Below the pieces are notes generated by a model. It made no database searches and was not told the origin of the DNA. It was given only the letters and a program-made list of their open reading frames with translations. From Paenibacillus sp. 32352 (GTDB lineage Bacteria; Bacillota; Bacilli; Paenibacillales; NBRC-103111): DNA of 64,000 nt. This document shows, in pieces, positions 1 through 64,000 of the stretch. How positions within the stretch are numbered: the first letter of the stretch is position 1; every line of letters begins with the position of its first letter. The translations under genes were made by a program, and so were the position numbers. The stretch is taken from positions 186,001 through 250,000 of the forward strand of contig NZ_MZNT01000009.1 in the NCBI RefSeq assembly GCF_002042965.1. The letters run 5' to 3'.

Positions 1-1
1 T

Positions 2-1090
2 TCTCTAAGAAATGACCCCGGTTTCTTAAAGCTGCTGGCGGACCAGAAGGTGGGGCATTTTGAATATACGATGGGTCAACCGCATAATAAGCTGCTGGTC
101 AACTATTCACGTCTGCGGCTGGTCGAAGATTGGACGCTGATCAGCCTGCAGTCGAAGTCGGAGCTGCTAAGCCAAATCACGTTAATCAAATGGTGGATTG
201 TGCTGATTATGGGCGTGTGCGTAGTGATCGCGTTTGTGTTCTCCAATGTGCTGTCCGAACGGCTGCTCAGGCCTTTGTACAAGCTGCAGGGACTGATGCA
301 TAAGGTGGAGCGGGATAATACATTGGACGTTCGTTTCGAGAGCCAGTTCAATGATGAGGTCACCAAGGTCGGCCATAGCTTTAACCGGATGCTGACGCAG
401 CTGGCGGCCTTGATCGAAGAGGTGAAGCTGTCGGAGCAGGAGAAGAGGAAATCCGAAGTTAAGGCGCTTCAAGCCCAGATTGATCCGCATTTTCTATACA
501 ACACGTTAAATACGATTCTCTGGAAGTCCGAAACGGCCGAGCAGCAGGATGTAAGGGAAATGATTATTTCTCTCTCGAAGCTGTTCCAGCTTGGGTTAAA
601 CAATGGAAATGAAATGACGACATTGGAGAAGGAATTGGAGCATGTCAGACAGTACCTGGATATTCAGCAAAAATGCTACGAGGGTCTGTTTACTTATATT
701 ATCGAGCTGAAGAATCCGGAGCTGGCCCGGCTGCCTATGATCAAAATTCTTTTACAGCCCCTGGTGGAGAACAGTATTCTGCACGGCTTTCAGCAGATGG
801 AGCAGGGCGGGTTTATTTATATCTGTATTGAGCAGGAAGGCGACTATCTGAAGCTAAGTGTAGAGGATAACGGGTGCGGAATGGATGCAGGGGAGGTCTA
901 TAGTCAGCTTACCTCTCCCGGCACGGCAAGGTCATCCTATGCATTATCCAATGTGTACAGCCGGCTTCAGCTGTATTACGGCTCCGAGGCGAGACTGAAG
1001 CTTGCCAGTGAACCCATGGAACGCACTGTTGTTACGATATGGCTTCCACTCGATGGAAAAAAAGCGATTTCATCCTCTATGGATAGTTGA
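2..1090 (+). CDS. YesM-type sensor histidine kinase, 5' end outside window
   Basis: The reading frame is open from base 2, so the gene enters from the left and only its C-terminal part is seen. Visible in order are the end of an extracellular sensor region, a membrane segment (WWIVLIMGVCVVIAFVF, around bases 190-245), a HAMP linker, a short coiled coil, the HPK7-type phospho-acceptor motif DPHFLYNTLN (His at 488-490), and an ATPase domain with the N-box LLQPLVENS and the G1 motif DNGCGM. This is the YesM/LytS class, which normally pairs with a YesN AraC-type response regulator and senses sugars or their binding protein. The binding-protein gene follows 82 bases downstream, so this kinase probably controls it. 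The cognate regulator and permeases are presumably left of the window. Confidence 0.92.
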   Translation, partial: SLRNDPGFLKLLADQKVGHFEYTMGQPHNKLLVNYSRLRLVEDWTLISLQSKSELLSQITLIKWWIVLIMGVCVVIAFVFSNVLSERLLRPLYKLQGLMHKVERDNTLDVRFESQFNDEVTKVGHSFNRMLTQLAALIEEVKLSEQEKRKSEVKALQAQIDPHFLYNTLNTILWKSETAEQQDVREMIISLSKLFQLGLNNGNEMTTLEKELEHVRQYLDIQQKCYEGLFTYIIELKNPELARLPMIKILLQPLVENSILHGFQQMEQGGFIYICIEQEGDYLKLSVEDNGCGMDAGEVYSQLTSPGTARSSYALSNVYSRLQLYYGSEARLKLASEPMERTVVTIWLPLDGKKAISSSMDS

Positions 1091-1128
1091 TTTGTCCTTC
1101 CTGCGGTTCGTTCGGAATGAACTATAAT
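1082..1128 (+). promoter_or_regulatory. Probable activator-dependent promoter of the binding-protein gene (copy 1 of a paired element)
   Basis: A -10 hexamer TATAAT (1123-1128) has no recognisable -35 at the normal distance. Instead a box GATAGTTGATTTG followed by TCCTTCC (1082-1101) lies 41 bases upstream. The same box, the same distance and the same CTATAATAAA block recur at 6701-6750. The box overlaps the last codons of the kinase gene. This layout fits a promoter switched on by a YesN/AraC-type activator bound next to RNA polymerase; the activator is inferred. Confidence 0.6.
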
Positions 1129-1172
1129 AAACAAGCAAACCTGACTTTAACCTGCATGGGGGAGGATTTTAG

Positions 1173-2561
1173 ATGAATAAGAAAGTGTACGTACCGGCCT
1201 TAAGCATGCTGCTGGCAGTATCGCTAAGCGCTTGCTCGACTCAGCCGGACAGTTCTTCTGCAACGAACGGAGGCGCCAAAACCGGAGGCAAAACCAAGCT
1301 GACCTATTGGACCAATGACCGTTCCGATGCCGACTATATTAAACAAGTGATTGCGAAATACAATGAAACGAACAAGGATAACGTAGAAGTTGAGATGACG
1401 GTGATGGCCGATAATTACGACCAGTCCGTAGATATCGCTTTTGCCAGCAAGCAGGCGCCTGACATTTTGCGTGTTGACTTTAACAAAGTGGTGCCTTGGG
1501 TAAAGAAAGGCTTCTTGACGCCGCTGGATCCTTATATGAGCGAGGATATGAAGAAGAAGTTCTCCGGCACGTTAATCGAGGAAAAGAACCTGTATGAAGG
1601 CAAGATTTACAGTCTGCCTAACGTAGGCCAGATTTGGCGTTTAATTTATAACGTCGATCTGTTCGAGAAAGCGGGCATTAAAGAACCGCCAAAAACACTG
1701 AAGGAACTAGTTGAAGTCTCCAAGAAGCTTACGGAAGCGGGCAAAGGCATCGGAGCTTACGGATTCGCGGGCAACTTCAAGAATACCTCGGCTATCGACC
1801 GCGTCGCTTATCCGATTGCAACGTTGAGCGGTACAGGAGTTGTTGAAGGATACAATCTGAAGACAGGACAATTTGATTTCGGCGCTTATAAAGAAATTGC
1901 GGAAGCTTTGCGCCAAATGAAGGTTGACGGCAGCATGCTGCCAGGTTCGGAAGGGCTGGATATCGATCCGCTGCGCGCGCAATTCGCTCAAGGCAAGATC
2001 GGTATGTACATTAACCACTCGGCGGAGCCGGCTGTATACAAGAGCCAATTCCCTGCCCAAATCAAATGGGCTGCCGCACAGGTTCCGACCATTGACGGTA
2101 CGGTGAAGGGCGCTTCGCTGGTTAACGGGGGCGCGTATTTGTCCATCAGCAAGGATTCCGAGAATAAGGAAAAAGCTTGGAGATTCCTTGAGTACATGTA
2201 CAGCGACGAGGTTCAATCCGGTTACCAGGAGAACGGCTTCGGTGTATCCATTCTGCCGCATATTACTGCTACGGCCAAGAAAGCCAATATTCCAGGCATA
2301 GAGGGCTTTAACCCTACGAAATATGACGCTCTCTATCCTGCGGCCCCTACGCTGATTATTGAAAGCAAGGTCGAAGGAATGAAGAAATCGGATGCGCTGA
2401 CGAAATATATGATTCAAGGCGGAGACCTGGATCAAGTGATTAAAGATTTGAATACGCGATATAATGCGGCTCTGGACAAAGCGAAAGCTTCCGGAGACAC
2501 GCAGGCCAAAGCAGACCCGAACTTCGATTCGGCCAAGCTGCAGGGCACTTTGGCCAAGTAA
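1173..2561 (+). CDS. ABC transporter sugar-binding lipoprotein (CUT1, family 1 SBP)
   Basis: 462 residues. It starts with a lipoprotein signal peptide (MNKK, hydrophobic core, lipobox LSA-C with Cys21), so it is anchored to the outer face of the membrane. The mature part begins TKLTYWTNDRSDADYIKQVIAKYNE, typical of family 1 solute-binding proteins for oligosaccharides, and matches their usual length. The ATG follows GGGGGAGGA with good spacing. It sits between a YesM-type kinase and genes for beta-galactosidase and alpha-mannosidase, so a beta-galactoside or mannose-containing oligosaccharide is a reasonable ligand. No permease gene lies beside it; those are probably left of the window. Transcription likely ends at the hairpin just downstream. 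Confidence 0.9.
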   Translation: MNKKVYVPALSMLLAVSLSACSTQPDSSSATNGGAKTGGKTKLTYWTNDRSDADYIKQVIAKYNETNKDNVEVEMTVMADNYDQSVDIAFASKQAPDILRVDFNKVVPWVKKGFLTPLDPYMSEDMKKKFSGTLIEEKNLYEGKIYSLPNVGQIWRLIYNVDLFEKAGIKEPPKTLKELVEVSKKLTEAGKGIGAYGFAGNFKNTSAIDRVAYPIATLSGTGVVEGYNLKTGQFDFGAYKEIAEALRQMKVDGSMLPGSEGLDIDPLRAQFAQGKIGMYINHSAEPAVYKSQFPAQIKWAAAQVPTIDGTVKGASLVNGGAYLSISKDSENKEKAWRFLEYMYSDEVQSGYQENGFGVSILPHITATAKKANIPGIEGFNPTKYDALYPAAPTLIIESKVEGMKKSDALTKYMIQGGDLDQVIKDLNTRYNAALDKAKASGDTQAKADPNFDSAKLQGTLAK

Positions 2562-2573
2562 GCCGAGTCACGG

Positions 2574-2621
2574 AACAACCCTTGAAAATGGAATTATTCC
2601 TTTTTAAGGGTTGTTTTATTT
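2574..2621. terminator. Rho-independent terminator, convergent
   Basis: A perfect 10-bp stem AACAACCCTT / AAGGGTTGTT (2574-2583 and 2606-2615) is followed by a T-rich run on the plus strand. It lies between the convergent binding-protein and AraC genes and overlaps the last codons of the latter, so it may serve both directions. Confidence 0.85.
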
Positions 2622-3487
2622 TGAAGCTGAGCTGGCAAGCTTTTATGCTCCCGGTGCTGGGTAGGAGTGACGCCGAACAACCGGCGGAATAGACGGGTGA
2701 AATAAACGGCCTCCATCCCGACATGCATGGCTGCCTGCTGAACGGTCATGTTCGGATTCTGCTCCAGCAGCTGGGCTGCCGTCTGGAGACGCAGCTTTTG
2801 CAAATATTGAAGCGGTGTCGTTCCCAGCGTTTCTTGAAACAATCGAGTAAGCTGCTTAGAAGAATAGCCGACATGAGCGGAGAGCTCAGCCATCCCCAGA
2901 TTCCGCTGCAGATGATCCTGCAAGAAGCGGGTAGCCGTGTGGACGACCGCATTACGATACCGCATCGGTTTGGGCAGGCTTGTACTTGGAGGGTTTCCTG
3001 CCGCGGCTGCCTGCTTTTTGACCTCAAGGCAAAAGGAGAAGAGCAGCTCCGCGGATTGCCAAGGATCATAGTCCGGTCCGGAGTGGCTCCAAATCGCATA
3101 GAGCAGCTCGTCCAAGCGGGTTATTTCCTGAAGCTGCATACGGGAAAATGTGGAACCGAACCCCCAATGAGACAACGGACCGGACGCTCTTTCCATGAAC
3201 GTAACATAGCCCACGAGCCAAGGCTCGGCATCCTGCGGCCGGTACTCATGAGGGAGCCCGGCAGGGATGTATAGCAACGTACGGGGTGGTACAGTGTCCC
3301 ATTTGTCCTCACCTGTCAAGCGAAAGAGGCCTGTCCCCGAGAAGGACAGCAGCAGCTGACTGGCAGAGAAGCCTTCCCAGCGGTTCATAGGCTTCTGTTC
3401 ATCGGCACCGACGGTATAAACGGCAAAAGGGATCTCTCCCTCAAGTGAGGAGAACAAGCTGCTTCGAAGCTGTAAATGCTGCATCAT
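2594..3487 (-). CDS. AraC-family transcriptional regulator
   Basis: 297 residues. The N-terminal half looks like a cupin ligand-binding domain (residues about 20-150, with YIPAGLPHEYRP typical of the AraC sugar pocket). The last 100 residues form two helix-turn-helix motifs (NLGMAELSAHVGYSSKQLTRLFQ, then TVQQAAMHVGMEAVYFTRLFRR). The start ATG follows AGAGGT. It is divergent from the beta-galactosidase gene with 130 bases between them, the classic layout for a local activator, and probably senses a sugar released by that enzyme. The C-terminal codons run into the shared terminator. Confidence 0.9.
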   Translation of the reverse strand: MMQHLQLRSSLFSSLEGEIPFAVYTVGADEQKPMNRWEGFSASQLLLSFSGTGLFRLTGEDKWDTVPPRTLLYIPAGLPHEYRPQDAEPWLVGYVTFMERASGPLSHWGFGSTFSRMQLQEITRLDELLYAIWSHSGPDYDPWQSAELLFSFCLEVKKQAAAAGNPPSTSLPKPMRYRNAVVHTATRFLQDHLQRNLGMAELSAHVGYSSKQLTRLFQETLGTTPLQYLQKLRLQTAAQLLEQNPNMTVQQAAMHVGMEAVYFTRLFRRLFGVTPTQHREHKSLPAQLQNKTTLKKE

Positions 3488-3537
3488 ATATACCTCTGAA
3501 TGTCCATTTTGTACTAGATGTTGTCCGCTTTATGATC

Positions 3538-3591
3538 TTAGCGGCAGGGCGATACCTTTATATAATATAGGTAATTTTATTGCTTTGACAA
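3538..3591. promoter_or_regulatory. Overlapping divergent promoters of the araC-like and beta-galactosidase genes
   Basis: On the plus strand TATAAT at 3561-3566 has only a poor -35 (TTAGCG, 3538-3543), as expected for an activated promoter. On the minus strand TTGTCA (3586-3591) and TATTAT (3562-3567) are 18 bases apart. The two -10 boxes therefore use almost the same bases, so polymerase could occupy only one direction at a time. Confidence 0.5.
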
Positions 3592-3599
3592 TGAAATAA

Positions 3600-6665
<3,066 letters not shown>

Positions 6666-6700
6666 AGAACGGTGTGAAAAAAGCGAATTCCTCCGCCACG

Positions 6701-6747
6701 GATAGTTGATTTGCCCTTCCTTCATGGAATCGAGGCTGGTCTATAAT
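6701..6747 (+). promoter_or_regulatory. Second copy of the activator-type promoter element
   Basis: GATAGTTGATTTG followed by CCCTTCC (6701-6720) and TATAAT (6742-6747) repeat the element at 1082-1128 with identical spacing, although the 20 bases between box and -10 differ. Similarity extends upstream to an AAAAAAGCGA block (6677 onward). It starts just after the lacZ stop. The next plus-strand gene is the alpha-mannosidase, 400 bases away, but a terminator comes first at 6781. Confidence 0.55.
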
Positions 6748-6780
6748 AAAACCAGTACTTGTTAACGAAAGCAGCACAAA

Positions 6781-6833
6781 AAGGACAGTCCTAGAAAATG
6801 AACTTTGATTCATTGGAAGGACTGTCGTTTTTT
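6781..6833 (+). terminator. Rho-independent terminator
   Basis: The 9-bp stem GACAGTCCT / AGGACTGTC (6784-6792 and 6817-6825) has an inner AATGAA/TTCATT pairing and is followed by six T residues. It ends lacZ transcription. It would also stop any RNA begun at the promoter at 6742 after about 75 nucleotides unless there is read-through. Confidence 0.85.
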
Positions 6834-6872
6834 GACAATGTGGCGTTTATAGATTTAGCTTCGAAGCCATGG

Positions 6873-7112
6873 CCCCACTTGGTGGGGGAACTTGTTGGGT
6901 AACCCTATTCTGCGCGAAGTATGCTAAATATGGAGGAGGGGTATGCCTCGGAGGAGTTTACGTCCGCCTTTGAAATCCGTGAAAATACCGCTAAATCTAA
7001 TCCAATTCACGGGTTTCAATAGTGGCCGGAGAGGTGTACCCCACCGGAGTATATTGGCAATAGTTCAGGCTCTATAGGTTTACCAACAGACTCACCCCAC
7101 TTTGTGTGGGTA
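6873..7112 (+). repeat. Structured intergenic element, copy A
   Basis: Core 6921-7061. Outer helix: GGGGTATGCC (6938-6947) with GGTGTACCCC (7033-7042). Inner helix: TTTGAAATCCGTGAA (6969-6983) with TTCACGGGTTTCAA (7006-7019). Conserved single-stranded tracts are CGGAGGAG, CCGCCTTTG and AGTGGCCGGA. Flanks add AACCCTAT (6901-6908) opposite ATAGGTTT (7074-7081), with short CCCCAC/GTGGGG hairpins at both ends (6873-6887 and 7093-7110). Related copies lie at 37065, 61544 (reversed) and 61824. It fills the lacZ to mannosidase gap and contains no open frame. Confidence 0.8.
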
Positions 7113-7153
7113 TTTTGTCATGGCAGATACCATCAAGGGAAGGGTGACAAGGC

Positions 7154-10100
7154 ATGTTATGGACGAAGGAAAAGCTGGCCGCGCGAATCAAGGATATCGA
7201 GGGCTTCCGGTATCGTGAAAGCATACAGATCACCGGCATGAAGATGAAGCAGGACGAGGAGGGACGGATCGGTGCTTACCCGACTGAAGACGGCGAGTGG
7301 AAGGAGGTATCGATAGGCGATCGGTGGACAGGCCGGGACCTGTACAGGTGGCTCGCCTTCACAGCGGACGTTCCTGCAAGCTGGCAGGGAAAAAGAATCG
7401 TCGGCCGGTTCGATTTCGGCCGGACGGGCGGAGGCAACAACAGCGGCTTCGAATCGCTATTGTTCTTGAACGGCCAGCCGTATCAAGGAGTGGATTCCAA
7501 TCACGAGGAAGTATTCCTGGCTCCGGAAACAGCGGGAACCGAAGTGAAATTTCAGTTTCGCCTTTGGTCGGGGCTGAACGGGTACGGCAAAGCCGAGCCT
7601 ATCGAAAATCAGCTTCAATGCGCTGAGCTGAGCTGGCTGGACGAAACGGCGGACGATCTTTATTATACGAGCCGGGCTGTGCTTGAAACGGTGGAGCAGC
7701 TCGAAGAAAACCGTCCGGAGCGCCACGAGCTTCTATCGGCTTTGGACCGCGCCTATCTGCTCATTGATTGGAGCGAGCCGGGCTCAGAAGCGTTCTATGC
7801 TTCGCTGGCGGAAGCGCTGGGACTTTTGCGCTCGGAGCTCAATCGGATGCCCAATAACCATCCGGTTCACGTTTATTGCATCGGGCACACCCATATCGAT
7901 GTGGCCTGGCTATGGCGCTTAAAGCATACGCGTGAGAAGGCGGCGAGGTCGTTTTCCACCGTCCTTAGATTAATGGAGCAGTATCCGGATTATGTGTTTC
8001 TGCAAACTCAGCCGCAGCTGTATGAGTATATGAAGCAGGATTACCCGGCCATTTATGAGCAAATCAAAAAGCGTGTGGCAGAGGGGCGTTGGGAAGCCGG
8101 AGGGGCGATGTGGCTTGAAGCGGACTGCAATCTGGCTTCGGGGGAATCGCTTGTGCGGCAGCTCTTGTACGGCACACGTTTCTTCCGCGATGAGTTCGGC
8201 GTAGAATGCCGCTACTTGTGGCTGCCCGATGTGTTCGGCTACAGCTGGGCGCTGCCGCAAATCCTGCGGAAATCTGGTATCGACATGTTCATGACGACCA
8301 AAATCAGCTGGAACCAATATAACCGGATGCCTCATGATACGTTCGTCTGGAGAGGCATCGACGGCAGCGAAGTGCTGACCCATTTCATTACGACGCCGGA
8401 CCCGGGGACGAGCGAGGGAGCCTTTTACTACACTTATAACGGCAGCATCACTCCGGCTTCCATTCAAGGAATCTGGGACGGTTACCGGGATAAGGAAATC
8501 AATCAGGAGCTGCTGCTCTCTTACGGCTATGGAGACGGAGGCGGCGGGGTTAACCGCGAAATGCTGGAGATGCGCCGCAGGCTGGAAAGCATGCCGGGGC
8601 TTCCGCAAGCCAAGACGGGACGGGCTGATGAATATTTTGACCGGCTGAAGGAGGAGATAGCCCTCACGGACCGCTATGTTCATACGTGGAATGGCGAGCT
8701 GTATCTGGAGCTTCACCGCGGCACTTATACGAGCCAGGCCTACAACAAACGCGCAAACCGCAAGCTGGAGCTGTTGTACCGGGAGACGGAATGGATGTCC
8801 GTTTTGGGAAGCGGCCTGCAGTCCGTCTGGAGCCTCTATCCGCAGCAGAAGCTGTACGAAGGCTGGAAAATCATCCTGCGCAATCAGTTCCACGATATCA
8901 TCCCTGGCTCTTCGATCGGCGAAGTGTATCAGGACAGCAGAGAAGAATACGCCGAAGCCTTTGCCATTGCCCGTCAGGCGTGGCAGGAAGCGGGAGAACG
9001 GCTTGTTGCAGGGGAAGAAGGGGCGGAAGAGAAGCACTTCACTTTATTTAACAGCGCTTCTTGGCAGCGCAGCGATGTAGTCTGTATTGAGGCTTTGGCC
9101 GGAATGGAACAAGGCATATGGACGGATACCGAAGGGAATGCGCTCCAGGCTCAGCTTAGCGGCGGGCAATGGCATGTTTACGTGCCGGGTATGCCGGCGA
9201 TGGGGTATACAACGGTGAGATTCACCGCGGTCTCGAGCGGTCATGCGAGCCAGCCTAAGCCGTTCCGTGTTACGGAGAGCGGGCTTAAGACACCATTCTA
9301 TGAAATCGTGTGGAATGAGAAGGGGCAGCTGACAAGGCTGTACGATCTCGCGGCAGACCGTGAGGTGCTGGCTAAGGACGCTCGCGCCAACGTGCTTCAA
9401 GTATTCGAGGATAAACCCAAGGGGCGCCACGAGGCGTGGGACATCGATATTTTTTATCAGGAAAAAATGCGTGAGGTCGAGCAGCTGATCTTCGTGGAAG
9501 TGGAGGAGGCCGGACCGGTTCGAGCTGTAGTCCGGATGGAGTGGAAGTATAGAAGCTCCAGCATCTGCCAAAGGATGATCGTCTATGCCGCGCATCGGCG
9601 GATTGATTTTGAAACGAAGGTTGACTGGCACGAGCAGCGCCAGCTGCTGAAAGCGGCTTTCCCCGTCCAAATTCATGCTGCCGAGGCTACCTATGACATT
9701 CAATTCGGTAATGTAAAACGGCCGACACATTGGAATACAAGCTGGGATTATGCCAGATTCGAGTCGGTAGGGCATCAATGGGCGGATTTATCCGAGCGCA
9801 GCTATGGGGTCAGCTTATTGAACGATTGCAAATACGGCTATGATATCAAGGATAACGTGCTTCGCCTGTCGCTGATTAAGTCGGCGATGGTGCCGGACCC
9901 TAAGGCGGATCAAGGTGAGCATGAATTCATCTATTCGTTATATCCGCATGAGGGCGATTGGCTGCAGGGCGGCACCGTGCCATCCGCCTGGGCGTTGAAC
10001 AATCCGGTGCAAGCGATTAGCGGCAAGCCGGAGAAGCCGCAATTTTCTCTCTTGGGGCTGTCTGCGGACCATGTGATGATCGATGCGGTGAAAAAGGCGG

Positions 10101-10306
10101 AGGACAGCAATGCCGTCATCGTGCGGATGCATGAATTCGCAGGGATGAGAGGCAAGGTAACGCTGACAAGCGATGCCTGTATTGCAGGCTGGCAGGAGAC
10201 GGACTTGATGGAACGTCCTATCGACGGGTTGCAGGAAGAGGGGACGATCTCGTTGGAGATCAGCCCTTATGAGATCAAATCGATTTTGCTCTATTTGAGG
10301 GATTAA
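7154..10306 (+). CDS. Alpha-mannosidase, glycoside hydrolase family 38
   Basis: 1050 residues, the normal size for cytoplasmic bacterial GH38 enzymes. An N-terminal beta domain precedes the catalytic barrel, which has the zinc-binding motif GHTHIDVAW (H245, D249) and the nucleophile aspartate in WLPDVFGYS (D359). Middle and C-terminal beta-sandwich domains follow, with LRNQFHDIIPGSSIGEVY. It removes terminal alpha-mannose from glycans inside the cell; there is no signal peptide. A purine-rich AAGGGAAGGGTGA precedes the ATG. Together with the upstream beta-galactosidase it suggests use of a galactose- and mannose-containing oligosaccharide. A strong terminator follows 24 bases after the stop. 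Confidence 0.93.
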   Translation: MLWTKEKLAARIKDIEGFRYRESIQITGMKMKQDEEGRIGAYPTEDGEWKEVSIGDRWTGRDLYRWLAFTADVPASWQGKRIVGRFDFGRTGGGNNSGFESLLFLNGQPYQGVDSNHEEVFLAPETAGTEVKFQFRLWSGLNGYGKAEPIENQLQCAELSWLDETADDLYYTSRAVLETVEQLEENRPERHELLSALDRAYLLIDWSEPGSEAFYASLAEALGLLRSELNRMPNNHPVHVYCIGHTHIDVAWLWRLKHTREKAARSFSTVLRLMEQYPDYVFLQTQPQLYEYMKQDYPAIYEQIKKRVAEGRWEAGGAMWLEADCNLASGESLVRQLLYGTRFFRDEFGVECRYLWLPDVFGYSWALPQILRKSGIDMFMTTKISWNQYNRMPHDTFVWRGIDGSEVLTHFITTPDPGTSEGAFYYTYNGSITPASIQGIWDGYRDKEINQELLLSYGYGDGGGGVNREMLEMRRRLESMPGLPQAKTGRADEYFDRLKEEIALTDRYVHTWNGELYLELHRGTYTSQAYNKRANRKLELLYRETEWMSVLGSGLQSVWSLYPQQKLYEGWKIILRNQFHDIIPGSSIGEVYQDSREEYAEAFAIARQAWQEAGERLVAGEEGAEEKHFTLFNSASWQRSDVVCIEALAGMEQGIWTDTEGNALQAQLSGGQWHVYVPGMPAMGYTTVRFTAVSSGHASQPKPFRVTESGLKTPFYEIVWNEKGQLTRLYDLAADREVLAKDARANVLQVFEDKPKGRHEAWDIDIFYQEKMREVEQLIFVEVEEAGPVRAVVRMEWKYRSSSICQRMIVYAAHRRIDFETKVDWHEQRQLLKAAFPVQIHAAEATYDIQFGNVKRPTHWNTSWDYARFESVGHQWADLSERSYGVSLLNDCKYGYDIKDNVLRLSLIKSAMVPDPKADQGEHEFIYSLYPHEGDWLQGGTVPSAWALNNPVQAISGKPEKPQFSLLGLSADHVMIDAVKKAEDSNAVIVRMHEFAGMRGKVTLTSDACIAGWQETDLMERPIDGLQEEGTISLEISPYEIKSILLYLRD

Positions 10307-10329
10307 TCTTTGCATGAATGGAAGAAGCA

Positions 10330-10356
10330 GGCTGCCAGCATCGCTGGCAGCCTTTT
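10330..10356 (+). terminator. Rho-independent terminator
   Basis: The perfect 10-bp stem GGCTGCCAGC / GCTGGCAGCC (10330-10339 and 10343-10352) is followed by TTTTAT, directly after the mannosidase gene. Confidence 0.85.
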
Positions 10357-10427
10357 ATATTCATGAGCGGATTTGCTTAATGAAAGTCTGTAGTTGTGTT
10401 CAACATGTAAGGCTATGCCAGGATCCC

Positions 10428-11402
10428 TTATCTGCTTCGAAGCCAACGAAGCTGTTCACCGCTGACCGGAATGAGCCGCTTGTTCAAACGCTTTGTATGG
10501 AAGCGCGGGATTAGGGCTTGCGCCGGGACGGGCTCCAGATGATCGAGCCAGCCTGCCAAATAGCCGATCAACCCGCTTAATCGCTCTGGTGCAACCCCTT
10601 CAGCACGCAGCGCTGTGAGAGACAGGCTTTTGTCCCGTTTGGAGAATCGGTTGCCATCCGCATCGACCAGCAGAGGAATATGTGAGAAACGCGGAGGCTT
10701 CCGGCCGAGCGCCCCGTACAGAGCAAGCTGTCTCGGCGTAGAGTCGAGCAGATCGCTTCCCCGCAGCACATCCGTAATCCCCATCGCTGAATCATCCACC
10801 GTTACGGCCAGCTGATAGCTGAACATCCCGTCAGCCCGCTTGACGACAAAATCCCCTAACGTTTCAGCTCCATACGTTTGCGTACCTGTGATGCCATCCA
10901 CGAAGCTGATCGGGTCATCAGGCATCCTAAACCGAAGTGAAGGGGTTTTAACCGCCTCCTTCGCGCGTCGCTCCTCGTCCGTTAAATGGCGGCATAGGCC
11001 AGGGTATGCTTCCCCTTCTGAAGAGAGGCCATGCGGCGCGCTGGCAATTCGGGCCAGGTCCGCGCGGCTGCAATAGCACGGATAAGTAAGCCCATCCGCT
11101 TTCAGCCGCTCCAGCGCCTTGTCATAGAGCAGCTCGCGGCGGCTTTGCTCATAAGGGCCGAAGGGACCGCCGATGCCAGGTCCTTCGTCCCAATCAAGGC
11201 CGAGCCATTGCAGATCCTCCTGCATTTGTTCCGCCAAGGCGGGGCGGGATCTTAGCTTGTCGATATCCTCAATCCGCAGCAGGAATTGTCCGCCGGCTTG
11301 GCGGATTTGCAGCCATGAGCACAGCGCCGTAAAGGCATTTCCGATATGAAGCTGTCCAGAGGGGGTAGGGGCGAACCGTCCGCGTCGAAGCATATAGATC
11401 AC
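10428..11402 (-). CDS. gluQ: Glutamyl-Q tRNA(Asp) synthetase
   Basis: 324 residues, a class I synthetase core without an anticodon-binding domain, as expected for GluQRS. The HIGH-like motif is in RFAPTPSGQLHIGNA, the family zinc site in CYCSRADL with a later CRHL, and the KMSKS equivalent in NRFSKRDKSLSL. It attaches glutamate to the queuosine at position 34 of tRNA-Asp. The tRNA-Asp gene is immediately upstream on the same strand, separated by a terminator. The listed start is GTG, only 3 bases after AGGAG; an in-frame ATG at 11393 is 12 bases after it, so the exact start is open. Confidence 0.92.
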   Translation of the reverse strand: MIYMLRRGRFAPTPSGQLHIGNAFTALCSWLQIRQAGGQFLLRIEDIDKLRSRPALAEQMQEDLQWLGLDWDEGPGIGGPFGPYEQSRRELLYDKALERLKADGLTYPCYCSRADLARIASAPHGLSSEGEAYPGLCRHLTDEERRAKEAVKTPSLRFRMPDDPISFVDGITGTQTYGAETLGDFVVKRADGMFSYQLAVTVDDSAMGITDVLRGSDLLDSTPRQLALYGALGRKPPRFSHIPLLVDADGNRFSKRDKSLSLTALRAEGVAPERLSGLIGYLAGWLDHLEPVPAQALIPRFHTKRLNKRLIPVSGEQLRWLRSR

Positions 11403-11431
11403 ACTCTCCTGGTAATGCCGACCTGGAATGC

Positions 11432-11456
11432 AAAAAAAGAGCAGCTAGGCCGCTCT
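11432..11456 (-). terminator. Terminator of the tRNA-Asp gene
   Basis: Read on the minus strand, AGAGC and GCTCT enclose a 9-base loop and are followed by seven T residues. It separates tRNA-Asp from gluQ, so gluQ would depend on read-through or its own start site. Confidence 0.7.
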
Positions 11457-11501
11457 ATGCTTTCGATTGCTTATGTACCAATTGAAATCGGATGTGATAA
11501 A

Positions 11502-11578
11502 TGGCGGAGCCGACGGGATTCGAACCCGCGGTCTCCTGCGTGACAGGCAGGCATGTTAGGCCTCTACACCACGGCTCC
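11502..11578 (-). tRNA. tRNA-Asp (GTC)
   Basis: Read on the minus strand this is a complete cloverleaf. The acceptor is GGAGCCG with CGGCTCC, the anticodon stem is CCTGC/GCAGG around loop CTGTCAC (anticodon GTC), and the T loop is TTCGAAT in a GCGGG/CCCGT stem. The discriminator is G73, which is typical of tRNA-Asp, and CCA is encoded. The G34 of this anticodon is the position changed to queuosine and then glutamylated by the product of the neighbouring gluQ. Confidence 0.97.
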
Positions 11579-11750
11579 GCGTTGCAAACCAGTGTTCTTA
11601 GTACAAATAGTATACTATCATGAAGCCGTGCCGTCTGACAAGCCATTCAGGAAAATTTCTACAGCTTCATCATTCCCTTTTGCGGCCTGTATCGGATCAT
11701 TAGAAGATAAATAGGGCTCGCAGCCTTTTTTTCATAACAGAGGATTTTAC

Positions 11751-11779
11751 TTGTAATAAGAACTTATGTTTGGTAAAAT
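11751..11779 (+). promoter_or_regulatory. Sigma-A promoter with LexA-like (SOS) box
   Basis: TTGTAA (11751-11756) and TAAAAT (11774-11779) are 17 bases apart. The spacer holds GAACTTATGTTTG (11760-11772), a good match to the Bacillus LexA core GAAC-N4-GTTY. A bound LexA would block this promoter. The next gene is the GyrI-like protein, 60 bases downstream. Confidence 0.6.
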
Positions 11780-11839
11780 GGGGATAACTTACAAATAATA
11801 GGGATTTTAAGCAATCTTTCATGTGGGAGCGATTGACCG

Positions 11840-12328
11840 ATGGAACCTGTTTTGGTTAAGAAAGAACGATTGGTGATCGTTGGTTTCCAGCAGCGTGTGC
11901 TTCCCTATGATAACGCGATTCCGCAGTTGTACGGTCAATGGGCGGAGCGGGCTAACGAGGTTGATCAGGTGATCCCTGGACGAACCTTCGGTGTGGAACT
12001 GGTACCATCAGGTTCAACAAGGGAAGACGGTTTTGAGTTCGTAGCGGGAGCTGAAGTCATGACGGAGAGCTTGGCTATACCTGAGGGAATGACTACATTT
12101 GTTGCGGAAGCGGGAAGCTATGCCGTTTTTACATACAGAGGAACATTAAGCTTTATTCGGACCTTTATCGACCGCATATATAGGGATTGGTTGTCCCCCA
12201 AGTGGAGCGTTCGGGCAGGGTATCATATGGAAGTCTATGATGAGAGGTTCCTGGGACCTTTCAACGAAGAATCGATAGTGGAAATCTGGGTCCCTGTCAC
12301 CATAAACAATGCGGCCTCTATAGCCTGA
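11840..12328 (+). CDS. GyrI-like / AraC effector-binding domain protein
   Basis: 162 residues. The whole protein looks like one GyrI-like small-molecule binding fold: the opening KKERLVIVGFQQRVL, the central AGAEVMTESLAIPEGMTTFVAEAGSYAVFTYRG, and the closing HMEVYDERF...EIWVPV. Related domains bind small cationic or hydrophobic ligands, and the E. coli member SbmC/GyrI is SOS-induced and protects gyrase. It is intracellular, with no signal peptide. GGGAG lies 9 bases before the ATG. The upstream promoter carries a LexA-like box, which fits an SOS-linked role, but the ligand is unknown. An ATPase gene follows at 44 bases and may be co-transcribed. Confidence 0.8.
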   Translation: MEPVLVKKERLVIVGFQQRVLPYDNAIPQLYGQWAERANEVDQVIPGRTFGVELVPSGSTREDGFEFVAGAEVMTESLAIPEGMTTFVAEAGSYAVFTYRGTLSFIRTFIDRIYRDWLSPKWSVRAGYHMEVYDERFLGPFNEESIVEIWVPVTINNAASIA

Positions 12329-12371
12329 CCTATATGGCATTACCAGAATTGCAGCGGAGATGATGCGGCGA

Positions 12372-13142
12372 ATGAAACCAATAACCCGAGAACCTTATTT
12401 GAGACGGATAGAGTTAATAAGGGAAAGTGTTCCTTCCTTTGATCATTATCCATTTCATCTAGGCTCTATTCAACGATTGCATACATTATCTTTTCATCCC
12501 AAAGTGACCTACATTATCGGCGAGAACGGAATGGGCAAATCAACATTAATGGAATCCATTGCCGTTGCCTGGGGCTTCAATCCGGAGGGCGGCACGAAAA
12601 ATTTTACATTTTCAACGCAAGCCACCCATTCGAATTTGCATGAGCATATTCGGTTGGTCAGCGGAGGGCGCAAGCCGCGGGACGGATTCTTTTTCCGTGC
12701 CGAGAGCTATTATAATCTGGCTACTCATATCGAGGAGCTGGATAACGAATTCTCTTTCGGGCCGCCGATCAAAAACTCCTATGGAGGAAAGTCTCTGCAT
12801 GAGCAGTCCCACGGAGAATCCTTCTTCGCCGCATTCCTGCATCGATTTGGAGGACAAGGCTTGTACATTCTGGACGAGCCGGAAGCAGCCCTGTCCCCGT
12901 TCCGGCAGATGGCGATGCTGTCGCGTATTCATGAGCTGGTCGGGCAGAGCTCCCAGTTCATTATCTCCACGCATTCTCCAATATTAATGGCGTACCCTGA
13001 CTCCATTATTTATTATTTGACGCCGGAGGGAATTGAGGAGCGGCGGTTGGAAGAGACCGATCACTTTATTATCATGAAGCAGTTTCTCAATAACAAGGAC
13101 CGGATGATCGATGAGCTTTTTAATGGCTACGACGAGGAGTAA
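12372..13142 (+). CDS. AAA/ABC-type ATPase of the SMC-like family (AAA_21)
   Basis: 256 residues from the chosen ATG. Walker A is GENGMGKST; a signature-like segment (SHGESFFAAF) is followed by Walker B in YILDEPEAALSP and a switch histidine in ISTHSPILMAYP. This is the minimal soluble ATPase layout seen in RecF/SMC-like and overcoming-lysogenization-type ATPases. No membrane or DNA-binding domain is visible, and the function is unknown. It follows the GyrI-like gene by 44 bases and could be part of the same SOS-type transcript. The start is uncertain: ATGs at 12360 and 12363 are in frame but lie too close to the GGAG. Confidence 0.82.
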   Translation: MKPITREPYLRRIELIRESVPSFDHYPFHLGSIQRLHTLSFHPKVTYIIGENGMGKSTLMESIAVAWGFNPEGGTKNFTFSTQATHSNLHEHIRLVSGGRKPRDGFFFRAESYYNLATHIEELDNEFSFGPPIKNSYGGKSLHEQSHGESFFAAFLHRFGGQGLYILDEPEAALSPFRQMAMLSRIHELVGQSSQFIISTHSPILMAYPDSIIYYLTPEGIEERRLEETDHFIIMKQFLNNKDRMIDELFNGYDEE

Positions 13143-13195
13143 ACCGGCTGATTCAGCCCGAAGTAGACCATTGGTTTTCTTCTGATGTCCGGCCT

Positions 13196-13507
13196 TTAAT
13201 CATATTTCTCGTCGTCGATTCTGCTCCTATTCTCCATAATCTGCTCGGCCTCCGTTTCGAAGTTCAAGTAAAGCGGAGCAGGCAGGCGATCCGTGATGTC
13301 CTGGATAAAGGGCATCTCCAACAATTCATCCAAAGTTTGCGGACGAGGGTTTAGTGCATAGACCCATTCGCGCAGCGCGTCGATGAAACGATAGAAGGCT
13401 GCTTCAAATGCATTCGCCATCTCTTCCGCCTCTTCCTGATCCGATCGGGACATGGCATTCCAATGGCTTAAAGCGGTGTCCAACTCCTTAGTTACTATAT
13501 CCTTCAT
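13196..13507 (-). CDS. Hypothetical protein, acidic helical
   Basis: 103 residues from the ATG at 13507, which is preceded by AGGGGGT at 6 bases; the longer frame from 13576 has no binding site. The sequence is mostly helical and acidic (SRSDQEEAEEMANAFEAAFYRFIDALREW, later LDELLEMPFIQDITDRLP). There is no signal peptide or membrane segment, and I do not recognise a family. It stands alone on the minus strand, convergent with the ATPase gene. Confidence 0.6.
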   Translation of the reverse strand: MKDIVTKELDTALSHWNAMSRSDQEEAEEMANAFEAAFYRFIDALREWVYALNPRPQTLDELLEMPFIQDITDRLPAPLYLNFETEAEQIMENRSRIDDEKYD

Positions 13508-13609
13508 TCTGATACCCCCTAATCCATTCATAATACATCTTCTATTATACTTGCAATGAGCTTCAGAATCTCCCACTATGCAGATTTATAAAATACGGAA
13601 CGAGGTGCT

Positions 13610-14191
13610 ATGTTGCTTATTAAGGATAGCCGAGTCTTGATCCGTTTGATGAAGGATGCCGATGAAGATTATGCAAGTCTTTTGAGATGGCTTAACGACG
13701 AGCAAGTGCTTCGTTTCATTGAGGGGCCCAGTGCCCGGTACACACTAGAACGGATTAAGGATAAGTATGGCCCGCGGGCAAAGGGCGAGCACTATGTAAC
13801 CCCATGTATGATCGAGATGGAATCGACATCAATTGGATATATTCAGTTTTACCCTCTGCAGCAGGAAGAAATCAAGGCTTATGGTGCTCAGGAGGATAGT
13901 CGGATCTTCGGGATAGATCTGTTTATCGGAGAAAGCATGTATTAGAATAAAGGGATTGGGACAGCAGCTCTGCGATTGGTTACTTCCTATTTGTTCGATG
14001 TAAAGGGAGCAGACGAGATCTATATCGCCCCTCAAACCTGGAATACCAGGGCCATTAGAAGCTATGAGAAATGCGGCTTTGAAAAAGTGAAGGTGCTCTA
14101 CGGACGCGAATGGTTCGACGGGGAGCGGAAAGATAATCAGATTATGCGCCTCTCACCGAATCGAAGACGGATTGAAGGAGGGGAGCCTTGA
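13610..14191 (+). pseudogene. AAC(6')-like GNAT acetyltransferase, interrupted by one amber codon
   Basis: Read as one frame this gives 193 residues with a single TAG at 13943-13945. It resembles aminoglycoside 6'-N-acetyltransferases of the AAC(6')-Ie type: IRLMKDADEDYASLLRWLNDEQVLRFIEG at the front, FGIDLFIGES before the stop, NKGIGTAAL after it, and APQTWNTRAIRSYEKCGF near the end. The family has Trp at the stop position (GEPxYWxKGIGT), so TGG to TAG is the simplest explanation. The acetyl-CoA loop lies after the stop, so the 111-residue product would be inactive. The rest of the frame is intact, which points to a recent mutation, suppression or a sequencing error. Confidence 0.85.
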
Positions 14192-14346
14192 ATCCTAAGG
14201 AGATTCCGAACGCTAGGGCCATGCTGGAAGCCGGCCGGTTGCAATTTACATAGCTTGCGGTTCCAGCCAGACGAAACCTATAATGAAGCTAACCATTCCA
14301 GCGATATGCTTGGAGATAAACTAACAAACGAATGAAGGTACATCTT

Positions 14347-14772
14347 ATGACTACAATCAGAGAAATGAAGCTGCGGGATTATGAGCAGATGATCGAATTA
14401 TGGGAGCGGATCGACGGGCTGGCTTTAAGCGAGGCGGATTCGAAGGATAGTATTGCGGCTTATTTGCACCGGAACCAGGGGCTTAGCTACATATGTGTCG
14501 ATAAGGAGACGGTAGTGGGGACGATATTGTGCGGGCATGACGGAAGGCGGGGCTTTATTTATCACGTTGCGGTAAATCCGGAGTATCGCCAGCAAAGAAT
14601 CGGCCATCGCTTGGTAGAAACAAGCTTAACCAAGCTGAGGGAGCAAGGGATCGATAAATGTCATATTTTCGTTATCGAGGATAATGAGATCGGCAATCGC
14701 TTTTGGAAGGCGGCAGGCTGGGAAAAGAGAAGCGGATTTTTCGTCTATTCGAAAAACACCGGGGAGCAGTAA
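14347..14772 (+). CDS. GNAT family N-acetyltransferase
   Basis: 141 residues. It is a single GNAT domain: MTTIREMKLRDYEQMIELWERIDG, then VGTILCGHDGRRGFIYHVAVNPEYRQQRIGHRLVE, where the acetyl-CoA loop is QQRIGHRL, and FWKAAGWEK near the end. This pattern is close to the YpeA/RimI-like group; the substrate is unknown. AAGGT lies 7 bases before the chosen ATG, which is better placed than an ATG at 14332. It sits in a run of small acetyltransferase, VOC and HAD genes on the same strand; the HAD gene begins 37 bases later. Confidence 0.85.
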   Translation: MTTIREMKLRDYEQMIELWERIDGLALSEADSKDSIAAYLHRNQGLSYICVDKETVVGTILCGHDGRRGFIYHVAVNPEYRQQRIGHRLVETSLTKLREQGIDKCHIFVIEDNEIGNRFWKAAGWEKRSGFFVYSKNTGEQ

Positions 14773-14809
14773 ACCCTCATCGCTATATTGTCTTAGGAGG
14801 TGAGTGCGG

Positions 14810-15490
14810 TTGATCTTTTTTGATTTGGACGGAACCTTATTGGATTTCAAAGCTGCGGAATTCATGGGAGTTCAAGGCTTCCATCGGCAATTCGGAGAGA
14901 GGCTCAAGCTTCAAGACGTGCCTTGTGAGTCATTTTATGTGGAATGGTGCCGCGTAGCGGTAAAGCATTATTCGCGTTATTTAAAGGGAGAGCTGACCTT
15001 TGGGCAGCAGCAGGCGGAAAGAATGAAGGAGCTTGTAAAAGGGGAAATCAGCGATAAGGAAGCGTCATCTTTCTTCGATACCTATATTCATCATTTTGAA
15101 CAGCACTGGAAGCCTTATGACGATGTGCTCCCCTGCCTCCAAAAGCTCTCTGGATACAAATTGGGTGTCATTACGAACGGGGATTCCCGTCAACAAAGGA
15201 TGAAGCTGGAGCGAATGGGGTTGAAGGATTATTTTGATGTTGTGGTCGCCTCGGGAGACATCGGGGTATCGAAGCCGGATGCGGCAATATTCACATACGC
15301 TTGTCAGTTTGCAGGGGAAGATGTTATGAAGGCGACCTATGTAGGCGATGATGTTCGTACGGATATTGTTCCTTGCGAGAAGCTCGGGATTTACGGCATA
15401 TGGCTTAATAGAAAAAATGAATCTCCGGTTGTGCCGGTACAGCGGGAGATCCGTTCCTTGGACGCATTGTTCGACTATTTACCTTGCTAA
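14810..15490 (+). CDS. HAD-superfamily phosphatase (YjjG-like)
   Basis: 226 residues from a TTG start with AGGAGG 9 bases upstream; a GTG at 14804 is too close. Motif I is FFDLDGTLLDF, motif II is GVITNGDS, motif III is the Lys of GVSKPDAAIF and motif IV is YVGDDVRTD. The helical cap between motifs I and II puts it in the group with nucleotide and sugar-phosphate phosphatases such as YjjG. The substrate cannot be read from sequence. It is cytoplasmic, and is followed after 20 bases by a VOC protein, so the two are probably translated from one message. Confidence 0.87.
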   Translation: MIFFDLDGTLLDFKAAEFMGVQGFHRQFGERLKLQDVPCESFYVEWCRVAVKHYSRYLKGELTFGQQQAERMKELVKGEISDKEASSFFDTYIHHFEQHWKPYDDVLPCLQKLSGYKLGVITNGDSRQQRMKLERMGLKDYFDVVVASGDIGVSKPDAAIFTYACQFAGEDVMKATYVGDDVRTDIVPCEKLGIYGIWLNRKNESPVVPVQREIRSLDALFDYLPC

Positions 15491-15510
15491 GGGGATAAGG
15501 AGGGACAAAT

Positions 15511-15879
15511 ATGAAAGCATTTCAGCTTCGTCCGTTTATTCCTTCCGGAAAGGATTATGCACTGGCCCAACGATTTTTCGAAGCACTGAGCTTTGAGAAG
15601 GTATATTCGGATAATGGCTTGAGCATTTTTCGAAAGGAAGGTCAGGACTTCTACCTGCAAAATATCCACAATCAAGAGCTGCAGGATAATTTCATGGTTG
15701 AATTGCTCGTCGATGATCTTGACGGCTGGTGGAGGCATATACAGGAAGCGGAGCTTGCCGAAAGATTCCCTATTAAGGTTAAGGAACCGACCTTATATCC
15801 ATGGGGGAAGCGGGAGATCCATCTAATCGACCCGGCCGGTGTTTGCTGGCATCTTGCCGAAATGACTGTACCGTCCTGA
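15511..15879 (+). CDS. VOC (glyoxalase/bleomycin resistance fold) protein
   Basis: 122 residues, one VOC domain made of two beta-alpha-beta-beta-beta modules: FQLRPFIPSGKDYALAQRFFEALSF at the front, VELLVDDLDGWWRHIQEAELAERF in the middle, and WGKREIHLIDPAGVCWHLAE at the end. This is the bleomycin-resistance-like form that often binds drugs or other small molecules without catalysis. AAGGAGG precedes the ATG by 7 bases. It follows the HAD gene closely, in a cluster of likely protective enzymes. Confidence 0.82.
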   Translation: MKAFQLRPFIPSGKDYALAQRFFEALSFEKVYSDNGLSIFRKEGQDFYLQNIHNQELQDNFMVELLVDDLDGWWRHIQEAELAERFPIKVKEPTLYPWGKREIHLIDPAGVCWHLAEMTVPS

Positions 15880-16044
15880 TAAGTGAGAACGGGTGAAGAT
15901 TTAAATCGTTATTTCCTAGGTAATAAATTCCATTTCGTTTAGCCGAAAAAAAGTTTGGGCTCATGTCAGATTAGCACCTTGTAATGGCATCCTATTGTGA
16001 TCAGGCATATTGCCCTGAACCAATAAAATATCAGGAGGCTTATG

Positions 16045-16731
16045 ATGAGCGTACAGATGAAGACAGAGGACCCATCTCAAAGAACAGCATTTGAATGGAA
16101 GGGGCTCGCGTGTGTCTATATTCCAACCAGGGATGTAGTTAAAGCTGCTGATTGGTACGATAGGATGCTGGGAATGAAATCCAGTATTCTTGAACCCGGA
16201 AGCCATGCAATGCTATCGATGCCCGGAATGGGCTTATTCCTGGTGCATACCGATCTGGAATCGACAGTCAACTTTTATAAGCAAGAAGGCGGGGAACCGG
16301 AAGCGGCATGGTGCTTTAGCGTCAAGAACATCGAAGGGTTATATGAGCACTTGAAAGCGCATGGCGTACAGGTTACGAAATTGCGGGACCGTGACGATTG
16401 CGGGATCAACTTTCAGTTCTACGATCCGGATGGCAACTATTTTGATGTTAATGATGATCACCGGATTTTTGTTCCTTTGGATAGAGTGAAGAAGGAAGAG
16501 GATCTGTTTGTTCTGCTCAAGCGCAAGGTCGGTTCTAAGGAAGCAATGGCCGATTGGGATGCTGTATCGGATGCGCTTGGCCATAACAAACGTCTGCCTT
16601 GCCGAGTCGTGCTTCACGGTTGGGATGAATTCCGCGTCAACTGGCCGGAGCAAGCAATGGAACTGATGCAAAGGCTTGAGAAGCATAATGAAGCCCATCC
16701 GGACAAACGTGCGGAAATTATAACTCGTTAA
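16045..16731 (+). CDS. VOC protein with a C-terminal extension
   Basis: 228 residues. Residues about 18-140 are a VOC domain: GLACVYIPTRDVVKAADWYDRMLGM, AMLSMPGMGLFLVH, and CGINFQFYDPDGNYFDVND. A further 75 residues (KEEDLFVLLKRKVGSKEAMADWDAVSDALG, then RVVLHGWDEFRVNWPEQAMELMQRL) do not look like a second VOC module and I cannot place them. AGGAGG lies 6 bases before this ATG, while the ATG at 16042 is only 3 bases away. A clear terminator follows the stop. The function is unknown beyond small-molecule binding or resistance. Confidence 0.78.
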   Translation: MSVQMKTEDPSQRTAFEWKGLACVYIPTRDVVKAADWYDRMLGMKSSILEPGSHAMLSMPGMGLFLVHTDLESTVNFYKQEGGEPEAAWCFSVKNIEGLYEHLKAHGVQVTKLRDRDDCGINFQFYDPDGNYFDVNDDHRIFVPLDRVKKEEDLFVLLKRKVGSKEAMADWDAVSDALGHNKRLPCRVVLHGWDEFRVNWPEQAMELMQRLEKHNEAHPDKRAEIITR

Positions 16732-16750
16732 TTTAACAATTTGCAAAGAG

Positions 16751-16776
16751 AACGGTTGCTTCGGCAGCCGTTTTTT
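16751..16776 (+). terminator. Rho-independent terminator
   Basis: AACGGTTGC and GCAGCCGTT (16751-16759 and 16764-16772) pair around a TTCG tetraloop and are followed by T residues, just after the VOC gene. Confidence 0.85.
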
Positions 16777-17027
16777 GAACATGCTAGAGTTTATAAGATT
16801 TCGGGTAGAACAGAGGGATTCGACCGACCACCCCGTAGTATGCAACGCGTGACTGGGATTCATACCTATAGATTTTTATCTCAGAAGGGAGAGGTTGTCC
16901 TGCTCTAAACTTTCCAATAACGGTGGAATGTTTGTATATAGATGATTTTTATCATCCACTTTCCAGAAAAAAATTGTATTTTTGTATGGTAAAGGGTTTG
17001 GAAATGCAACGAAAAGGGGGGATCTCG

Positions 17028-17453
17028 GTGGAATTGTACCTATCACAAGAAATCGACAGCGAAGGCAAAGCCTGGGTAAGAAATAAGCTGATCGAGTTTA
17101 ACTGGCGTCATTTTCCTGCTGAGCTAAGGAACCGATATCAAGAGGTAAACCTGTTTCTGAAAGATGGCGAGGATCATATTTTGGGAGGACTAGTAGGGGA
17201 AGTATGCTGGAACTGGCTGGAGGTCCACTATGTGTTTGTAGAGGAAGCATACCGTAGATCGGGTTATGGTAAACAGCTGCTCGACCAAGCTGAACGCATG
17301 GCCCAAGAGAAGCAGTGCGATTTCATCAAGCTGGATACATTAAGCTTTCAGGCGTTGGGATTTTATCAAAAGCTCGGTTTTGATATTTACGGAACGATTC
17401 CTAACGCGGGAGGACACACTCATTATTATTTAAAAAAAGACCTAACGTGTTAG
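17028..17453 (+). CDS. GNAT family N-acetyltransferase
   Basis: 141 residues from a GTG preceded by AAGGGGGGA; the longer frame from 16923 has no binding site and no family-like sequence. The GNAT features are GGLVGEVCWNWLEVHYVFVEEAYRRSGYGKQLLDQAER with acetyl-CoA loop RRSGYGKQ, then DTLSFQALGFYQKLGFDIYG, the typical C-terminal motif. It resembles uncharacterised acetyltransferases annotated as acting on small amines. The next gene, a double-domain acetyltransferase, begins 86 bases later. Confidence 0.85.
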   Translation: MELYLSQEIDSEGKAWVRNKLIEFNWRHFPAELRNRYQEVNLFLKDGEDHILGGLVGEVCWNWLEVHYVFVEEAYRRSGYGKQLLDQAERMAQEKQCDFIKLDTLSFQALGFYQKLGFDIYGTIPNAGGHTHYYLKKDLTC

Positions 17454-17539
17454 ACGCGGATTACGCTGGGGGAGTCTTGAATTATATGAATTTTATGGAC
17501 AAAGCTGACGGAGAAATACCAAATATGGAGGTAAGTGAT

Positions 17540-18460
17540 ATGAAGACGCCGAGAGAAAAAATATCTTTTCGGTTACATACGCCGTCCGATACCCATGCTA
17601 TCGTATCCTTGATTAGCCGCGAACCGTATCATTTCATGTACGGAGTAACAGCAGAAGAGTTTGAGCGTGATCTGGATGAACCGGGCGAACGCATTCGCGA
17701 GCATACTTTTGTCGTTGAGGCTGGTGCAGACATGGCTGCGTATTTTTCCTTGTGTTTCGTCAAAAGGAACTCTCATACGGCGGTTTATTGCTACGGAACG
17801 GTTGACCCTGATTGGCGCAGACAGGGTATTGGCACTGCTATATTTGACTTTATTTTCTCGAAACTTGAAAAGATTGCATTAGAAGAGTCGACTCCGATTC
17901 ATTTCATTCATCGCGCCATAACACGTATTCCTGGTGAAACTGCACTGGGCATTCGGTTCCGCATGCAGGAGCAGCAAAGCTTGGAGGTTCTTCGTTGGAA
18001 GGCCGTTGAGGATTTGAGGCACAGAGCTCCGTCAAAGGAATGGCTGTTCCGTGCCCCGACCCTTGCAGATGCCCAAGCCTGGGCTGAAATTTATAACGAT
18101 GCGTTTGGAGGTAATAAAAGTACGGCAAGCGTTGTCCATGAGTTCGAGGGGACAGGATTTTCACCGGAACTGTATCTGTTGTGTACTACTCTGTCAGGAG
18201 AGCCCTTGGGCTTCGTCTCAGCTACTCTCAGAGGGACCCAAGGGCGAATACCTACCATTGCGGTACGGCACGAGCATCAAAAGCGGGGTATCGGTAAGGC
18301 GATGCTATCCCTAATCCTGCAAAGATTAACGGTCCAAGGGGCGGAGGATGTTCGATTGTCTGTTGATACTGCTAACGCAGCGGCCAGGTCGCTGTACAGC
18401 ATGTTTGGTTTTCAGCAGGATTACAGAAGAATCCATTACGCGACAAAGTTCTTGCCATAG
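17540..18460 (+). CDS. Tandem GNAT acetyltransferase (two domains)
   Basis: 306 residues from an ATG with GGAGG 8 bases upstream. The first GNAT domain covers residues about 10-150, with the acetyl-CoA loop DPDWRRQGIGTAIF. The second covers about 165-305, with VRHEHQKRGIGKAMLS and SVDTANAAARSLYSMFGF. Two fused GNAT units are the layout of mycothiol-synthase-like and related enzymes; in Bacillota the substrate is usually unknown. Both loops look intact, so both halves might be active. It lies on the same strand as the preceding acetyltransferase. Confidence 0.83.
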   Translation: MKTPREKISFRLHTPSDTHAIVSLISREPYHFMYGVTAEEFERDLDEPGERIREHTFVVEAGADMAAYFSLCFVKRNSHTAVYCYGTVDPDWRRQGIGTAIFDFIFSKLEKIALEESTPIHFIHRAITRIPGETALGIRFRMQEQQSLEVLRWKAVEDLRHRAPSKEWLFRAPTLADAQAWAEIYNDAFGGNKSTASVVHEFEGTGFSPELYLLCTTLSGEPLGFVSATLRGTQGRIPTIAVRHEHQKRGIGKAMLSLILQRLTVQGAEDVRLSVDTANAAARSLYSMFGFQQDYRRIHYATKFLP

Positions 18461-18501
18461 TCTTAAGGAATGCATTTTAACGAATGAAAGGTGAAAATTT
18501 C

Positions 18502-18744
18502 ATGACCAAAAAGAGAAACGATAGCAAGGAAGTGCAGCGCGCTGTGCCGGAATCTGACCTTCCTGCGGGGTTGGCGAAGCCGGCTGTAAGAGCTCTTACA
18601 GGTGCCGGTTATGTACGTCTGGAACAGTTCGCCAAGCTGAAGGAATCCGAGGTTCTTCAACTTCACGGCATGGGTCCCAAAGCGATGGAGCTGCTTCGCC
18701 GCGCCTTGGCAGAGAAGGGGCTCAGCTTCGCTGACGGCTCCTGA
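18502..18744 (+). CDS. Small helix-hairpin-helix (RNA polymerase alpha C-terminal-like) protein
   Basis: 80 residues. A basic N-terminus (MTKKRNDSKEVQR) is followed by LPAGLAKPAVRALTGAGYVRLEQFAKLKESEVLQLHGMGPKAMELLRRALAEKG. That is a helix-hairpin-helix fold like the C-terminal domain of RNA polymerase alpha (motif LHGMGPKA), and suggests non-specific DNA or protein contact. The ATG at 18502 follows AAAGGTG; the ATG at 18484 lacks a binding site. Such short proteins are common in Bacillus and Paenibacillus and their role is not known. Confidence 0.75.
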   Translation: MTKKRNDSKEVQRAVPESDLPAGLAKPAVRALTGAGYVRLEQFAKLKESEVLQLHGMGPKAMELLRRALAEKGLSFADGS

Positions 18745-18826
18745 AGATTTAGGTTATTTTAACTTCATGTTAATCTGCGTATGGATAATTAAGGTATATC
18801 GACTACCTGGATGGAAGTGATTTACC

Positions 18827-20311
18827 TTGACGATCGGTATGAGATTAACCCTGCTTTATTCGGGCATTTTGACCTGCGTTTTATTATTGTTTAGTGCTGC
18901 TCTCTATATTTTTTTGGAGGCTTCCATATACAATGATTTGAAAAAATCGTTGAAGGCTCAGACAGCACAAATTCATCAACATATTGCTTACCAGCTGGAA
19001 ATTTCCCCGCGAGGCTCGAATTTGGTCATCGGGCTTGATGATCTGGATACCGTCAGCTCGGGAATGTACATTCAGATTACCAACTTCCTTAGCGGCACCA
19101 AGAGCAAGACAGTCAATTTGAGCCATGCTGAGCTTCCCTATTCTTCACAGGCTTTGACGAGAAATCAAGAAGAGGAGTATTCCGTCGTTCCGATCCATAA
19201 TACGTCCTTTTTAATCTATAGCGAGCCATTAGTTTGGAATGGAAGCACCGTCGGAGTGCTGCAGGCCGCTTATAATGTCGGCGTAATGGAAAGGTTCCTC
19301 GCGAATTTGCGTTGGATTCTTGGCCTCTTAGCCATCATTGTAGTGACCCTCGCCGCTTATATAGGCTGGCTCTTTTCACGCAAGGCGCTTAAGCCGATCT
19401 TTTCGTTAGCGGCTGCGGCTAGGAAAATCCGGCATAGTGACGACTTCGGGACGCGAATCCAATATCAGGGGCCAATAGATGAAATAGGTCTTTTAAGCGA
19501 AACCATGAATCAGATGCTTGAACGCATTCAGACCATATATGCCAAGCTGGATCAATCGTCGATGATGCAGCGCAGATTTGTAGCCGACGCGTCGCATGAG
19601 CTGAGAACCCCGTTGACGTCCATTCAAGGAAATGCCGAATTTTTGAAAAACGTATGGGGAGCCTCGAACCGCGAGCGGCCTCAATCTCCAGAGGAAATTG
19701 AAATCTCTTTGGAAGCACTGCAGGATATTACGGATGCCTCCGAGAGGATGGGGAGACTCGTCAACGATCTGCTCTCTCTCGCCAGAGCTGATTCCGGTTT
19801 ACAAATGAGCAAGGACGTATGGGAGCTGCGGTCAATTATTGAAACCGTCCTAGGCAAAGTCGAGTCCATTCCGAAGCATGTCAATTGGGCTGTAGAGAAG
19901 GCAGAGCTCACGCAGGGGCTTCGTATCGTTGGAGATAGAGATTACCTACAGCGGATGCTGCTTCTTTTTATCGAAAACGCCTTTAAGTTCACGTCCCAAG
20001 GGGCTGTCAAGCTGAGTATCGAGAAGGAGGAGTACAGAATAGGATTCAGGATAGAGGATACAGGAATCGGCATGAGTGAGGAGGAGATTGCTCATATTTT
20101 CGACCGGTTTTACCGGGCGGACTCCTCCAGAGGAATGACGCCTGGCAGCGGATTAGGGTTATCGATCGCCAAATGGATTCTTGAAGAGCACGGCGGGACG
20201 GTTCACGTTAGAAGCACGAAGGGTGCGGGATCGGCTTTTTCGATTTGGCTTCCTATTTATGTTGGCAATGCTTGCGGTTCGGCCGCACTGACGGAAGGGG
20301 ATAGCGTATGA
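18827..20311 (+). CDS. Sensor histidine kinase, no adjacent response regulator
   Basis: 494 residues. TM1 is at residues 5-30, an extracellular domain spans about 30-160, TM2 about 163-185 (WILGLLAIIVVTLAAYIGWLF), then HAMP. The HisKA motif is DASHELRTPLTS (H257), and the ATPase domain has FIENAFKFT, EDTGIGMSEEE and GSGLGLSIAK. This CssS/ArlS-type kinase is normally encoded just after an OmpR-type regulator, but none is present on either side. The upstream 80 bases have TTAAC/TTAAT repeats like those before OmpR-type operons, so a regulator gene may have been lost. The start is a TTG with GGAAG upstream; an ATG at 18839 is the alternative. Confidence 0.88.
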   Translation: MTIGMRLTLLYSGILTCVLLLFSAALYIFLEASIYNDLKKSLKAQTAQIHQHIAYQLEISPRGSNLVIGLDDLDTVSSGMYIQITNFLSGTKSKTVNLSHAELPYSSQALTRNQEEEYSVVPIHNTSFLIYSEPLVWNGSTVGVLQAAYNVGVMERFLANLRWILGLLAIIVVTLAAYIGWLFSRKALKPIFSLAAAARKIRHSDDFGTRIQYQGPIDEIGLLSETMNQMLERIQTIYAKLDQSSMMQRRFVADASHELRTPLTSIQGNAEFLKNVWGASNRERPQSPEEIEISLEALQDITDASERMGRLVNDLLSLARADSGLQMSKDVWELRSIIETVLGKVESIPKHVNWAVEKAELTQGLRIVGDRDYLQRMLLLFIENAFKFTSQGAVKLSIEKEEYRIGFRIEDTGIGMSEEEIAHIFDRFYRADSSRGMTPGSGLGLSIAKWILEEHGGTVHVRSTKGAGSAFSIWLPIYVGNACGSAALTEGDSV

Positions 20312-20347
20312 ATGCCCAAATAAGGAGAAACGCTGCGCCATCTGCAT

Positions 20348-20485
20348 TTGTCTGAAGTGAAGGTAAAAGGCAACAAAGGCTTGAGGGCGAGATATATCCA
20401 TAGGTTTATGGCGCAGCCGGAGTTTCAAGATGTGCAGGATGACGAAGCGTTTATTTCTATTTTGAAAAATAACCGATTACTCTGA
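20348..20485 (+). other. Possible small ORF or gene remnant
   Basis: A 45-codon frame from TTG to TGA reads LSEVKVKGNKGLRARYIHRF and then MAQPEFQDVQDDEAFISIL. An AAGGAG lies upstream at 20322-20327, too far for ideal use. The composition looks protein-like, but the start is unclear and I do not recognise it. It could be the C-terminal remnant of a lost gene next to the partnerless kinase. Confidence 0.3.
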
Positions 20486-20489
20486 AGAG

Positions 20490-21083
20490 CTATTTCGTCA
20501 AAATCTTCATAAGAATATCGATCTGGCTGAACCAGCCTTGTTCCGGCGCTTCCTGAAGCATCAATCCCGTGATAACGGAGAAGTAGAGCATTAACAGCTC
20601 GGAAGGATCCCCTGCGCAAAATTCCCCGGACTCCTGTCCCTTTATTAAAATAGGAGCCAGCTGCTGGATCGTTTCTTGAGGCGAATACTGCCCTAGGATT
20701 TCTTTAACCTTACCGGGCACATCATCGGATTGCCGCGCATGCTGCAGCAGAAGAAAGCTATATTTATGATTGTCCTCCAGCATTTGAGCCGTCAATGTCC
20801 GGATTTGCTCCAAGGGAGTACCGGGCAGCTGGTGAAGGCTGTGAATAGCGGTTTGGGCCGCCTCCATCGCTTCCTGTACAAGTAAGGTGAAAATTTCCTC
20901 TTTCGATTCAAAATACCGGTAAGAAAGACCTTGGCTTACGCCGGCTTCGGCGGCGATCATACTCATCTTTGTACCCGAGATGCCCCGTTCTGCGAATACT
21001 TTGAGTGCGGCTTTTTTGATTTGCTCCTTCCGTTCATCTGGAATAGGTTCTGTTTTGGTTTCGCCTGATGGTACCATAGTCAT
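20490..21083 (-). CDS. TetR-family transcriptional repressor
   Basis: 197 residues. The N-terminal helix-turn-helix is canonical: RKEQIKKAALKVFAERGISGTKMSMIAAEAGVSQGLSYRYFESKEEIFTLLV. The rest is a helical ligand domain with no recognisable ligand. I chose the ATG at 21083 because it forms an ATGA overlap with the stop of the SDR gene and has GGGAG 5 bases upstream. The two genes are therefore translationally coupled. A 19-base palindrome before the SDR gene is the likely operator, so the repressor probably controls its own operon. Confidence 0.92.
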   Translation of the reverse strand: MTMVPSGETKTEPIPDERKEQIKKAALKVFAERGISGTKMSMIAAEAGVSQGLSYRYFESKEEIFTLLVQEAMEAAQTAIHSLHQLPGTPLEQIRTLTAQMLEDNHKYSFLLLQHARQSDDVPGKVKEILGQYSPQETIQQLAPILIKGQESGEFCAGDPSELLMLYFSVITGLMLQEAPEQGWFSQIDILMKILTK

Positions 21084-21997
21084 ACACGCTCCCATGAATA
21101 GGATGTTTGTTCTTCGCTGATGCTCCACAATTTCTCGGCCGCAGCTCTGTTAAGACCTGGTGCTGCCGGTGTCTTTTGCCGCATATCCGCGTAATAGAGA
21201 CCGCTTTGCCCCGTAACGTCGTCGGAGTCGGCGAGCCAGACCAGCGTCTCAGCACCCTTCTCGGGAGTACGGGAAAATAATTTCATCACGCTCATCGACA
21301 GGCGAACTACCGCCCCGTTATTTTGGTTGAAATTGGTGGCCACCAGGCCGGGATCGAAACAGTATGAGGAGACCCCCGTTCCCTCCAAGCGTCGGGCTAA
21401 TGCAGCGGTAAATAATATATTTGCCAGCTTCGTCTCGGCATAGCGGAGGGTAGCTCCGCCTAACAGATTGAGCGGGAAGGTGAACAATTGTTTTGCGCTA
21501 ATATCCTCGAAACGGATTCCACGCCTAGCCATCTTGTGCCCGTGGGAGGCGGTTGTAATGATACGGGCATTCCCGCTTTGCTTCAAACGGTCAAGCAGCA
21601 GGCCGGTTAACAGAAAAGGGGCCAGATGATTAACCGCCCAAGTCATTTCCAAACCGTCCACTGTAAGCTGGCGCGTCTCGTACATAGCCCCGGCATTGTT
21701 GATCAACATATCCAGCCTGGACCACCGGCTCAAAATCTCGTTCGCCGCCTGGCGTATGGATGCTTGAGAAGCCATATCAGCAAGGAAAACATCTACCGTA
21801 TTATCCTTGGCGATAGCACGGAGCTGGGCTGCCACCTCGTTCGCCTTGGCTTGATTGCGAGCCACAATGCCCAAGTTAGCGCCACGAGCGGCCAGTTCCT
21901 TGGCTGCCGCCAATCCGATTCCGCTGGTAGCTCCGGTGATCACAATATATTTGCCTTGTGCTGTCCATTGATTATTATTCATTATTTTGTGCATCAT
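21080..21997 (-). CDS. Short-chain dehydrogenase/reductase
   Basis: 305 residues from an ATG with GGAGG 7 bases upstream. The classic SDR features are the dinucleotide site TGATSGIGLAAAKELAARG, NNAGAMYE, the catalytic serine in ITTASHG and the YxxxK motif in RYAETKLANILF. It resembles the retinol-dehydrogenase-like group of broad-specificity SDRs, which reduce carbonyls with NAD(P)H. It is the first gene of a two-gene operon with a TetR repressor, so it probably acts on the compound the repressor senses, perhaps a toxic carbonyl. Confidence 0.9.
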   Translation of the reverse strand: MMHKIMNNNQWTAQGKYIVITGATSGIGLAAAKELAARGANLGIVARNQAKANEVAAQLRAIAKDNTVDVFLADMASQASIRQAANEILSRWSRLDMLINNAGAMYETRQLTVDGLEMTWAVNHLAPFLLTGLLLDRLKQSGNARIITTASHGHKMARRGIRFEDISAKQLFTFPLNLLGGATLRYAETKLANILFTAALARRLEGTGVSSYCFDPGLVATNFNQNNGAVVRLSMSVMKLFSRTPEKGAETLVWLADSDDVTGQSGLYYADMRQKTPAAPGLNRAAAEKLWSISEEQTSYSWERV

Positions 21998-22014
21998 TAC
22001 AACGCCTCCATTAG

Positions 22015-22072
22015 TGAATGAATGATTCATTCATTTTTTATTCATGGTAACTTCGAATGCAGTTGTTGTCAA
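22015..22072 (-). promoter_or_regulatory. Promoter and TetR operator of the SDR-tetR operon
   Basis: On the minus strand, TTGACA (22067-22072) and TACCAT (22044-22049) are 17 bases apart. Just downstream of the expected start lies a perfect 9+1+9 palindrome, TGAATGAATGATTCATTCA (22015-22033), the size and symmetry of a TetR operator. Binding there would block early transcription. Confidence 0.8.
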
Positions 22073-22262
22073 TAGACTTTTATCAGACACTATACCGAGC
22101 AGCTCGGAAGTTTCTTTGAAGAGAGTATAATCGTAGTTGTTTTTTCACTCCGGGACATGGATGGGTGTGGTAAAATAATGAAAATAAGAATGTGCTTAGT
22201 AAACGCAACGGCTGATTTTAAGTGAAAGAACCCTATAACATAAGATGCGGAGGGAATAGCTA

Positions 22263-22820
22263 ATGCAAATCGTGGACTTACGTAGAGAAGACATGGCACG
22301 AATACAGGGGGCCGCTGCCCTCTTGATGGTAAACTTCACAGAAGCCTGGGCAACCATGGAGGACGCCTTGTTAGAAGTAGAGGAGAGCTTGCAGGAGGAC
22401 AGGATCAGCCGAGTGGCGGTTGATGAAGACGGCACTGTCGTAGGCTGGATCGGCGGTCAGAGCAGCTACAGCGGCCATGTGTGGGAGCTGCATCCGTTGG
22501 TGGTAGCGGAGAGCTATCGGGAACGCGGGATCGGCAGGGCGTTAGTGACTGATTTTGAAGCATGCGTCCAAGCTAGAGGAGGCATCACGATCTACTTGGG
22601 AACAGACGATGAGTCGAACGGTACGAGTTTATACGGACAAGAGCTTTATCCGGATGTGCTGGGGAAGGTGATGCAGCTGACGGATCGGAACAGACATCCT
22701 TTTGGATTTTACAAGAAGCTGGGGTTTGAAGTGGTCGGTGTCCTGCCGGATGCGAACGGATTCGGCAAGCCGGATATCTTCATGGCCAAACGAGTCGGAC
22801 CCGGAGAGGGGCACGGGTAA
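22263..22820 (+). CDS. AAC(6')-like GNAT acetyltransferase
   Basis: 185 residues. Key features are FTEAWATMEDALLEVEESLQEDRISRVAVDEDGTVVGWIGG, then WELHPLVVAESYRERGIGRALV with an intact acetyl-CoA loop, and IYLGTDDESNGTSLYG followed by HPFGFYKKLGFEVVG. This pattern matches the chromosomal AAC(6')-I family, which acetylates the 6'-amino group of aminoglycosides, although chromosomal members may have other substrates. GGAGGG precedes the ATG by 8 bases. Its last base overlaps the start of the HIT gene. Confidence 0.85.
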   Translation: MQIVDLRREDMARIQGAAALLMVNFTEAWATMEDALLEVEESLQEDRISRVAVDEDGTVVGWIGGQSSYSGHVWELHPLVVAESYRERGIGRALVTDFEACVQARGGITIYLGTDDESNGTSLYGQELYPDVLGKVMQLTDRNRHPFGFYKKLGFEVVGVLPDANGFGKPDIFMAKRVGPGEGHG

Positions 22821-23248
22821 TGGACTGCTTGGGCTGTCGAATTGCCAAAGGGACGGAGCCGGACGTGAAGGTCGTTTATGAGAATGAGTATCTAACCTGT
22901 GTTCTGGATATAGCTCCGTTTAACGAGGGTCATCTGCTCATTCTTCCGAAACGGCATGTGCTGGACGTCGATGAAATGGACATGGAAACAGCACACCGCA
23001 TTATGGAGGCCTCCATGAAGCTATCCTCGATAATCAAGCGAGTATTTCATCCTGATGGGATCTCGATATGCCAGAATGGCGGCATATTCAACGACTTGAG
23101 GCATTATCATATGCACTTGATCCCGAGGTATAAGGATGATGGATTCAGCTGGAGCGAGCCCTTATCTCCCCATGACGCAGGCGATCGGTTAAGCGAAACC
23201 TGTGATAAGATCGTAGAAGCCTTGATTCGGGATGGGAGCGAGACTTAA
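22820..23248 (+). CDS. HIT (histidine triad) family hydrolase
   Basis: 142 residues. The N-terminal CLGCRIAKG is the zinc-type pair seen in HIT proteins. The catalytic triad is HYHMHLIPRY near residue 96, and LILPKRH is also typical. HIT enzymes hydrolyse or transfer nucleotides from nucleoside phosphoramidates or dinucleoside polyphosphates. Start and stop overlap by one base with the upstream AAC(6')-like gene (TAATG), so they are co-translated. Such pairing of a GNAT with a HIT protein has no obvious shared pathway. Confidence 0.88.
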   Translation: MDCLGCRIAKGTEPDVKVVYENEYLTCVLDIAPFNEGHLLILPKRHVLDVDEMDMETAHRIMEASMKLSSIIKRVFHPDGISICQNGGIFNDLRHYHMHLIPRYKDDGFSWSEPLSPHDAGDRLSETCDKIVEALIRDGSET

Positions 23249-23603
23249 CCTGAGATGAATAAACAGGAGGCACCGCAGCCGGATGTATCCAAGGGTATCG
23301 TGGGTATAGTATTTAGGCTTACTACTATCCGATTCATTCATGGAGATTTGGAGGATTCCCAATCTTTCATTAACAAGGTGAATATACTGAAGTGATTGAT
23401 TTTTGGTGAAATGGAAGGCAGCTAACGGCTGTACAAATTTGGATTGGAAAAAAACGTACACTTGCTCTATGAAAGATTCAACGGTTTATTTTCAAAGGGA
23501 TGCACCTCATTGAAGGGAGTAATTAGTACACCCCCGCAAAGCGGCGCATTGATTTCGAGGCTAGTTCAATTACTTTGCAAGGAGCCACTAAAGTCATCAT
23601 GTT
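23249..23603. other. Intergenic stretch, no gene recognised
   Basis: About 350 bases without a convincing gene. A 46-codon plus-strand frame (23255-23395) has no ribosome binding site. There is a loose inverted repeat GTAATTA / TCAATTAC around 23520-23575. No promoter with good spacing or known RNA was seen. Confidence 0.4.
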
Positions 23604-23640
23604 AAAAAAAGCCTCTGCTGCATATAGCAAGCAAAGGCTT
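23604..23640 (-). terminator. Rho-independent terminator
   Basis: Read on the minus strand, AAGCCTTTGC and GCAGAGGCTT pair around an 11-base loop and are followed by seven T residues. It ends the PhnB-like gene. Confidence 0.8.
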
Positions 23641-23695
23641 AGAAGGTCCCTTCCAAATGAAAGGTTTGCCCGATAAACGTTTGACGGTGTGCTTC

Positions 23696-24127
23696 TTAAT
23701 GCTCGCCTTCAGTGAAAACCTGGAACGATACGCCGAATTTATCGGTCAGGTTGCCGTAAGCAGGGCTGAAATGGGTTTCCTGCAGCGGCATATGAACTTG
23801 TCCGCCTTCCGACAAAGCTTCGAACATTTGCTTCGCTTCGCTCGCATCCTTGGTGGAAATGCAGACCGTAACCTGATTGCCGCTTTGGTGGGGCTGACCA
23901 GGGAACGTATCAGAGAGCATAAGGTCCGTCTCGCCGACCTTCAGCAAGGAATAGGCGATCAGTCCTTTGGCTGCGTCAGGCAGCGGGAACTCCGGATTAG
24001 CGGGCATATCGGCGAACGTAAGGCTGTGGAGCAGCTGGGCATTCAATGCTTTTTCATAAAATGCAATAGCTTCCTTGGCGTTACCGTTCATCACAAAATA
24101 AGGCAGCAATCTAACTGTCATTATCAA
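23696..24127 (-). CDS. PhnB-like VOC protein
   Basis: 143 residues from a TTG start with AGGAG 6 bases upstream. It opens with TVRLLPYFVMNGNAKEAIAFYEKALNAQ and continues with LMLSDTFPG, NQVTVCISTKDASEAKQMFEALSEGG and FSPAYGNLTDKFGVSFQV, the pattern of PhnB/DUF1811-like VOC proteins (3-demethylubiquinone methyltransferase-like fold). The usual role is unknown and no metal ligands can be assigned with certainty. It is a single-gene unit with its own terminator; the promoter upstream on the minus strand carries a LexA-like box. Confidence 0.83.
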   Translation of the reverse strand: MIMTVRLLPYFVMNGNAKEAIAFYEKALNAQLLHSLTFADMPANPEFPLPDAAKGLIAYSLLKVGETDLMLSDTFPGQPHQSGNQVTVCISTKDASEAKQMFEALSEGGQVHMPLQETHFSPAYGNLTDKFGVSFQVFTEGEH

Positions 24128-24228
24128 TGTCAGCTCCTTTGGTTGAATGGTTGGAATTCATGATGCTTCCGTGACGCGGATTCCTTGTCGGCGAAACAGC
24201 ACCACCTCCCAGTATTACCCATAATCAA

Positions 24229-24257
24229 ACTATATAACAAAGAACATATGTTTGCAA
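24229..24257 (-). promoter_or_regulatory. Promoter with LexA-like box upstream of the PhnB-like gene
   Basis: On the minus strand, TTGCAA (24252-24257) and TATAGT (24229-24234) are 17 bases apart. The spacer contains CAAACATATGTTC (24242-24254), matching the Bacillus LexA palindrome. This is the same arrangement as at 11751-11779. The leader of about 95 bases before the VOC start holds only a very short frame. Confidence 0.55.
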
Positions 24258-24340
24258 TCCGAAAATTGGTTATGTCCGGTCGTTCCTATTATTTTGTGAT
24301 AAAATGGAAGTAAGTTGGATGCTTGCATGGAGAAGCGGAG

Positions 24341-24967
24341 GTGATTACGATTCGTATTTCAGAATTGGATCCTGATCGTCTGACGAGACAGCAGATGACG
24401 ACACTATTGTTCGAGGGCATTGCAGACGATGGAAGTCACGGCGACTGCATCTTTGTATTTGGCAGCAACAAAAGCTTACGGTACAGGCTGCCTGCGGCAG
24501 TCGAGCTGTATCGTCAAGGCAGGGCTCCGAAGCTTCTCCTGTCGGGGGGAACCGTATGGCCGGCGCAATCCAATCAATGCGAGGCAATGCTTATGAGGGA
24601 GAGAGCTATTGAGCTTGGGGTTCCTCCAGAGCATATTTTGACGGAGACGGAATCCAGGCACACGAAAGAAAATGTTCTCGCCTCCCTGCTCGTCCTTGAT
24701 AGAGGCCTAATGCTTCAGAATGTCCGCAGGCTATTGGTCGTTACTTCAGCATATCATGTGAGAAGAGCCCATCTGACTCTGAAAACTTACATGCCCCGGT
24801 GGGTCCAATATACCCTATGTCCGGTAGACGACCAAACGACCAAACGGGATAACTGGTGGCTTAGTGCTGAAGGGGCCAACAGAGTGGAAGCCGAATCCCG
24901 TAAAATCATTATGTACATCAGAGCGGGCGCCATTGAAGACGACGTATTGCCGCAAGCCAAACCATAG
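24341..24967 (+). CDS. YdcF/DUF218 family protein
   Basis: 208 residues from a GTG with GGAG 8 bases upstream; a TTG at 24323 is also possible. DUF218 features are DCIFVFGSNKSLRYRLPAAVELYRQGRAPKLLLSGG, the ERAIELGVPPEHILTETESRHTKENV segment with its ESxxT motif, and LLVVTSAYHVRRAHLT. The related SanA/YdcF proteins are envelope-linked or nucleotide-binding, but this one has no membrane segment, so it is probably cytoplasmic. The HAD gene follows 13 bases later, so the two are likely one transcript. Confidence 0.83.
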   Translation: MITIRISELDPDRLTRQQMTTLLFEGIADDGSHGDCIFVFGSNKSLRYRLPAAVELYRQGRAPKLLLSGGTVWPAQSNQCEAMLMRERAIELGVPPEHILTETESRHTKENVLASLLVLDRGLMLQNVRRLLVVTSAYHVRRAHLTLKTYMPRWVQYTLCPVDDQTTKRDNWWLSAEGANRVEAESRKIIMYIRAGAIEDDVLPQAKP

Positions 24968-24980
24968 GAGGGGACTCAGC

Positions 24981-25634
24981 ATGATAAAGGCGGTCGTATT
25001 TGATTTTGACGGGTTGATCATTGATACGGAGACCGTTTGGTACGAATCGTATAAAGAAGTTTTCGAGGCGTACCAAATCGATTTTCATTGGGAGCTGTTC
25101 GTAAATTGTGTAGGGACGGACGATTCGGCGCTGAACCAATATATCGATGAGAAGGTGGTGAAGCTGGGGGTATGCCGGGATGACATTAAGCGGCAGGCAA
25201 AAGAGCTGCATAAGCAGAAAATGAAAGCGGTTCCTATGAGAGATGGAGTTCAGGATTATTTGAACGAAGCGAAATCATTAGGATTGAAAATAGGGCTTGC
25301 TTCCAGCTCCAAGCGGGAGTGGATCGAGTTTTTCTTGAACAAGCTGCAGATCGGTGAGTACTTTGAAGCCATTTCAACAGGGGATCAGGTGGAGAAGGTG
25401 AAGCCGGATCCTACTCTTTATTTGAGAACGTTGGAGCTTCTTGAGGTGGCCGCTAATGAATCGGTTGCCTTCGAGGATTCCTCTAATGGCGCCAAGGCGG
25501 CGACCAGGGCGGGCATGAAGTGCGTTATCGTACCTAATGAGCTGACGCAGTTTCTTACGTTCGAGAAGTATGATTTACGGATATCTTCCATGGGTGAAAT
25601 GAGCCTGGAGCAAGTCATTCAGCATTTCAATTAA
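24981..25634 (+). CDS. HAD hydrolase, beta-phosphoglucomutase-like
   Basis: 217 residues from the ATG with AGGAGGGG 8 bases upstream. Motif I is FDFDGLIIDTETVWYESYKEVF, with the second Asp needed for catalysis. Motif II is GLASSSKREW, the lysine motif is KVKPDPTLY and motif IV is AFEDSSNGAKAA. The DGLIIDTE form with an alpha-helical cap places it with beta-phosphoglucomutases and related sugar-phosphate phosphatases such as YhcW/YvdM. It lies between a DUF218 gene and a GNAT gene on the same strand, at spacings of 13 and 20 bases. Confidence 0.88.
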   Translation: MIKAVVFDFDGLIIDTETVWYESYKEVFEAYQIDFHWELFVNCVGTDDSALNQYIDEKVVKLGVCRDDIKRQAKELHKQKMKAVPMRDGVQDYLNEAKSLGLKIGLASSSKREWIEFFLNKLQIGEYFEAISTGDQVEKVKPDPTLYLRTLELLEVAANESVAFEDSSNGAKAATRAGMKCVIVPNELTQFLTFEKYDLRISSMGEMSLEQVIQHFN

Positions 25635-25654
25635 CGGATGGCCGAGGTGGGGAG

Positions 25655-26146
25655 ATGGAGGTAGAACTGCAGCGTGTCGCTTATGAGGAAAAGGGGATTC
25701 TGCGCAATCTGCTGGAATTTTATTTATATGAATTAAGCGAGTATCTGGATAGCCTGGAGTTAAATCCATACGGACAATTCGAATATCGGATGCTGGACCA
25801 TTATTGGACAGATTCGAGCCGGCATCCGTTCTTCATTCGCGAGTCGGGAAAATTGGCGGGGCTGGTGCTGGTCAGGGAGTGGGAGCGGGCTCCCGATCAA
25901 TCCGTCACCTGGCTGATGGCGGAATTCTTCATCCTTCGCAAATATCAGAAGCTGGGGATCGGCCGATCCGCGGCATTCAAGACCTTCGATCGGTTTCCGG
26001 GACGATGGATCGTATCCCAAATCGAACACAATGCGGCAGCAAGGGCATTCTGGAACAAAATTGTCGCCGAGTACACGAACGGTGTATTTCAATCTATACA
26101 GTTTGGAAATCAGCCAGCCCAGCATTTTGAAGTAAAGGCCAAATAA
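25655..26146 (+). CDS. GNAT family N-acetyltransferase
   Basis: 163 residues. It reads ELQRVAYEEKGILRNLLEFYLYELSEY, then HPFFIRESGKLAGLVLVRE, WLMAEFFILRKYQKLGIGRSAAFKTFDRFPGRW with acetyl-CoA loop QKLGIGRS, and EHNAAARAFWNKIVAEYT. This is the typical pattern of the GNAT group often annotated as predicted acetyltransferase (COG5628-like). The substrate is unknown. It is the last gene of the DUF218-HAD-GNAT set and is followed by a terminator about 80 bases on. Confidence 0.85.
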   Translation: MEVELQRVAYEEKGILRNLLEFYLYELSEYLDSLELNPYGQFEYRMLDHYWTDSSRHPFFIRESGKLAGLVLVREWERAPDQSVTWLMAEFFILRKYQKLGIGRSAAFKTFDRFPGRWIVSQIEHNAAARAFWNKIVAEYTNGVFQSIQFGNQPAQHFEVKAK

Positions 26147-26225
26147 GAGGGGTTAACGATGCTGAAACGGTTCTTACAAACCGTTCATTTTATCGAGTAG
26201 GCTAGAGGAATACATCAAATACAGG

Positions 26226-26258
26226 AAGAGGCTTTCCATTGGAAGGCCTCTTTTTTTA
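26226..26258 (+). terminator. Rho-independent terminator
   Basis: AGAGGCTTTCC and GGAAGGCCTCT pair around ATT and are followed by seven T residues. Confidence 0.88.
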
Positions 26259-26691
26259 CCACTCTTTTTCCACTTCTATTTATGGATATATCATCTTGTG
26301 ATAAAAGCTTTAGACGGGGACCATCTCTGGCTAGGGCTCTTGGTGTTGAGCTAAAAAGCGGTTGACCTTTCTCTGTTAATGAACTGTTTTCTAACAAGGA
26401 AAGGATGAACGGCTTCAAATACAGCACAAGCTGCAATAATGTCCAAGAACGTCAAAATTGTACCAAAGAAAGACTATCCATAACAACGGCTTCCCCCATG
26501 AAGCAAGTCAATAAATCCAGGCGTATCAACGGTTTCGGAATTCGGATAATTACCCTGAAATAAGTCTATTGTGCTGTAAACAGCAGCCGCGTATAGTTTG
26601 GGTAATCGGCCCGAGCCGAAACCATAGGGTCGTAGATGCTATAGTTTTGCATGATCATGATATAGCAACAAGTACGTCACAGGAAGAAGGG
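26259..26691 (+). promoter_or_regulatory. Long leader/promoter region of the second sugar-transport operon
   Basis: No gene is supported here, although one frame runs upstream from the permease. An AT-rich block at 26440-26490 (AAAATTGTACC, then GACTATCCATAAC) resembles activator-dependent promoters before LplB-type operons in Paenibacillus, but I cannot fix the -35 and -10. The operon encodes its own AraC-type regulator (30317), whose site probably lies in this stretch. Confidence 0.35.
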
Positions 26692-26697
26692 ATGCAC

Positions 26698-27654
26698 ATG
26701 GACCAAAGTTCAACACAGAGCAAGCCGCATATATTGCAGACGGCCGTCAGGCGCCGGCAGGCAACGGGGGTTTGGCGGGATTACCAGCTGTACTTACTGC
26801 TTGTTCTTCCCATTTTGTATTTTATTGTCTTCAAGTACGTTCCGATGTATGGAGCGGCCATTGCTTTTCAGGATTATAGTATTTTCCAAGGGGTAACCGG
26901 CAGCGAGTGGGTCGGCTTCGATAACTTCCGGCAGCTGTTTGCGATGAGTCAGTTTTATCAGGTTGTTCGGAATACGCTGATCCTCAATTTCCTGGATTTA
27001 TTCTTTTCATTCCCCGCACCTATTGTTCTTGCGCTTCTGCTTAATGAGCTCAGGGTCATCTGGTTTAAAAAAATGGCGCAGACCATTTTATACCTGCCCC
27101 ATTTTATCTCGTGGATCATTATCGGCGGCCTCGTGTATCAGATGTTTTCTACCAACGGAGGTCTCGTCAATAACCTGGTTACGAGTCTTGGCTTGCAGCC
27201 CATTCCATTCTTGACGGAAAAAAATAACTGGGTGCTCGTGTACCTGGGAACAGGGATATGGCACAGTGCTGGCTGGGGGACTATCATTTACTTGGCAGCG
27301 CTAACAGGAATCAACAAGGAGCTTTATGAGGCAGCGGAAGTTGATGGCGCAGGAAGAATGAAGAAAATATGGCATATAACGCTTCCGGGTATCCGTTCGA
27401 CGATTGTCGTGATGCTTATTATGCAGCTTGGCCATATTATGACGATCGGCTTTGAACGGCCGTATGTGATGGGCAACCCGCTGGTTATGGATTATGCGGA
27501 AGTGATCAGCACCTTCGTATACAAGGCGGGACTCCAATCGGCACAATTCTCGCTGGCGACGGCGATGGGCTTGTTCCAGGCGTTGGTTGGACTTGTTTTC
27601 GTCATATTAGCGAACACGATCGCCAAGCGCTTCGGGGAGCAAGGAATATGGTAG
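26698..27654 (+). CDS. ABC sugar transporter permease, LplB type
   Basis: 318 residues from the chosen ATG (AAGGG 6 bases upstream; ATG 26692 is possible). It has six predicted membrane segments, beginning with YQLYLLLVLPILYFIVFKYVPMYG, and the inner-membrane permease motif EAAEVDGAGRMKKIWHITLPGI, which contacts the ATPase. The sequence FKYVPMYGAAIAFQDY is a hallmark of the LplB group, which takes up complex oligosaccharides with large binding proteins. It is the first gene of an operon with the YtcP-type permease, the binding protein, an AraC regulator and glycoside hydrolases. No ATPase gene is present; a shared MsmX-type ATPase is usual. Confidence 0.93.
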   Translation: MDQSSTQSKPHILQTAVRRRQATGVWRDYQLYLLLVLPILYFIVFKYVPMYGAAIAFQDYSIFQGVTGSEWVGFDNFRQLFAMSQFYQVVRNTLILNFLDLFFSFPAPIVLALLLNELRVIWFKKMAQTILYLPHFISWIIIGGLVYQMFSTNGGLVNNLVTSLGLQPIPFLTEKNNWVLVYLGTGIWHSAGWGTIIYLAALTGINKELYEAAEVDGAGRMKKIWHITLPGIRSTIVVMLIMQLGHIMTIGFERPYVMGNPLVMDYAEVISTFVYKAGLQSAQFSLATAMGLFQALVGLVFVILANTIAKRFGEQGIW

Positions 27655-27665
27655 GAGGGAACGAT

Positions 27666-28553
27666 ATGACAACTGGATTACAGCGGAGACCGCCAAGGAT
27701 ACGGATCACAGACGTCGTTATTATGCTGATCGTGGGAGCAGCCATGCTCCTTTGTCTCCTGCCGTTCCTGCATATTATCTCGATCTCATTAAGCTCCAAG
27801 CATGCCGTCTTGTCCAATCTGGTCACGATTTTTCCGCGGGAAATTGATTTTCATGCTTACGAGATTGTGTTTCAGGATACAAGAATGCTGTGGTCGATGG
27901 GGTTGACCATCATCCTGACGGCTGCCTATACAACAATCAGTATGGCGATGAGCATCTGTGCGGCGTATCCATTGACGAAGGAGCGATTGAAGGGAAGATC
28001 GGTCTTCATGATCTTGATCGTCTTTACGATGTTCTTCAGCGGCGGCTTGATTCCCGAATATTTGCTGGTGAAGCAGCTCGGTCTGCTGGACAATTTGTTA
28101 GCGCTCATCGTACCGGGAATGATCAGTGCGTTTAACTTGATTATTTTGCGGACCTTCTTCTCGTCGATCCCGGCGAGCCTGGAAGAATCGGCGTACCTGG
28201 ACGGCAGCTCTCATATCGGCACGTTACTGCGTATTGTTCTGCCGCTTTCGCTGCCGGTGCTGGCGACGCTCAGTCTGTTCTATGCGGTCTCCAGATGGAA
28301 CGGCTTCATGGATGCGCTCTTCTACATTACGAACGCGAATTTGTATCCCATTCAGCTGAAGCTGTACCAGGTCGTGATGAACAGTATGGTAACGGACTTA
28401 ACGGCTCAGGAAGGCGCGGTTCAAATCGATGTCGTCCCGGAAGGAATCAAGGCGGCCAGCATCATGTTCGCTACTACGCCGATTTTAATCGTGTACCCAT
28501 GGCTTCAACGGTATTTTGTTTCCGGTATCATGATCGGAGCGGTCAAAGGCTGA
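27666..28553 (+). CDS. ABC sugar transporter permease, YtcP/LplC type
   Basis: 295 residues from the ATG that follows AGGAGGGA. Six membrane segments are expected, with MLIVGAAMLLCLLPFLHIISISLSS first. The cytoplasmic coupling loop is ESAYLDGSSHIGTLLRIVLPLSLP, and the protein ends in YFVSGIMIGAVKG, typical of the LplC/YtcP group. It pairs with the LplB-type permease 11 bases upstream. Together with the following binding protein they form one importer for a large or acidic oligosaccharide. Confidence 0.93.
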   Translation: MTTGLQRRPPRIRITDVVIMLIVGAAMLLCLLPFLHIISISLSSKHAVLSNLVTIFPREIDFHAYEIVFQDTRMLWSMGLTIILTAAYTTISMAMSICAAYPLTKERLKGRSVFMILIVFTMFFSGGLIPEYLLVKQLGLLDNLLALIVPGMISAFNLIILRTFFSSIPASLEESAYLDGSSHIGTLLRIVLPLSLPVLATLSLFYAVSRWNGFMDALFYITNANLYPIQLKLYQVVMNSMVTDLTAQEGAVQIDVVPEGIKAASIMFATTPILIVYPWLQRYFVSGIMIGAVKG

Positions 28554-28658
28554 TCCGTTCCTCTGGATTTGGATCAATCTGGAGTTGGCAATACCTCTGT
28601 TGTTTAGAGGTGAAGATGATTTGAAAGTCGAAAACATAGATGAAGGGGAGTTCTGAAC

Positions 28659-30245
28659 ATGAAGGCAAAGCAAAGAAAGTGGTTAGGAGCTTCAACGGCG
28701 GCTTTAATGCTGACCAGTATGCTGTCGGCATGCTCCGGTCCGGCAAAAGATTCTGCACAGGGACAATCCAACGGTGCAGGCAAGGAGCCTGTCACCTTGA
28801 AGGTGGAGATATTCGATCGCGGCAACGCGCCCGCAGGCGCAGGACCGGTCGACAACAACTTCTGGACGCAGTGGATTCAGAAAAATTTCGGCGACCCGAA
28901 CAATATCAAGCTGCAGTTTATTCCGGTTCCGCGCAATCAGGAGGTAGATAAGCTTAACGTGCTGATGTCCACCGGCGATGCTCCCGATCTTGTGTTTACT
29001 TATGACATGAACACGATTTACAATTATGTCAAAGGCGGCGGCTTGACCGAGCTCGGCAAGCTGATCGACGAGAACGGGCCGAATCTGAAGAAGTTCCTGG
29101 GTCAGGAGGTTCTCAACTACGGCATCTTTAGCGGCAAGCAGTATACGATCCCGGCGAAGAGGCCGCTTCAATTCACTCAATCGTCCTACATCCGAAAAGA
29201 TTGGCTGGATAAGCTGGGATTGCCGGTTCCGAAGACGACAGAGGAGTTTTACCAAACTATGAAAGCGTTTAAGGAGAAGGACCCCGGGCAAACCGGCGGC
29301 AAAGTCATTCCTTACGATTTCAGCGCTTCGAACGGCACGAATATTACGACTCCCGGTGTTTTGATCAGCTCATTCGTTAAAAAGCTGTCGGAGGAAGATT
29401 TTTACGCGATGCCGGAGCTGCTGAAGCCGGGCTACAAGGACGGCGTCCAGTTCTTGAATAAGATGAATCAAGAGGGCTTGATCAACCCGGATTTCGCTCT
29501 GGACAAAGACGGCAAAAGCTTCGAGCGGGACGTGGCGAACGGCTATGTCGGCGCCTTCACGGCGCTGGCGGCTCACCAAAACCTGATGGGACCAGGGAAC
29601 GTATTCGATACGCTTAAGAAAAATGTTCCAGGCGCCGAGTATGTGGCTATGGATCCATTTACGAATGAGGAAGGCAAGCATCCGAAAGTGATTTACGACC
29701 CGATCGGCATGCATATCATGATTCCGAAGTCGAGCAAGCATGCGGTGGAGGCGATCAAGTATCTGGACTGGATGTCGAAGCCGGACGTGCTGTTTACGCT
29801 GCAGAACGGTATCGAGGGCCAGCATTATACGCTGGAGAACGGCTTCCCGAAGGCCATTACGACCGATGAAGCGAAGAAAACGTACTATAACAACACCGAT
29901 ATTGCAATTATCAGCAACGGAAGAGATTTTGGTTCCAAGGATAAAAATATCGAGGCCGGTGCCCTTCAGTTCCCGAACTACAAAGAGCTTGCCAAGCAAA
30001 CGATGATCAATGCTCTTAATGACGGGTACACGAATCCGCGCTTCGAGCGGCCGATCGACTCCGAGATCAAATACAGCAAGACGCTGGGAGACAAGGCGCA
30101 GGAAGCTGTAGTGAAGAGCATTCTGGCCAAGCCGGAAGAATTCAATAAGCTGTTTGACTCGAAAGTGGAGGAATATTTGAAGCTGGGCGGGCAGGCTGTG
30201 ATGGATGAACGCAGAGCCGCCTACAAGGAAATGAAAAAGAAATAA
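28659..30245 (+). CDS. Extracellular sugar-binding lipoprotein, LipO/YtcQ type
   Basis: 528 residues, the larger size class that partners LplB/YtcP permeases. The signal peptide has lipobox LSA-C with Cys25. The mature part shows VTLKVEIFDRGNAP, MSTGDAPDLVFTYD, GGGLTELGKLIDENGPNLKKFL and YTIPAKRPLQFTQSSYIRKDWLDKLGLPVPKT, all typical of these proteins. GAAGGGGAG lies upstream of the ATG. It is tethered outside the membrane. The neighbouring GH115-like and GH42 genes suggest a ligand with glucuronic acid and galactose. A stem-loop after the gene probably raises its expression over the regulator that follows. Confidence 0.92.
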   Translation: MKAKQRKWLGASTAALMLTSMLSACSGPAKDSAQGQSNGAGKEPVTLKVEIFDRGNAPAGAGPVDNNFWTQWIQKNFGDPNNIKLQFIPVPRNQEVDKLNVLMSTGDAPDLVFTYDMNTIYNYVKGGGLTELGKLIDENGPNLKKFLGQEVLNYGIFSGKQYTIPAKRPLQFTQSSYIRKDWLDKLGLPVPKTTEEFYQTMKAFKEKDPGQTGGKVIPYDFSASNGTNITTPGVLISSFVKKLSEEDFYAMPELLKPGYKDGVQFLNKMNQEGLINPDFALDKDGKSFERDVANGYVGAFTALAAHQNLMGPGNVFDTLKKNVPGAEYVAMDPFTNEEGKHPKVIYDPIGMHIMIPKSSKHAVEAIKYLDWMSKPDVLFTLQNGIEGQHYTLENGFPKAITTDEAKKTYYNNTDIAIISNGRDFGSKDKNIEAGALQFPNYKELAKQTMINALNDGYTNPRFERPIDSEIKYSKTLGDKAQEAVVKSILAKPEEFNKLFDSKVEEYLKLGGQAVMDERRAAYKEMKKK

Positions 30246-30256
30246 GCAGGATGTAC

Positions 30257-30287
30257 GGCAATCCCTTCTAATGTAGAGGGGGTTGCC
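30257..30287 (+). terminator. Intra-operon stem-loop
   Basis: GGCAATCCC and GGGGTTGCC pair over a 12-13-base loop, with no T run. It lies between the abundant binding protein and the regulator gene. It may stabilise the upstream message or partly stop transcription. Confidence 0.5.
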
Positions 30288-30316
30288 TGAATGTTTACTA
30301 TAAAAGGGTGGGGAAC

Positions 30317-32551
30317 ATGAATATCAACAACAACTACATTAAGCGGATGCTGCTGTCATACCTCCCCATTCTGTTTGTTACTGTCAGTGTGCTGATATTT
30401 ATTTTTATTTCCATCATCAATGAAATTAATGTTCGAAATGCTATTCAGGCGAACCGGCTCACGGCTGCGTATATTGTGAATATGGTGGACAGCTCGTTAA
30501 AAGGCATCTCTTTTGATGCTCAGAAAATGATAGAAACGAGCGGTGAGCTGCAGCAATTCCTCGACGGTCCCTCCGACAGGGCTCAGGAATTCGATGTGTC
30601 CAATATGCTGAGCAGTCTCATGGTTCGATACGGGCTCGTCGATTCGATTTACTTATATCGGGCCAAGGATGGCAAGGTTCTTGATCAAAGCACGATACGT
30701 TCGATAGAACAATTTCCGGACCAGAGCTATATCCGCAGCTCACTGGACCGCATGCTGGCGGGAGTCTGGTCTTCGCCACGGCTTAAGGAGAACGAAGGGC
30801 TGAACGCATCGACGTCTGTGAGCGTTACCTCCTTGGGGTTGAAAATTCCGCGCGATTCCGGAAGTCTCGGCTATATGATCATTAACATCAAGGTTTCCTC
30901 GTTAGATTCCTACATCCGTCAGATGATCGACCAAAAAATTACGGAGACGCAGCTGTATGATGCCCAAGGAAAGCCTTTCTTCGAGGATAGCCGTCTGGTT
31001 TCGTACAACAACAGTCTGAATGCGGATATCGTCTCGGATTACACGGGCTGGAAGTATCGAATGAGCATTAAAGGCGGCAAGCTATTCGATCTTTTGTTCC
31101 ACGGAAGCACGGTGTGGGTCATGCTGGGCCTTGGGGCCATCGTCTTTGCGATCGGCTCGACCTTCTACGTGACACGGAGAAGCTACAAACCGATTGAAGC
31201 CATTCTGCATCGGATCGACCGCTTTTCAACGGCTATCAAGCCTTCCGATCAAAGGGATAAGAGCAATGAGTTTGCGTTTATCGATCATGCGATCGAGCGG
31301 TTAATAACGAACAACATGGCGTTTCAGGAAAAGCAGCAGGAGCATCTGGTCATTCGAAGACAGCAGTTTCTGCAAATTTTGTTAAAGGGCGAATATGATG
31401 ACGACCGGGCTGCGTGGGAGCAGGAATGGCACCATTTCGGACTATCGGCGGGCCACTTTATCGTAGGGCTGCTGGAGCTTGATCACTATGTGCAGTTCGG
31501 TCTGAAGTACAGTCCTAACGATCAATCATTGTTCAAATTCATTATCAGCAGTGTCACTGTCGAGATAGCCGAACAAAACGGCCAGAGCATTGTAGCGGAG
31601 TGGATTTCGAAGCACCAGCTTGTTATTCTTCTTCTCTCGAAGGAAGGCAAGGCTTTGGAGCATCACATGCTTCAGCTGTCGGACCAGATCAGAGCCTGGA
31701 TAGAGAAGCATCTGGATTTTACGGTTACGATCGGCATCGGCTCGGCAGCCACTCAGGAATCGGAGATAGGGCGTTCGTTTGATGAGGCGGCGGCGGCCGT
31801 CAGCCGGAAAGTGACGCTTGGCGTAAATCAAATTATCGACGCGGTAGAAGTCAAGGGGAGACCTGACGGAGAATGGTTCGCCTATCTGGAAATGATCCGC
31901 ACGATCGTACGCAAGCTCCGCATGTCGGATCCCGAATGGCTGAGTGAGCTGAATCAGCTATTCAACGAGATGACCGTTCACCGGCTTGGCAAGGATGATG
32001 TTGAACGGCTGCTGCATTATTTCATCTTTCATCTGGAATACGAGATGGAGGGAACGCTGCCTGAAGCAGCCAAGCTATGGCTTCAGGATGCCAAGCCGGT
32101 CCTGCTTCTTGCGCTGGAGCAATCGGATACGCTGGCCCAGCTCGAGTCCTGCTTCCTTAAGGAGCTGGAGCAGCTATCCGGGCGCATCGGAGAGCTTGTG
32201 CAGAGCAGGCGTTACAATGCACAGATGATAGAGATACGCGACTTCGTGACGAAGCACTTCATGGACCCGAATCTTTCGCTCACCATGCTGAGTGATCGGT
32301 TTCAAATCGGCTCCAAGTATTTAAGCCAACTGTTTAAGGAAAGCATCGGCCAAAACTTCTCGGATTTCCTGATCGGCTTACGAATCGAACATGCCAAAAA
32401 ACTGCTTCGCGAGTCGGATGTTTCGGTACAGGACATCTCAGACCTTATGGGGTATGCAAATACGACGTCGTTTATAAGGATTTTTAAGAAAATCGTCGGA
32501 GTGTCTCCGGGACAATATCGGGAGTCTCAGCTTCGTAACGAAAGTAAATAA
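30317..32551 (+). CDS. Membrane-bound AraC-family regulator
   Basis: 744 residues. TM1 (MLLSYLPILFVTVSVLIFIFISI) is near the start, a sensor region of about 230 residues lies outside the cell, and TM2 is at about 262-285 (VWVMLGLGAIVFAIGSTFYV). A cytoplasmic region follows with a degenerate cyclase-like segment (FTVTIGIGSAATQESEIGRSFDEAAAAVSR). The C-terminal AraC DNA-binding domain has FVTKHFMDPNLSLTMLSDRFQIGSKYLSQLFKE and SVQDISDLMGYANTTSFIRIFKK. One protein thus combines sensing and DNA binding, replacing a YesM/YesN pair. The ATG follows GGGTGGGG. It likely controls its own transport and hydrolase operon. Confidence 0.92.
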   Translation: MNINNNYIKRMLLSYLPILFVTVSVLIFIFISIINEINVRNAIQANRLTAAYIVNMVDSSLKGISFDAQKMIETSGELQQFLDGPSDRAQEFDVSNMLSSLMVRYGLVDSIYLYRAKDGKVLDQSTIRSIEQFPDQSYIRSSLDRMLAGVWSSPRLKENEGLNASTSVSVTSLGLKIPRDSGSLGYMIINIKVSSLDSYIRQMIDQKITETQLYDAQGKPFFEDSRLVSYNNSLNADIVSDYTGWKYRMSIKGGKLFDLLFHGSTVWVMLGLGAIVFAIGSTFYVTRRSYKPIEAILHRIDRFSTAIKPSDQRDKSNEFAFIDHAIERLITNNMAFQEKQQEHLVIRRQQFLQILLKGEYDDDRAAWEQEWHHFGLSAGHFIVGLLELDHYVQFGLKYSPNDQSLFKFIISSVTVEIAEQNGQSIVAEWISKHQLVILLLSKEGKALEHHMLQLSDQIRAWIEKHLDFTVTIGIGSAATQESEIGRSFDEAAAAVSRKVTLGVNQIIDAVEVKGRPDGEWFAYLEMIRTIVRKLRMSDPEWLSELNQLFNEMTVHRLGKDDVERLLHYFIFHLEYEMEGTLPEAAKLWLQDAKPVLLLALEQSDTLAQLESCFLKELEQLSGRIGELVQSRRYNAQMIEIRDFVTKHFMDPNLSLTMLSDRFQIGSKYLSQLFKESIGQNFSDFLIGLRIEHAKKLLRESDVSVQDISDLMGYANTTSFIRIFKKIVGVSPGQYRESQLRNESK

Positions 32552-32573
32552 AAGATGAACAGGAGGTTGGCTG

Positions 32574-34667
32574 GTGAAGCAGCATGTTAAAGGCCCGCTG
32601 GTAATAAAAGGGCAAGTGCGTATCCAAATTCCCGAATTACGGACTTCTCCGGTCGAGCATGCAATCCGGATGCTGATCAGAGACTTTGAGGCCGTGCTGG
32701 GAGCCAAACCCGAGCTAGTGACGGAAGCAACGGAGGCAGCGGAAATCGGTATCCGTATAGCCGGGGAGAAGGATGGCTGCCAGCAGCGTCCGGAAGCGTT
32801 CGGCTTTCGTTTCTGCAGCAATGGCGGCACCCCTCGCATGGAAATAATCGGCTATGATGATTTGGGCCTTGTGTATGGCATATTAGCATTCAGCAGGGAA
32901 TTCCTGGGCATCCAGCCGTTCTGGTTTTGGGCGGACCAGTCGTTAACCAGGTGCCAAGAGCTCGTGATTCCATGCGTCGATTATGATGCTCCTGAGCCTA
33001 GGGTTCGGTACCGGGGCTGGTTTGTCAACGACGAGGTATGCCTGATCGGCTGGAAAGACCCATATCCGCCTTCCAGGGAAGTGTGGGAACCCGTATTTGA
33101 AGCGCTGCTCCGTTGCGGGGGGAATGTGGTCATTCCCGGCACGGATTTGCCGAAGCATGGAATTCATTATGAGCTTGCTTCCGAGATGGGGCTATGGGTA
33201 ACGCATCATCATGCGGAGCCGTTGGGAGCGGAAATGTTCCTTCGTGCCTTCCCGGGCAGAACGGCCAGTTATCACGAGCATCCGGGGCTGTTCGAAAGCT
33301 TGTGGCAGAAGGCTATAGAGAAGCAAAAGGACAAGAAGGTTCTCTGGGTGCTCTCGTTCCGCGGGCAAGGAGATAAGCCGTTTTGGATTGATGATCCTGC
33401 TTTTGACACTCCCGAAAAACGCGGGGCGATGATAAGCAAGGTGATTCGCAAGCAGTATTACATGATCGGCAGCGCTGTCTCCAATCCGGTTTATTGCGCA
33501 GCACTATATGGAGAAATCGCTGAATTGTACAAGGGAGGGTTCGTGGAGCTTCCGGAGGACGTGATCAAGATATGGGCCGATAACGGGTACGGCAAGATGG
33601 TTTCCCGCCGGCACGGCAATCACAATCTTAGGGTACCGGCGCTCCCGGCGGCTGACGATAGAGGCAAGCACGGCCTGTACTATCACGTGACGTTTCATGA
33701 CCTGCAAGCCTCCAACCATCTGACGATGTTCCCGGGACCGGCGGAATTTTTGAAGCAGGAGCTTGAGAACTCCTTCTCCTCCGGCGCAGATGAATATTTG
33801 CTGCTCAATTGCGGCAATATTAGGCCTCATATCTATCCGCTGGATGTGATCCGAGAGCTGTGGAGCGCCGGCACGGTGGATGTTGGCAAGCATTTAACTG
33901 AATTCGTACGCAGCTATTATGGCTCCCATCATGATGAGCTGGAGGAATTATACGGCAGCTATGCGGAGGCGGCCCTGTCGTACGGACCGCATGACGATGA
34001 TTGGGCTGGAGACGAATATTATCACCATCCGGCCAGGGTTATCATCGGCCATTGGCTGCAGGGGAAGGGAGATCAACCGAATCCGAGATTATTCTGGGCT
34101 GCGGAGGCGGATTCTTTCCTGAAGCAGGTGAAGGGGTTCGAGGAACGGCTGGAGAGCGGCATGCAGAAATGGGGCGCATGGCTCAAGCGGTGCGGCGAAG
34201 TGCTGAATCAGCTTGGAACGGACGATAGGCGCAGAGCCGGCGATCAGCTGCAGTTCCATGGTGCCCTTCATTTGTCCGGCTGCGAAGGGTTTTATTGGCT
34301 GTGCCGCGCTTACAGAGAGTATAGCGAGAAGCGTTACCCGCAAGCGTTCGTCTGCGCCTCCGAATCGATGTGGAGCTATCAGAAAGGACTCGACCAATTA
34401 AGAGCTTCCGAGCATGGCAAGTGGGACCGGTTTTACCGGGCGGATTGGCTTACGAACATTCAGAGCACCGTCCAAAATGTGGATACTGTAAGAAGGTTCC
34501 TTCGCATCCATGGAGACAGTCCCGACTTTTTCTTATGGTATAAGGAGTTCCTGATGCCGGAAACGGAAAAATACATTTATTTGGAAAATACCCACCGCAA
34601 TCCTTTATCCGATGATGAGCTGGCTCAAAGGCTTAAAGCTTATTTTCAGCAAAGGGAGCTTCTGTAG
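32574..34667 (+). CDS. GH115-like alpha-glucuronidase
   Basis: 697 residues from a GTG with AGGAGG 7 bases upstream. An N-terminal GH67/GH115-type alpha/beta domain (VKGPLVIKGQVRIQIPELRTSPVEHAIRMLIRDFEAVLG) is followed by the barrel signature VRYRGWFVNDEVCLIGW, MGLWVTHHHAEPLGAEMF and VLWVLSFRGQGDKPFW. These match the Glyco_hydro_115 pattern (RGxFxNDE, HHEP-like), enzymes that release glucuronic acid from xylan or arabinogalactan. It is shorter than many family members and probably lacks their C-terminal module. There is no signal peptide, so it acts on imported oligosaccharides. The family assignment is good but the substrate is inferred. Confidence 0.75.
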   Translation: MKQHVKGPLVIKGQVRIQIPELRTSPVEHAIRMLIRDFEAVLGAKPELVTEATEAAEIGIRIAGEKDGCQQRPEAFGFRFCSNGGTPRMEIIGYDDLGLVYGILAFSREFLGIQPFWFWADQSLTRCQELVIPCVDYDAPEPRVRYRGWFVNDEVCLIGWKDPYPPSREVWEPVFEALLRCGGNVVIPGTDLPKHGIHYELASEMGLWVTHHHAEPLGAEMFLRAFPGRTASYHEHPGLFESLWQKAIEKQKDKKVLWVLSFRGQGDKPFWIDDPAFDTPEKRGAMISKVIRKQYYMIGSAVSNPVYCAALYGEIAELYKGGFVELPEDVIKIWADNGYGKMVSRRHGNHNLRVPALPAADDRGKHGLYYHVTFHDLQASNHLTMFPGPAEFLKQELENSFSSGADEYLLLNCGNIRPHIYPLDVIRELWSAGTVDVGKHLTEFVRSYYGSHHDELEELYGSYAEAALSYGPHDDDWAGDEYYHHPARVIIGHWLQGKGDQPNPRLFWAAEADSFLKQVKGFEERLESGMQKWGAWLKRCGEVLNQLGTDDRRRAGDQLQFHGALHLSGCEGFYWLCRAYREYSEKRYPQAFVCASESMWSYQKGLDQLRASEHGKWDRFYRADWLTNIQSTVQNVDTVRRFLRIHGDSPDFFLWYKEFLMPETEKYIYLENTHRNPLSDDELAQRLKAYFQQRELL

Positions 34668-34727
34668 AGCCTGCGGTCTGTGAGAAGGGTACATGCAATA
34701 AAAAAGTCCCTGAGCGAGCGATTCTGA

Positions 34728-34778
34728 CTGCACCCCAATTGTTAGACACCATCCAACAGTTGAAGGTGCAGTTTTTTT
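34728..34778 (+). terminator. Rho-independent terminator, probably derived from an IS3-family end
   Basis: CTGCACC plus CAATTGTT (34728-34743) pairs with AACAGTTG plus GGTGCAG (34755-34771), followed by seven T residues. The left arm TGACTGCACCCC then AATTGTTAGAC (34725-34746) looks like the terminal repeat of IS3/IS150-group elements, but no transposase gene is present. It separates the GH115-like and GH42 genes. Confidence 0.7.
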
Positions 34779-34919
34779 GTTTGCTGCCACTATGGATGCA
34801 GGACTGTATGTTAAGAACGGACGATTTTTTGCTGCTTCTGTTCTATGCTTGCCAGCTGCTAGTGGTCTATTATCAAAGAGATATAAGCAAATATGACGAT
34901 TCCTATAGGAGCGATAGAG

Positions 34920-36977
34920 ATGACAGGAAAACATTCCCCTATAAGCAGTAAGCTGCCCGTCCTGATGCACGGCGCGGATTATAATCCCGAGCAATGGCTG
35001 CATGATCCGAAGGTGCTGGAGGAAGATATCCGGCTTATGAAGCTGGCCGGCTGCAATGTCATGGCCATCGGCATATTCTCCTGGGCTTCGCTGGAGCCTC
35101 AGGAAGGCGTGTTTTCCTTCGAATGGATGGATCAGGTGCTGGAGCGTTTTGCACAGAACGGGATTTATGCCTGGCTTGCCACGCCGAGCGGGGCACGTCC
35201 CGCCTGGATGTCCGCCAAATACCCGGAGGTGCTGCGCGTAGGAGCCAATCGGGTCCGCAACCTGCATGGAATGCGGCATAATCACTGCTACACGTCGCCG
35301 GTCTATCGGGAGAAGACGGCCATCATCAACGGCAAGCTGGCTGAACGCTACGCCAAGCATCCGGCCGTACTCGGCTGGCATATCTCCAATGAATTCGGCG
35401 GAGATTGCCACTGCGGCCTCTGTCAGGATGCCTTCCGCAGCTGGCTGAAGAAGAAGTACGGGACGCTGGAGGCTCTGAATGCGGCTTGGTGGACGACCTT
35501 CTGGGCACACACCTACACGGATTGGTCGCAGGTGGAATCTCCAGCTCCCCACGGGGAGAACATGGTTCACGGCATGAATCTGGACTGGCGCCGGTTCGTA
35601 ACGGATCAAACCGTCGATTTCTGTCGGCATGAGATAGAATCGGTGAAGAGAGCCAATCCCGAGCTTCCGGCCACCACGAACATGCATATGATCGAAGGCC
35701 TGGATTACCGCAAATTTGCAGATGTGCTGGATGTGATCTCCTGGGATGCTTACCCGACCTGGCATCAAGGGACGAACGATATCAAGCTCGGCGCATCCGT
35801 AGCGTTCTACCACGATTTATTCCGCTCCATCCGGAAGAAGCCGTTTCTTCTTATGGAAAGTACGCCAAGCTTGACGAACTGGCAGCCGGTCAGCAAGCTG
35901 AAGCAGCCGGGCATGCATCGTCTGTCCTCGCTGCAGGCGGTAGCCCATGGATCGGATTCCGTGCAGTACTTCCAGTGGCGCAAGAGCCGCGGCTCCAGCG
36001 AGAAGTTTCACGGAGCTGTAGTGGATCATGCGGGCCATGAGCACACGCGAGTCTTCCGGGATGTGGCGGAGCTGGGGAGGTCGCTGGCGGCCATCTCGGA
36101 AGTCACGGGCACTTCGACTCCGGCGGAGACGGCGATTCTGTTTGATTGGGATAACCGTTGGACCGTAAAGAATGCCCAGGGTCCCCGAAATATGGGGATC
36201 CATTATGAGCAGACGGTCCTGGACCATCATCAGGCCTTCTGGGAGCAGGGAGTGCCGACGGACGTCATTGGCAGCGAAGACGATTTCGCACCGTATAAAG
36301 TGATTATCGCCCCCATGCTGTATATGTGCCGTGAAGAGACAGGCAGGAAGCTGGAGCGATTCGTTGAGAACGGCGGTACCTTGGTGGCTACCTATTGGTC
36401 AGGCATTGTCGATGAGCATGATCTATGCCATATAGGAGGCTTCCCCGGACCGCTTCGCAAGGTGCTCGGTATCTGGGCGGAGGAAATCGAAGGACTGTAC
36501 GAGGAAGACCGGAACGGGCTGGCGTTGTCGCCGGATAACGCTCTTGGTCTGACAGGAACCTTCGAGGCTCATGAAATTTGCGAGCTGATTCATGTGGAGA
36601 GCGCAGAGGTGCTGGGGCTTTATACGGACAGCTTCTATGCCGGGCGCCCGGCTTTAACAGTGAACAGTCTGGGCCAAGGACGCGCGTACTATATGGCTGC
36701 CCGGCTGAAGGCGGACTTCCTTTCCGCTTTTTACCAACGGATCGTTGAGGAAGCGGGGCTTACCCGCACATTGAATACCGACCTGCCGCGGGGTGTTACG
36801 GCCACGTGGAGGACGGATGGGGAAACGGACTATGTGTTCGTAATGAATTTCAGCGAGATGGAGCAGCAGATTCCGCTTGATGGGCGCGGATATACCGATC
36901 TGGAAAGCGGAGATCCTGCAGGGGATAGTGTAAGTCTGCCGGTTCACGGTATAGCGGTGCTGAAGCGAGAGGCGTGA
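34920..36977 (+). CDS. Beta-galactosidase, glycoside hydrolase family 42
   Basis: 685 residues, a normal GH42 length, from an ATG with AGGAG 8 bases upstream. The barrel begins LMHGADYNPEQWL. The acid/base glutamate is in WHISNEFGG (E158), followed by the structural zinc cluster CHCGLC. The nucleophile is in FLLMESTPS (E313). The trimerisation domain and C-terminal beta domain follow. GH42 enzymes cleave beta-galactosides from galactan or arabinogalactan oligosaccharides in the cytoplasm. It lies 252 bases after the GH115-like gene beyond a terminator, so it may have its own promoter (TATTAT at 34868 is a possible -10). Confidence 0.94.
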   Translation: MTGKHSPISSKLPVLMHGADYNPEQWLHDPKVLEEDIRLMKLAGCNVMAIGIFSWASLEPQEGVFSFEWMDQVLERFAQNGIYAWLATPSGARPAWMSAKYPEVLRVGANRVRNLHGMRHNHCYTSPVYREKTAIINGKLAERYAKHPAVLGWHISNEFGGDCHCGLCQDAFRSWLKKKYGTLEALNAAWWTTFWAHTYTDWSQVESPAPHGENMVHGMNLDWRRFVTDQTVDFCRHEIESVKRANPELPATTNMHMIEGLDYRKFADVLDVISWDAYPTWHQGTNDIKLGASVAFYHDLFRSIRKKPFLLMESTPSLTNWQPVSKLKQPGMHRLSSLQAVAHGSDSVQYFQWRKSRGSSEKFHGAVVDHAGHEHTRVFRDVAELGRSLAAISEVTGTSTPAETAILFDWDNRWTVKNAQGPRNMGIHYEQTVLDHHQAFWEQGVPTDVIGSEDDFAPYKVIIAPMLYMCREETGRKLERFVENGGTLVATYWSGIVDEHDLCHIGGFPGPLRKVLGIWAEEIEGLYEEDRNGLALSPDNALGLTGTFEAHEICELIHVESAEVLGLYTDSFYAGRPALTVNSLGQGRAYYMAARLKADFLSAFYQRIVEEAGLTRTLNTDLPRGVTATWRTDGETDYVFVMNFSEMEQQIPLDGRGYTDLESGDPAGDSVSLPVHGIAVLKREA

Positions 36978-37007
36978 AGTGTGGAGCGGGGTGCCGTAGA
37001 AAAGAAA

Positions 37008-37030
37008 AACCGGAGCGCTATGCTCCGGTT
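37008..37030 (-). terminator. Rho-independent terminator, mainly for the minus strand
   Basis: The perfect 9-bp stem AACCGGAGC / GCTCCGGTT has its T-rich tail (TTTTTCTTTT) on the minus strand, so it best serves the gene at 37260-38192. It also lies right after the GH42 gene. Confidence 0.75.
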
Positions 37031-37064
37031 CCGGCATACTGTTGAAAAAAATGTTTTGTGGGAA

Positions 37065-37222
37065 CTATGCTGCCTACGAAGGTGGGTAAGCCCGGAGGAG
37101 GTTACTTCGACCTTTGAAACCTGTGAAGTACCGCTGCATTAGATTTACTTTTCACGGATTTCAATAGTGGCTGGAGGGGCATACCCACCGGAGTATATTG
37201 GCAAAGTTCGAGCTCTATAGGT
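37065..37222 (+). repeat. Structured intergenic element, copy B
   Basis: Outer helix GGTGGGTA (37081-37088) with TACCCACC (37182-37189). Inner helix TTTGAAACCTGTGAA (37113-37127) with TTCACGGATTTCAA (37151-37164). Conserved tracts are CGGAGGAG, ACCTTTG, AATAGTGGCTGGAG and ACCGGAGTATATTGGCAA. The right flank GAGCTCTATAGGTTT (37209-37223) matches copy A. It fills the convergent gap between the GH42 gene and the aromatic-acid-exporter-like gene. Confidence 0.8.
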
Positions 37223-37259
37223 TTTTCCTCAGATTCACCGGCATCAAACCATAGCCTGA

Positions 37260-38192
37260 TCACATCGTATGAATAAACCGTTCCAGCTCGTTCGCTACGG
37301 CATAAAGGCTGGCGCGATTTTCGAATTCATGGCGCGTTTCCGGCAAGGGAAGCAGCTTATGGTATTCACGGATGGCACGCAGCGTTTCGCGCAGATGGGC
37401 TGTTGAGCTTCCAGGTTTCAGGCTGCTGACCTCAAGAATAAAGTCTCCTATCCGGATGCCCTGGTCCATCTTAACCGAAATTCTTGAAATATACGGGAGC
37501 ATTCGCTCCAGGATTTCGTACTGCTGGCGTTTTGTATCAAAATAACTCTCGTAGGAGTTCGTTTTGCGCAGTAAATTATTCTCCGCATCGAGCACTGCGA
37601 GCCTCTTGGCTTGCTGAAGCTCGTCGCCAAGCTGCAGCAGTTCCTTCCCGTCCCACAGCGTATAGCCTTCCTTGAGATAGGCGGCCATCTCTTTCAAAAT
37701 AACGGAAATGAGCCGGTCCACTTCCTCCTTACGGCGGTTTAACTCCTTATCGATGCTGGGCATGTACCAATTAACAAGCAGGGCGACACCTAAGCCGATT
37801 ACTATCACCAAAAACTCATTAAGGAAAAAGGCCGGTTCAATGCCTCGATGCATATAGACATGCATGACGATGACCGAACTGCTTGCGATGCCTTCCTGCA
37901 TGCGAAACCGGACGCAGAACGGGATAAACAGCAGCAGATAAACGAGAAAGGAATACGGATGATAGCCGATGATAGCAAACAGCAGGCTCGAGAATAAAAG
38001 GCCGGATAGACAAGCAAACAATCGGCTGACGACGGCTTGCGTTGATTGCTTGCGTGATTTTTGAATGCACAGCAGGGTCAGTATCCCCGCCGCAGAGTAG
38101 TATTCGAGCTGCAGCAGCTGGGCAAGCAGAATGGAAATGCTGACGCCGACGGCAGTTTTTAGAGTACGGAAGCCGATTTTCATCTTCGTCAT
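37260..38192 (-). CDS. FUSC/ArAE-type membrane protein (YqjA-like)
   Basis: 310 residues. The N-terminal half has four to five membrane segments (FRTLKTAVGVSISILLAQLLQLEYYSAAGILTLLCIQ, LFSSLLFAIIGYHPYSFLVYLLLFIPFC, FLVIVIGLGVALLVNWYMP). The C-terminal half is a helical cytoplasmic domain (NRRKEEVDRLISVILKEMAAYLKEGY...). This is the ArAE_1 plus ArAE_1_C layout of B. subtilis YqjA, a family named after aromatic-acid exporters but mostly of unknown transport function. GGTGGTGA precedes the ATG. It is a single-gene unit with a terminator at 37008-37030. Confidence 0.87.
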   Translation of the reverse strand: MTKMKIGFRTLKTAVGVSISILLAQLLQLEYYSAAGILTLLCIQKSRKQSTQAVVSRLFACLSGLLFSSLLFAIIGYHPYSFLVYLLLFIPFCVRFRMQEGIASSSVIVMHVYMHRGIEPAFFLNEFLVIVIGLGVALLVNWYMPSIDKELNRRKEEVDRLISVILKEMAAYLKEGYTLWDGKELLQLGDELQQAKRLAVLDAENNLLRKTNSYESYFDTKRQQYEILERMLPYISRISVKMDQGIRIGDFILEVSSLKPGSSTAHLRETLRAIREYHKLLPLPETRHEFENRASLYAVANELERFIHTM

Positions 38193-38389
38193 GCTGTCAC
38201 CACCAATAGCATTTTGCTATATTGTATAGTGCTCGGGTTGGAGTGTAAATGTAATTCACACAAAAACAACATCATTCAACAGCATTTTTGAAAAATAATT
38301 GAAAACATTGTCGCTGCAGTGAGAAGGTTCACGAAATACGAAAAAAATGTTGTATTACATTACATAAAAGTGGGCTGAAAAGCAGAAAA

Positions 38390-38414
38390 AAGGCGTTCCG
38401 CAGCGGAACGCCTT
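38390..38414 (-). terminator. Rho-independent terminator
   Basis: The perfect 11-bp stem AAGGCGTTCCG / CGGAACGCCTT around a 3-base loop is followed by T residues on the minus strand, after the EamA transporter gene. Confidence 0.92.
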
Positions 38415-38427
38415 GAACCTGTAGCTT

Positions 38428-39318
38428 CTAGGAAGCAGCAGCCTGTGCAGCTGATCTGCGATTGGATACGGCTACGCCAACCAGAATAAGAATCCCGCCG
38501 ACGATTTGAACCATCTGGATCGTATCCCCAAGAACGAGATAAGCCACGATAATAGCGATGAACGGGGGGATATTCATAAACATGGAGCTAGTGGATGCGC
38601 CTACCTCGGAAATGCTCTGATTCCACCAAAAGCCCGCCAAGCCTTGGCCGAAAATAGCGGCGCAAGCCAGCAGCAGCCACATCGTGAGGTGAAGGCTGAA
38701 GTGCATATGGCCTTGACTCGCTTCCCATAGGGCCGCGGGAGTCATCAGGACCGTTCCCATGACGGTTGCAAAAATAGTGATGTCATAGGATGGCATGCTG
38801 GTCGTTAGTTTGCGGATGAACAGCAGGCTGACGGACAGAGCTAGCATAGCCATCAGCAGCAAAATATCGCCTTGCGAAATGCCGATGGATTTGCCTCCGA
38901 ACAGCACGATAAGAACGACGCCGATAAGCGCAAGGCCTGCTCCGGTCAGCTTGTTCACTGTGATGGCTTCCCTCAAGAAAATGCGGGCAAGCAAAGTAGT
39001 AGCGACAGGAGAGAGCGCTATGATGAGCGAGGCATTACCGGCCGTAGAGTGCTGAAGACCGATGAAATAAAAGAACTGGTTGAACAGGGTGCCGAACAGG
39101 CCCGCAAATAGCAGGATAAGCCACTCTTGGACGGTCGGGCGCTTCATCCTCCGGTTAATCAAAGCTACCGAAATTAAGAAGAGTGAGGTTAGTACAAGAC
39201 GGGAGTAAGACAAGAAGATAGGAGAAAAATCTCTCAGCAAATAGGCGCTTGCGACATAGTTGCATCCCCATAGCAGCGAGACGCCGAGCAAACGCAAAAA
39301 AACAGCCTGATGGGCCAT
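38428..39318 (-). CDS. EamA/DMT-superfamily transporter
   Basis: 296 residues from an ATG with AAAGGAA upstream; the frame from 39348 adds ten residues without a binding site. Ten membrane segments in two EamA repeats are evident, with LLWGCNYVASAYLLRDFSPIFLSYSRL in the first and GLAGFWWNQSISEVGASTSSMFMNIPPFIAIIVAYLVLGD in the second. The family exports metabolites such as amino acids or drugs, or imports nucleotide precursors; the substrate is unknown. It is monocistronic. Confidence 0.88.
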   Translation of the reverse strand: MAHQAVFLRLLGVSLLWGCNYVASAYLLRDFSPIFLSYSRLVLTSLFLISVALINRRMKRPTVQEWLILLFAGLFGTLFNQFFYFIGLQHSTAGNASLIIALSPVATTLLARIFLREAITVNKLTGAGLALIGVVLIVLFGGKSIGISQGDILLLMAMLALSVSLLFIRKLTTSMPSYDITIFATVMGTVLMTPAALWEASQGHMHFSLHLTMWLLLACAAIFGQGLAGFWWNQSISEVGASTSSMFMNIPPFIAIIVAYLVLGDTIQMVQIVGGILILVGVAVSNRRSAAQAAAS

Positions 39319-39566
39319 GACAGCAGAATTCCTTTCGATTTCACACATGATTCGTCCATTATCAGCGGTCCGTTTTATTGTAAAACCAGAAATAAGCTAA
39401 AAATAACAGAAATTCGAACGTATACTTCTGTTGCAGCGATAGAGCATCGGCTGTTCTTACGATTAGTGCCAATCGATAATGCTAAACCCGCTTTCCCTGG
39501 AAAAAGGTTGAGCAGGATACTCATTAACAGGCGATTCTAGAAAAGGCTTTGACGGATAAATAAATA

Positions 39567-39601
39567 TTTGGTACACTCCTTATGTGTAATTATTACGTTT
39601 A
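39567..39601 (+). promoter_or_regulatory. Promoter with Zur-like box 1
   Basis: TTGGTA (39568-39573) and TATTAC (39591-39596) are 17 bases apart. Over the -10 lies TGTAATTATTACG (39585-39597), an almost exact match to the core of the Bacillus Zur operator, CGTAATNATTACG. Zinc-loaded Zur bound here would block transcription. The gene-free stretch 39319-39773 holds this box, a second one at 39703, a weak hairpin near 39667-39690 and a 10-codon frame. Confidence 0.72.
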
Positions 39602-39702
39602 AATAAAGGCAAGAGTACTTAAATGATGAAAATCATAGGAAATGATAAATGGTAAGAAGAGGGGCTGCTATCTTGGTAGATGGTTTTTATTATTTTTAAT
39701 AA

Positions 39703-39717
39703 TCGTAAAAATTACAT
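39703..39717 (+). promoter_or_regulatory. Zur-like box 2
   Basis: TCGTAAAAATTACAT matches 12 of 15 positions of the Zur core TCGTAATNATTACGA and partly overlaps a possible -10, TATAAG (39717-39722). It lies 57 bases before the L33 gene. Two operators in a row would give tight zinc repression. Confidence 0.6.
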
Positions 39718-39773
39718 ATAAGTAATGGAGTTGTCTGAGTGTTAGCAAAGTTCCAATGAAGGGAGGTGATCGC

Positions 39774-39923
39774 ATGCGAGTCGTTGTCACATTGGCGTGC
39801 ACAGAAACGGGTGATCGTAACTACACCACAACGAAGAACAAAAAGACGCATCCGGAACGTCTGGAATTGCGCAAATACAGTCCTCGTCTAAAAAGAGTAA
39901 CGCTTCATCGCGAAACGAGATAA
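39774..39923 (+). CDS. rpmG: 50S ribosomal protein L33, zinc-ligand-free paralogue
   Basis: 49 residues, full length for L33. It reads [23 protein letters not shown], then [24 protein letters not shown], clearly L33. The zinc-binding form has two CxxC pairs; here the positions read ACTETG and KYSPRL, so the ligands are missing (C-minus type). Bacteria induce such paralogues when zinc is scarce so that ribosomes need less zinc, usually under Zur. AGGGAGGTGAT gives a near-perfect ribosome binding site. The gene follows two Zur-like boxes and precedes a metal-type importer operon. A weak terminator lies after it. Confidence 0.95.
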
Positions 39924-39941
39924 TACATCATCTTGATGGGT

Positions 39942-39974
39942 AAGGCCGGAATCTGGGTTCCGGTCTTTATGTTT
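39942..39974 (+). terminator. Probable (leaky) terminator after rpmG
   Basis: AAGGCCGGAA and TTCCGGTCTT pair around a 6-base loop and are followed by TTTATGTTT. The T run is broken, so some read-through into the importer operon is likely. Confidence 0.6.
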
Positions 39975-40027
39975 CGATCAGATGAAATAAATCCATGATA
40001 CCTATCTCTTCGGGAGGAAAGAAATCA

Positions 40028-41041
40028 ATGAAAGCTTTATCCAAATGGCTAATGACCAGCCTTGTTTTGATTATCGCAGCGGGATGCTCCGTGAAAGCGA
40101 TCTTGAATAGCGGGAATGCCTCTACCGAATCACAGCCAGCTGCGGACACGATGAAGTCATCTCCTGCTCCGGACCAAAAGGGATTTATGAGCTTTAAGGA
40201 TGACATAGGACGTACGATTGATCTGAAAACGCAGCCGAAGAGAATCATCGTGCTATCGCCGCAGCTGCTGGATCTTCTCTATGCTGTTGATGGAAGCGCC
40301 ATCGCCAAGACTACTTCACCAAGCGCAGCCGTCCCCGAACAAGCAAAGGGCATCGAAGATGTAGGGGGGATGACAACCGTCAATACGGAAAAGCTCCTGG
40401 CCTTGAAGCCGGATCTGGTGATCGGTTCCACCTCATTTCATCGTGAATTAGCCAATGTATTGGACGCAAGCGGCATTCCGTTTGCTCTCTTCAGCCTCAG
40501 CACTTATCAGGATTTAAAAGAAAAAGCCCCTCTGTTCGGTCAACTTGCCGGTAAGCCAAACAGAGCGAATGAGGAGCTTGCCAAGCTGGATGAGAAGATC
40601 AAGCTTCTCACGGCCAACTTGCCGGATCAAAAGCCGACCTTTATTATGCTGAATGTCACGCCGACCAGCATCTCCGTTCAAAGAACCAATACGGTCGGGC
40701 TTGAAGTCGCAGGAATGCTGAAGATGAAAAATGTCGCTGAAGCGCTTGATGCTTCTTCCAAAAGCCAGTCTACGGCTCCCTATAGCTTGGAAAAGGTGGT
40801 GGAGCTGAATCCTGATTACTTATTTATCCTGATTCATGGCGCCCGTGGGGACGGTGAGAAGAAAATAAAATCCGAGCTCGCCGCACAGCCAGTTTGGTCT
40901 TCCCTGCGAGCGGTCAAGGAAAATCACATGACCGTCCTTCCATCCGACCTGCTGCTATCCAATCCCGGTTTCCGGTTGAACGAATCCGTCGCTTATTTAG
41001 CCGAATATGTGTATCCGGAGATTTATAAGAATGCCAAATAA
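40028..41041 (+). CDS. Metal-chelate/heme/B12-type binding lipoprotein (Peripla_BP_2)
   Basis: 337 residues from the ATG preceded by GGAGG. The lipobox is IAAG-C (Cys20). The mature part has the FecB/BtuF pattern: SFKDDIGRTIDLKTQPKRIIVLSPQLLDLLYAVDG, VGGMTTVNTEKLLALKPDLVIGS and the helix-rich link before the second lobe with LEKVVELNPDYLFILIHG. Such proteins bind siderophores, heme, cobalamin or metallophores, not free zinc (which uses TroA/ZnuA proteins with three His). It begins an operon with permease, ATPase and three chelatase-like genes, behind a Zur-like control region, so a zinc-bearing chelate is a sensible guess. Confidence 0.88.
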   Translation: MKALSKWLMTSLVLIIAAGCSVKAILNSGNASTESQPAADTMKSSPAPDQKGFMSFKDDIGRTIDLKTQPKRIIVLSPQLLDLLYAVDGSAIAKTTSPSAAVPEQAKGIEDVGGMTTVNTEKLLALKPDLVIGSTSFHRELANVLDASGIPFALFSLSTYQDLKEKAPLFGQLAGKPNRANEELAKLDEKIKLLTANLPDQKPTFIMLNVTPTSISVQRTNTVGLEVAGMLKMKNVAEALDASSKSQSTAPYSLEKVVELNPDYLFILIHGARGDGEKKIKSELAAQPVWSSLRAVKENHMTVLPSDLLLSNPGFRLNESVAYLAEYVYPEIYKNAK

Positions 41042-42032
41042 GGGAGAACGAATCTCAGGCCGAAGAAGTACGGTTGTCCTTGCGCTGCTCCTTGCAGCAG
41101 CTTGTCTGTCTATTGCGTTCAGCCTTAGCTCCGGCGCGGTCTCGATATCTTTGCCTGACATATGGGGCTATTTGTTTCACGATAATGCGGGTCCGATGAA
41201 GGAGGTCATCTGGAATATCCGGCTGCCCAGAACACTGATTGCTGCTCTTGTGGGGATTCATCTGGCGTTGTCAGGGGCGCTGCTGCAAGGAGTTATGCGC
41301 AATCCGCTGGCGGATCCGCATATTATCGGCGTTTCCTCCGGTGCGGGGCTGGTCGGCGTCGTGATTCTGATTTTATTCCCGAATTTGCCCTGGCTGTTGA
41401 CTCCGATGGCTTTTCTCGGCGCCTCGGGAACGGCCGTCGTTATTTATTTGCTGGCCTGGAAAGGCGGTATTCAGCCTGTACGCATTATTTTGGCAGGCGT
41501 AGCGGTATCTGCTTTTCTCGGTTCCGGCATTTCGGCACTGCTGACCTTCTACAGCGACCGAGTCCACGGGGCGTTAGTGTTTCTTGTGGGAGGGCTGGCA
41601 GCCAAAAGCTGGCCGCAATTATCCATCATGCTGCCTTATTCGGTTATTGGCGCAAGCTTGGCTTTGGCAGGTGCCGCCCACATGAACATTCTTGGGCTAG
41701 GCGATGCGAATGCCAAGGGATTGGGGCTTCGCGTCGAGGCGACCCGTCTCGTCATGACGGCCGTTGCTGCGCTACTGGCGGCAAGCGCGGTCAGTGTCGT
41801 AGGCCTGCTCGGTTTTGTCGGCCTGATTGTTCCTCATTCGACGCGGCTCCTAATCGGCAGTGATTACCGGTTTCTGCTTCCGGCGTCAGCTCTGATGGGC
41901 GTAATCGTCGTTACATGCTGCGATACGTTGGCACGTCTTCTTTTTGCCCCGATAGAGCTGCCTGTCGGTATCCTGATGGGAGCCTTGGGAGGGCCGTTCT
42001 TTTTATATTTGTTGAGGAGAGAAGCGGAATGA
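41031..42032 (+). CDS. FecCD-family ABC transporter permease
   Basis: 333 residues from an ATG that overlaps the end of the binding-protein gene by 11 bases. Nine to ten membrane segments are expected. FecCD hallmarks are RLPRTLIAALVGIHLALSGALLQGVMRNPLADPHIIGVSSGAGL, LGLGDANAKGLGL and VGLLGFVGLIVPHSTRLLIGSDYRFLLPASALMG, with GFVGLIVPH at the coupling site. It acts as a homodimer in the membrane with the ATPase encoded next (ATGA overlap). The substrate is set by the binding protein. Confidence 0.95.
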   Translation: MPNKGERISGRRSTVVLALLLAAACLSIAFSLSSGAVSISLPDIWGYLFHDNAGPMKEVIWNIRLPRTLIAALVGIHLALSGALLQGVMRNPLADPHIIGVSSGAGLVGVVILILFPNLPWLLTPMAFLGASGTAVVIYLLAWKGGIQPVRIILAGVAVSAFLGSGISALLTFYSDRVHGALVFLVGGLAAKSWPQLSIMLPYSVIGASLALAGAAHMNILGLGDANAKGLGLRVEATRLVMTAVAALLAASAVSVVGLLGFVGLIVPHSTRLLIGSDYRFLLPASALMGVIVVTCCDTLARLLFAPIELPVGILMGALGGPFFLYLLRREAE

Positions 42033-42868
42033 TCTCGATGGCGATGCACGATATATCCGTCCAGTATAACGGCCGAACGGTCATCAACAAGCTGAATTGG
42101 CATATAGACTCCGGGAACATATACAGCATTCTTGGACCGAACGGATGCGGGAAGAGCACCTTGCTGAAATCCATTTCCAGCCAACTGAAAGTACAGACCG
42201 GCTTCATTCATCTGGATGGCAAGGCGCTGAACAGCATCACACCTCGCCAGCTGGCCAGGCAAATGGCGGTTCTCCAGCAGAGTCAGGAAAAGCTGCCTGA
42301 GCTGACTATAAAAACCTTGGTCGGCTACGGGCGGTTTCCCCATAAGCCGGTTTGGGAGCGGCTCGGTAAGGAGGATGAAGCGATCATTGACTGGGCACTG
42401 GCACAGACAGGCACCGAAGCCTATGCAGGGCGCAAGCTTGCTTCGTTATCAGGGGGAGAACGGCAGCGGGTCTGGATCGCGATGGCGCTTGCCCAGCAGC
42501 CCGGTATTCTGCTCCTGGATGAGCCTACAACGTATCTGGATGTCAGCCATCAGCTCGAAATTATGGAACTGATAAAAGAGATTAACCGGTCGTATGGAGT
42601 CACGATCATCATGGTGCTTCATGATATCAACCATGCGGCTGCTTTCTCGGATGAAATAGCGGTCATGAAGCAAGGCGGTTTATATGCAAGCGGTACCCCG
42701 GAGGAAGTGATCACGGCTTCCATGCTCGCAGACGTCTTTGGCGTCAGAGCCAGAATGGACTGGGATAGCGAGAGCGGGCGTCCCTCCTGCCTGATAACGG
42801 GGCTAGTCGAGAAAAAAGCGCCTGATCGCAACCGAGAGGAGCTGTTTCAACCATTTTCCCGCTCATAG
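42029..42868 (+). CDS. ABC transporter ATPase, FecE/BtuD type
   Basis: 279 residues. Walker A is [10 protein letters not shown], the Q-loop is in VLQQSQE, the signature is LSGGERQRV, Walker B is [12 protein letters not shown] and the switch histidine is in VLHDINHA. The [14 protein letters not shown] string is characteristic of iron-siderophore/B12 ATPases. The start overlaps the permease stop as ATGA, with GAGGAGAG upstream. It powers the importer. The C-terminal 30 residues are unusual in length and basic. The ChlI-like gene begins 32 bases later, so importer and chelatase share a transcript. Confidence 0.95.
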
Positions 42869-42900
42869 GGATAACCATTATCAAAGGAGGTTCAGGATCT

Positions 42901-43830
42901 ATGCAGGACATGTTCCCGTTTACGGCCATTGTTGGCCAGGAAAGAATGAAACAGGGGCTGCTTCTCAATCTAGTCAATCCTAGGCTTGGAGGCATTTTAA
43001 TACGCGGAGAGAAGGGGACTGCCAAATCGACGGCGGTTCGCGCGCTGGCCGAGCTCATGCCGGATATCCATGTGGTTACGCTGCCTGTCAGCGCTACCGA
43101 AGACAGAGTCGTAGGGACGCTGGATATTGAGCATGCGATCAAACAAGGCGAAAAGCGTTTCGAGCCGGGGCTTTTGGCAGCCGCCCACGGACATATTTTA
43201 TATGTGGATGAAATCAATTTGCTGGATGACGCCATCGTGGATGCGCTGCTGGATGCGGCGGCTATGGGAGTTAATACCGTGGAACGGGAGGGGGTGTCTT
43301 ATTCGCATCCATCGCGATTCATTCTTATAGGTACGATGAATCCGGAGGAGGGCGAGCTTCGCCCGCAGCTGCTGGACCGGTTTGCTCTTTCCGTCGAAGT
43401 GAACGGAGAGAAGGAGGTGGACACCCGAATGGAGGTCGTTCGCAGAAGGCTTGCGTTTGAATCCGCTCCTCATCGGTTTCGAGGACGGTTCGAGCAGGAA
43501 CAGGCAGCGCTTCAAAAGCGGATTATGGAATCGCGCCGGATGCTGAGCCTGATGGAGCCTATGGATTCTATGCTGGAATGGGCTGCTCATATCGGAATCC
43601 GATTGGAAGTAGATGGCCACCGTGCGGATATCACCTTAATCAAGACGTCCATGGCGATAGCTGCGTTTGACGGAAGATCGCAGGTTACAGCGGAGGATAT
43701 GATGGAAGCGGCCATGCTGGTCATGCCCCATCGGATGCGCAAGCAGCCTTTTGAAGATCATGTTCATGGAGCGGAATCCATCCGTATGCTGCTGAACAAT
43801 ATGCAGCTGGAGAGTCATTATGTTTCCTAA
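42901..43830 (+). CDS. Magnesium-chelatase subunit I-like AAA+ ATPase
   Basis: 309 residues, close to BchI/ChlI. It opens [40 protein letters not shown], the ChlI form of Walker A. Then come [15 protein letters not shown], Walker B in [12 protein letters not shown], the ChlI insert [34 protein letters not shown] with sensor 1, and the arginine finger region. ChlI-type rings drive insertion of metal into a tetrapyrrole on a CobN/ChlH partner. AAAGGAGG precedes the ATG. It overlaps the ChlD-like gene by 11 bases. No chlorophyll or cobalamin synthesis gene is nearby. Confidence 0.93.
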
Positions 43831-45820
43831 TGAGGCCTCGGCTCCTTATCCATTTTGTGCGGTGGTCGGGCAGGAACGGGCACAAAAGGCCTTGCTGCTT
43901 CATGCCATAAATCCCCGGATTGGCAGCGTGTTGTTGTGTGGAGAAACCGGGACAGCCAAGACGACGCTAGTGCGTGGCCTTACTGACTTGCTGCCGCAAA
44001 GAAGAAGACTCGTCGTGCCAATTCATGTTACCGAAGATCGCCTGTTCGGGTCATTGGATAGCGCCGCGGCTTTCCGTCAGGAAGGGAGGAGGCTGGCCCC
44101 TGGCTTACTCTCGGAAGCAGATGAACAAATGATGTCTGTAGACGATGTGCAGCTGATGTCCGAGCCCCTGCTGAGGTCCATTCTGCAAACGGCGGAGAAC
44201 GGTTCCTACCGGATCGAACGGGAAGGCTTGTCGGAGTTCAAGACGGCCCGGTTTCTTCTGTTCGGAACGATACATGTGGATACTCTGTATAGCCATGTGC
44301 TGAAGCAACCATTGTCCGATCAATGGGGGCTTTTTGTCCAGATGGAACCTGTGCGAGAGCATGAAAAGAGACAGCAAATCATTCGCCGTTGTCTCGCTTT
44401 CGAACGAAACAAAGCCCTTTTCGTCAGTGAATATGAGACGGAAACAAGAGAGCTGCTTAACAAGGTGACGAAGGCATCGCTGCTTCTTTCTTCAGTACAT
44501 GTAGGCAAAGATATGCTGCGGTTGGCAGCTGAAATATCGCGAGAAGCAGGGTGCCAGGGGCACCGGGCGGAAATGATACTTGTCCAAACAGCAACGGCTA
44601 TCGCCGCTTGGGAGGGCCAGACGGAAGTGAAGTCGCATCATGTGCAGGAGGCGGCACCATACGTGATCCCGCATCGGATGCGAGACGGTAAGGCTCCTAA
44701 TGATTTGTCCGAAACTCCGTATAATGGCCATGTAATGAATGGCTCCGACAGACAGGACGAGATGCCTGGAGTGCCATCTCGTCCTGAACGCTCCCCTCAT
44801 GCACCATCCGAAGCCCAGCAGCAGGATGCAGAGGATGAGCTTTCGCCGCTCAAACATTCTGGGATGGATTTCAATGTGGATGATGATATCGAAGTTCCGG
44901 CTGACGCTAAGAACGGGGAATCACCGGATACGGTCGGTGCGCGGGAAATCGTAGAGGCGATCGGGCGAGATTACGAAGTGTTCCGCTATAGCTTTACCGC
45001 TATATCCAAGCCTGGCAGCGGAAGATTCGGTAAGCGCAACAAGTCCGCAGCGGGAGTGCGTTCCACATCGGGCCGCTATGTTCGGGCTATGCTGCCCAAG
45101 GGGCCGGTTCGGGATCTGGCTCTGGATGCAACGCTGCGGGCGGCGGCCCCATTCCAACGTCTTCGCCATGACCGGTTACTGAGGAGCGAAGGGGCACGGG
45201 TCAACCGGCTGCTGATCGAAACAAGCGACCTTCGGGAAAAAGTACGGGAAGCCCGATTGGGAACGGCTCTTCTATTTGTAGTGGATGCCAGTGGATCGAT
45301 GAACGCTTCCAAGCGGATGAAGGCCGTTAAAGGAGCTATCGTATCTTTACTGCGCGATGCTTACCGGCAGCGGGATGGTGTAGGCTTGATTGCATTTCGC
45401 GGGGAGAAAGCCGAGTTGATGCTGAACATAACCCGGAGTGTTGAGCTTGCCGAACGCAAGCTGAGAATCATGCCTACAGGGGGCAAGACGCCTCTGTCTG
45501 CTGCTTTAAGGAAGGGCGCGGAAACGCTGGAAGCCTGGATGAAAAGAAAGAGCGGCCTAGTACCCGCCATGATTGTTATCACCGACGGGAAGGCGAATGT
45601 AAGCCTCAAACCGGATAGCGATCCATGGAATGAAAGCTTGAATATCGCCCGGCGAATCGCCGCCTCCGGCATTCAGACGATGGTGATCGATACGGAAGCC
45701 GGTTTTGTTTCCCTAGGGTTTGCGAACAAGCTGGCAGAGGGGCTGAGGGCAGCCTATTATCGTCTTGAACAAATAGAAGCAGGCAATATCGAACGGGCCG
45801 TACGCAGCATGCTTACATAA
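43820..45820 (+). CDS. Magnesium-chelatase subunit D-like protein (AAA+ and VWA)
   Basis: 666 residues. The N-terminal AAA+ domain keeps Walker A (GETGTAKTT), but the Walker B region reads [10 protein letters not shown] instead of VDEINLL, so ATPase activity may be weak, as in ChlD. A linker rich in acidic and proline residues spans about 300-370. The C-terminal VWA domain has a MIDAS motif, VVDASGSMN (about residue 489), with downstream [13 protein letters not shown] and VITDGKANV. ChlD-type subunits couple the I ring to the large H/CobN subunit through the VWA domain. The gene sits between ChlI-like and CobN-like genes, completing the three-part set. Confidence 0.92.
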
Positions 45821-45841
45821 TTCATGGGGGGAGATACAGCA

Positions 45842-48800
45842 TTGAACATCATCGTTTTGACAAGCAACGAAATGATTCAGGCCCATCTGTCGGAAGCGTA
45901 CAGGTCTTTGAACGACGATCAGCGAAGTCTCTTGAAGCTGAGCGTGATGAACCTGGATGGACGGCAAGCCTTTGTCTTGGATAGTGAAAAAGAGCGAAGC
46001 TTCGAGGAAGCAGACTTACTGCTCTTTGACGCCCACGGAGTCCGCAAAGAAGTGGTCGGACGCCTCTCCCGGTTTATTAGCAGCCTGACCGCTCATGTTG
46101 TGCCGGTAGGTAGCGATTCTTCTGATATTCGGGCATTAACGAGGCTTGGCAGCTTGAGAGCAGATGATCTGCCTTTTCCGGCGCTGCGAAGCAGAGCGCA
46201 TTCGATTGCTGAAGAGCTGCGCCAAGATTATTTGAGCTTCGTTTCCTTCAACGAATACTGGCGCGGCGGCGGAGCGGCCAATATGCTCGGTCTTCTTTGT
46301 ATGGCGGGACGGGAATACGGCCATTACGACATACTGCCGGAACCTGCCGAGCCGAACGTGCTGCAGGAGCTGTGCATTGTAGATCCGGCAACCAGAACCG
46401 CCTATTCCTCTGCCTCCGCTTACTGGAGCAGCCGAACGGCCAGCAGCAGGCCTGTTGTAGCTCTGTTCTTTCTAGGTAACGGCAATCCAGGGCTCTTTTC
46501 GGATTGTATCGGCCCGATCAGTAGTAAGATCGAGGAGTTCGCTGATGTTCTGCCGATTGCTTTTCCATCGGTTATGAATATTTCTGTGACAAGATTGCAG
46601 GAATTGCTTCAGGATGCGGAACGTCGCGTCAGCCTGCTCGTCAATTTCCTGCCGTTCCGCCTCGGTTCCGGACCAGGCGGTGATGCTAACGGTGAAGCCA
46701 AAGAGCTGCTTACCGTGCTTGGAGTGCCGATGCTTCATCCGTTTTTTCTATCAGGGATGATGCACGGGGAATGGGAGCACTCGGCTCGCGGTCTGAATCC
46801 TTCCCAGCTGCTTGTTCAAGTCATGCTGCCGGAACTGGACGGCAGTATTGAAACGTACCCGGTAGCGGCATTGCAGCGCGAGAGCATGGATCGGGGGCTT
46901 GGCATTGAACGGACCCGCCTGGCGTTGATTCCCGAAAGAACTGATAAGCTGATCGGCCGCATCCGAAGGTGGCTCCATTTGCAAGGCACATCAAACCGGG
47001 AGAAAAAGCTGGCCTTGATCGGCTACAACTATCCCCCGGGAGAAGGGAATGTGTTCGGCGGATCTTTTCTGGATACGTTCGAATCCTTATCCCGCCTGCT
47101 TACATTGCTAAAACAAAATGATTACGATGTAGAGGAAATGACCGCCGAGGAGCTGCATACGAGCTTCGTAGAGGGCGGGCTGGTGAATTCGGGGGTATGG
47201 ACCGGCGAGCATGCAGCGTCTTCGATGATTCGCTTCCATGATTCCGATTTTCAGCGTAAGCTTCTAAGCAGAGTCTGGGGAGAGGGGGCTGTGGCACGGT
47301 GGGGAGAACCACCTGGCGACGTCATGTCGGAGGAGGGAGCATTTCTTCTGCCGGGGATCATCAATAAGAATGTGTTTATTGGGCTGCAGCCTTCACGCGG
47401 CATCCATGAGCATCCTGAGCAAGCGGTCCATGACCGGACGCTGCTGCCGCCGCATCAATATACTGCATTTTATCAATGGATCAGGGAAGAGTGGAAGGCG
47501 GATGCGTTAGTCCATATCGGTACCCATGGAACGCTTGAGTTTCAGCAGGGCAAAGAATCCGGAATGTCTGCTCATTGCATTCCTGATGATTTTATCGGGG
47601 AGCTGCCACATCTGTATTTCTACTATGTCGGCAATCCTTCTGAGGCGATGATCGCGAAGCGGAGGAGCCATGCGCTCCTGATCGGTTATCAAGCCCCGCC
47701 TTTCATGGAAGCAGAATTGTATGGAGAATGGTCGGATCTTGAAGCGCTGCTTCACGAATACCGAGCTGCCGAGCAATTGGACCCTGACCAGTGTGCCGCT
47801 ATCCTCGCCAGAATGCTGGATAGTGCCAAGCAGCTCCATCTTAATGCTGGCGAGCCCGAAACCATCGAAGAAGAGCTGTATAGGATGAAACGATCGCTGA
47901 TCCCAAGCGGACTTCATGTATTAGGGGAGGGATACTCTTCGGAGGAAGCCTCTGCGCATATGAGGTTCGTCCTGCGTCACGAGCGAGGTAGCATCCGTTC
48001 CTTGCGCGGGCTGCTGGCCGATCTTCAAGGCCGGAATACAGAAGCAGGGGCAGCTGGTGGGGAGACCGAACTATGGCATGAGCTTGATCAGCAAGCAGAG
48101 GCGGTTGTCCAAGCCTACATAGATACCAGAGAGCTACCAGAGTCTTACCGGGGTGCGCCAGCCGAATGGCGGGCAGCAATGCAGGAGTCGCTCGAATACG
48201 GTTATACATCTTATCAAGCCAGCAAAAGCAACAATGAGCTGCAGAGCTTGCTTAGAGCGCTTGAAGGCCGATACATTCCGGCGAAGCTGGCGGGGGATGC
48301 CCTGCGCTCACCGGAAGTGTTGCCCTCAGGGTACAACTTGGTTCAGTTCGACCCGCGAGCGGTACCAAGCCAGACGGCAGCAGAGAGGGGAGCGGCCACA
48401 GCGGAAAATTCCATACGGCGGTATTACGACGAGCATGGCGAATACCCGAATACGACGGCAGTCGTATTATGGGGACTGGAGACCTCACGTACCCAGGGTG
48501 AAACCATCGGGCAAATCCTGCATTATTTGGGCGTCCGAATAGCTGGCGGGACGATGCGCACTTCCTATGACATCATTCCGCTTGAACAATTAGGACGTCC
48601 CCGCATGAACGTTGTCGTTCAGATTACTGGAGTTTTTCGCGATATGTTCCCTAATTTGCTGGAGGATTTAAACCGTTTGTTCCAGCGCATATCCGAGCTG
48701 GATGAGCCGGAGGAAGAGAACTACTTTAAAGCCCGTACCTGCGAGACGGCGGCATCGTTAAGTCAGAACGGCTACAGTGCAGAAGAGATGGCGGATCTGG

Positions 48801-49513
48801 CGAGCGCTAGGATTTTCGGTCCGGCTGAAGGAGCATACGGCACTTCGGTGACCCGGCTCATCGAAACCAAGCATTGGAGCGGAGAAGATGAATTGGGCAA
48901 AGCTTACGAGGACAGCCAGCATTATGTATACAGTCTGACGCAGCGAGGCAGAGGAGAGCCGGAATTGCTGCGCTCTCATCTGAAGGCGGTCGATATCGTA
49001 TCGCAAATCCGCAGCAGCCATGAGCATGAAGTAACGGATTCGGATCATTATTATGAATATTTCGGCGGCTTATCCAAAGCGGTAGAGATGGCTAAAGGCG
49101 GCAAGGCTGACATTCATATTACGGATACTACCGGAGAGCATGTCATTACAGAGGAAGCGGAGAGTGCTATTGCACGTGGTGTACGAACCAGGCTGACCAA
49201 TCCGAAGTGGATAGATGCGCTGCTGCTTCATTCTTATCATGGAGCGCAGCAGATCGCCAGACGATTTGAGAATGTGATGGGTCTGGCTGCAACGACAGGG
49301 AGTGTAGCTCCATGGGTATTCGAGCAGCTGAATGATGTGTATGTTAAGGATGAATCTAGAAGCCGGCAAATGGAACAAAATAACAAATGGGCTTATCATT
49401 CTATGGTGGAGACCTTGCTTGAAAGCCATCAGCGCGGCTATTGGAAGCCGGATGAAGAAACGCTGGATAAGCTGCGCAGGAAGTACATCGAGCTGGAAGG
49501 AAATCTGGAATAG
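45842..49513 (+). CDS. CobN/ChlH-like chelatase large subunit
   Basis: 1223 residues from a TTG with GGGGGAGAT 6 bases upstream, close to CobN length. CobN/ChlH signatures include ALIGYNYPPGEGNVFGGSFLDTFESLSRLL, HEHPEQAVHDRTLLPPHQYTAFYQW, the core VHIGTHGTLEFQQGKE, VVLWGLETSRTQGETIGQILHYLGVR, GVFRDMFPNLLEDLN and EYFGGLSKAVEMAKGG. This subunit holds the tetrapyrrole and metal. In B12 makers it inserts cobalt; in other bacteria homologues sit in zinc- or heme-linked loci and have other tasks. Here it ends an importer-chelatase operon behind Zur-like boxes. A role in taking metal out of, or putting it into, an imported chelate is inferred. A strong terminator follows. Confidence 0.9.
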   Translation: MNIIVLTSNEMIQAHLSEAYRSLNDDQRSLLKLSVMNLDGRQAFVLDSEKERSFEEADLLLFDAHGVRKEVVGRLSRFISSLTAHVVPVGSDSSDIRALTRLGSLRADDLPFPALRSRAHSIAEELRQDYLSFVSFNEYWRGGGAANMLGLLCMAGREYGHYDILPEPAEPNVLQELCIVDPATRTAYSSASAYWSSRTASSRPVVALFFLGNGNPGLFSDCIGPISSKIEEFADVLPIAFPSVMNISVTRLQELLQDAERRVSLLVNFLPFRLGSGPGGDANGEAKELLTVLGVPMLHPFFLSGMMHGEWEHSARGLNPSQLLVQVMLPELDGSIETYPVAALQRESMDRGLGIERTRLALIPERTDKLIGRIRRWLHLQGTSNREKKLALIGYNYPPGEGNVFGGSFLDTFESLSRLLTLLKQNDYDVEEMTAEELHTSFVEGGLVNSGVWTGEHAASSMIRFHDSDFQRKLLSRVWGEGAVARWGEPPGDVMSEEGAFLLPGIINKNVFIGLQPSRGIHEHPEQAVHDRTLLPPHQYTAFYQWIREEWKADALVHIGTHGTLEFQQGKESGMSAHCIPDDFIGELPHLYFYYVGNPSEAMIAKRRSHALLIGYQAPPFMEAELYGEWSDLEALLHEYRAAEQLDPDQCAAILARMLDSAKQLHLNAGEPETIEEELYRMKRSLIPSGLHVLGEGYSSEEASAHMRFVLRHERGSIRSLRGLLADLQGRNTEAGAAGGETELWHELDQQAEAVVQAYIDTRELPESYRGAPAEWRAAMQESLEYGYTSYQASKSNNELQSLLRALEGRYIPAKLAGDALRSPEVLPSGYNLVQFDPRAVPSQTAAERGAATAENSIRRYYDEHGEYPNTTAVVLWGLETSRTQGETIGQILHYLGVRIAGGTMRTSYDIIPLEQLGRPRMNVVVQITGVFRDMFPNLLEDLNRLFQRISELDEPEEENYFKARTCETAASLSQNGYSAEEMADLASARIFGPAEGAYGTSVTRLIETKHWSGEDELGKAYEDSQHYVYSLTQRGRGEPELLRSHLKAVDIVSQIRSSHEHEVTDSDHYYEYFGGLSKAVEMAKGGKADIHITDTTGEHVITEEAESAIARGVRTRLTNPKWIDALLLHSYHGAQQIARRFENVMGLAATTGSVAPWVFEQLNDVYVKDESRSRQMEQNNKWAYHSMVETLLESHQRGYWKPDEETLDKLRRKYIELEGNLE

Positions 49514-49554
49514 CTCCGGTCTCTTCATCAATGATATTTCGGCCACAAGAAGGG

Positions 49555-49590
49555 GCCGACTTTTGCCAATTCGCAAAAGTCGGCTTTTTT
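49555..49590 (+). terminator. Rho-independent terminator
   Basis: The perfect 12-bp stem GCCGACTTTTGC / GCAAAAGTCGGC (49555-49566 and 49573-49584) is followed by six T residues, ending the metal operon. Confidence 0.95.
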
Positions 49591-49602
49591 GCCGTTTCGT
49601 TA

Positions 49603-49695
49603 TATAATAGAATGGGTAATGTACTAAAATGCCTTCTTCTTCGCGCGCTAATTGTTTTTTTCGAGCATATCAACGAAAATCCGGACTAAAGTCCG
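49603..49695 (+). promoter_or_regulatory. Probable promoter and leader hairpin of the pseudokinase gene
   Basis: TATAAT at 49603-49608 is a good -10, but the -35 is unclear. The 140-base leader contains a perfect short hairpin CGGAC-TAAA-GTCCG (49682-49695) about 50 bases before the start codon. Its purpose is unknown. Confidence 0.4.
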
Positions 49696-49747
49696 AACTA
49701 TATGAGTAAGATGGATAGGGTATTTAAAGAGAAAGGGGGCTGCTTTG

Positions 49748-51076
49748 ATGGAAGATCGCATGGAGCAGAGATATGTACCCGAGCAACCGATCCTGCCGCT
49801 GGAAGGCGGGATGGTCTATATGGGAAAAGATTTATCCCTAAATCGAAAGGTTATTCTGTACTCTCTCGATATTCCGGACGAAGAGTTTGTTCGGACCTAT
49901 ACGCAAATGATAGGGGAAGCATCCCAGTTTACGGACAGGGCGTTTATTCATATTTTGGATACGGGATACAGCCGCGCAGCGAAGCGTTTAACCGCTGTTC
50001 TAAAGCCTTGTAACGGTACGCTGCTGATTACGGAAATCGACAAGAAGACGCTGGCTTTTGCAGAAATGATATCCATCGTGCACAAGCTGGCGTTAGGAAT
50101 GCAAAAAGCGCTGGAGGAAGGCATTGTCGGTTTTTCCGTACGCCCGGACAATATATGGCTCGATTCGGAGCGTTATCCGGTGATTATGAATTATTGGGAG
50201 CAAGGAAAAGACAATGAGCGCGGGACATTCGGATTAAGCAGCTTGCTGCTGCAGATGCTGACAGGCTCCTCCACGGCACAGCTGCATTTGGAGGATGCTG
50301 CTGTTCAAGAGTCTTTAAGAGCGGTACCGAGCGAGCAAAGAAGCGTGCTTGTTCCGCTGATTCAGCAGGCGATGACGGAAGACGTTCCGTTAAAGCTATT
50401 CATCGCCCAGCTTGCCCGCATAGTCATAATGAGAAGCTCACAGAGCGCGGCAAGTACCGTGGAGCCTGAACCAAGAAAACGGCCTGTGTCGACGATCATG
50501 AAATCGCCGGCAGATGAGGTGCCGGCACCTAAGAAGGCGGCCCAGAACGACGAGCCTGTACGGAAGGCGACCCGAATCGTTGAGGAAGACGACGATGAGG
50601 AAGAAGAAGAGGAGGCCCGAAAGCTGACGGTAGGGAGCGTGATGAAAAAGCTGCTCTTTATCGGCGGGGCGATCGTCGTTATCGGGATATGCTCCGTGCT
50701 GATCCTGATGGGCTTGCTCGAGGCCTTGAAGCCGGATAAAGGCTATAGTCCTCCGAGCAGCAGCGCCGTTTCGGAGACGACGCCGACACCAACGCCGGAG
50801 CCTACGGCAACACCGAAGCCGGATGCGCCGAAGGAGACGAAGCAGCCCGGTAGCGGCGAAGTGAAGCCTCCAGGCAGTCCGACTAAAGTTCCTAATTTCA
50901 TCGGAATGACAGAGAGTGAGGCTCATCAGGCTGCACTGGCTGCCGGCCTGCATTACGAATTTTCTATGGAAAACAATGAGATGGAAAAGGGAAAAATATT
51001 TAAGCAGAACCCGCAGCCGAATGCTGATGCCAAAGCGGGCGACACCGTCGTTTTCTCGATCAGCAAGGGACCGTAA
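49748..51076 (+). CDS. Membrane-anchored PASTA protein with a degenerate kinase domain
   Basis: 442 residues. Residues about 15-220 have the outline of a Ser/Thr kinase, but the usual VAxK lysine reads RKVILYSLD, the HRDxKPxN loop reads FSVRPDNIWLD (catalytic Asp lost, Asn kept), and the DFG region reads PVIMNYWEQG. It is therefore a pseudokinase. A disordered acidic stretch (about 250-295), one membrane helix (LLFIGGAIVVIGICSVLILMGLL), a Thr/Pro-rich linker (TPTPTPEPTATPKP) and one C-terminal PASTA domain (KVPNFIGMTESEAHQAALAAGL...) follow. PASTA domains bind peptidoglycan or lipid II fragments outside the cell. It may relay wall signals to a partner kinase; that is inference. It has its own terminator. 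Confidence 0.85.
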   Translation: MEDRMEQRYVPEQPILPLEGGMVYMGKDLSLNRKVILYSLDIPDEEFVRTYTQMIGEASQFTDRAFIHILDTGYSRAAKRLTAVLKPCNGTLLITEIDKKTLAFAEMISIVHKLALGMQKALEEGIVGFSVRPDNIWLDSERYPVIMNYWEQGKDNERGTFGLSSLLLQMLTGSSTAQLHLEDAAVQESLRAVPSEQRSVLVPLIQQAMTEDVPLKLFIAQLARIVIMRSSQSAASTVEPEPRKRPVSTIMKSPADEVPAPKKAAQNDEPVRKATRIVEEDDDEEEEEEARKLTVGSVMKKLLFIGGAIVVIGICSVLILMGLLEALKPDKGYSPPSSSAVSETTPTPTPEPTATPKPDAPKETKQPGSGEVKPPGSPTKVPNFIGMTESEAHQAALAAGLHYEFSMENNEMEKGKIFKQNPQPNADAKAGDTVVFSISKGP

Positions 51077-51124
51077 CATTAACCGTAACATTCGTTTAGA
51101 GGTTGTAACATTTGATAAAATGAT

Positions 51125-51168
51125 AAAGCCCGATAAACCGCTGCGAGGCGATTTATCGGGCTTTGTTT
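51125..51168 (+). terminator. Rho-independent terminator
   Basis: The perfect 13-bp stem AAAGCCCGATAAA / TTTATCGGGCTTT (51125-51137 and 51152-51164) is followed by GTTT. Confidence 0.9.
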
Positions 51169-51248
51169 ATAGAATTTATAGATTTCGGGGCTCCCCGCAA
51201 AGTACCTGAATCAGCTCCGAAGCAATTGCCACACTTTGTGGGGCTATT

Positions 51249-52376
51249 TTAAGTATAGGCAAGTCCGTTTAATTGCGGCAGCGGGATGGCGGTCCAACCC
51301 GGCAGCTGCTTTGCATGCGCCGATTCCGGGTCGAACAGCAGAGAGACCAGCTCCTCTGCGGACAGCTCCAGGCTGACGCTTCCATCCGGGAGCGTCACGC
51401 GGTATTGGCCCTCCTGCAGGGCGGTGACTGCAGGAACAGGACTGCCGCTCGCGCGCAAATAGGGAGCGGCTTGCTCGAGCAGGCGCTCGGCGCTTACGAC
51501 GAACACGGTTCCGCTGTTCGTCCCCGGCGTCGAGGCCAGGCCTGCTTCGCGCAGCAGCTGCATGAGCTCGTGCTCATGCCAGCCGACCGCAACCTTGAGC
51601 TCCGCAAGGTTGAAGCGCTCCACCGCGTCGGCGAGCAGCGCGCCGACGGCTTCAGCCGGCCCGGCCCACTCGGTGGCCGTCGGCTGTCTCTTGCTGTGAT
51701 AGCGGCCGGGGGCCTCGATCACAGCATAGCTGTCCACGCCGCCTCCCGCCGGGGCGGCGACGAGCACCTGCTGTGCCAGCTTCGTGCAGCTGGCGTGGGC
51801 TTCCGCACCGAGCAGCCGCTGCAGCTCGGTGACGCTTTGCGCGAACGCGACCTCACGGGCGTTCGCGGCAGCCTGCATCGCGAACGCGTCCGTCGGCGCG
51901 TGCAGGCGGACCGTGCGGCCGCTAATCCCCGCGGTTAACGAGCGCAGCCGGGCTGCGCCCTCGGCATCCAGCGTGAACCGCTCCGTGCGGCCGAAGTGAT
52001 AGCAGTGCGCCCGCGTATACAATGAGCGGTCGCCCGAGATAAACACCAGCGAAGCGCCGGCCTGCTCGGCGTGCTGCTTGCACAGATCCAGCAGGCGGCC
52101 GGCAGTGCCTTGGCCGCGGTAATCCGGATGGGTGCACACCGATCCCATCGAGAATACGTTCAGCCGCGCATCGCCTGCTTGCAGAACGAACGGGACGAAG
52201 CCCATGAAGGAGACGAGCTTGTCACCGACGAAGGCTCCATAGGAATGGCTTTGCCCCGGCGAGAAAATAAGCGGGAAGGCGGTGCCCATCGAGACTTGCT
52301 CGGCATCGCGGAAAATGTCGTCCGCCAGCTGGACGGCCTGCTTCAATTCACTGCTTTGTACCAATCGAAATTCCAC
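51249..52376 (-). CDS. Eis-like GNAT acetyltransferase
   Basis: 375 residues from a GTG with GGGAGG 9 bases upstream. The N-terminal GNAT domain has MGSVCTHPDYRGQGTAGRLLDLCKQHAEQAGASLVFISGDRSLYTRAHCYHFGR with an intact acetyl-CoA loop; a second GNAT-like half and a short C-terminal domain follow (VTLPDGSVSLELSAEELVSLLF, SCP2-like). This is the shape of Eis-type acetyltransferases, which modify amines, including aminoglycosides, in some species. The gene is much richer in GC than its neighbours (bases about 51500-52150 in particular), a possible sign of transfer. It is last in a minus-strand run with RidA and D-amino-acid enzymes, but may be separate. Confidence 0.82.
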   Translation of the reverse strand: MEFRLVQSSELKQAVQLADDIFRDAEQVSMGTAFPLIFSPGQSHSYGAFVGDKLVSFMGFVPFVLQAGDARLNVFSMGSVCTHPDYRGQGTAGRLLDLCKQHAEQAGASLVFISGDRSLYTRAHCYHFGRTERFTLDAEGAARLRSLTAGISGRTVRLHAPTDAFAMQAAANAREVAFAQSVTELQRLLGAEAHASCTKLAQQVLVAAPAGGGVDSYAVIEAPGRYHSKRQPTATEWAGPAEAVGALLADAVERFNLAELKVAVGWHEHELMQLLREAGLASTPGTNSGTVFVVSAERLLEQAAPYLRASGSPVPAVTALQEGQYRVTLPDGSVSLELSAEELVSLLFDPESAHAKQLPGWTAIPLPQLNGLAYT

Positions 52377-52469
52377 TTTTTAGCGCCTCCCAGTGAACTT
52401 TTTATTTTTGGTCAGTTAAGTATGCGATCATGGATGTCTATACTTCAAAGTATACTCGCCGGAGAGCGC

Positions 52470-52934
52470 TTAGTCGCGGATTTCCACGATAATTTCGATT
52501 TCTACCGGTGTATGGAAGGGCAAATCGCTCGTTCCGATAGCGGAGCGGGCATGGCGTCCATTCTCTCCGAATACTTCGACCAGCAGGTCGGAGGCGCCGT
52601 TCATAACATAGGGCTGGTCTCCAAAACCGGGCGCGCTGTTCACGAAGCCGAGCAGCTTGACGATTTGGACGACGCGGTCCAGGTCGCCGAGGTAGCCCTT
52701 CAGCACAGCCAGGCAGTTAATAATCACCTGCCGCGCAGCTTCTTGGCCCTGCTCGATCGTAAGGTCGCTTCCAACCTTGCCTTCGTACATCAGCTCACCG
52801 TTGATCCGGCAATCCTGCCCGGACAAATACAGCAGGTTGCCTGTACGTTTGCACGGAACATAGGTAAAGCGCGGCTCTGGGGATGGGGGAAGAACGATGC
52901 CCATCTCCAGTAATTTTTGTTCGACTTTGCTCAT
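52470..52934 (-). CDS. RidA/YjgF-family deaminase
   Basis: 154 residues, a YjgF/RidA trimer subunit with a longer N-terminus. It has NLLYLSGQDCRINGEL, ARQVIINCLAVLKGYLGDLDRVVQIVKLLGFVNS and the conserved arginine in GRHARSAIGTSDLPFHTPVEIEIIVE, which binds the carboxylate of the imine substrate. RidA proteins hydrolyse reactive enamines and imines made by PLP-dependent dehydratases. GGAGG lies 9 bases before the ATG. It follows a D-aminoacylase and a PLP enzyme in the same operon, which matches that role. Confidence 0.92.
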   Translation of the reverse strand: MSKVEQKLLEMGIVLPPSPEPRFTYVPCKRTGNLLYLSGQDCRINGELMYEGKVGSDLTIEQGQEAARQVIINCLAVLKGYLGDLDRVVQIVKLLGFVNSAPGFGDQPYVMNGASDLLVEVFGENGRHARSAIGTSDLPFHTPVEIEIIVEIRD

Positions 52935-52999
52935 AAATGATGACCTCCAATGGCATTAGATTTGATCATGTAATGTTTCTTTGTATAAAGGAATAAGGA

Positions 53000-54604
53000 C
53001 TAGTGACTGCAACAGTGATGCGCCCGGATCAGAACGCCTTCTCTGGCCTGGGTATGACGATGGCCGAGCAGCGTAGGCTTTCCGCCGACCAGCACATGCG
53101 AAATACCTGCCGGGTACTGGCGCGGATCCTCGAAGGTTGCGTTGTCCTGAATCGTTTCCGGGTCGAATACCGCAATGTCGGCGGCATAGCCGGGGACCAG
53201 CAGGCCGCGTTTGCCGAGCTTGAAGCGCTGCACCGGGAATGAGGTCAGCTTGCGGACGGCTTGCTCCATTGTGAGCACCTTGTCCTCCCGCACATACTTG
53301 GCAAAGACGCGCGGGAAAGTACCGTACAGCCGCGGATGCGGCTTGCCCGTCTCACAGGTCAGGCTGTCAGACGCAATCAGCGACCGCTCGTAGCCGATGA
53401 CCTGCTTCACATCCTCATCGGCCATGTGGAAATAGACGATAGAGATGCGGCCCTGCTCTTCAAGCAGCAGATCCATCATGCAATCGGCCGGATGCTGGCC
53501 GCGTTCCTCGCTGATTTCAGCCAAGTGCCTGCCTTCGAGATGCCGGTTCGCTTCGTTGTGAACGGCGGAAATAAAGACGCTTTGCCAGCCGGTGGAGCAC
53601 ACCAGGTTATCCCAGTCCTGCTGCTCCTGTCCCAGCTCCTCGCGGATACGTTGGCGTAAGCCAGGGTCCCGAAAGCGTTCAAGCACGCTCTCAATGCCCC
53701 CTTCCAGCGCCCATGGAGGGAGGATGGTCGTCAGCGTCGTAGAGCCGGCGTTATAAGGGTACACGTCGCAGGTAACATCGAGCCCGCGGGAGCGTGCTTC
53801 CTCTATGAGCTCCATTGCTTCCAGCACCTTGCCCCAGTTGATTTTGCCTGCGGCCTTCAAATGGCTGATGTGCAGGGAGACGCCGGCCTTTTCGGCAATC
53901 CAGATGACTTCCTTCACGGATGGGATCAGATTATTTCCCTCGCCGCGAATATGGGTGGAGAACAGTCCGTTGTACTTGGGCAGTACGGAGCACAGCTCGG
54001 CGATTTCCTCCTTGGACGTATAGCTTCCCGGTGCATACAGCAGACCGATAGAGAAGCCGATGGCACCGGCCTTCAACCCTTCTTCCAGCATATGCTTCAT
54101 TCGTATCAGCTCCTGCGAGGTGGCGGGACGATTGGCAAAACCCATCACCGCGATGCGCAGTGCACCGTGTGCTACGTAAGTTGCGATATTTTCCGACGGG
54201 GATGATTTGGAAAGCGTTTGCATATATTGCTCGACGGTTTCCCACGGCCATTCCCAGGAGGTTTTCCCAAGCACCGGTTGGACATAGCTTTGCAGCAGCT
54301 CCGCCTGTTCCCGGACGAAGGGAGCGGGAGCGAGCCCGCAGTTGCCGACCACCTCGGTTGTCACGCCTTGGCGAATTTTAATCTCGCTTAGCGGATGGTC
54401 CAGAATCATCAGGTCGGAATGGCAGTGGCCGTCGATAAAGCCGGGAGAGATCACCTGCCGATGGACATGAATCGTCTCATGCGCTTCCATATCCAGTTGC
54501 CCTACAGCTGCAATTTGTCCGTCTTTGACGCCTACATCCCCGATAAACCAGGGGTTGCCTGTTCCATCGACAATACGTCCATTTTTCAAGATTAGATCCA
54601 GCAT
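53000..54604 (-). CDS. D-aminoacylase / N-acyl-D-amino-acid deacylase
   Basis: 534 residues. It is an amidohydrolase with the opening LDLILKNGRIVDGTGNPWFIGDVGVKDGQIAAVG, the metal motif GFIDGHCHSD, VVGNCGLAPAPF (with the metal-binding Cys of this family), LHISHLKAAGK, and SDSLTCETGKPHPRLYGTFPRV, including the catalytic Asp. This matches D-aminoacylases, which release D-amino acids from N-acyl forms in the cytoplasm. The ATG is preceded by AAGGAGGG. It lies between a D-threonine-aldolase-like gene and RidA, so D-amino-acid breakdown is likely. The segment has higher GC than much of the window. Confidence 0.92.
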   Translation of the reverse strand: MLDLILKNGRIVDGTGNPWFIGDVGVKDGQIAAVGQLDMEAHETIHVHRQVISPGFIDGHCHSDLMILDHPLSEIKIRQGVTTEVVGNCGLAPAPFVREQAELLQSYVQPVLGKTSWEWPWETVEQYMQTLSKSSPSENIATYVAHGALRIAVMGFANRPATSQELIRMKHMLEEGLKAGAIGFSIGLLYAPGSYTSKEEIAELCSVLPKYNGLFSTHIRGEGNNLIPSVKEVIWIAEKAGVSLHISHLKAAGKINWGKVLEAMELIEEARSRGLDVTCDVYPYNAGSTTLTTILPPWALEGGIESVLERFRDPGLRQRIREELGQEQQDWDNLVCSTGWQSVFISAVHNEANRHLEGRHLAEISEERGQHPADCMMDLLLEEQGRISIVYFHMADEDVKQVIGYERSLIASDSLTCETGKPHPRLYGTFPRVFAKYVREDKVLTMEQAVRKLTSFPVQRFKLGKRGLLVPGYAADIAVFDPETIQDNATFEDPRQYPAGISHVLVGGKPTLLGHRHTQAREGVLIRAHHCCSH

Positions 54605-54704
54605 GCGTTATGTGCCCTCCTTAAGGCATTGTTTATTAAGAATATTCAAAATTTTCCGATGAAAAAAAGCGGAGTCTATGCGAATGCGAGTAACCTGAAA
54701 AGTG

Positions 54705-55829
54705 CTACTCCAGCATTCCCCGCCCCAGTACGTCGAATGGTACAAGCTGGTCTCCTTGCTGGAAAAAGACGCGATTATGCAAATTAATGGTACTGCAAAT
54801 ATGATTAGGAATAATATGCAGCCGGTCTCCAACCTTCAATCCGGCACGCTGTGCGTCAGGACCGAGCCGCAGCATGCCGTGCTCTTCGGACATTCGCTCC
54901 AATATGGCGTCCTCCAGGCCGACGACATGGCCGAAGCCTTGGAGTAGGAGCGGCTCGGTGTTAGGCTGCACATCGGTCGCGAACGTCTTGCTGCCGCCGT
55001 CGATGACGGCCAGATCCGCTGATGGCCGGCTCACGACCGTGACGAGCACGCTGCCTGCACAGTCCTCGATTCCGCAGACGCCAAAGCGGGCTTGCATCCG
55101 ATCCTGAAATACGTAGGTGCCCGGGCGAATTTCGGTAACGCCTTCAACGGCTGCAGCGTATGCGCCCGTCGGGGTGGAGCCGACGCTGACATCGGTAATA
55201 GGAATGCCTTGGGACCGAATACGGTCAGCGAGCTCGACCATCAACCGGCCTTCCTCCTCACCGGCGCTTTTCAAATCCAGAGTGGGCTTCTTGTTCATCA
55301 ACGCACCGCGGAACGTGTAGATACCGGTAAGGCGCAGAGCTTCCATCCCATGGATGCGGGCAGCCAGAGTCAGGGCATTCTCGTACAATACTCCCGTCCG
55401 CCGCAAGCCGGTATCGATCTCCAGCCGCACATTCAGCGTATGTCCGAGCCTTGCAGCCGTTTGTGACAGCAGCAGAGCGCCTTCCTCGCTGTCTACGCCG
55501 AGAATCAGGTCGATTTGCTTGCTCAGAGCTGCGGCGCGCTCGATTTTGGATTCGGTGACAAGCGGGTAAGCAATGAAGATGCTGGTGATTCCGTGCTGCG
55601 CCATCACTTCAGCCTCGGAGACTTTGGCTACCGTAATGCCTACGGCTCCTGCCTCAATCTGCTGGTGCGCTACGTGGGGCATCTTGTGCGTCTTGGCATG
55701 GGGCCGCAGGCGGACTTGATGCCGGCGGGCTGTATGCGCCATGCTCTGAATGTTGTGCTTCATGATTTCATCCTGGATGATGATACAGGGCGTTTCCGGT
55801 ACAAAGGACGAAGCAACGGTAGGGTTCAT
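54705..55829 (-). CDS. PLP-dependent D-threonine aldolase / D-serine dehydratase-like enzyme
   Basis: 374 residues, fold type III (alanine-racemase barrel) PLP enzyme. It begins VPETPCIIIQDEIMKHNIQSMAHTARRHQVRLRPHAKTHKMPHVAHQQ, where the Lys in PHAKTHK is the PLP lysine. Near the end PNHICSTINLHNR carries the His/Cys pair that binds the divalent metal in the DSD1/D-threonine aldolase group. It would split or dehydrate beta-hydroxy D-amino acids. The start overlaps the regulator stop as ATGA, so the two are translationally coupled. Confidence 0.9.
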   Translation of the reverse strand: MNPTVASSFVPETPCIIIQDEIMKHNIQSMAHTARRHQVRLRPHAKTHKMPHVAHQQIEAGAVGITVAKVSEAEVMAQHGITSIFIAYPLVTESKIERAAALSKQIDLILGVDSEEGALLLSQTAARLGHTLNVRLEIDTGLRRTGVLYENALTLAARIHGMEALRLTGIYTFRGALMNKKPTLDLKSAGEEEGRLMVELADRIRSQGIPITDVSVGSTPTGAYAAAVEGVTEIRPGTYVFQDRMQARFGVCGIEDCAGSVLVTVVSRPSADLAVIDGGSKTFATDVQPNTEPLLLQGFGHVVGLEDAILERMSEEHGMLRLGPDAQRAGLKVGDRLHIIPNHICSTINLHNRVFFQQGDQLVPFDVLGRGMLE

Positions 55830-56521
55830 ACTTCCTCATTCCCTTCTGTTTCCAGTAGTGTTTTGCCTTCCTCCAAATAGTTGTACAAGGTATACTTGGA
55901 TATATTCAGATAGCCGCAAATTTTTTCTCCGCCTTTTTTAATCAGGAAGGCTCCTTTGCGGTCGAGCAGCTGAATCATCCTCATCTTGTCTTCCTTGGTC
56001 ATAACAGCGACCGGCTTGCCGATCTGCTCCTGCGCTTCTTGAATCAAGGCATCCAGCAGGTCGCTGACGTTGCTGACGAACGACTCCTTTACTTCCGTCT
56101 GCAATCCTGTGGAGGTGAGGGAGTGCAGTGTTTTCTCTGCCACCATCAGCTCGGTAATATCAAAATTAATGCACAGCGCTCCGACCGTCTTGCCTTCGCT
56201 GTTCTTCATGTAGATGGAGGTGGAGCGAAGAATGCGGCCGTCTTTGGTCTGGGTTACATAATTGAACTTGTTGCCGTCCACATGATTGCCGCGGAGCAGC
56301 TCCAGGCCAAGATTCGTGCCGGGATCTCCGACCTTTCGGCCGGTAATATGACCGTTCTCGATCGCTGTTATTGTGCTTTCATACGAGCCCGTCAGGTCGT
56401 GCAGCACGACCTCGCAGTTGTCGCCGAATTGAGCGGCAATACCTTTCACCAGGCTGTTCAGAAATTCGGCTTCCTCGCGAATATGCTCCATAACGAAGGG
56501 CGTCTCCTTTCTCCCGGTCAT
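55826..56521 (-). CDS. YheO/DauR-like PAS-HTH transcriptional regulator
   Basis: 231 residues. The N-terminal YheO-type PAS domain reads FLNSLVKGIAAQFGDNCEVVLHDLTGSYESTITAIENGHITGRKVGDPGTNLGLELL. The C-terminal HTH is KMRMIQLLDRKGAFLIKKGGEKICGYLNISKYTLYNYLEE. The family includes DauR, a repressor of D-arginine catabolism, which fits the D-amino-acid genes behind it. The start ATG follows AAAGGT at 6 bases; an ATG at 56491 is an alternative. It is the first gene of the operon. Confidence 0.9.
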   Translation of the reverse strand: MTGRKETPFVMEHIREEAEFLNSLVKGIAAQFGDNCEVVLHDLTGSYESTITAIENGHITGRKVGDPGTNLGLELLRGNHVDGNKFNYVTQTKDGRILRSTSIYMKNSEGKTVGALCINFDITELMVAEKTLHSLTSTGLQTEVKESFVSNVSDLLDALIQEAQEQIGKPVAVMTKEDKMRMIQLLDRKGAFLIKKGGEKICGYLNISKYTLYNYLEEGKTLLETEGNEEV

Positions 56522-56542
56522 CCGGGGACCTTTCTGAGAACG

Positions 56543-56570
56543 ATAGTATCACAACCTTTTCAAAAGTCAA
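56543..56570 (-). promoter_or_regulatory. Promoter of the D-amino-acid operon
   Basis: On the minus strand, TTGACT (56565-56570) and TACTAT (56543-56548) are 16 bases apart, 20-50 bases before the regulator start. An AT-rich AAACTTTTTGTTTGACTTTT stretch around the -35 could hold the operator. Confidence 0.55.
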
Positions 56571-56659
56571 ACAAAAAGTTTGTTTAAAAGAAAAAAAGTA
56601 TGGTAGTATACGATGGAATGATGTATGCGATTACAAAATGAAGATGCCTGGGGGAATCT

Positions 56660-58432
56660 ATGATGTGGCGCTGGTTCGGGAAATCGTTAAAACGAAAAAT
56701 GTCCCTGTTTTTGCTGCTGGCGATTCTGCTGCCTTTGTTATTAACCGGGGTCGTCTCATATACGATCGCCACCTCCATTACGGAGGACAAGGCCAAGCAG
56801 TCCGGGATGAACACGCTGCGGCAGATTGGGGGTAAGCTAGATTTTATTATCGAGGATGTGGAGAGCATGTCCTTGTTCATTATCGGGCAGCGGGATATTC
56901 AAGCCTACTTGGATGATGAAAAGGAGGATGTCGTCCGGTTCACCTTGAACGTCGGCTTTTTAACCAATCTGGCCTTTTCCAAAAAGCATATTTCGAACAT
57001 TACGATTACAAGCGACACAGGAAAGCCTCCGCTTTCCAACACAACCGTACTCCAGTCCGGGCTTCCCGAGGTGCTGAAGCAAAATGAGCAGATTTACCAC
57101 AGCAGCACGCGATGGTGGACGCCCCTGTACGAGAATCAGACGACGGAAGGCTTGAAGAAGGTCATCTCCCTTGTGCGGCCTGTTCGCAGCACCAACAATT
57201 TTAAGAGTCTTGGAATGATTTCCATCAGCGTTGACGAGGCTGAGATCGCCCGGTATTTGACGGAAGCGGGGTGGGAATCGAGCGGCTTCGTGCTCCTGCT
57301 GGATCAGCAGGGCCGAGTATTATCGAGCGGCAAGCCCGAGTGGCTGAATCATATGATTACGGATCTGTTTCCGGATATGGGGGAGATGGAGGAAGACAGC
57401 GGCATTCTGAATTACGGGACGGGGAAGGAGCAGAAAACGATTCTGTATTATACGATCCCCGGACAGCGGTGGAAGCTGGTCGGCTTTATCCCGACCCAAA
57501 TTTACATGAAGCAGAACGGCTATGTGCTGATGGTAACGGCCGTAGCGGTTGGTCTTGCTTTGCTTATGGCGGCCGGACTTGTCATTTATTTTCTGCAATG
57601 GGTAACACGTCCGCTGACCAAGCTGACCCAAAATATGAAGGACATCAATCCGGATGAGCCGATCCCTCACTTTGAGGTGCGGAGCACGGATGAGGTCGGC
57701 CTGCTGCTGCGCAGCTACAACAAGCTGAGCGACCGTATCCAGCGTTTGAAGGAGCAGGTGCAGAAGAACGAGGCGATGAAGAAGGAAGCGGACATTCAAG
57801 CGCTGCAGGCGCAGATCAATCCGCACTTTTTGTACAATACGCTGTCGTCGATCCATTGGATCGCGCTGATGAATAAGGACCGGCAAATTGCCGAAATGGT
57901 CGGCGCCTTGAGTGATTTTCTCCGATTCAGCCTGAATAAGGGGGAGGAATTTTGCCCCGTCCAGCAGGAGGTGGCTCACGCGCAAAACTATGCTTATATC
58001 CAATCGATCCGTTTTCCGGAGCAATTCGAAATCGAGTTTTTCATCGATCCTGCCATGCTGCAAACCCCGATGCTGAAGCTGCTGCTGCAGCCATTGATCG
58101 AGAACAGCGTCATTCACGGGATTCAGAAGCGGAAAGAAAAAGGCCACGTATACGTTCACGGCGAGCTGCTCGGAGCATCGCGGATGAAATTTGTGGTGGA
58201 AGACACGGGAATCGGCATGGAGCCGGCCAGACTGAGGGAAATCCGCAGAAATATAAAGGCGGAGGATACCCGAACGGGGATGCCTAAACCAAGAGCCAGC
58301 TACGGACTGCGCAATGTCCATCAGAGGCTGCTCCTGCATTACGGCCATGAATCGGGGCTAGAGATAGACAGCGAGCCGGGAAAAGGAACGAAAATCTCGT
58401 TCACCATTCCAATAGGGGAGGAATTGACATGA
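56660..58432 (+). CDS. yesM: YesM-type sensor histidine kinase
   Basis: 590 residues. TM1 (SLFLLLAILLPLLLTGVVSYTIA), an extracellular Cache-like region to about residue 285, TM2 (VLMVTAVAVGLALLMAAGLVIYFL), HAMP, then the phospho-His motif ALQAQINPHFLYNTLSSIHW and an ATPase domain with LLLQPLIENSVIHG and VEDTGIGM. GGGGGAA precedes the ATG. It overlaps the YesN gene as ATGA, so the pair is made together. It should sense an outside sugar, directly or through the binding protein encoded downstream. Confidence 0.93.
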   Translation: MMWRWFGKSLKRKMSLFLLLAILLPLLLTGVVSYTIATSITEDKAKQSGMNTLRQIGGKLDFIIEDVESMSLFIIGQRDIQAYLDDEKEDVVRFTLNVGFLTNLAFSKKHISNITITSDTGKPPLSNTTVLQSGLPEVLKQNEQIYHSSTRWWTPLYENQTTEGLKKVISLVRPVRSTNNFKSLGMISISVDEAEIARYLTEAGWESSGFVLLLDQQGRVLSSGKPEWLNHMITDLFPDMGEMEEDSGILNYGTGKEQKTILYYTIPGQRWKLVGFIPTQIYMKQNGYVLMVTAVAVGLALLMAAGLVIYFLQWVTRPLTKLTQNMKDINPDEPIPHFEVRSTDEVGLLLRSYNKLSDRIQRLKEQVQKNEAMKKEADIQALQAQINPHFLYNTLSSIHWIALMNKDRQIAEMVGALSDFLRFSLNKGEEFCPVQQEVAHAQNYAYIQSIRFPEQFEIEFFIDPAMLQTPMLKLLLQPLIENSVIHGIQKRKEKGHVYVHGELLGASRMKFVVEDTGIGMEPARLREIRRNIKAEDTRTGMPKPRASYGLRNVHQRLLLHYGHESGLEIDSEPGKGTKISFTIPIGEELT

Positions 58433-60006
58433 GAATTTTGATTGTAGATGACGAGGTGATCATCCGCACCGGCTTGTGCACGGTGATCGACTGGAAGGAG
58501 CTCGGGATGGAGCTGCTGCCGCCGGCCTCCTCCGCGGAAGAAGCGCTTGAGCGGGTTACGGTGGAAAAGCCGCATATTATACTGACCGATATTCGCATGT
58601 CCGGTATGGACGGAATCGAATTGGCGCATAAGGTAAAGGCCATACTGCCTGACACCGAGATTGTCATTCTAACCGGCTATGACGATTTTACTTATGCCCA
58701 ACAGGCCCTAAGAGAAGGGGTTACGGATTATTTGCTTAAGACGAGCCGTCCTGAGGAAATCATTAAGGCTGCGTTGAAGGCAAAGCAGCGCATTCTGGAG
58801 AAGTGGGAGGCGCTCAAGCAGGAAACGGTCCAAACGGCGGCACTGCGCAGCCAGCTGCTGGAGCAGTTGATTATACAAGGGTTGGAACAGGAGAGCATTC
58901 CTGAGCAATTGCGGGTCTGGTTTTGCAAAAACGGCTTGCAGCAGCCGCAGGGCAAGACTGCGCCTATGAGGGTTATGCTCATATCTGCTTTGGGCTGGGG
59001 GGATAACCCGCTTGCAAGGCTTTTGCTTGGTGCCGCCGAAAATATGCTATTCGAGCTGCTCCCGACTGTCACGCTGCTTAAGAAGGACCGGATCGTGCTT
59101 GTGCTGCCTGCAGCGCCTGACATAGCGGACCGCGAAGTGCTGGAGCGTGCGCTGCTCCGGGTGGAGCAGACGTTGAAGTGCACCGTCTATGCAGCGGCGG
59201 GCTGTGCCGTTAACGACTACGCCGGGCTCAAAATGTCCTATCTGGAGGCGGAGCATGTGTTTTCTTTCCGGGGATTGGCCGGGGAGCGAGGGCTGTATAC
59301 GATCGATGAAGTGAAAGACCGCAAAGGAGGCAGGACCGTGTGCTCCCAGAAGGAGGAAGCCGAGCTTTCCGCCATCCTGATGAGCAATAATCCGACGGAG
59401 CTGCGGCACTGGGTGAATCAGAAGGTACGTTCCCAAATGGAGGACGCATCCGTGACGGCGTCGTCTTTGCAGGCTTATTTGCAGTCGATCCTTTTATCCG
59501 GGCACCGGTGGCTGGAGAGGGCTGGTTCGTGTGCCGGGGATTTGGCAGGCGGTCAAGAGCATGGACGTTCACAGCCTGCCGCCCATTTGTTTACCTGGGA
59601 GTCACCTGGCCAGCCTGAAGAAGATGTATTCCGGCTGCTGTCGGGAATGATGTCCGCTTATCATGAGTCCTTGGCGGAGAGCAAGTTCTCTTACATTCAT
59701 AAATCCATCGCCTATATCAAAGTTAATCTGGATAAGAATTTATCGCTTCAGCAGGTGGCGCAGTTCGTCCATTTGAACCCGAACCATTTCAGCGAAGTGT
59801 TCAAGAGAGAGACGGGTCTTAACTATATCGAGTTTGTAACCCAGGAACGGATGAGGCAGGCGGCCGAATGGCTGCAGGGCTCTCAGGCCAAAATCAGCGA
59901 AATCGCCAACCGCGTCGGATATGAGGACATCAAATATTTCGGCCAGCAGTTCAAGAAATACTCGGGGCATACCCCTTCGGACTATCGCCAGCTGTCAAAA
60001 GGCTGA
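58429..60006 (+). CDS. yesN: YesN-type response regulator with AraC DNA-binding domain
   Basis: 525 residues. The receiver domain begins RILIVDDEVIIRTGLCTVIDW, has the phospho-acceptor in ILTDIRMSGMDGIEL (about Asp55), and ILTGYDDFTYAQQALREGVTDYLLKTSRPEE with the switch Thr and Lys. A long helical linker follows, and a C-terminal AraC domain (SIAYIKVNLDKNLSLQQVAQFVHLNPNHFSEVFKRETG; AKISEIANRVGYEDIKYFGQQFKK). It should activate the transporter operon 100 bases downstream when phosphorylated by the overlapping YesM. Confidence 0.94.
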   Translation: MRILIVDDEVIIRTGLCTVIDWKELGMELLPPASSAEEALERVTVEKPHIILTDIRMSGMDGIELAHKVKAILPDTEIVILTGYDDFTYAQQALREGVTDYLLKTSRPEEIIKAALKAKQRILEKWEALKQETVQTAALRSQLLEQLIIQGLEQESIPEQLRVWFCKNGLQQPQGKTAPMRVMLISALGWGDNPLARLLLGAAENMLFELLPTVTLLKKDRIVLVLPAAPDIADREVLERALLRVEQTLKCTVYAAAGCAVNDYAGLKMSYLEAEHVFSFRGLAGERGLYTIDEVKDRKGGRTVCSQKEEAELSAILMSNNPTELRHWVNQKVRSQMEDASVTASSLQAYLQSILLSGHRWLERAGSCAGDLAGGQEHGRSQPAAHLFTWESPGQPEEDVFRLLSGMMSAYHESLAESKFSYIHKSIAYIKVNLDKNLSLQQVAQFVHLNPNHFSEVFKRETGLNYIEFVTQERMRQAAEWLQGSQAKISEIANRVGYEDIKYFGQQFKKYSGHTPSDYRQLSKG

Positions 60007-60041
60007 AAAAATTCCCCCATCACTCCGAAGTCTCTCCCGTT

Positions 60042-60068
60042 TTGCATGCCGGGACTGTCCCCTATACT
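60042..60068 (+). promoter_or_regulatory. Weak promoter before the third sugar-transport operon
   Basis: TATACT (60063-60068) with TTGCAT (60042-60047) 15 bases upstream, shorter than ideal. Poor -35 spacing suits a promoter that needs the YesN activator encoded just upstream. The conserved box seen at 1082 and 6701 is not present here. Confidence 0.45.
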
Positions 60069-60106
60069 TAAACCTGTAAAGAGAAGACCAAGGAGGGTAT
60101 AACAAT

Positions 60107-61444
60107 ATGAAAAAAGCGGCGGCGGCAGCACTCACAGCGGTTATGGCAACGGCTCTTCTGGCCGGCTGTGGTTCAACCGGTACGGACGGCAAAGCGGCTG
60201 GAGACAGCGGCAGCAAAGATAAAGCGCAGGCCAAAGTAAAGCTTTCCTTATGGCATAACTACACGGGCGACGATCTTCGTGCCAAAAACATGAGAGCGAT
60301 TATGGAGCAATTCAAGAAAGACCACCCGAACGTGGACCTGGATATTCAGGGGATTCCGCCCGATGGCTATAGAGCCCGTTTGAAAACGGTTGCTGCGGCA
60401 AACGAAATGCCGGATTTGTTCGTCATGTGGCCTGGGGTTATGACCAAAGAGTTCGTAGGCGGCGATTTGCTCCAGCCGATCAATGCGCTGCTGGACAGCA
60501 AGCCGGAGTGGAAGAATGGCTTCCTGCCGAATTCCTTCGATGATTTCACTATCGATGGCAAAACGTACAGCGCTCCGATGGGATTGTCCCCAACGTCAAT
60601 TCTTTACTATAACAAATCGATCTTCGATAAATATGGCGTGAAGCCGCCAAAAACATGGGATGACATGATGAGTCTCGTGGAAACGTTCAAAAAGAACAAT
60701 ATTACGCCTATCGCGCTGGGGAATAAAGCGGCTTGGCTGGCCCAGTCGAGTATTTTAAGCTCGCTGGCCGATCGTGTCACCGGCTCCGAATGGTTCTTGA
60801 ACGCCGCCAACCAAAAAGGCGCGAAGTTCACCGACCCGGAATTCATTCAAGCATTGACCTACCTGCAGCAGCTCGGCAAAGCGGGAGCGTTCCAGGAGGG
60901 CTTCAACAGCATCGACAATACGCAAATGGAGCAGTATTTCGCGCAGGGCAAGGCGGCAATGATGATCGACGGCGGCTGGGCGTTGACAAATCTTGCGGCG
61001 AGCGCATCCAAAGAAACATTGGATAACATGGCCGTCACCGTACTTCCGTCCGTACCAGGCGGCAAAGGCGATCCGAACTCGCTGTCCGGCGTTGTCGGCA
61101 CCGGTCTCGGCATGAGCAAGAAAACAACCGGCGCAGCCAAAGATGCGGCTTATGAATTGATCTATGCGTTATCCGGCCCTGCCGCTCAAAAGTCCACTCT
61201 GGAGAGCAATCAGCTGGTCAGCTACAAGGTAGAGCTGGATAAGACGAAAGTATCTTCCTTATTCGCGCAAGTCTATGAAATGCTCGGCAAAGTGAAAAGA
61301 ACGCCGGTATACGACGGCGTGCTGAGCTCTGCGGCAGCGGATGTAGTGAACAATGGCTTGCAGGAGCTGCTGATGGGCGGCAAGCCGGAGGATATCGCCA
61401 AGAAGATTCAGGAAGCGCAGGCGAAATCGGTGGGAGTCAAATAA
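60107..61444 (+). CDS. ABC transporter sugar-binding lipoprotein (CUT1)
   Basis: 445 residues. The signal peptide has lipobox LLAG-C (Cys21). The mature part reads VKLSLWHNYTGDDLRAKNMRAIMEQFKKDHPNVDLDIQGIPPDGYRARLKTVAAANEMPDLFVMWPG, typical of family 1 solute-binding proteins, and later MEQYFAQGKAAMMIDGGWALT. AAGGAGGG precedes the ATG. It is the first gene after YesM/YesN. The permease genes start 663 bases later, separated by a hairpin and two structured repeats, so the binding protein can be made in excess. The ligand is unknown. Confidence 0.93.
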   Translation: MKKAAAAALTAVMATALLAGCGSTGTDGKAAGDSGSKDKAQAKVKLSLWHNYTGDDLRAKNMRAIMEQFKKDHPNVDLDIQGIPPDGYRARLKTVAAANEMPDLFVMWPGVMTKEFVGGDLLQPINALLDSKPEWKNGFLPNSFDDFTIDGKTYSAPMGLSPTSILYYNKSIFDKYGVKPPKTWDDMMSLVETFKKNNITPIALGNKAAWLAQSSILSSLADRVTGSEWFLNAANQKGAKFTDPEFIQALTYLQQLGKAGAFQEGFNSIDNTQMEQYFAQGKAAMMIDGGWALTNLAASASKETLDNMAVTVLPSVPGGKGDPNSLSGVVGTGLGMSKKTTGAAKDAAYELIYALSGPAAQKSTLESNQLVSYKVELDKTKVSSLFAQVYEMLGKVKRTPVYDGVLSSAAADVVNNGLQELLMGGKPEDIAKKIQEAQAKSVGVK

Positions 61445-61462
61445 TGTAGCAGGACAGCAGAT

Positions 61463-61491
61463 GGCTCCAGTCTTGGCGAAAGGCTGGGGCC
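61463..61491 (+). terminator. Stem-loop after the binding-protein gene
   Basis: GGCTCCAG and CTGGGGCC pair around a 13-base loop, followed by only a weak T stretch (ATTGGTTT). It is more likely a partial stop or message stabiliser than a full terminator. Confidence 0.5.
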
Positions 61492-61543
61492 ATTGGTTTC
61501 TCTGGAGCGAATCAGCTGGCGAGAAGCCGGAGGTACTCGAAAT

Positions 61544-61690
61544 ATGGCTAATGTATCTCCGGTGAGATATGCCCCTCCAGCCGCTGTTGTTACCAGGAAA
61601 ATTCGAATGTATTTTATAAGTTTTTTTCCTGGAAACAAAGGCGGACGCTATCGCTCTTCCGAGGCATATCTCACCTCCGTTTTAGCCAAT
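61544..61690 (-). repeat. Structured intergenic element, copy D (reversed)
   Basis: Reads as the element only on the minus strand. The outer helix is a perfect 13-bp GGTGAGATATGCC (61561-61573) with GGCATATCTCACC (61663-61675). The inner helix is TTGTTACCAGGAAAA (61587-61601) with TTTTCCTGGAAACAA (61624-61638). In element orientation it has AGAGCGATAGCGTCCGCCTTTG, split by the helix, and AACAGCGGCTGGAGGGG. The flanks GGCTAA/TTAGCC extend the stem. It faces copy C head to head. Confidence 0.8.
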
Positions 61691-61823
61691 TTCGCGGGGA
61701 AGCAGGCTTCTCTATTTGCCGAGTATCGCTCTCGAGAAACTGTATTAATGCTAAAGTTATCAGTTTCGCCAGATGAAACTGGATATTTTTTTAAAATAGT
61801 ACTCAAAAAAATGTGAAAGGTAA

Positions 61824-62076
61824 TAGGTGAGATACCTCACCGATAGGCTGTAGAGGAACCCTATCGTACTGAAAAATAGCTAAAGGTAGGTGGGGTACCC
61901 CCTGCAGGAGCGATAGCGACCGCCTTTGTTCTCGGAAAATACCCGCTGCAGAGCAAATATAATCAATATTTTCTGAGAACAACAGTGGCCGGAAGGGGAT
62001 ACCCCACTGGGAGTACCAAAGCAATTTTTCAGATTTTCAGGTTTCTCGACAAACACTGGGTGAGATACCTCACCGA
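61824..62076 (+). repeat. Structured intergenic element, copy C
   Basis: Core 61871-62024. Outer helix GTGGGGTACCCC (61890-61901) with GGGGATACCCCAC (61995-62007). Inner helix TTTGTTCTCGGAAAATA (61925-61941) with TATTTTCTGAGAACAA (61967-61982). Conserved tracts are CAGGAGCGATAGCG, ACCGCCTTTG and AACAGTGGCCGGAAGGGG. The same 16-base palindrome GGTGAGATACCTCACC stands on both sides (61826-61841 and 62059-62074). The element ends about 30 bases before the permease start codon. Confidence 0.82.
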
Positions 62077-62107
62077 AACACCTGTAGATTTTTTTAGGAG
62101 GGAAGTC

Positions 62108-62983
62108 ATGACATCAGCGGCACGCATACGGGGGTTCATAACAGTTGCGCTTCTTCCGGCCTTTGTGCTATACGCTTTTTTTGTTATCATACCGGTGTTT
62201 TGGTCCGCTTATTACGGTTTTTTTGACTGGAAGGGGATCGGAGCTGCGAAGTTTATCGGCTTCGACAATTATGCGGAGGTCATCAAGGATCCGATTTTTT
62301 GGAAGTCGTTCAAAAACAATATGCTGATCGTGGCGGCATCCGTATTCGGCCAGGTGCCCATTGCCTTGGTGCTTGCCATTGTATTATTGAAAAACACGCT
62401 GTTTCAACGTATGATCCGCGCCTCCATTTTTATGCCGATGGTGCTTTCATCCGTAGTCGTAGGGATTATTTGGGGCTATATCTATCATCCGCAAATTGGG
62501 ATTTTGAACTTTTTGCTGGAAAACCTGGGTCTTGCCTCGTGGAAAAAAGCATGGCTCTCCGATCCGAAAATTTCGATGTATGCCATCATGGTGCCGATTA
62601 TTTGGAATTATATCGGTCCGTACATGATTATGTTCATCGCTGCGCTGCAAAACATTTCCCCGGAAATTGACGATGCTTCGCAGATCGACGGTGTCGGTCC
62701 GGTGCGCAAGCTGTTCGTCATTACACTGCCGATGATTTGGGATACGATCAAGGTTGCGGTCGTTCTATGTATTTCCGGAAGCTTGAAGGCGTTCGACTTG
62801 ATCTACGTGATGACCGGCGGCGGTCCTGCTCATTCCACGGAGCTGCTCGCTTCTTATATGTACAATAATACGTTCAACGTGTTCCGTTATGGCTACGGCA
62901 GCGCCGTGTCGACGGCGATCATTATTCTGAGCTTGGCCTTGATCGTAGGAAGCCAATATTTGATGAAGCGGGAAACGAGATAA
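62108..62983 (+). CDS. ABC sugar transporter permease (MalF-like)
   Basis: 291 residues from an ATG with GGAGGGA upstream; the frame that runs back to 61985 crosses the repeat and is not coding. Six membrane segments, beginning FITVALLPAFVLYAFFVIIPVFWSAYYGFFDW, and the coupling motif DDASQIDGVGPVRKLFVITLPMI are present. It pairs with the permease encoded next and the binding protein upstream. No ATPase gene lies in the operon as seen. Confidence 0.94.
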   Translation: MTSAARIRGFITVALLPAFVLYAFFVIIPVFWSAYYGFFDWKGIGAAKFIGFDNYAEVIKDPIFWKSFKNNMLIVAASVFGQVPIALVLAIVLLKNTLFQRMIRASIFMPMVLSSVVVGIIWGYIYHPQIGILNFLLENLGLASWKKAWLSDPKISMYAIMVPIIWNYIGPYMIMFIAALQNISPEIDDASQIDGVGPVRKLFVITLPMIWDTIKVAVVLCISGSLKAFDLIYVMTGGGPAHSTELLASYMYNNTFNVFRYGYGSAVSTAIIILSLALIVGSQYLMKRETR

Positions 62984-63002
62984 ACGAATGGGAGGGAATA
63001 CG

Positions 63003-63875
63003 ATGGAATCCGGATATGCAGTGAAGACGACCGCCTTCCCTCAAGGGCAAACCGGGCAAAAGGTAAAGAGGGGCTCCATCAACATCATGCTCACGCTTTA
63101 CGCTTTAGTTACGCTGTACCCGTTATTTTGGTTATTCATGAGTGCGTTCAAAAACAATGAGGAGTTTTTCTCGGCTCCTTTTTCATTACCGGCGCAGTGG
63201 CATTGGGATAATTTCAGCCGCGCTTGGGAAGTATCCGGTATGGGCATTTCGCTTATTAACTCTACCATTGTTACTATTGCTTCCTTGGTGCTTACTCTGG
63301 TGCTTGGAGCGCTTGCAGCTTATGTATTGGCAAGATTCGAGTTCAAGCTGAAGCCTCTGATGATGGGACTTTTCCTGCTTGGCATGCTGATTCCCATTCA
63401 CAGCACGCTGGTGCCGCTATTTATTATTATGAAAAAAATCGGGCTGCTGGACAGCTACGGGGCGTTGATTTTGCCCTACACCGCTTTTGAGCTGCCGCTT
63501 GCTATATTCGTAACCGCCGCTTATTTAACCTCTGTTCCTAAAGAAATTGAGGAAGCTGCGCTAATGGACGGAACCGGGTACTGGGGCATCTTTTTCCGTA
63601 TCATGCTGCCTCTTAGTATTCCTGCGTTGTCTACCGTCGCTATTCTCGCTTTCTTACGATTCTGGAACGATTTTGCGTTTGCACTTGTGTTTATCAGCAA
63701 GCCCGCTCTGAAAACGCTGCCGCTCAGTCTCTCGGTGTTCGCTACCGGCTATTCCACGGATTACAAGCTGACGATGGCCGCATTATCCATTGCCGTGCTG
63801 CCGACGATCATCGTGTTCCTGCTATTTCAGGAGCAGATCATGAAAGGAATGACGGCAGGGGCCGTAAAGGGGTAA
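63003..63875 (+). CDS. ABC sugar transporter permease (MalG-like)
   Basis: 290 residues from an ATG with GGGAGGG 6 bases upstream. Six membrane segments, starting INIMLTLYALVTLYPLFWLFMSAFK, and the coupling motif EEAALMDGTGYWGIFFRIMLPLSIPALST are present; the end QEQIMKGMTAGAVKG is typical of this group. It follows the first permease by 19 bases. Together they form the channel of the third importer. Confidence 0.94.
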   Translation: MESGYAVKTTAFPQGQTGQKVKRGSINIMLTLYALVTLYPLFWLFMSAFKNNEEFFSAPFSLPAQWHWDNFSRAWEVSGMGISLINSTIVTIASLVLTLVLGALAAYVLARFEFKLKPLMMGLFLLGMLIPIHSTLVPLFIIMKKIGLLDSYGALILPYTAFELPLAIFVTAAYLTSVPKEIEEAALMDGTGYWGIFFRIMLPLSIPALSTVAILAFLRFWNDFAFALVFISKPALKTLPLSLSVFATGYSTDYKLTMAALSIAVLPTIIVFLLFQEQIMKGMTAGAVKG

Positions 63876-63925
63876 AATGGAATCGAAGGAAAATAAAATC
63901 AAGGATAAGCAGGGAGGAACGGAGC

Positions 63926-64000
63926 ATGGCATTGTCCAATCGTATCGGCGTTATTGTCGACAGCTTTGGTATCGGTGTGCGTGAAGGCTTGAAAAAGGCG
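63926..64000 (+). CDS. Sugar-phosphate isomerase/epimerase-like protein, 3' end outside window
   Basis: Only the first 25 residues are present: ALSNRIGVIVDSFGIGVREG and so on after the initiator Met. The opening resembles AP-endonuclease-2-fold sugar-phosphate isomerases/epimerases, which often follow CUT1 transporters. GGGAGGAACGGAGC precedes the ATG. It lies 50 bases after the second permease, so it is probably in the operon and acts on the imported sugar. The fragment is too short for certainty. Confidence 0.5.
   Translation, partial: MALSNRIGVIVDSFGIGVREGLKKA

Follow-up and report, generated by a model that had tools for sequence, protein, structure and literature searches.

Probable IS1182-related miniature elements with whole-hairpin target duplication in the binding-protein/permease gap of a Paenibacillus sugar transport operon

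Within the IS1182 family, IS1272 and TnSha1 of staphylococci are known to target inverted-repeat hairpins without sequence specificity and, as far as the published accounts of these two elements go, the hairpin is deleted or replaced and no target duplication is produced (PMC4923244, PMC5678879). Five of the seven target hairpins sequenced in one of these studies were confirmed as terminators by RNA-seq (PMC4923244), and the other study, from 2017, includes a hypothetical 'pathway b' in which the whole stem-loop would be duplicated (PMC5678879). Beyond the latter hypothesis we found no earlier account, in the open-access literature, of an IS1182-family element duplicating a whole hairpin at its target. 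Two other groups of described systems are relevant to the locus considered here. Bacterial MITEs are the subject of a review from which the terms 'Paenibacillus' and 'IS1182' are absent (PMC10969869); one of them, Chunjie, is described as operon-inserted by a paper in its reference list. In enteric bacteria, a 3' structure located between malE and malF protects and stabilises the malE mRNA, and in four further ABC transport operons the binding subunit is likewise the stabilised one (PMC5927463).

The window analysed here (the whole stretch of 64,000 nucleotides from Paenibacillus sp. 32352) contains a sugar ABC transport operon with a gap of 663 bases between the end of the binding-protein gene (61444) and the ATG of the first permease gene (62108). 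The original prediction held that this gap is filled by a stem-loop followed by two oppositely oriented copies of a repeated element (D, then C), and the annotation of the gap bears this out (Table 1). Directly preceding the binding-protein gene are genes for a sensor kinase and an AraC-type regulator; for the binding-protein gene itself, no NCBIfam equivalog above cut-off was found. The two copies have GCGATAGCGNCCGCCTTTGTT in identical form (0 occurrences expected by chance in the window), and the whole gap is predicted to fold far more stably than its shuffled versions (z = -9.4, 20 shuffles). The longest of its open frames of at least 60 aa is 107 aa, apart from frames running into the permease gene. 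A separate promoter for the permeases had been named as evidence that would count against the prediction; a promoter scan confined to the gap found no sigma-70-like promoter, and co-transcription is not contradicted. The 18-bp direct repeat flanking copy C is itself a hairpin, a feature absent from the original prediction. Elsewhere in the window, a 52-nt direct repeat (1051-1102 and 6670-6721, 83% identical, 5.6 kb apart) does not belong to the MITE element. Taking together the analyses described below, we are confident that D and C are non-autonomous, IS1182-related MITEs which duplicate hairpins at terminators and which are late passengers in this operon, the probably older first stem-loop being the likelier contributor to the mRNA balance.

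Table 1. Predicted features separating the binding-protein gene from the first permease gene, and the genes on either side (window coordinates)
Feature	Position	Strand	Evidence
Sugar ABC transporter substrate-binding protein gene (SBP_bac_1)	60107..61444	+	Pfam PF01547, 141.8 bits
Stem-loop 3' of the binding-protein stop codon	61460..61494	+	terminator-like scan match, 15 pairs; -26.2 kcal/mol
Element copy D, probable older MITE copy	61513..61723 (ends approximate)	-	nhmmer 117.8 bits, match 61517-61714
Predicted terminator-like hairpin plus T-tract, lying between D and C	61760..61793	+	scan match 61760-61782, then ATATTTTTTT
Putative E0 left remnant (third, core-deleted element copy)	61804..61838	+	weak profile match, model 26-60, E 0.0043 (C left out)
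Copy C left target duplication, hairpin GGTGAGATACCTCACCGA	61826..61843	.	perfect 18-bp direct repeat
Element copy C, probable MITE with terminal inverted repeats, inside the putative E0 remnant	61844..62058	+	nhmmer 197.4 bits, match 61845-62054
Copy C right target duplication	62059..62076	.	perfect 18-bp direct repeat
Putative E0 right remnant	62064..62095	+	profile match, model 157-188, E 0.18, not significant alone
ABC permease gene 1	62108..62983	+	PF00528, 60.8 bits
ABC permease gene 2	62988..63875	+	PF00528, 76.2 bits

The element is an inverted-repeat unit of about 206-215 bp with terminal inverted repeats at the copy ends (e.g. TTGTCGAGAAACCT) and, judging by this size and by its short frames, it carries no internal transposase. 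Its core pattern has 52 matches genome-wide versus 1 for the reversed pattern, and at least 40 matches in the window genome were obtained with copy C as the query (40 of 88 candidates scored). Of the 30 copies that a profile built from 36 copies detected in contigs C70 and C11 (1.0 Mb together), 23 are nearly complete in length. Two core types are distinguished among the copies; the younger, of 206 bp, is represented in the window assembly by at least five copies identical over their full length (40 of 126 candidates scored). The window itself holds two copies beyond D and C, at 6892-7092 and 37039-37233, which may be the copies A and B of the original prediction; the hairpin repeat flanking the first of them is imperfect (CCCCACTTGGTGGGGG / CCCCACTTTGTGTGGG). 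The family appears to be spread in the genus, as matches (several of them weak or partial) were obtained in 9 of 13 Paenibacillus genomes including that of the window, and all 40 stretches recovered from public genomes with a 30-base pattern belong to Paenibacillus (P. tyrfis, P. elgii, P. ehimensis and P. oleatilyticus among them). Searches for a phage or plasmid source of the element gave no match, and the whole gap was likewise unmatched in plasmids. Identity with an Rfam RNA was rejected, as no match to a known RNA was accepted and those within the gap were to miRNA models only (E 0.6-0.95). Aligned together, 33 copies give a single long hairpin in which 21 of the 38 pairs show compensatory changes, as is expected of a palindromic element.

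The genomic context of 26 copies scoring at least 80 bits in the 1.0-Mb sample was tandem in 11 cases, convergent in 6 and divergent in 2, with 6 more inside crude ORF calls and 1 at a contig edge; these are too few to be given weight against the background of 319 tandem, 117 divergent and 95 convergent gaps in the same sample. Adjoining pairs of copies, as in the operon gap, occur also on C70 (268241-268428 and 268439-268609, locus L120) and on C11 (3-206 and 227-314, locus L135), and this apparent clustering would fit an insertion hotspot. One copy (locus L075, 812-1046) carries a 37-bp palindromic insert with GCAAAGCC and GCTTCGGAAGC. Since palindromes resembling this insert (GCTTACGAAG / GTTTCGC) recur near two further loci (L030 and L036) and in the corresponding gap of a related genome (G008, see below), a second, REP-like repeat family seems to be present as well.

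The history of the gap was approached by comparing 11 gaps from 10 genomes, one of them with two operons. The comparison covered operons with an intact gap, setting aside G002, where the gap is cut by a contig end, and four loci with permeases only 38-45% identical, a level judged insufficient for regarding the operons as equivalent (L102, L103, L105 and L106, from G009, G012 and the second copies in G002 and G004). The element profile (E <= 0.1) gave no match in 8 of the 11 gaps, which come from seven more distant operon-bearing genomes, hence the operon does not need the elements. One of the eight is that of G008, in which the same operon (permease 93% identical) has an element-free gap of 171 bases. 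Copy D is common to the window, G007 and G010. In G007 it is accompanied by a nearly full third copy, E0, between duplicated GTTTCGC...GCGAAAC hairpins, and in G010 and the window by a core-deleted E0 with C in its remaining hairpin, the same C insertion being present in both. The remnants of E0 give weak profile scores (in the window, E 0.0043 and 0.18-0.49; in G010, 0.0065 and 0.036); the left one is collinear with the nearly full copy that G007 has at this position, and the right one, in its G010 form, is similar to the right end of that copy. The assignment of the hairpin hosting C to an older, core-deleted copy is supported, if less firmly than the duplication of that hairpin on both sides of C. 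As the locus of G010 is the closest to that of the window (87% identity over 7.5 kb), followed by G007 (84-87%) and G008 (78-81%), insertion of D and E0, then loss of the E0 core, then insertion of C is the parsimonious order of events. Relatedness does not follow this order everywhere, as one of four segments places G008 slightly closer to the window than G007 (85.6 vs 84.8%), and two other insertion sites put G007 slightly ahead of G010. An alternative in the original prediction, that the pair reflects insertion into an older repeat acting as a hotspot, finds support as far as C is concerned, since C would lie inside the hairpin of an older copy that is nearly complete in G007.

The original prediction had also proposed comparing the same operon with and without the repeats. 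In addition to the dispensability of the elements, this comparison revealed a predicted stem-loop between the two genes in all 11 gaps (-16 to -26 kcal/mol), starting about 9-82 nt past the stop codon. In the window it is a predicted stable hairpin right after the binding-protein gene (61460-61494), a feature of the malE-malF type. Among 218 other same-strand gaps of 60-250 bases, 43% reach -16 kcal/mol; as a group, the stem-loops of the 11 gaps are stronger (rank test p = 1.3e-4, with orthologues that are not independent). The first stem-loop is probably older than the elements. Because it is shared by all 11 gaps, eight of them free of elements, and because the enteric malE structure is protective, it would be a likelier candidate than the elements for keeping the binding-protein mRNA more abundant than the permease mRNA. 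The elements, as late passengers, would have brought the gap to 663 bases from an initial length of about 170, with the flanking genes kept open.

The elements, or the hairpins between them, might nevertheless act as a partial terminator that now lowers permease transcription. This possibility, which we consider unlikely but not negligible, is suggested by the T-tract hairpin predicted between D and C (61760-61782) and by the fact that the element family targets terminators. On the other hand, that hairpin is a prediction and belongs to the flanking rather than to the element sequence, and the corresponding hairpin in G007 has no T-tract, yet the operon is kept there nonetheless.

We assign a distinctly lower likelihood to the view that the elements have been retained between the two genes as REP/BIME-like structures protecting the binding-protein mRNA. 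The location between binding-protein and permease genes, the very strong predicted folding of the gap, the compensatory changes in the predicted pairs of the 33-copy alignment, as well as the precedent of 3' protection in malE-malF and of the stabilised binding subunit in four more operons (PMC5927463), all point in this direction. However, any palindromic DNA element would be expected to show covariation, which in this family largely tracks the two subfamilies; the eight element-free gaps all still have the stem-loop; and the elements display transposon ends, target duplications and terminator sites genome-wide. REPs are short bare palindromes tied to REP-associated tyrosine transposases, with no transposon ends or target duplications. 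An identity of the elements with REP/BIME was accordingly rejected. The malE-malF analogy of the original prediction therefore appears plausible for the stem-loop and is unsupported for the elements, whose length, inverted repeats, target duplications and IS1182 relative set them apart from REPs.

The reading of D and C as hairpin-duplicating MITEs draws on the flanks of the whole family, as most copies have a hairpin of their own at each flank, the same left and right. Target duplication was assessed in 59 of 60 full copies, one having been dropped for a missing flank. In 42 of the 59 the flanks contain a direct repeat with a score of at least 12, compared with 5 of 1,180 mismatched pairs (flanks drawn from different copies), and this holds for 15 of the 24 copies from C70 and C11, a subset chosen without similarity search. 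Such a repeat was absent in 17 copies including D, which has no recognisable target duplication (score 6). In 38 of the 59 copies the repeat, 12-42 bp in length, abuts the element and nearly coincides with a terminator hairpin. For these 38 (leaving out the 21 without an abutting repeat scoring at least 12), repeat length follows hairpin length (Spearman 0.76; 0.72 minus the two longest), and the edges of hairpin and repeat lie within 5 nt of each other in 37. A T-tract follows the right hairpin in 30 of them and an A-tract precedes the left hairpin in 20, with at least one of the two in 35; the T threshold is reached by 11% of random intergenic 9-mers. At each of two other insertion sites, three relatives have a single terminator at the same gene end (6/6), and the element profile gave no match in these 3.5-kb stretches. 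The duplicated hairpins of a pair differ at 33 of 165 loop positions (20%) versus 17 of 590 stem positions (3%), as would be expected if both stems remain under selection. One of the loop differences adjoins a copy of the young type, of which at least five copies are identical (locus L068).

A hairpin at each side of most intact copies could also be seen if the hairpins were the terminal hairpins of the element itself and not a duplicated target. We find this scarcely credible, given that their sequence varies between copies and matches within a copy (hence the near absence of scores of at least 12 among mismatched pairs) and that each of the six element-free sites shows a single terminator at the end of the corresponding gene.

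The affiliation of these target-duplicating MITEs with the IS1182 family comes from a parent-type IS reached via a DDE_Tnp_1_6 search of the genus. This 1,557-bp IS (locus L177 of G004, at 1379-2935 within the locus) has the inverted repeat CAGAGTGTCGAGAAACCC and ends of the form CAGA-(G/C)TGTCGAGAAA, and a 24-bp hairpin is duplicated at both its sides. The MITE end, CAGA-TTGTCGAGAAACC, is shared with the L177 ends, CAGA-GTGTCGAGAAACCC and CAGA-CTGTCGAGAAAG, the better of which is identical to it at 16 of 18 positions; no similarity between L177 and the MITE was found beyond the ends. A 1,546-bp relative of L177 in another genome (G027) gave 15 equal-scoring matches, 12 of which (L200 among them) were examined and one (L221) dropped because its left end was unread. 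All 11 copies with both ends readable have perfect hairpin-forming duplications of 13-45 bp, compared with a maximum of 12 over 110 mismatched pairs. Insertion of the IS1272 type, by replacement of the hairpin, is not what we observe, as abutting hairpin duplications occur in the 38 MITE copies and in all of these G027 copies. An exact 12-mer search for long direct repeats at 19 IS1182-family loci revealed hairpin duplication in 5 (including L177) and not in the other 14. ISfinder lists variable direct repeats for the IS1182 family.

For both IS types the best model of both ORFs is NF033551 (IS1182), with 274.2 and 198.3 bits in L177 and 260.7 and 211.0 bits in G027; the cut-off of 270 refers to one whole protein, and each ORF spans about half of the model. 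DUF772 and DDE_Tnp_1_6 domains are present in the scanned IS ORFs. The transposase is split over two overlapping frames, and the recurrence of this layout in L177 and G027 makes a programmed frameshift likely. What the window genome contains is a broken transposase relic of the IS1182 type, with half an element in its flank, and a short second transposase fragment (DDE_Tnp_1_6), and a DUF772 search of this genome gave no match; the active transposase for the MITEs is therefore inferred from relatives. Inspection of the ORF lists for the partial element matches in G007, as candidate parents, revealed no recognisable parent IS. Group IIC introns insert at terminators. We dismiss the elements' derivation from fragments of such introns, despite this common targeting, as the window contains no Rfam intron match at gathering score and the elements have terminal inverted repeats, target duplications and an IS1182-family relative.

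The terminal inverted repeats shared with an IS1182-family IS, the insertion at intrinsic-terminator hairpins, the near-complete duplication of the hairpin, whose length the duplication accordingly tracks, and the perfect duplication at C are all observed. As a mechanism, we propose that the transposase would recognise an extruded hairpin or cruciform and join the element at the 5' feet of both stems, so that gap repair would copy the entire hairpin to each side. Each duplicate would retain the T-tract on its own outer side, and the target terminator would thus survive as two outward-facing halves. With some reservation, we favor the view that this branch of IS1182 reads DNA hairpins by shape and duplicates the entire hairpin, so that a terminator acting in both directions becomes two working terminators, each acting in one. 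Since the target is a terminator that is split in this way and two hairpins result, a jump would both spare the host and add target sites, including sites in or beside earlier copies.

For the IS1182 family, the mechanism of structure-guided target choice is a standing question, the hairpin being lost in the published cases as far as these are described. The 30 copies in 1.0 Mb, together with a complete multi-copy IS with perfect duplications, provide a large natural data set for structure-guided targeting by a DDE transposase. If the proposed mechanism is true, the Paenibacillus elements would be the natural case of the whole-stem-loop-duplication pathway, drawn for IS1272 only as a possibility. 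A caution for the interpretation of hairpin-rich operon gaps also follows, namely that they can be transposon debris over an older functional hairpin; comparison of relatives separates the two.

Compared with the known systems, the locus resembles REP/BIME and malE-malF in having hairpins between binding-protein and permease genes, and differs from them in the transposon ends, target duplications and DDE-transposase relative of its elements. With bacterial MITEs such as Chunjie, Correia and RUP, the elements have in common that they are short and non-coding, have terminal inverted repeats and occur in many, intergenic copies, whereas duplication of a whole terminator as the target is not mentioned in the passages on those MITEs in the review (PMC10969869). 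Like IS1272 and TnSha1, they are linked to an IS1182-family transposase and have hairpin targets, terminators among them; unlike IS1272 and TnSha1, they are non-autonomous and duplicate the whole hairpin, in a manner resembling 'pathway b'.
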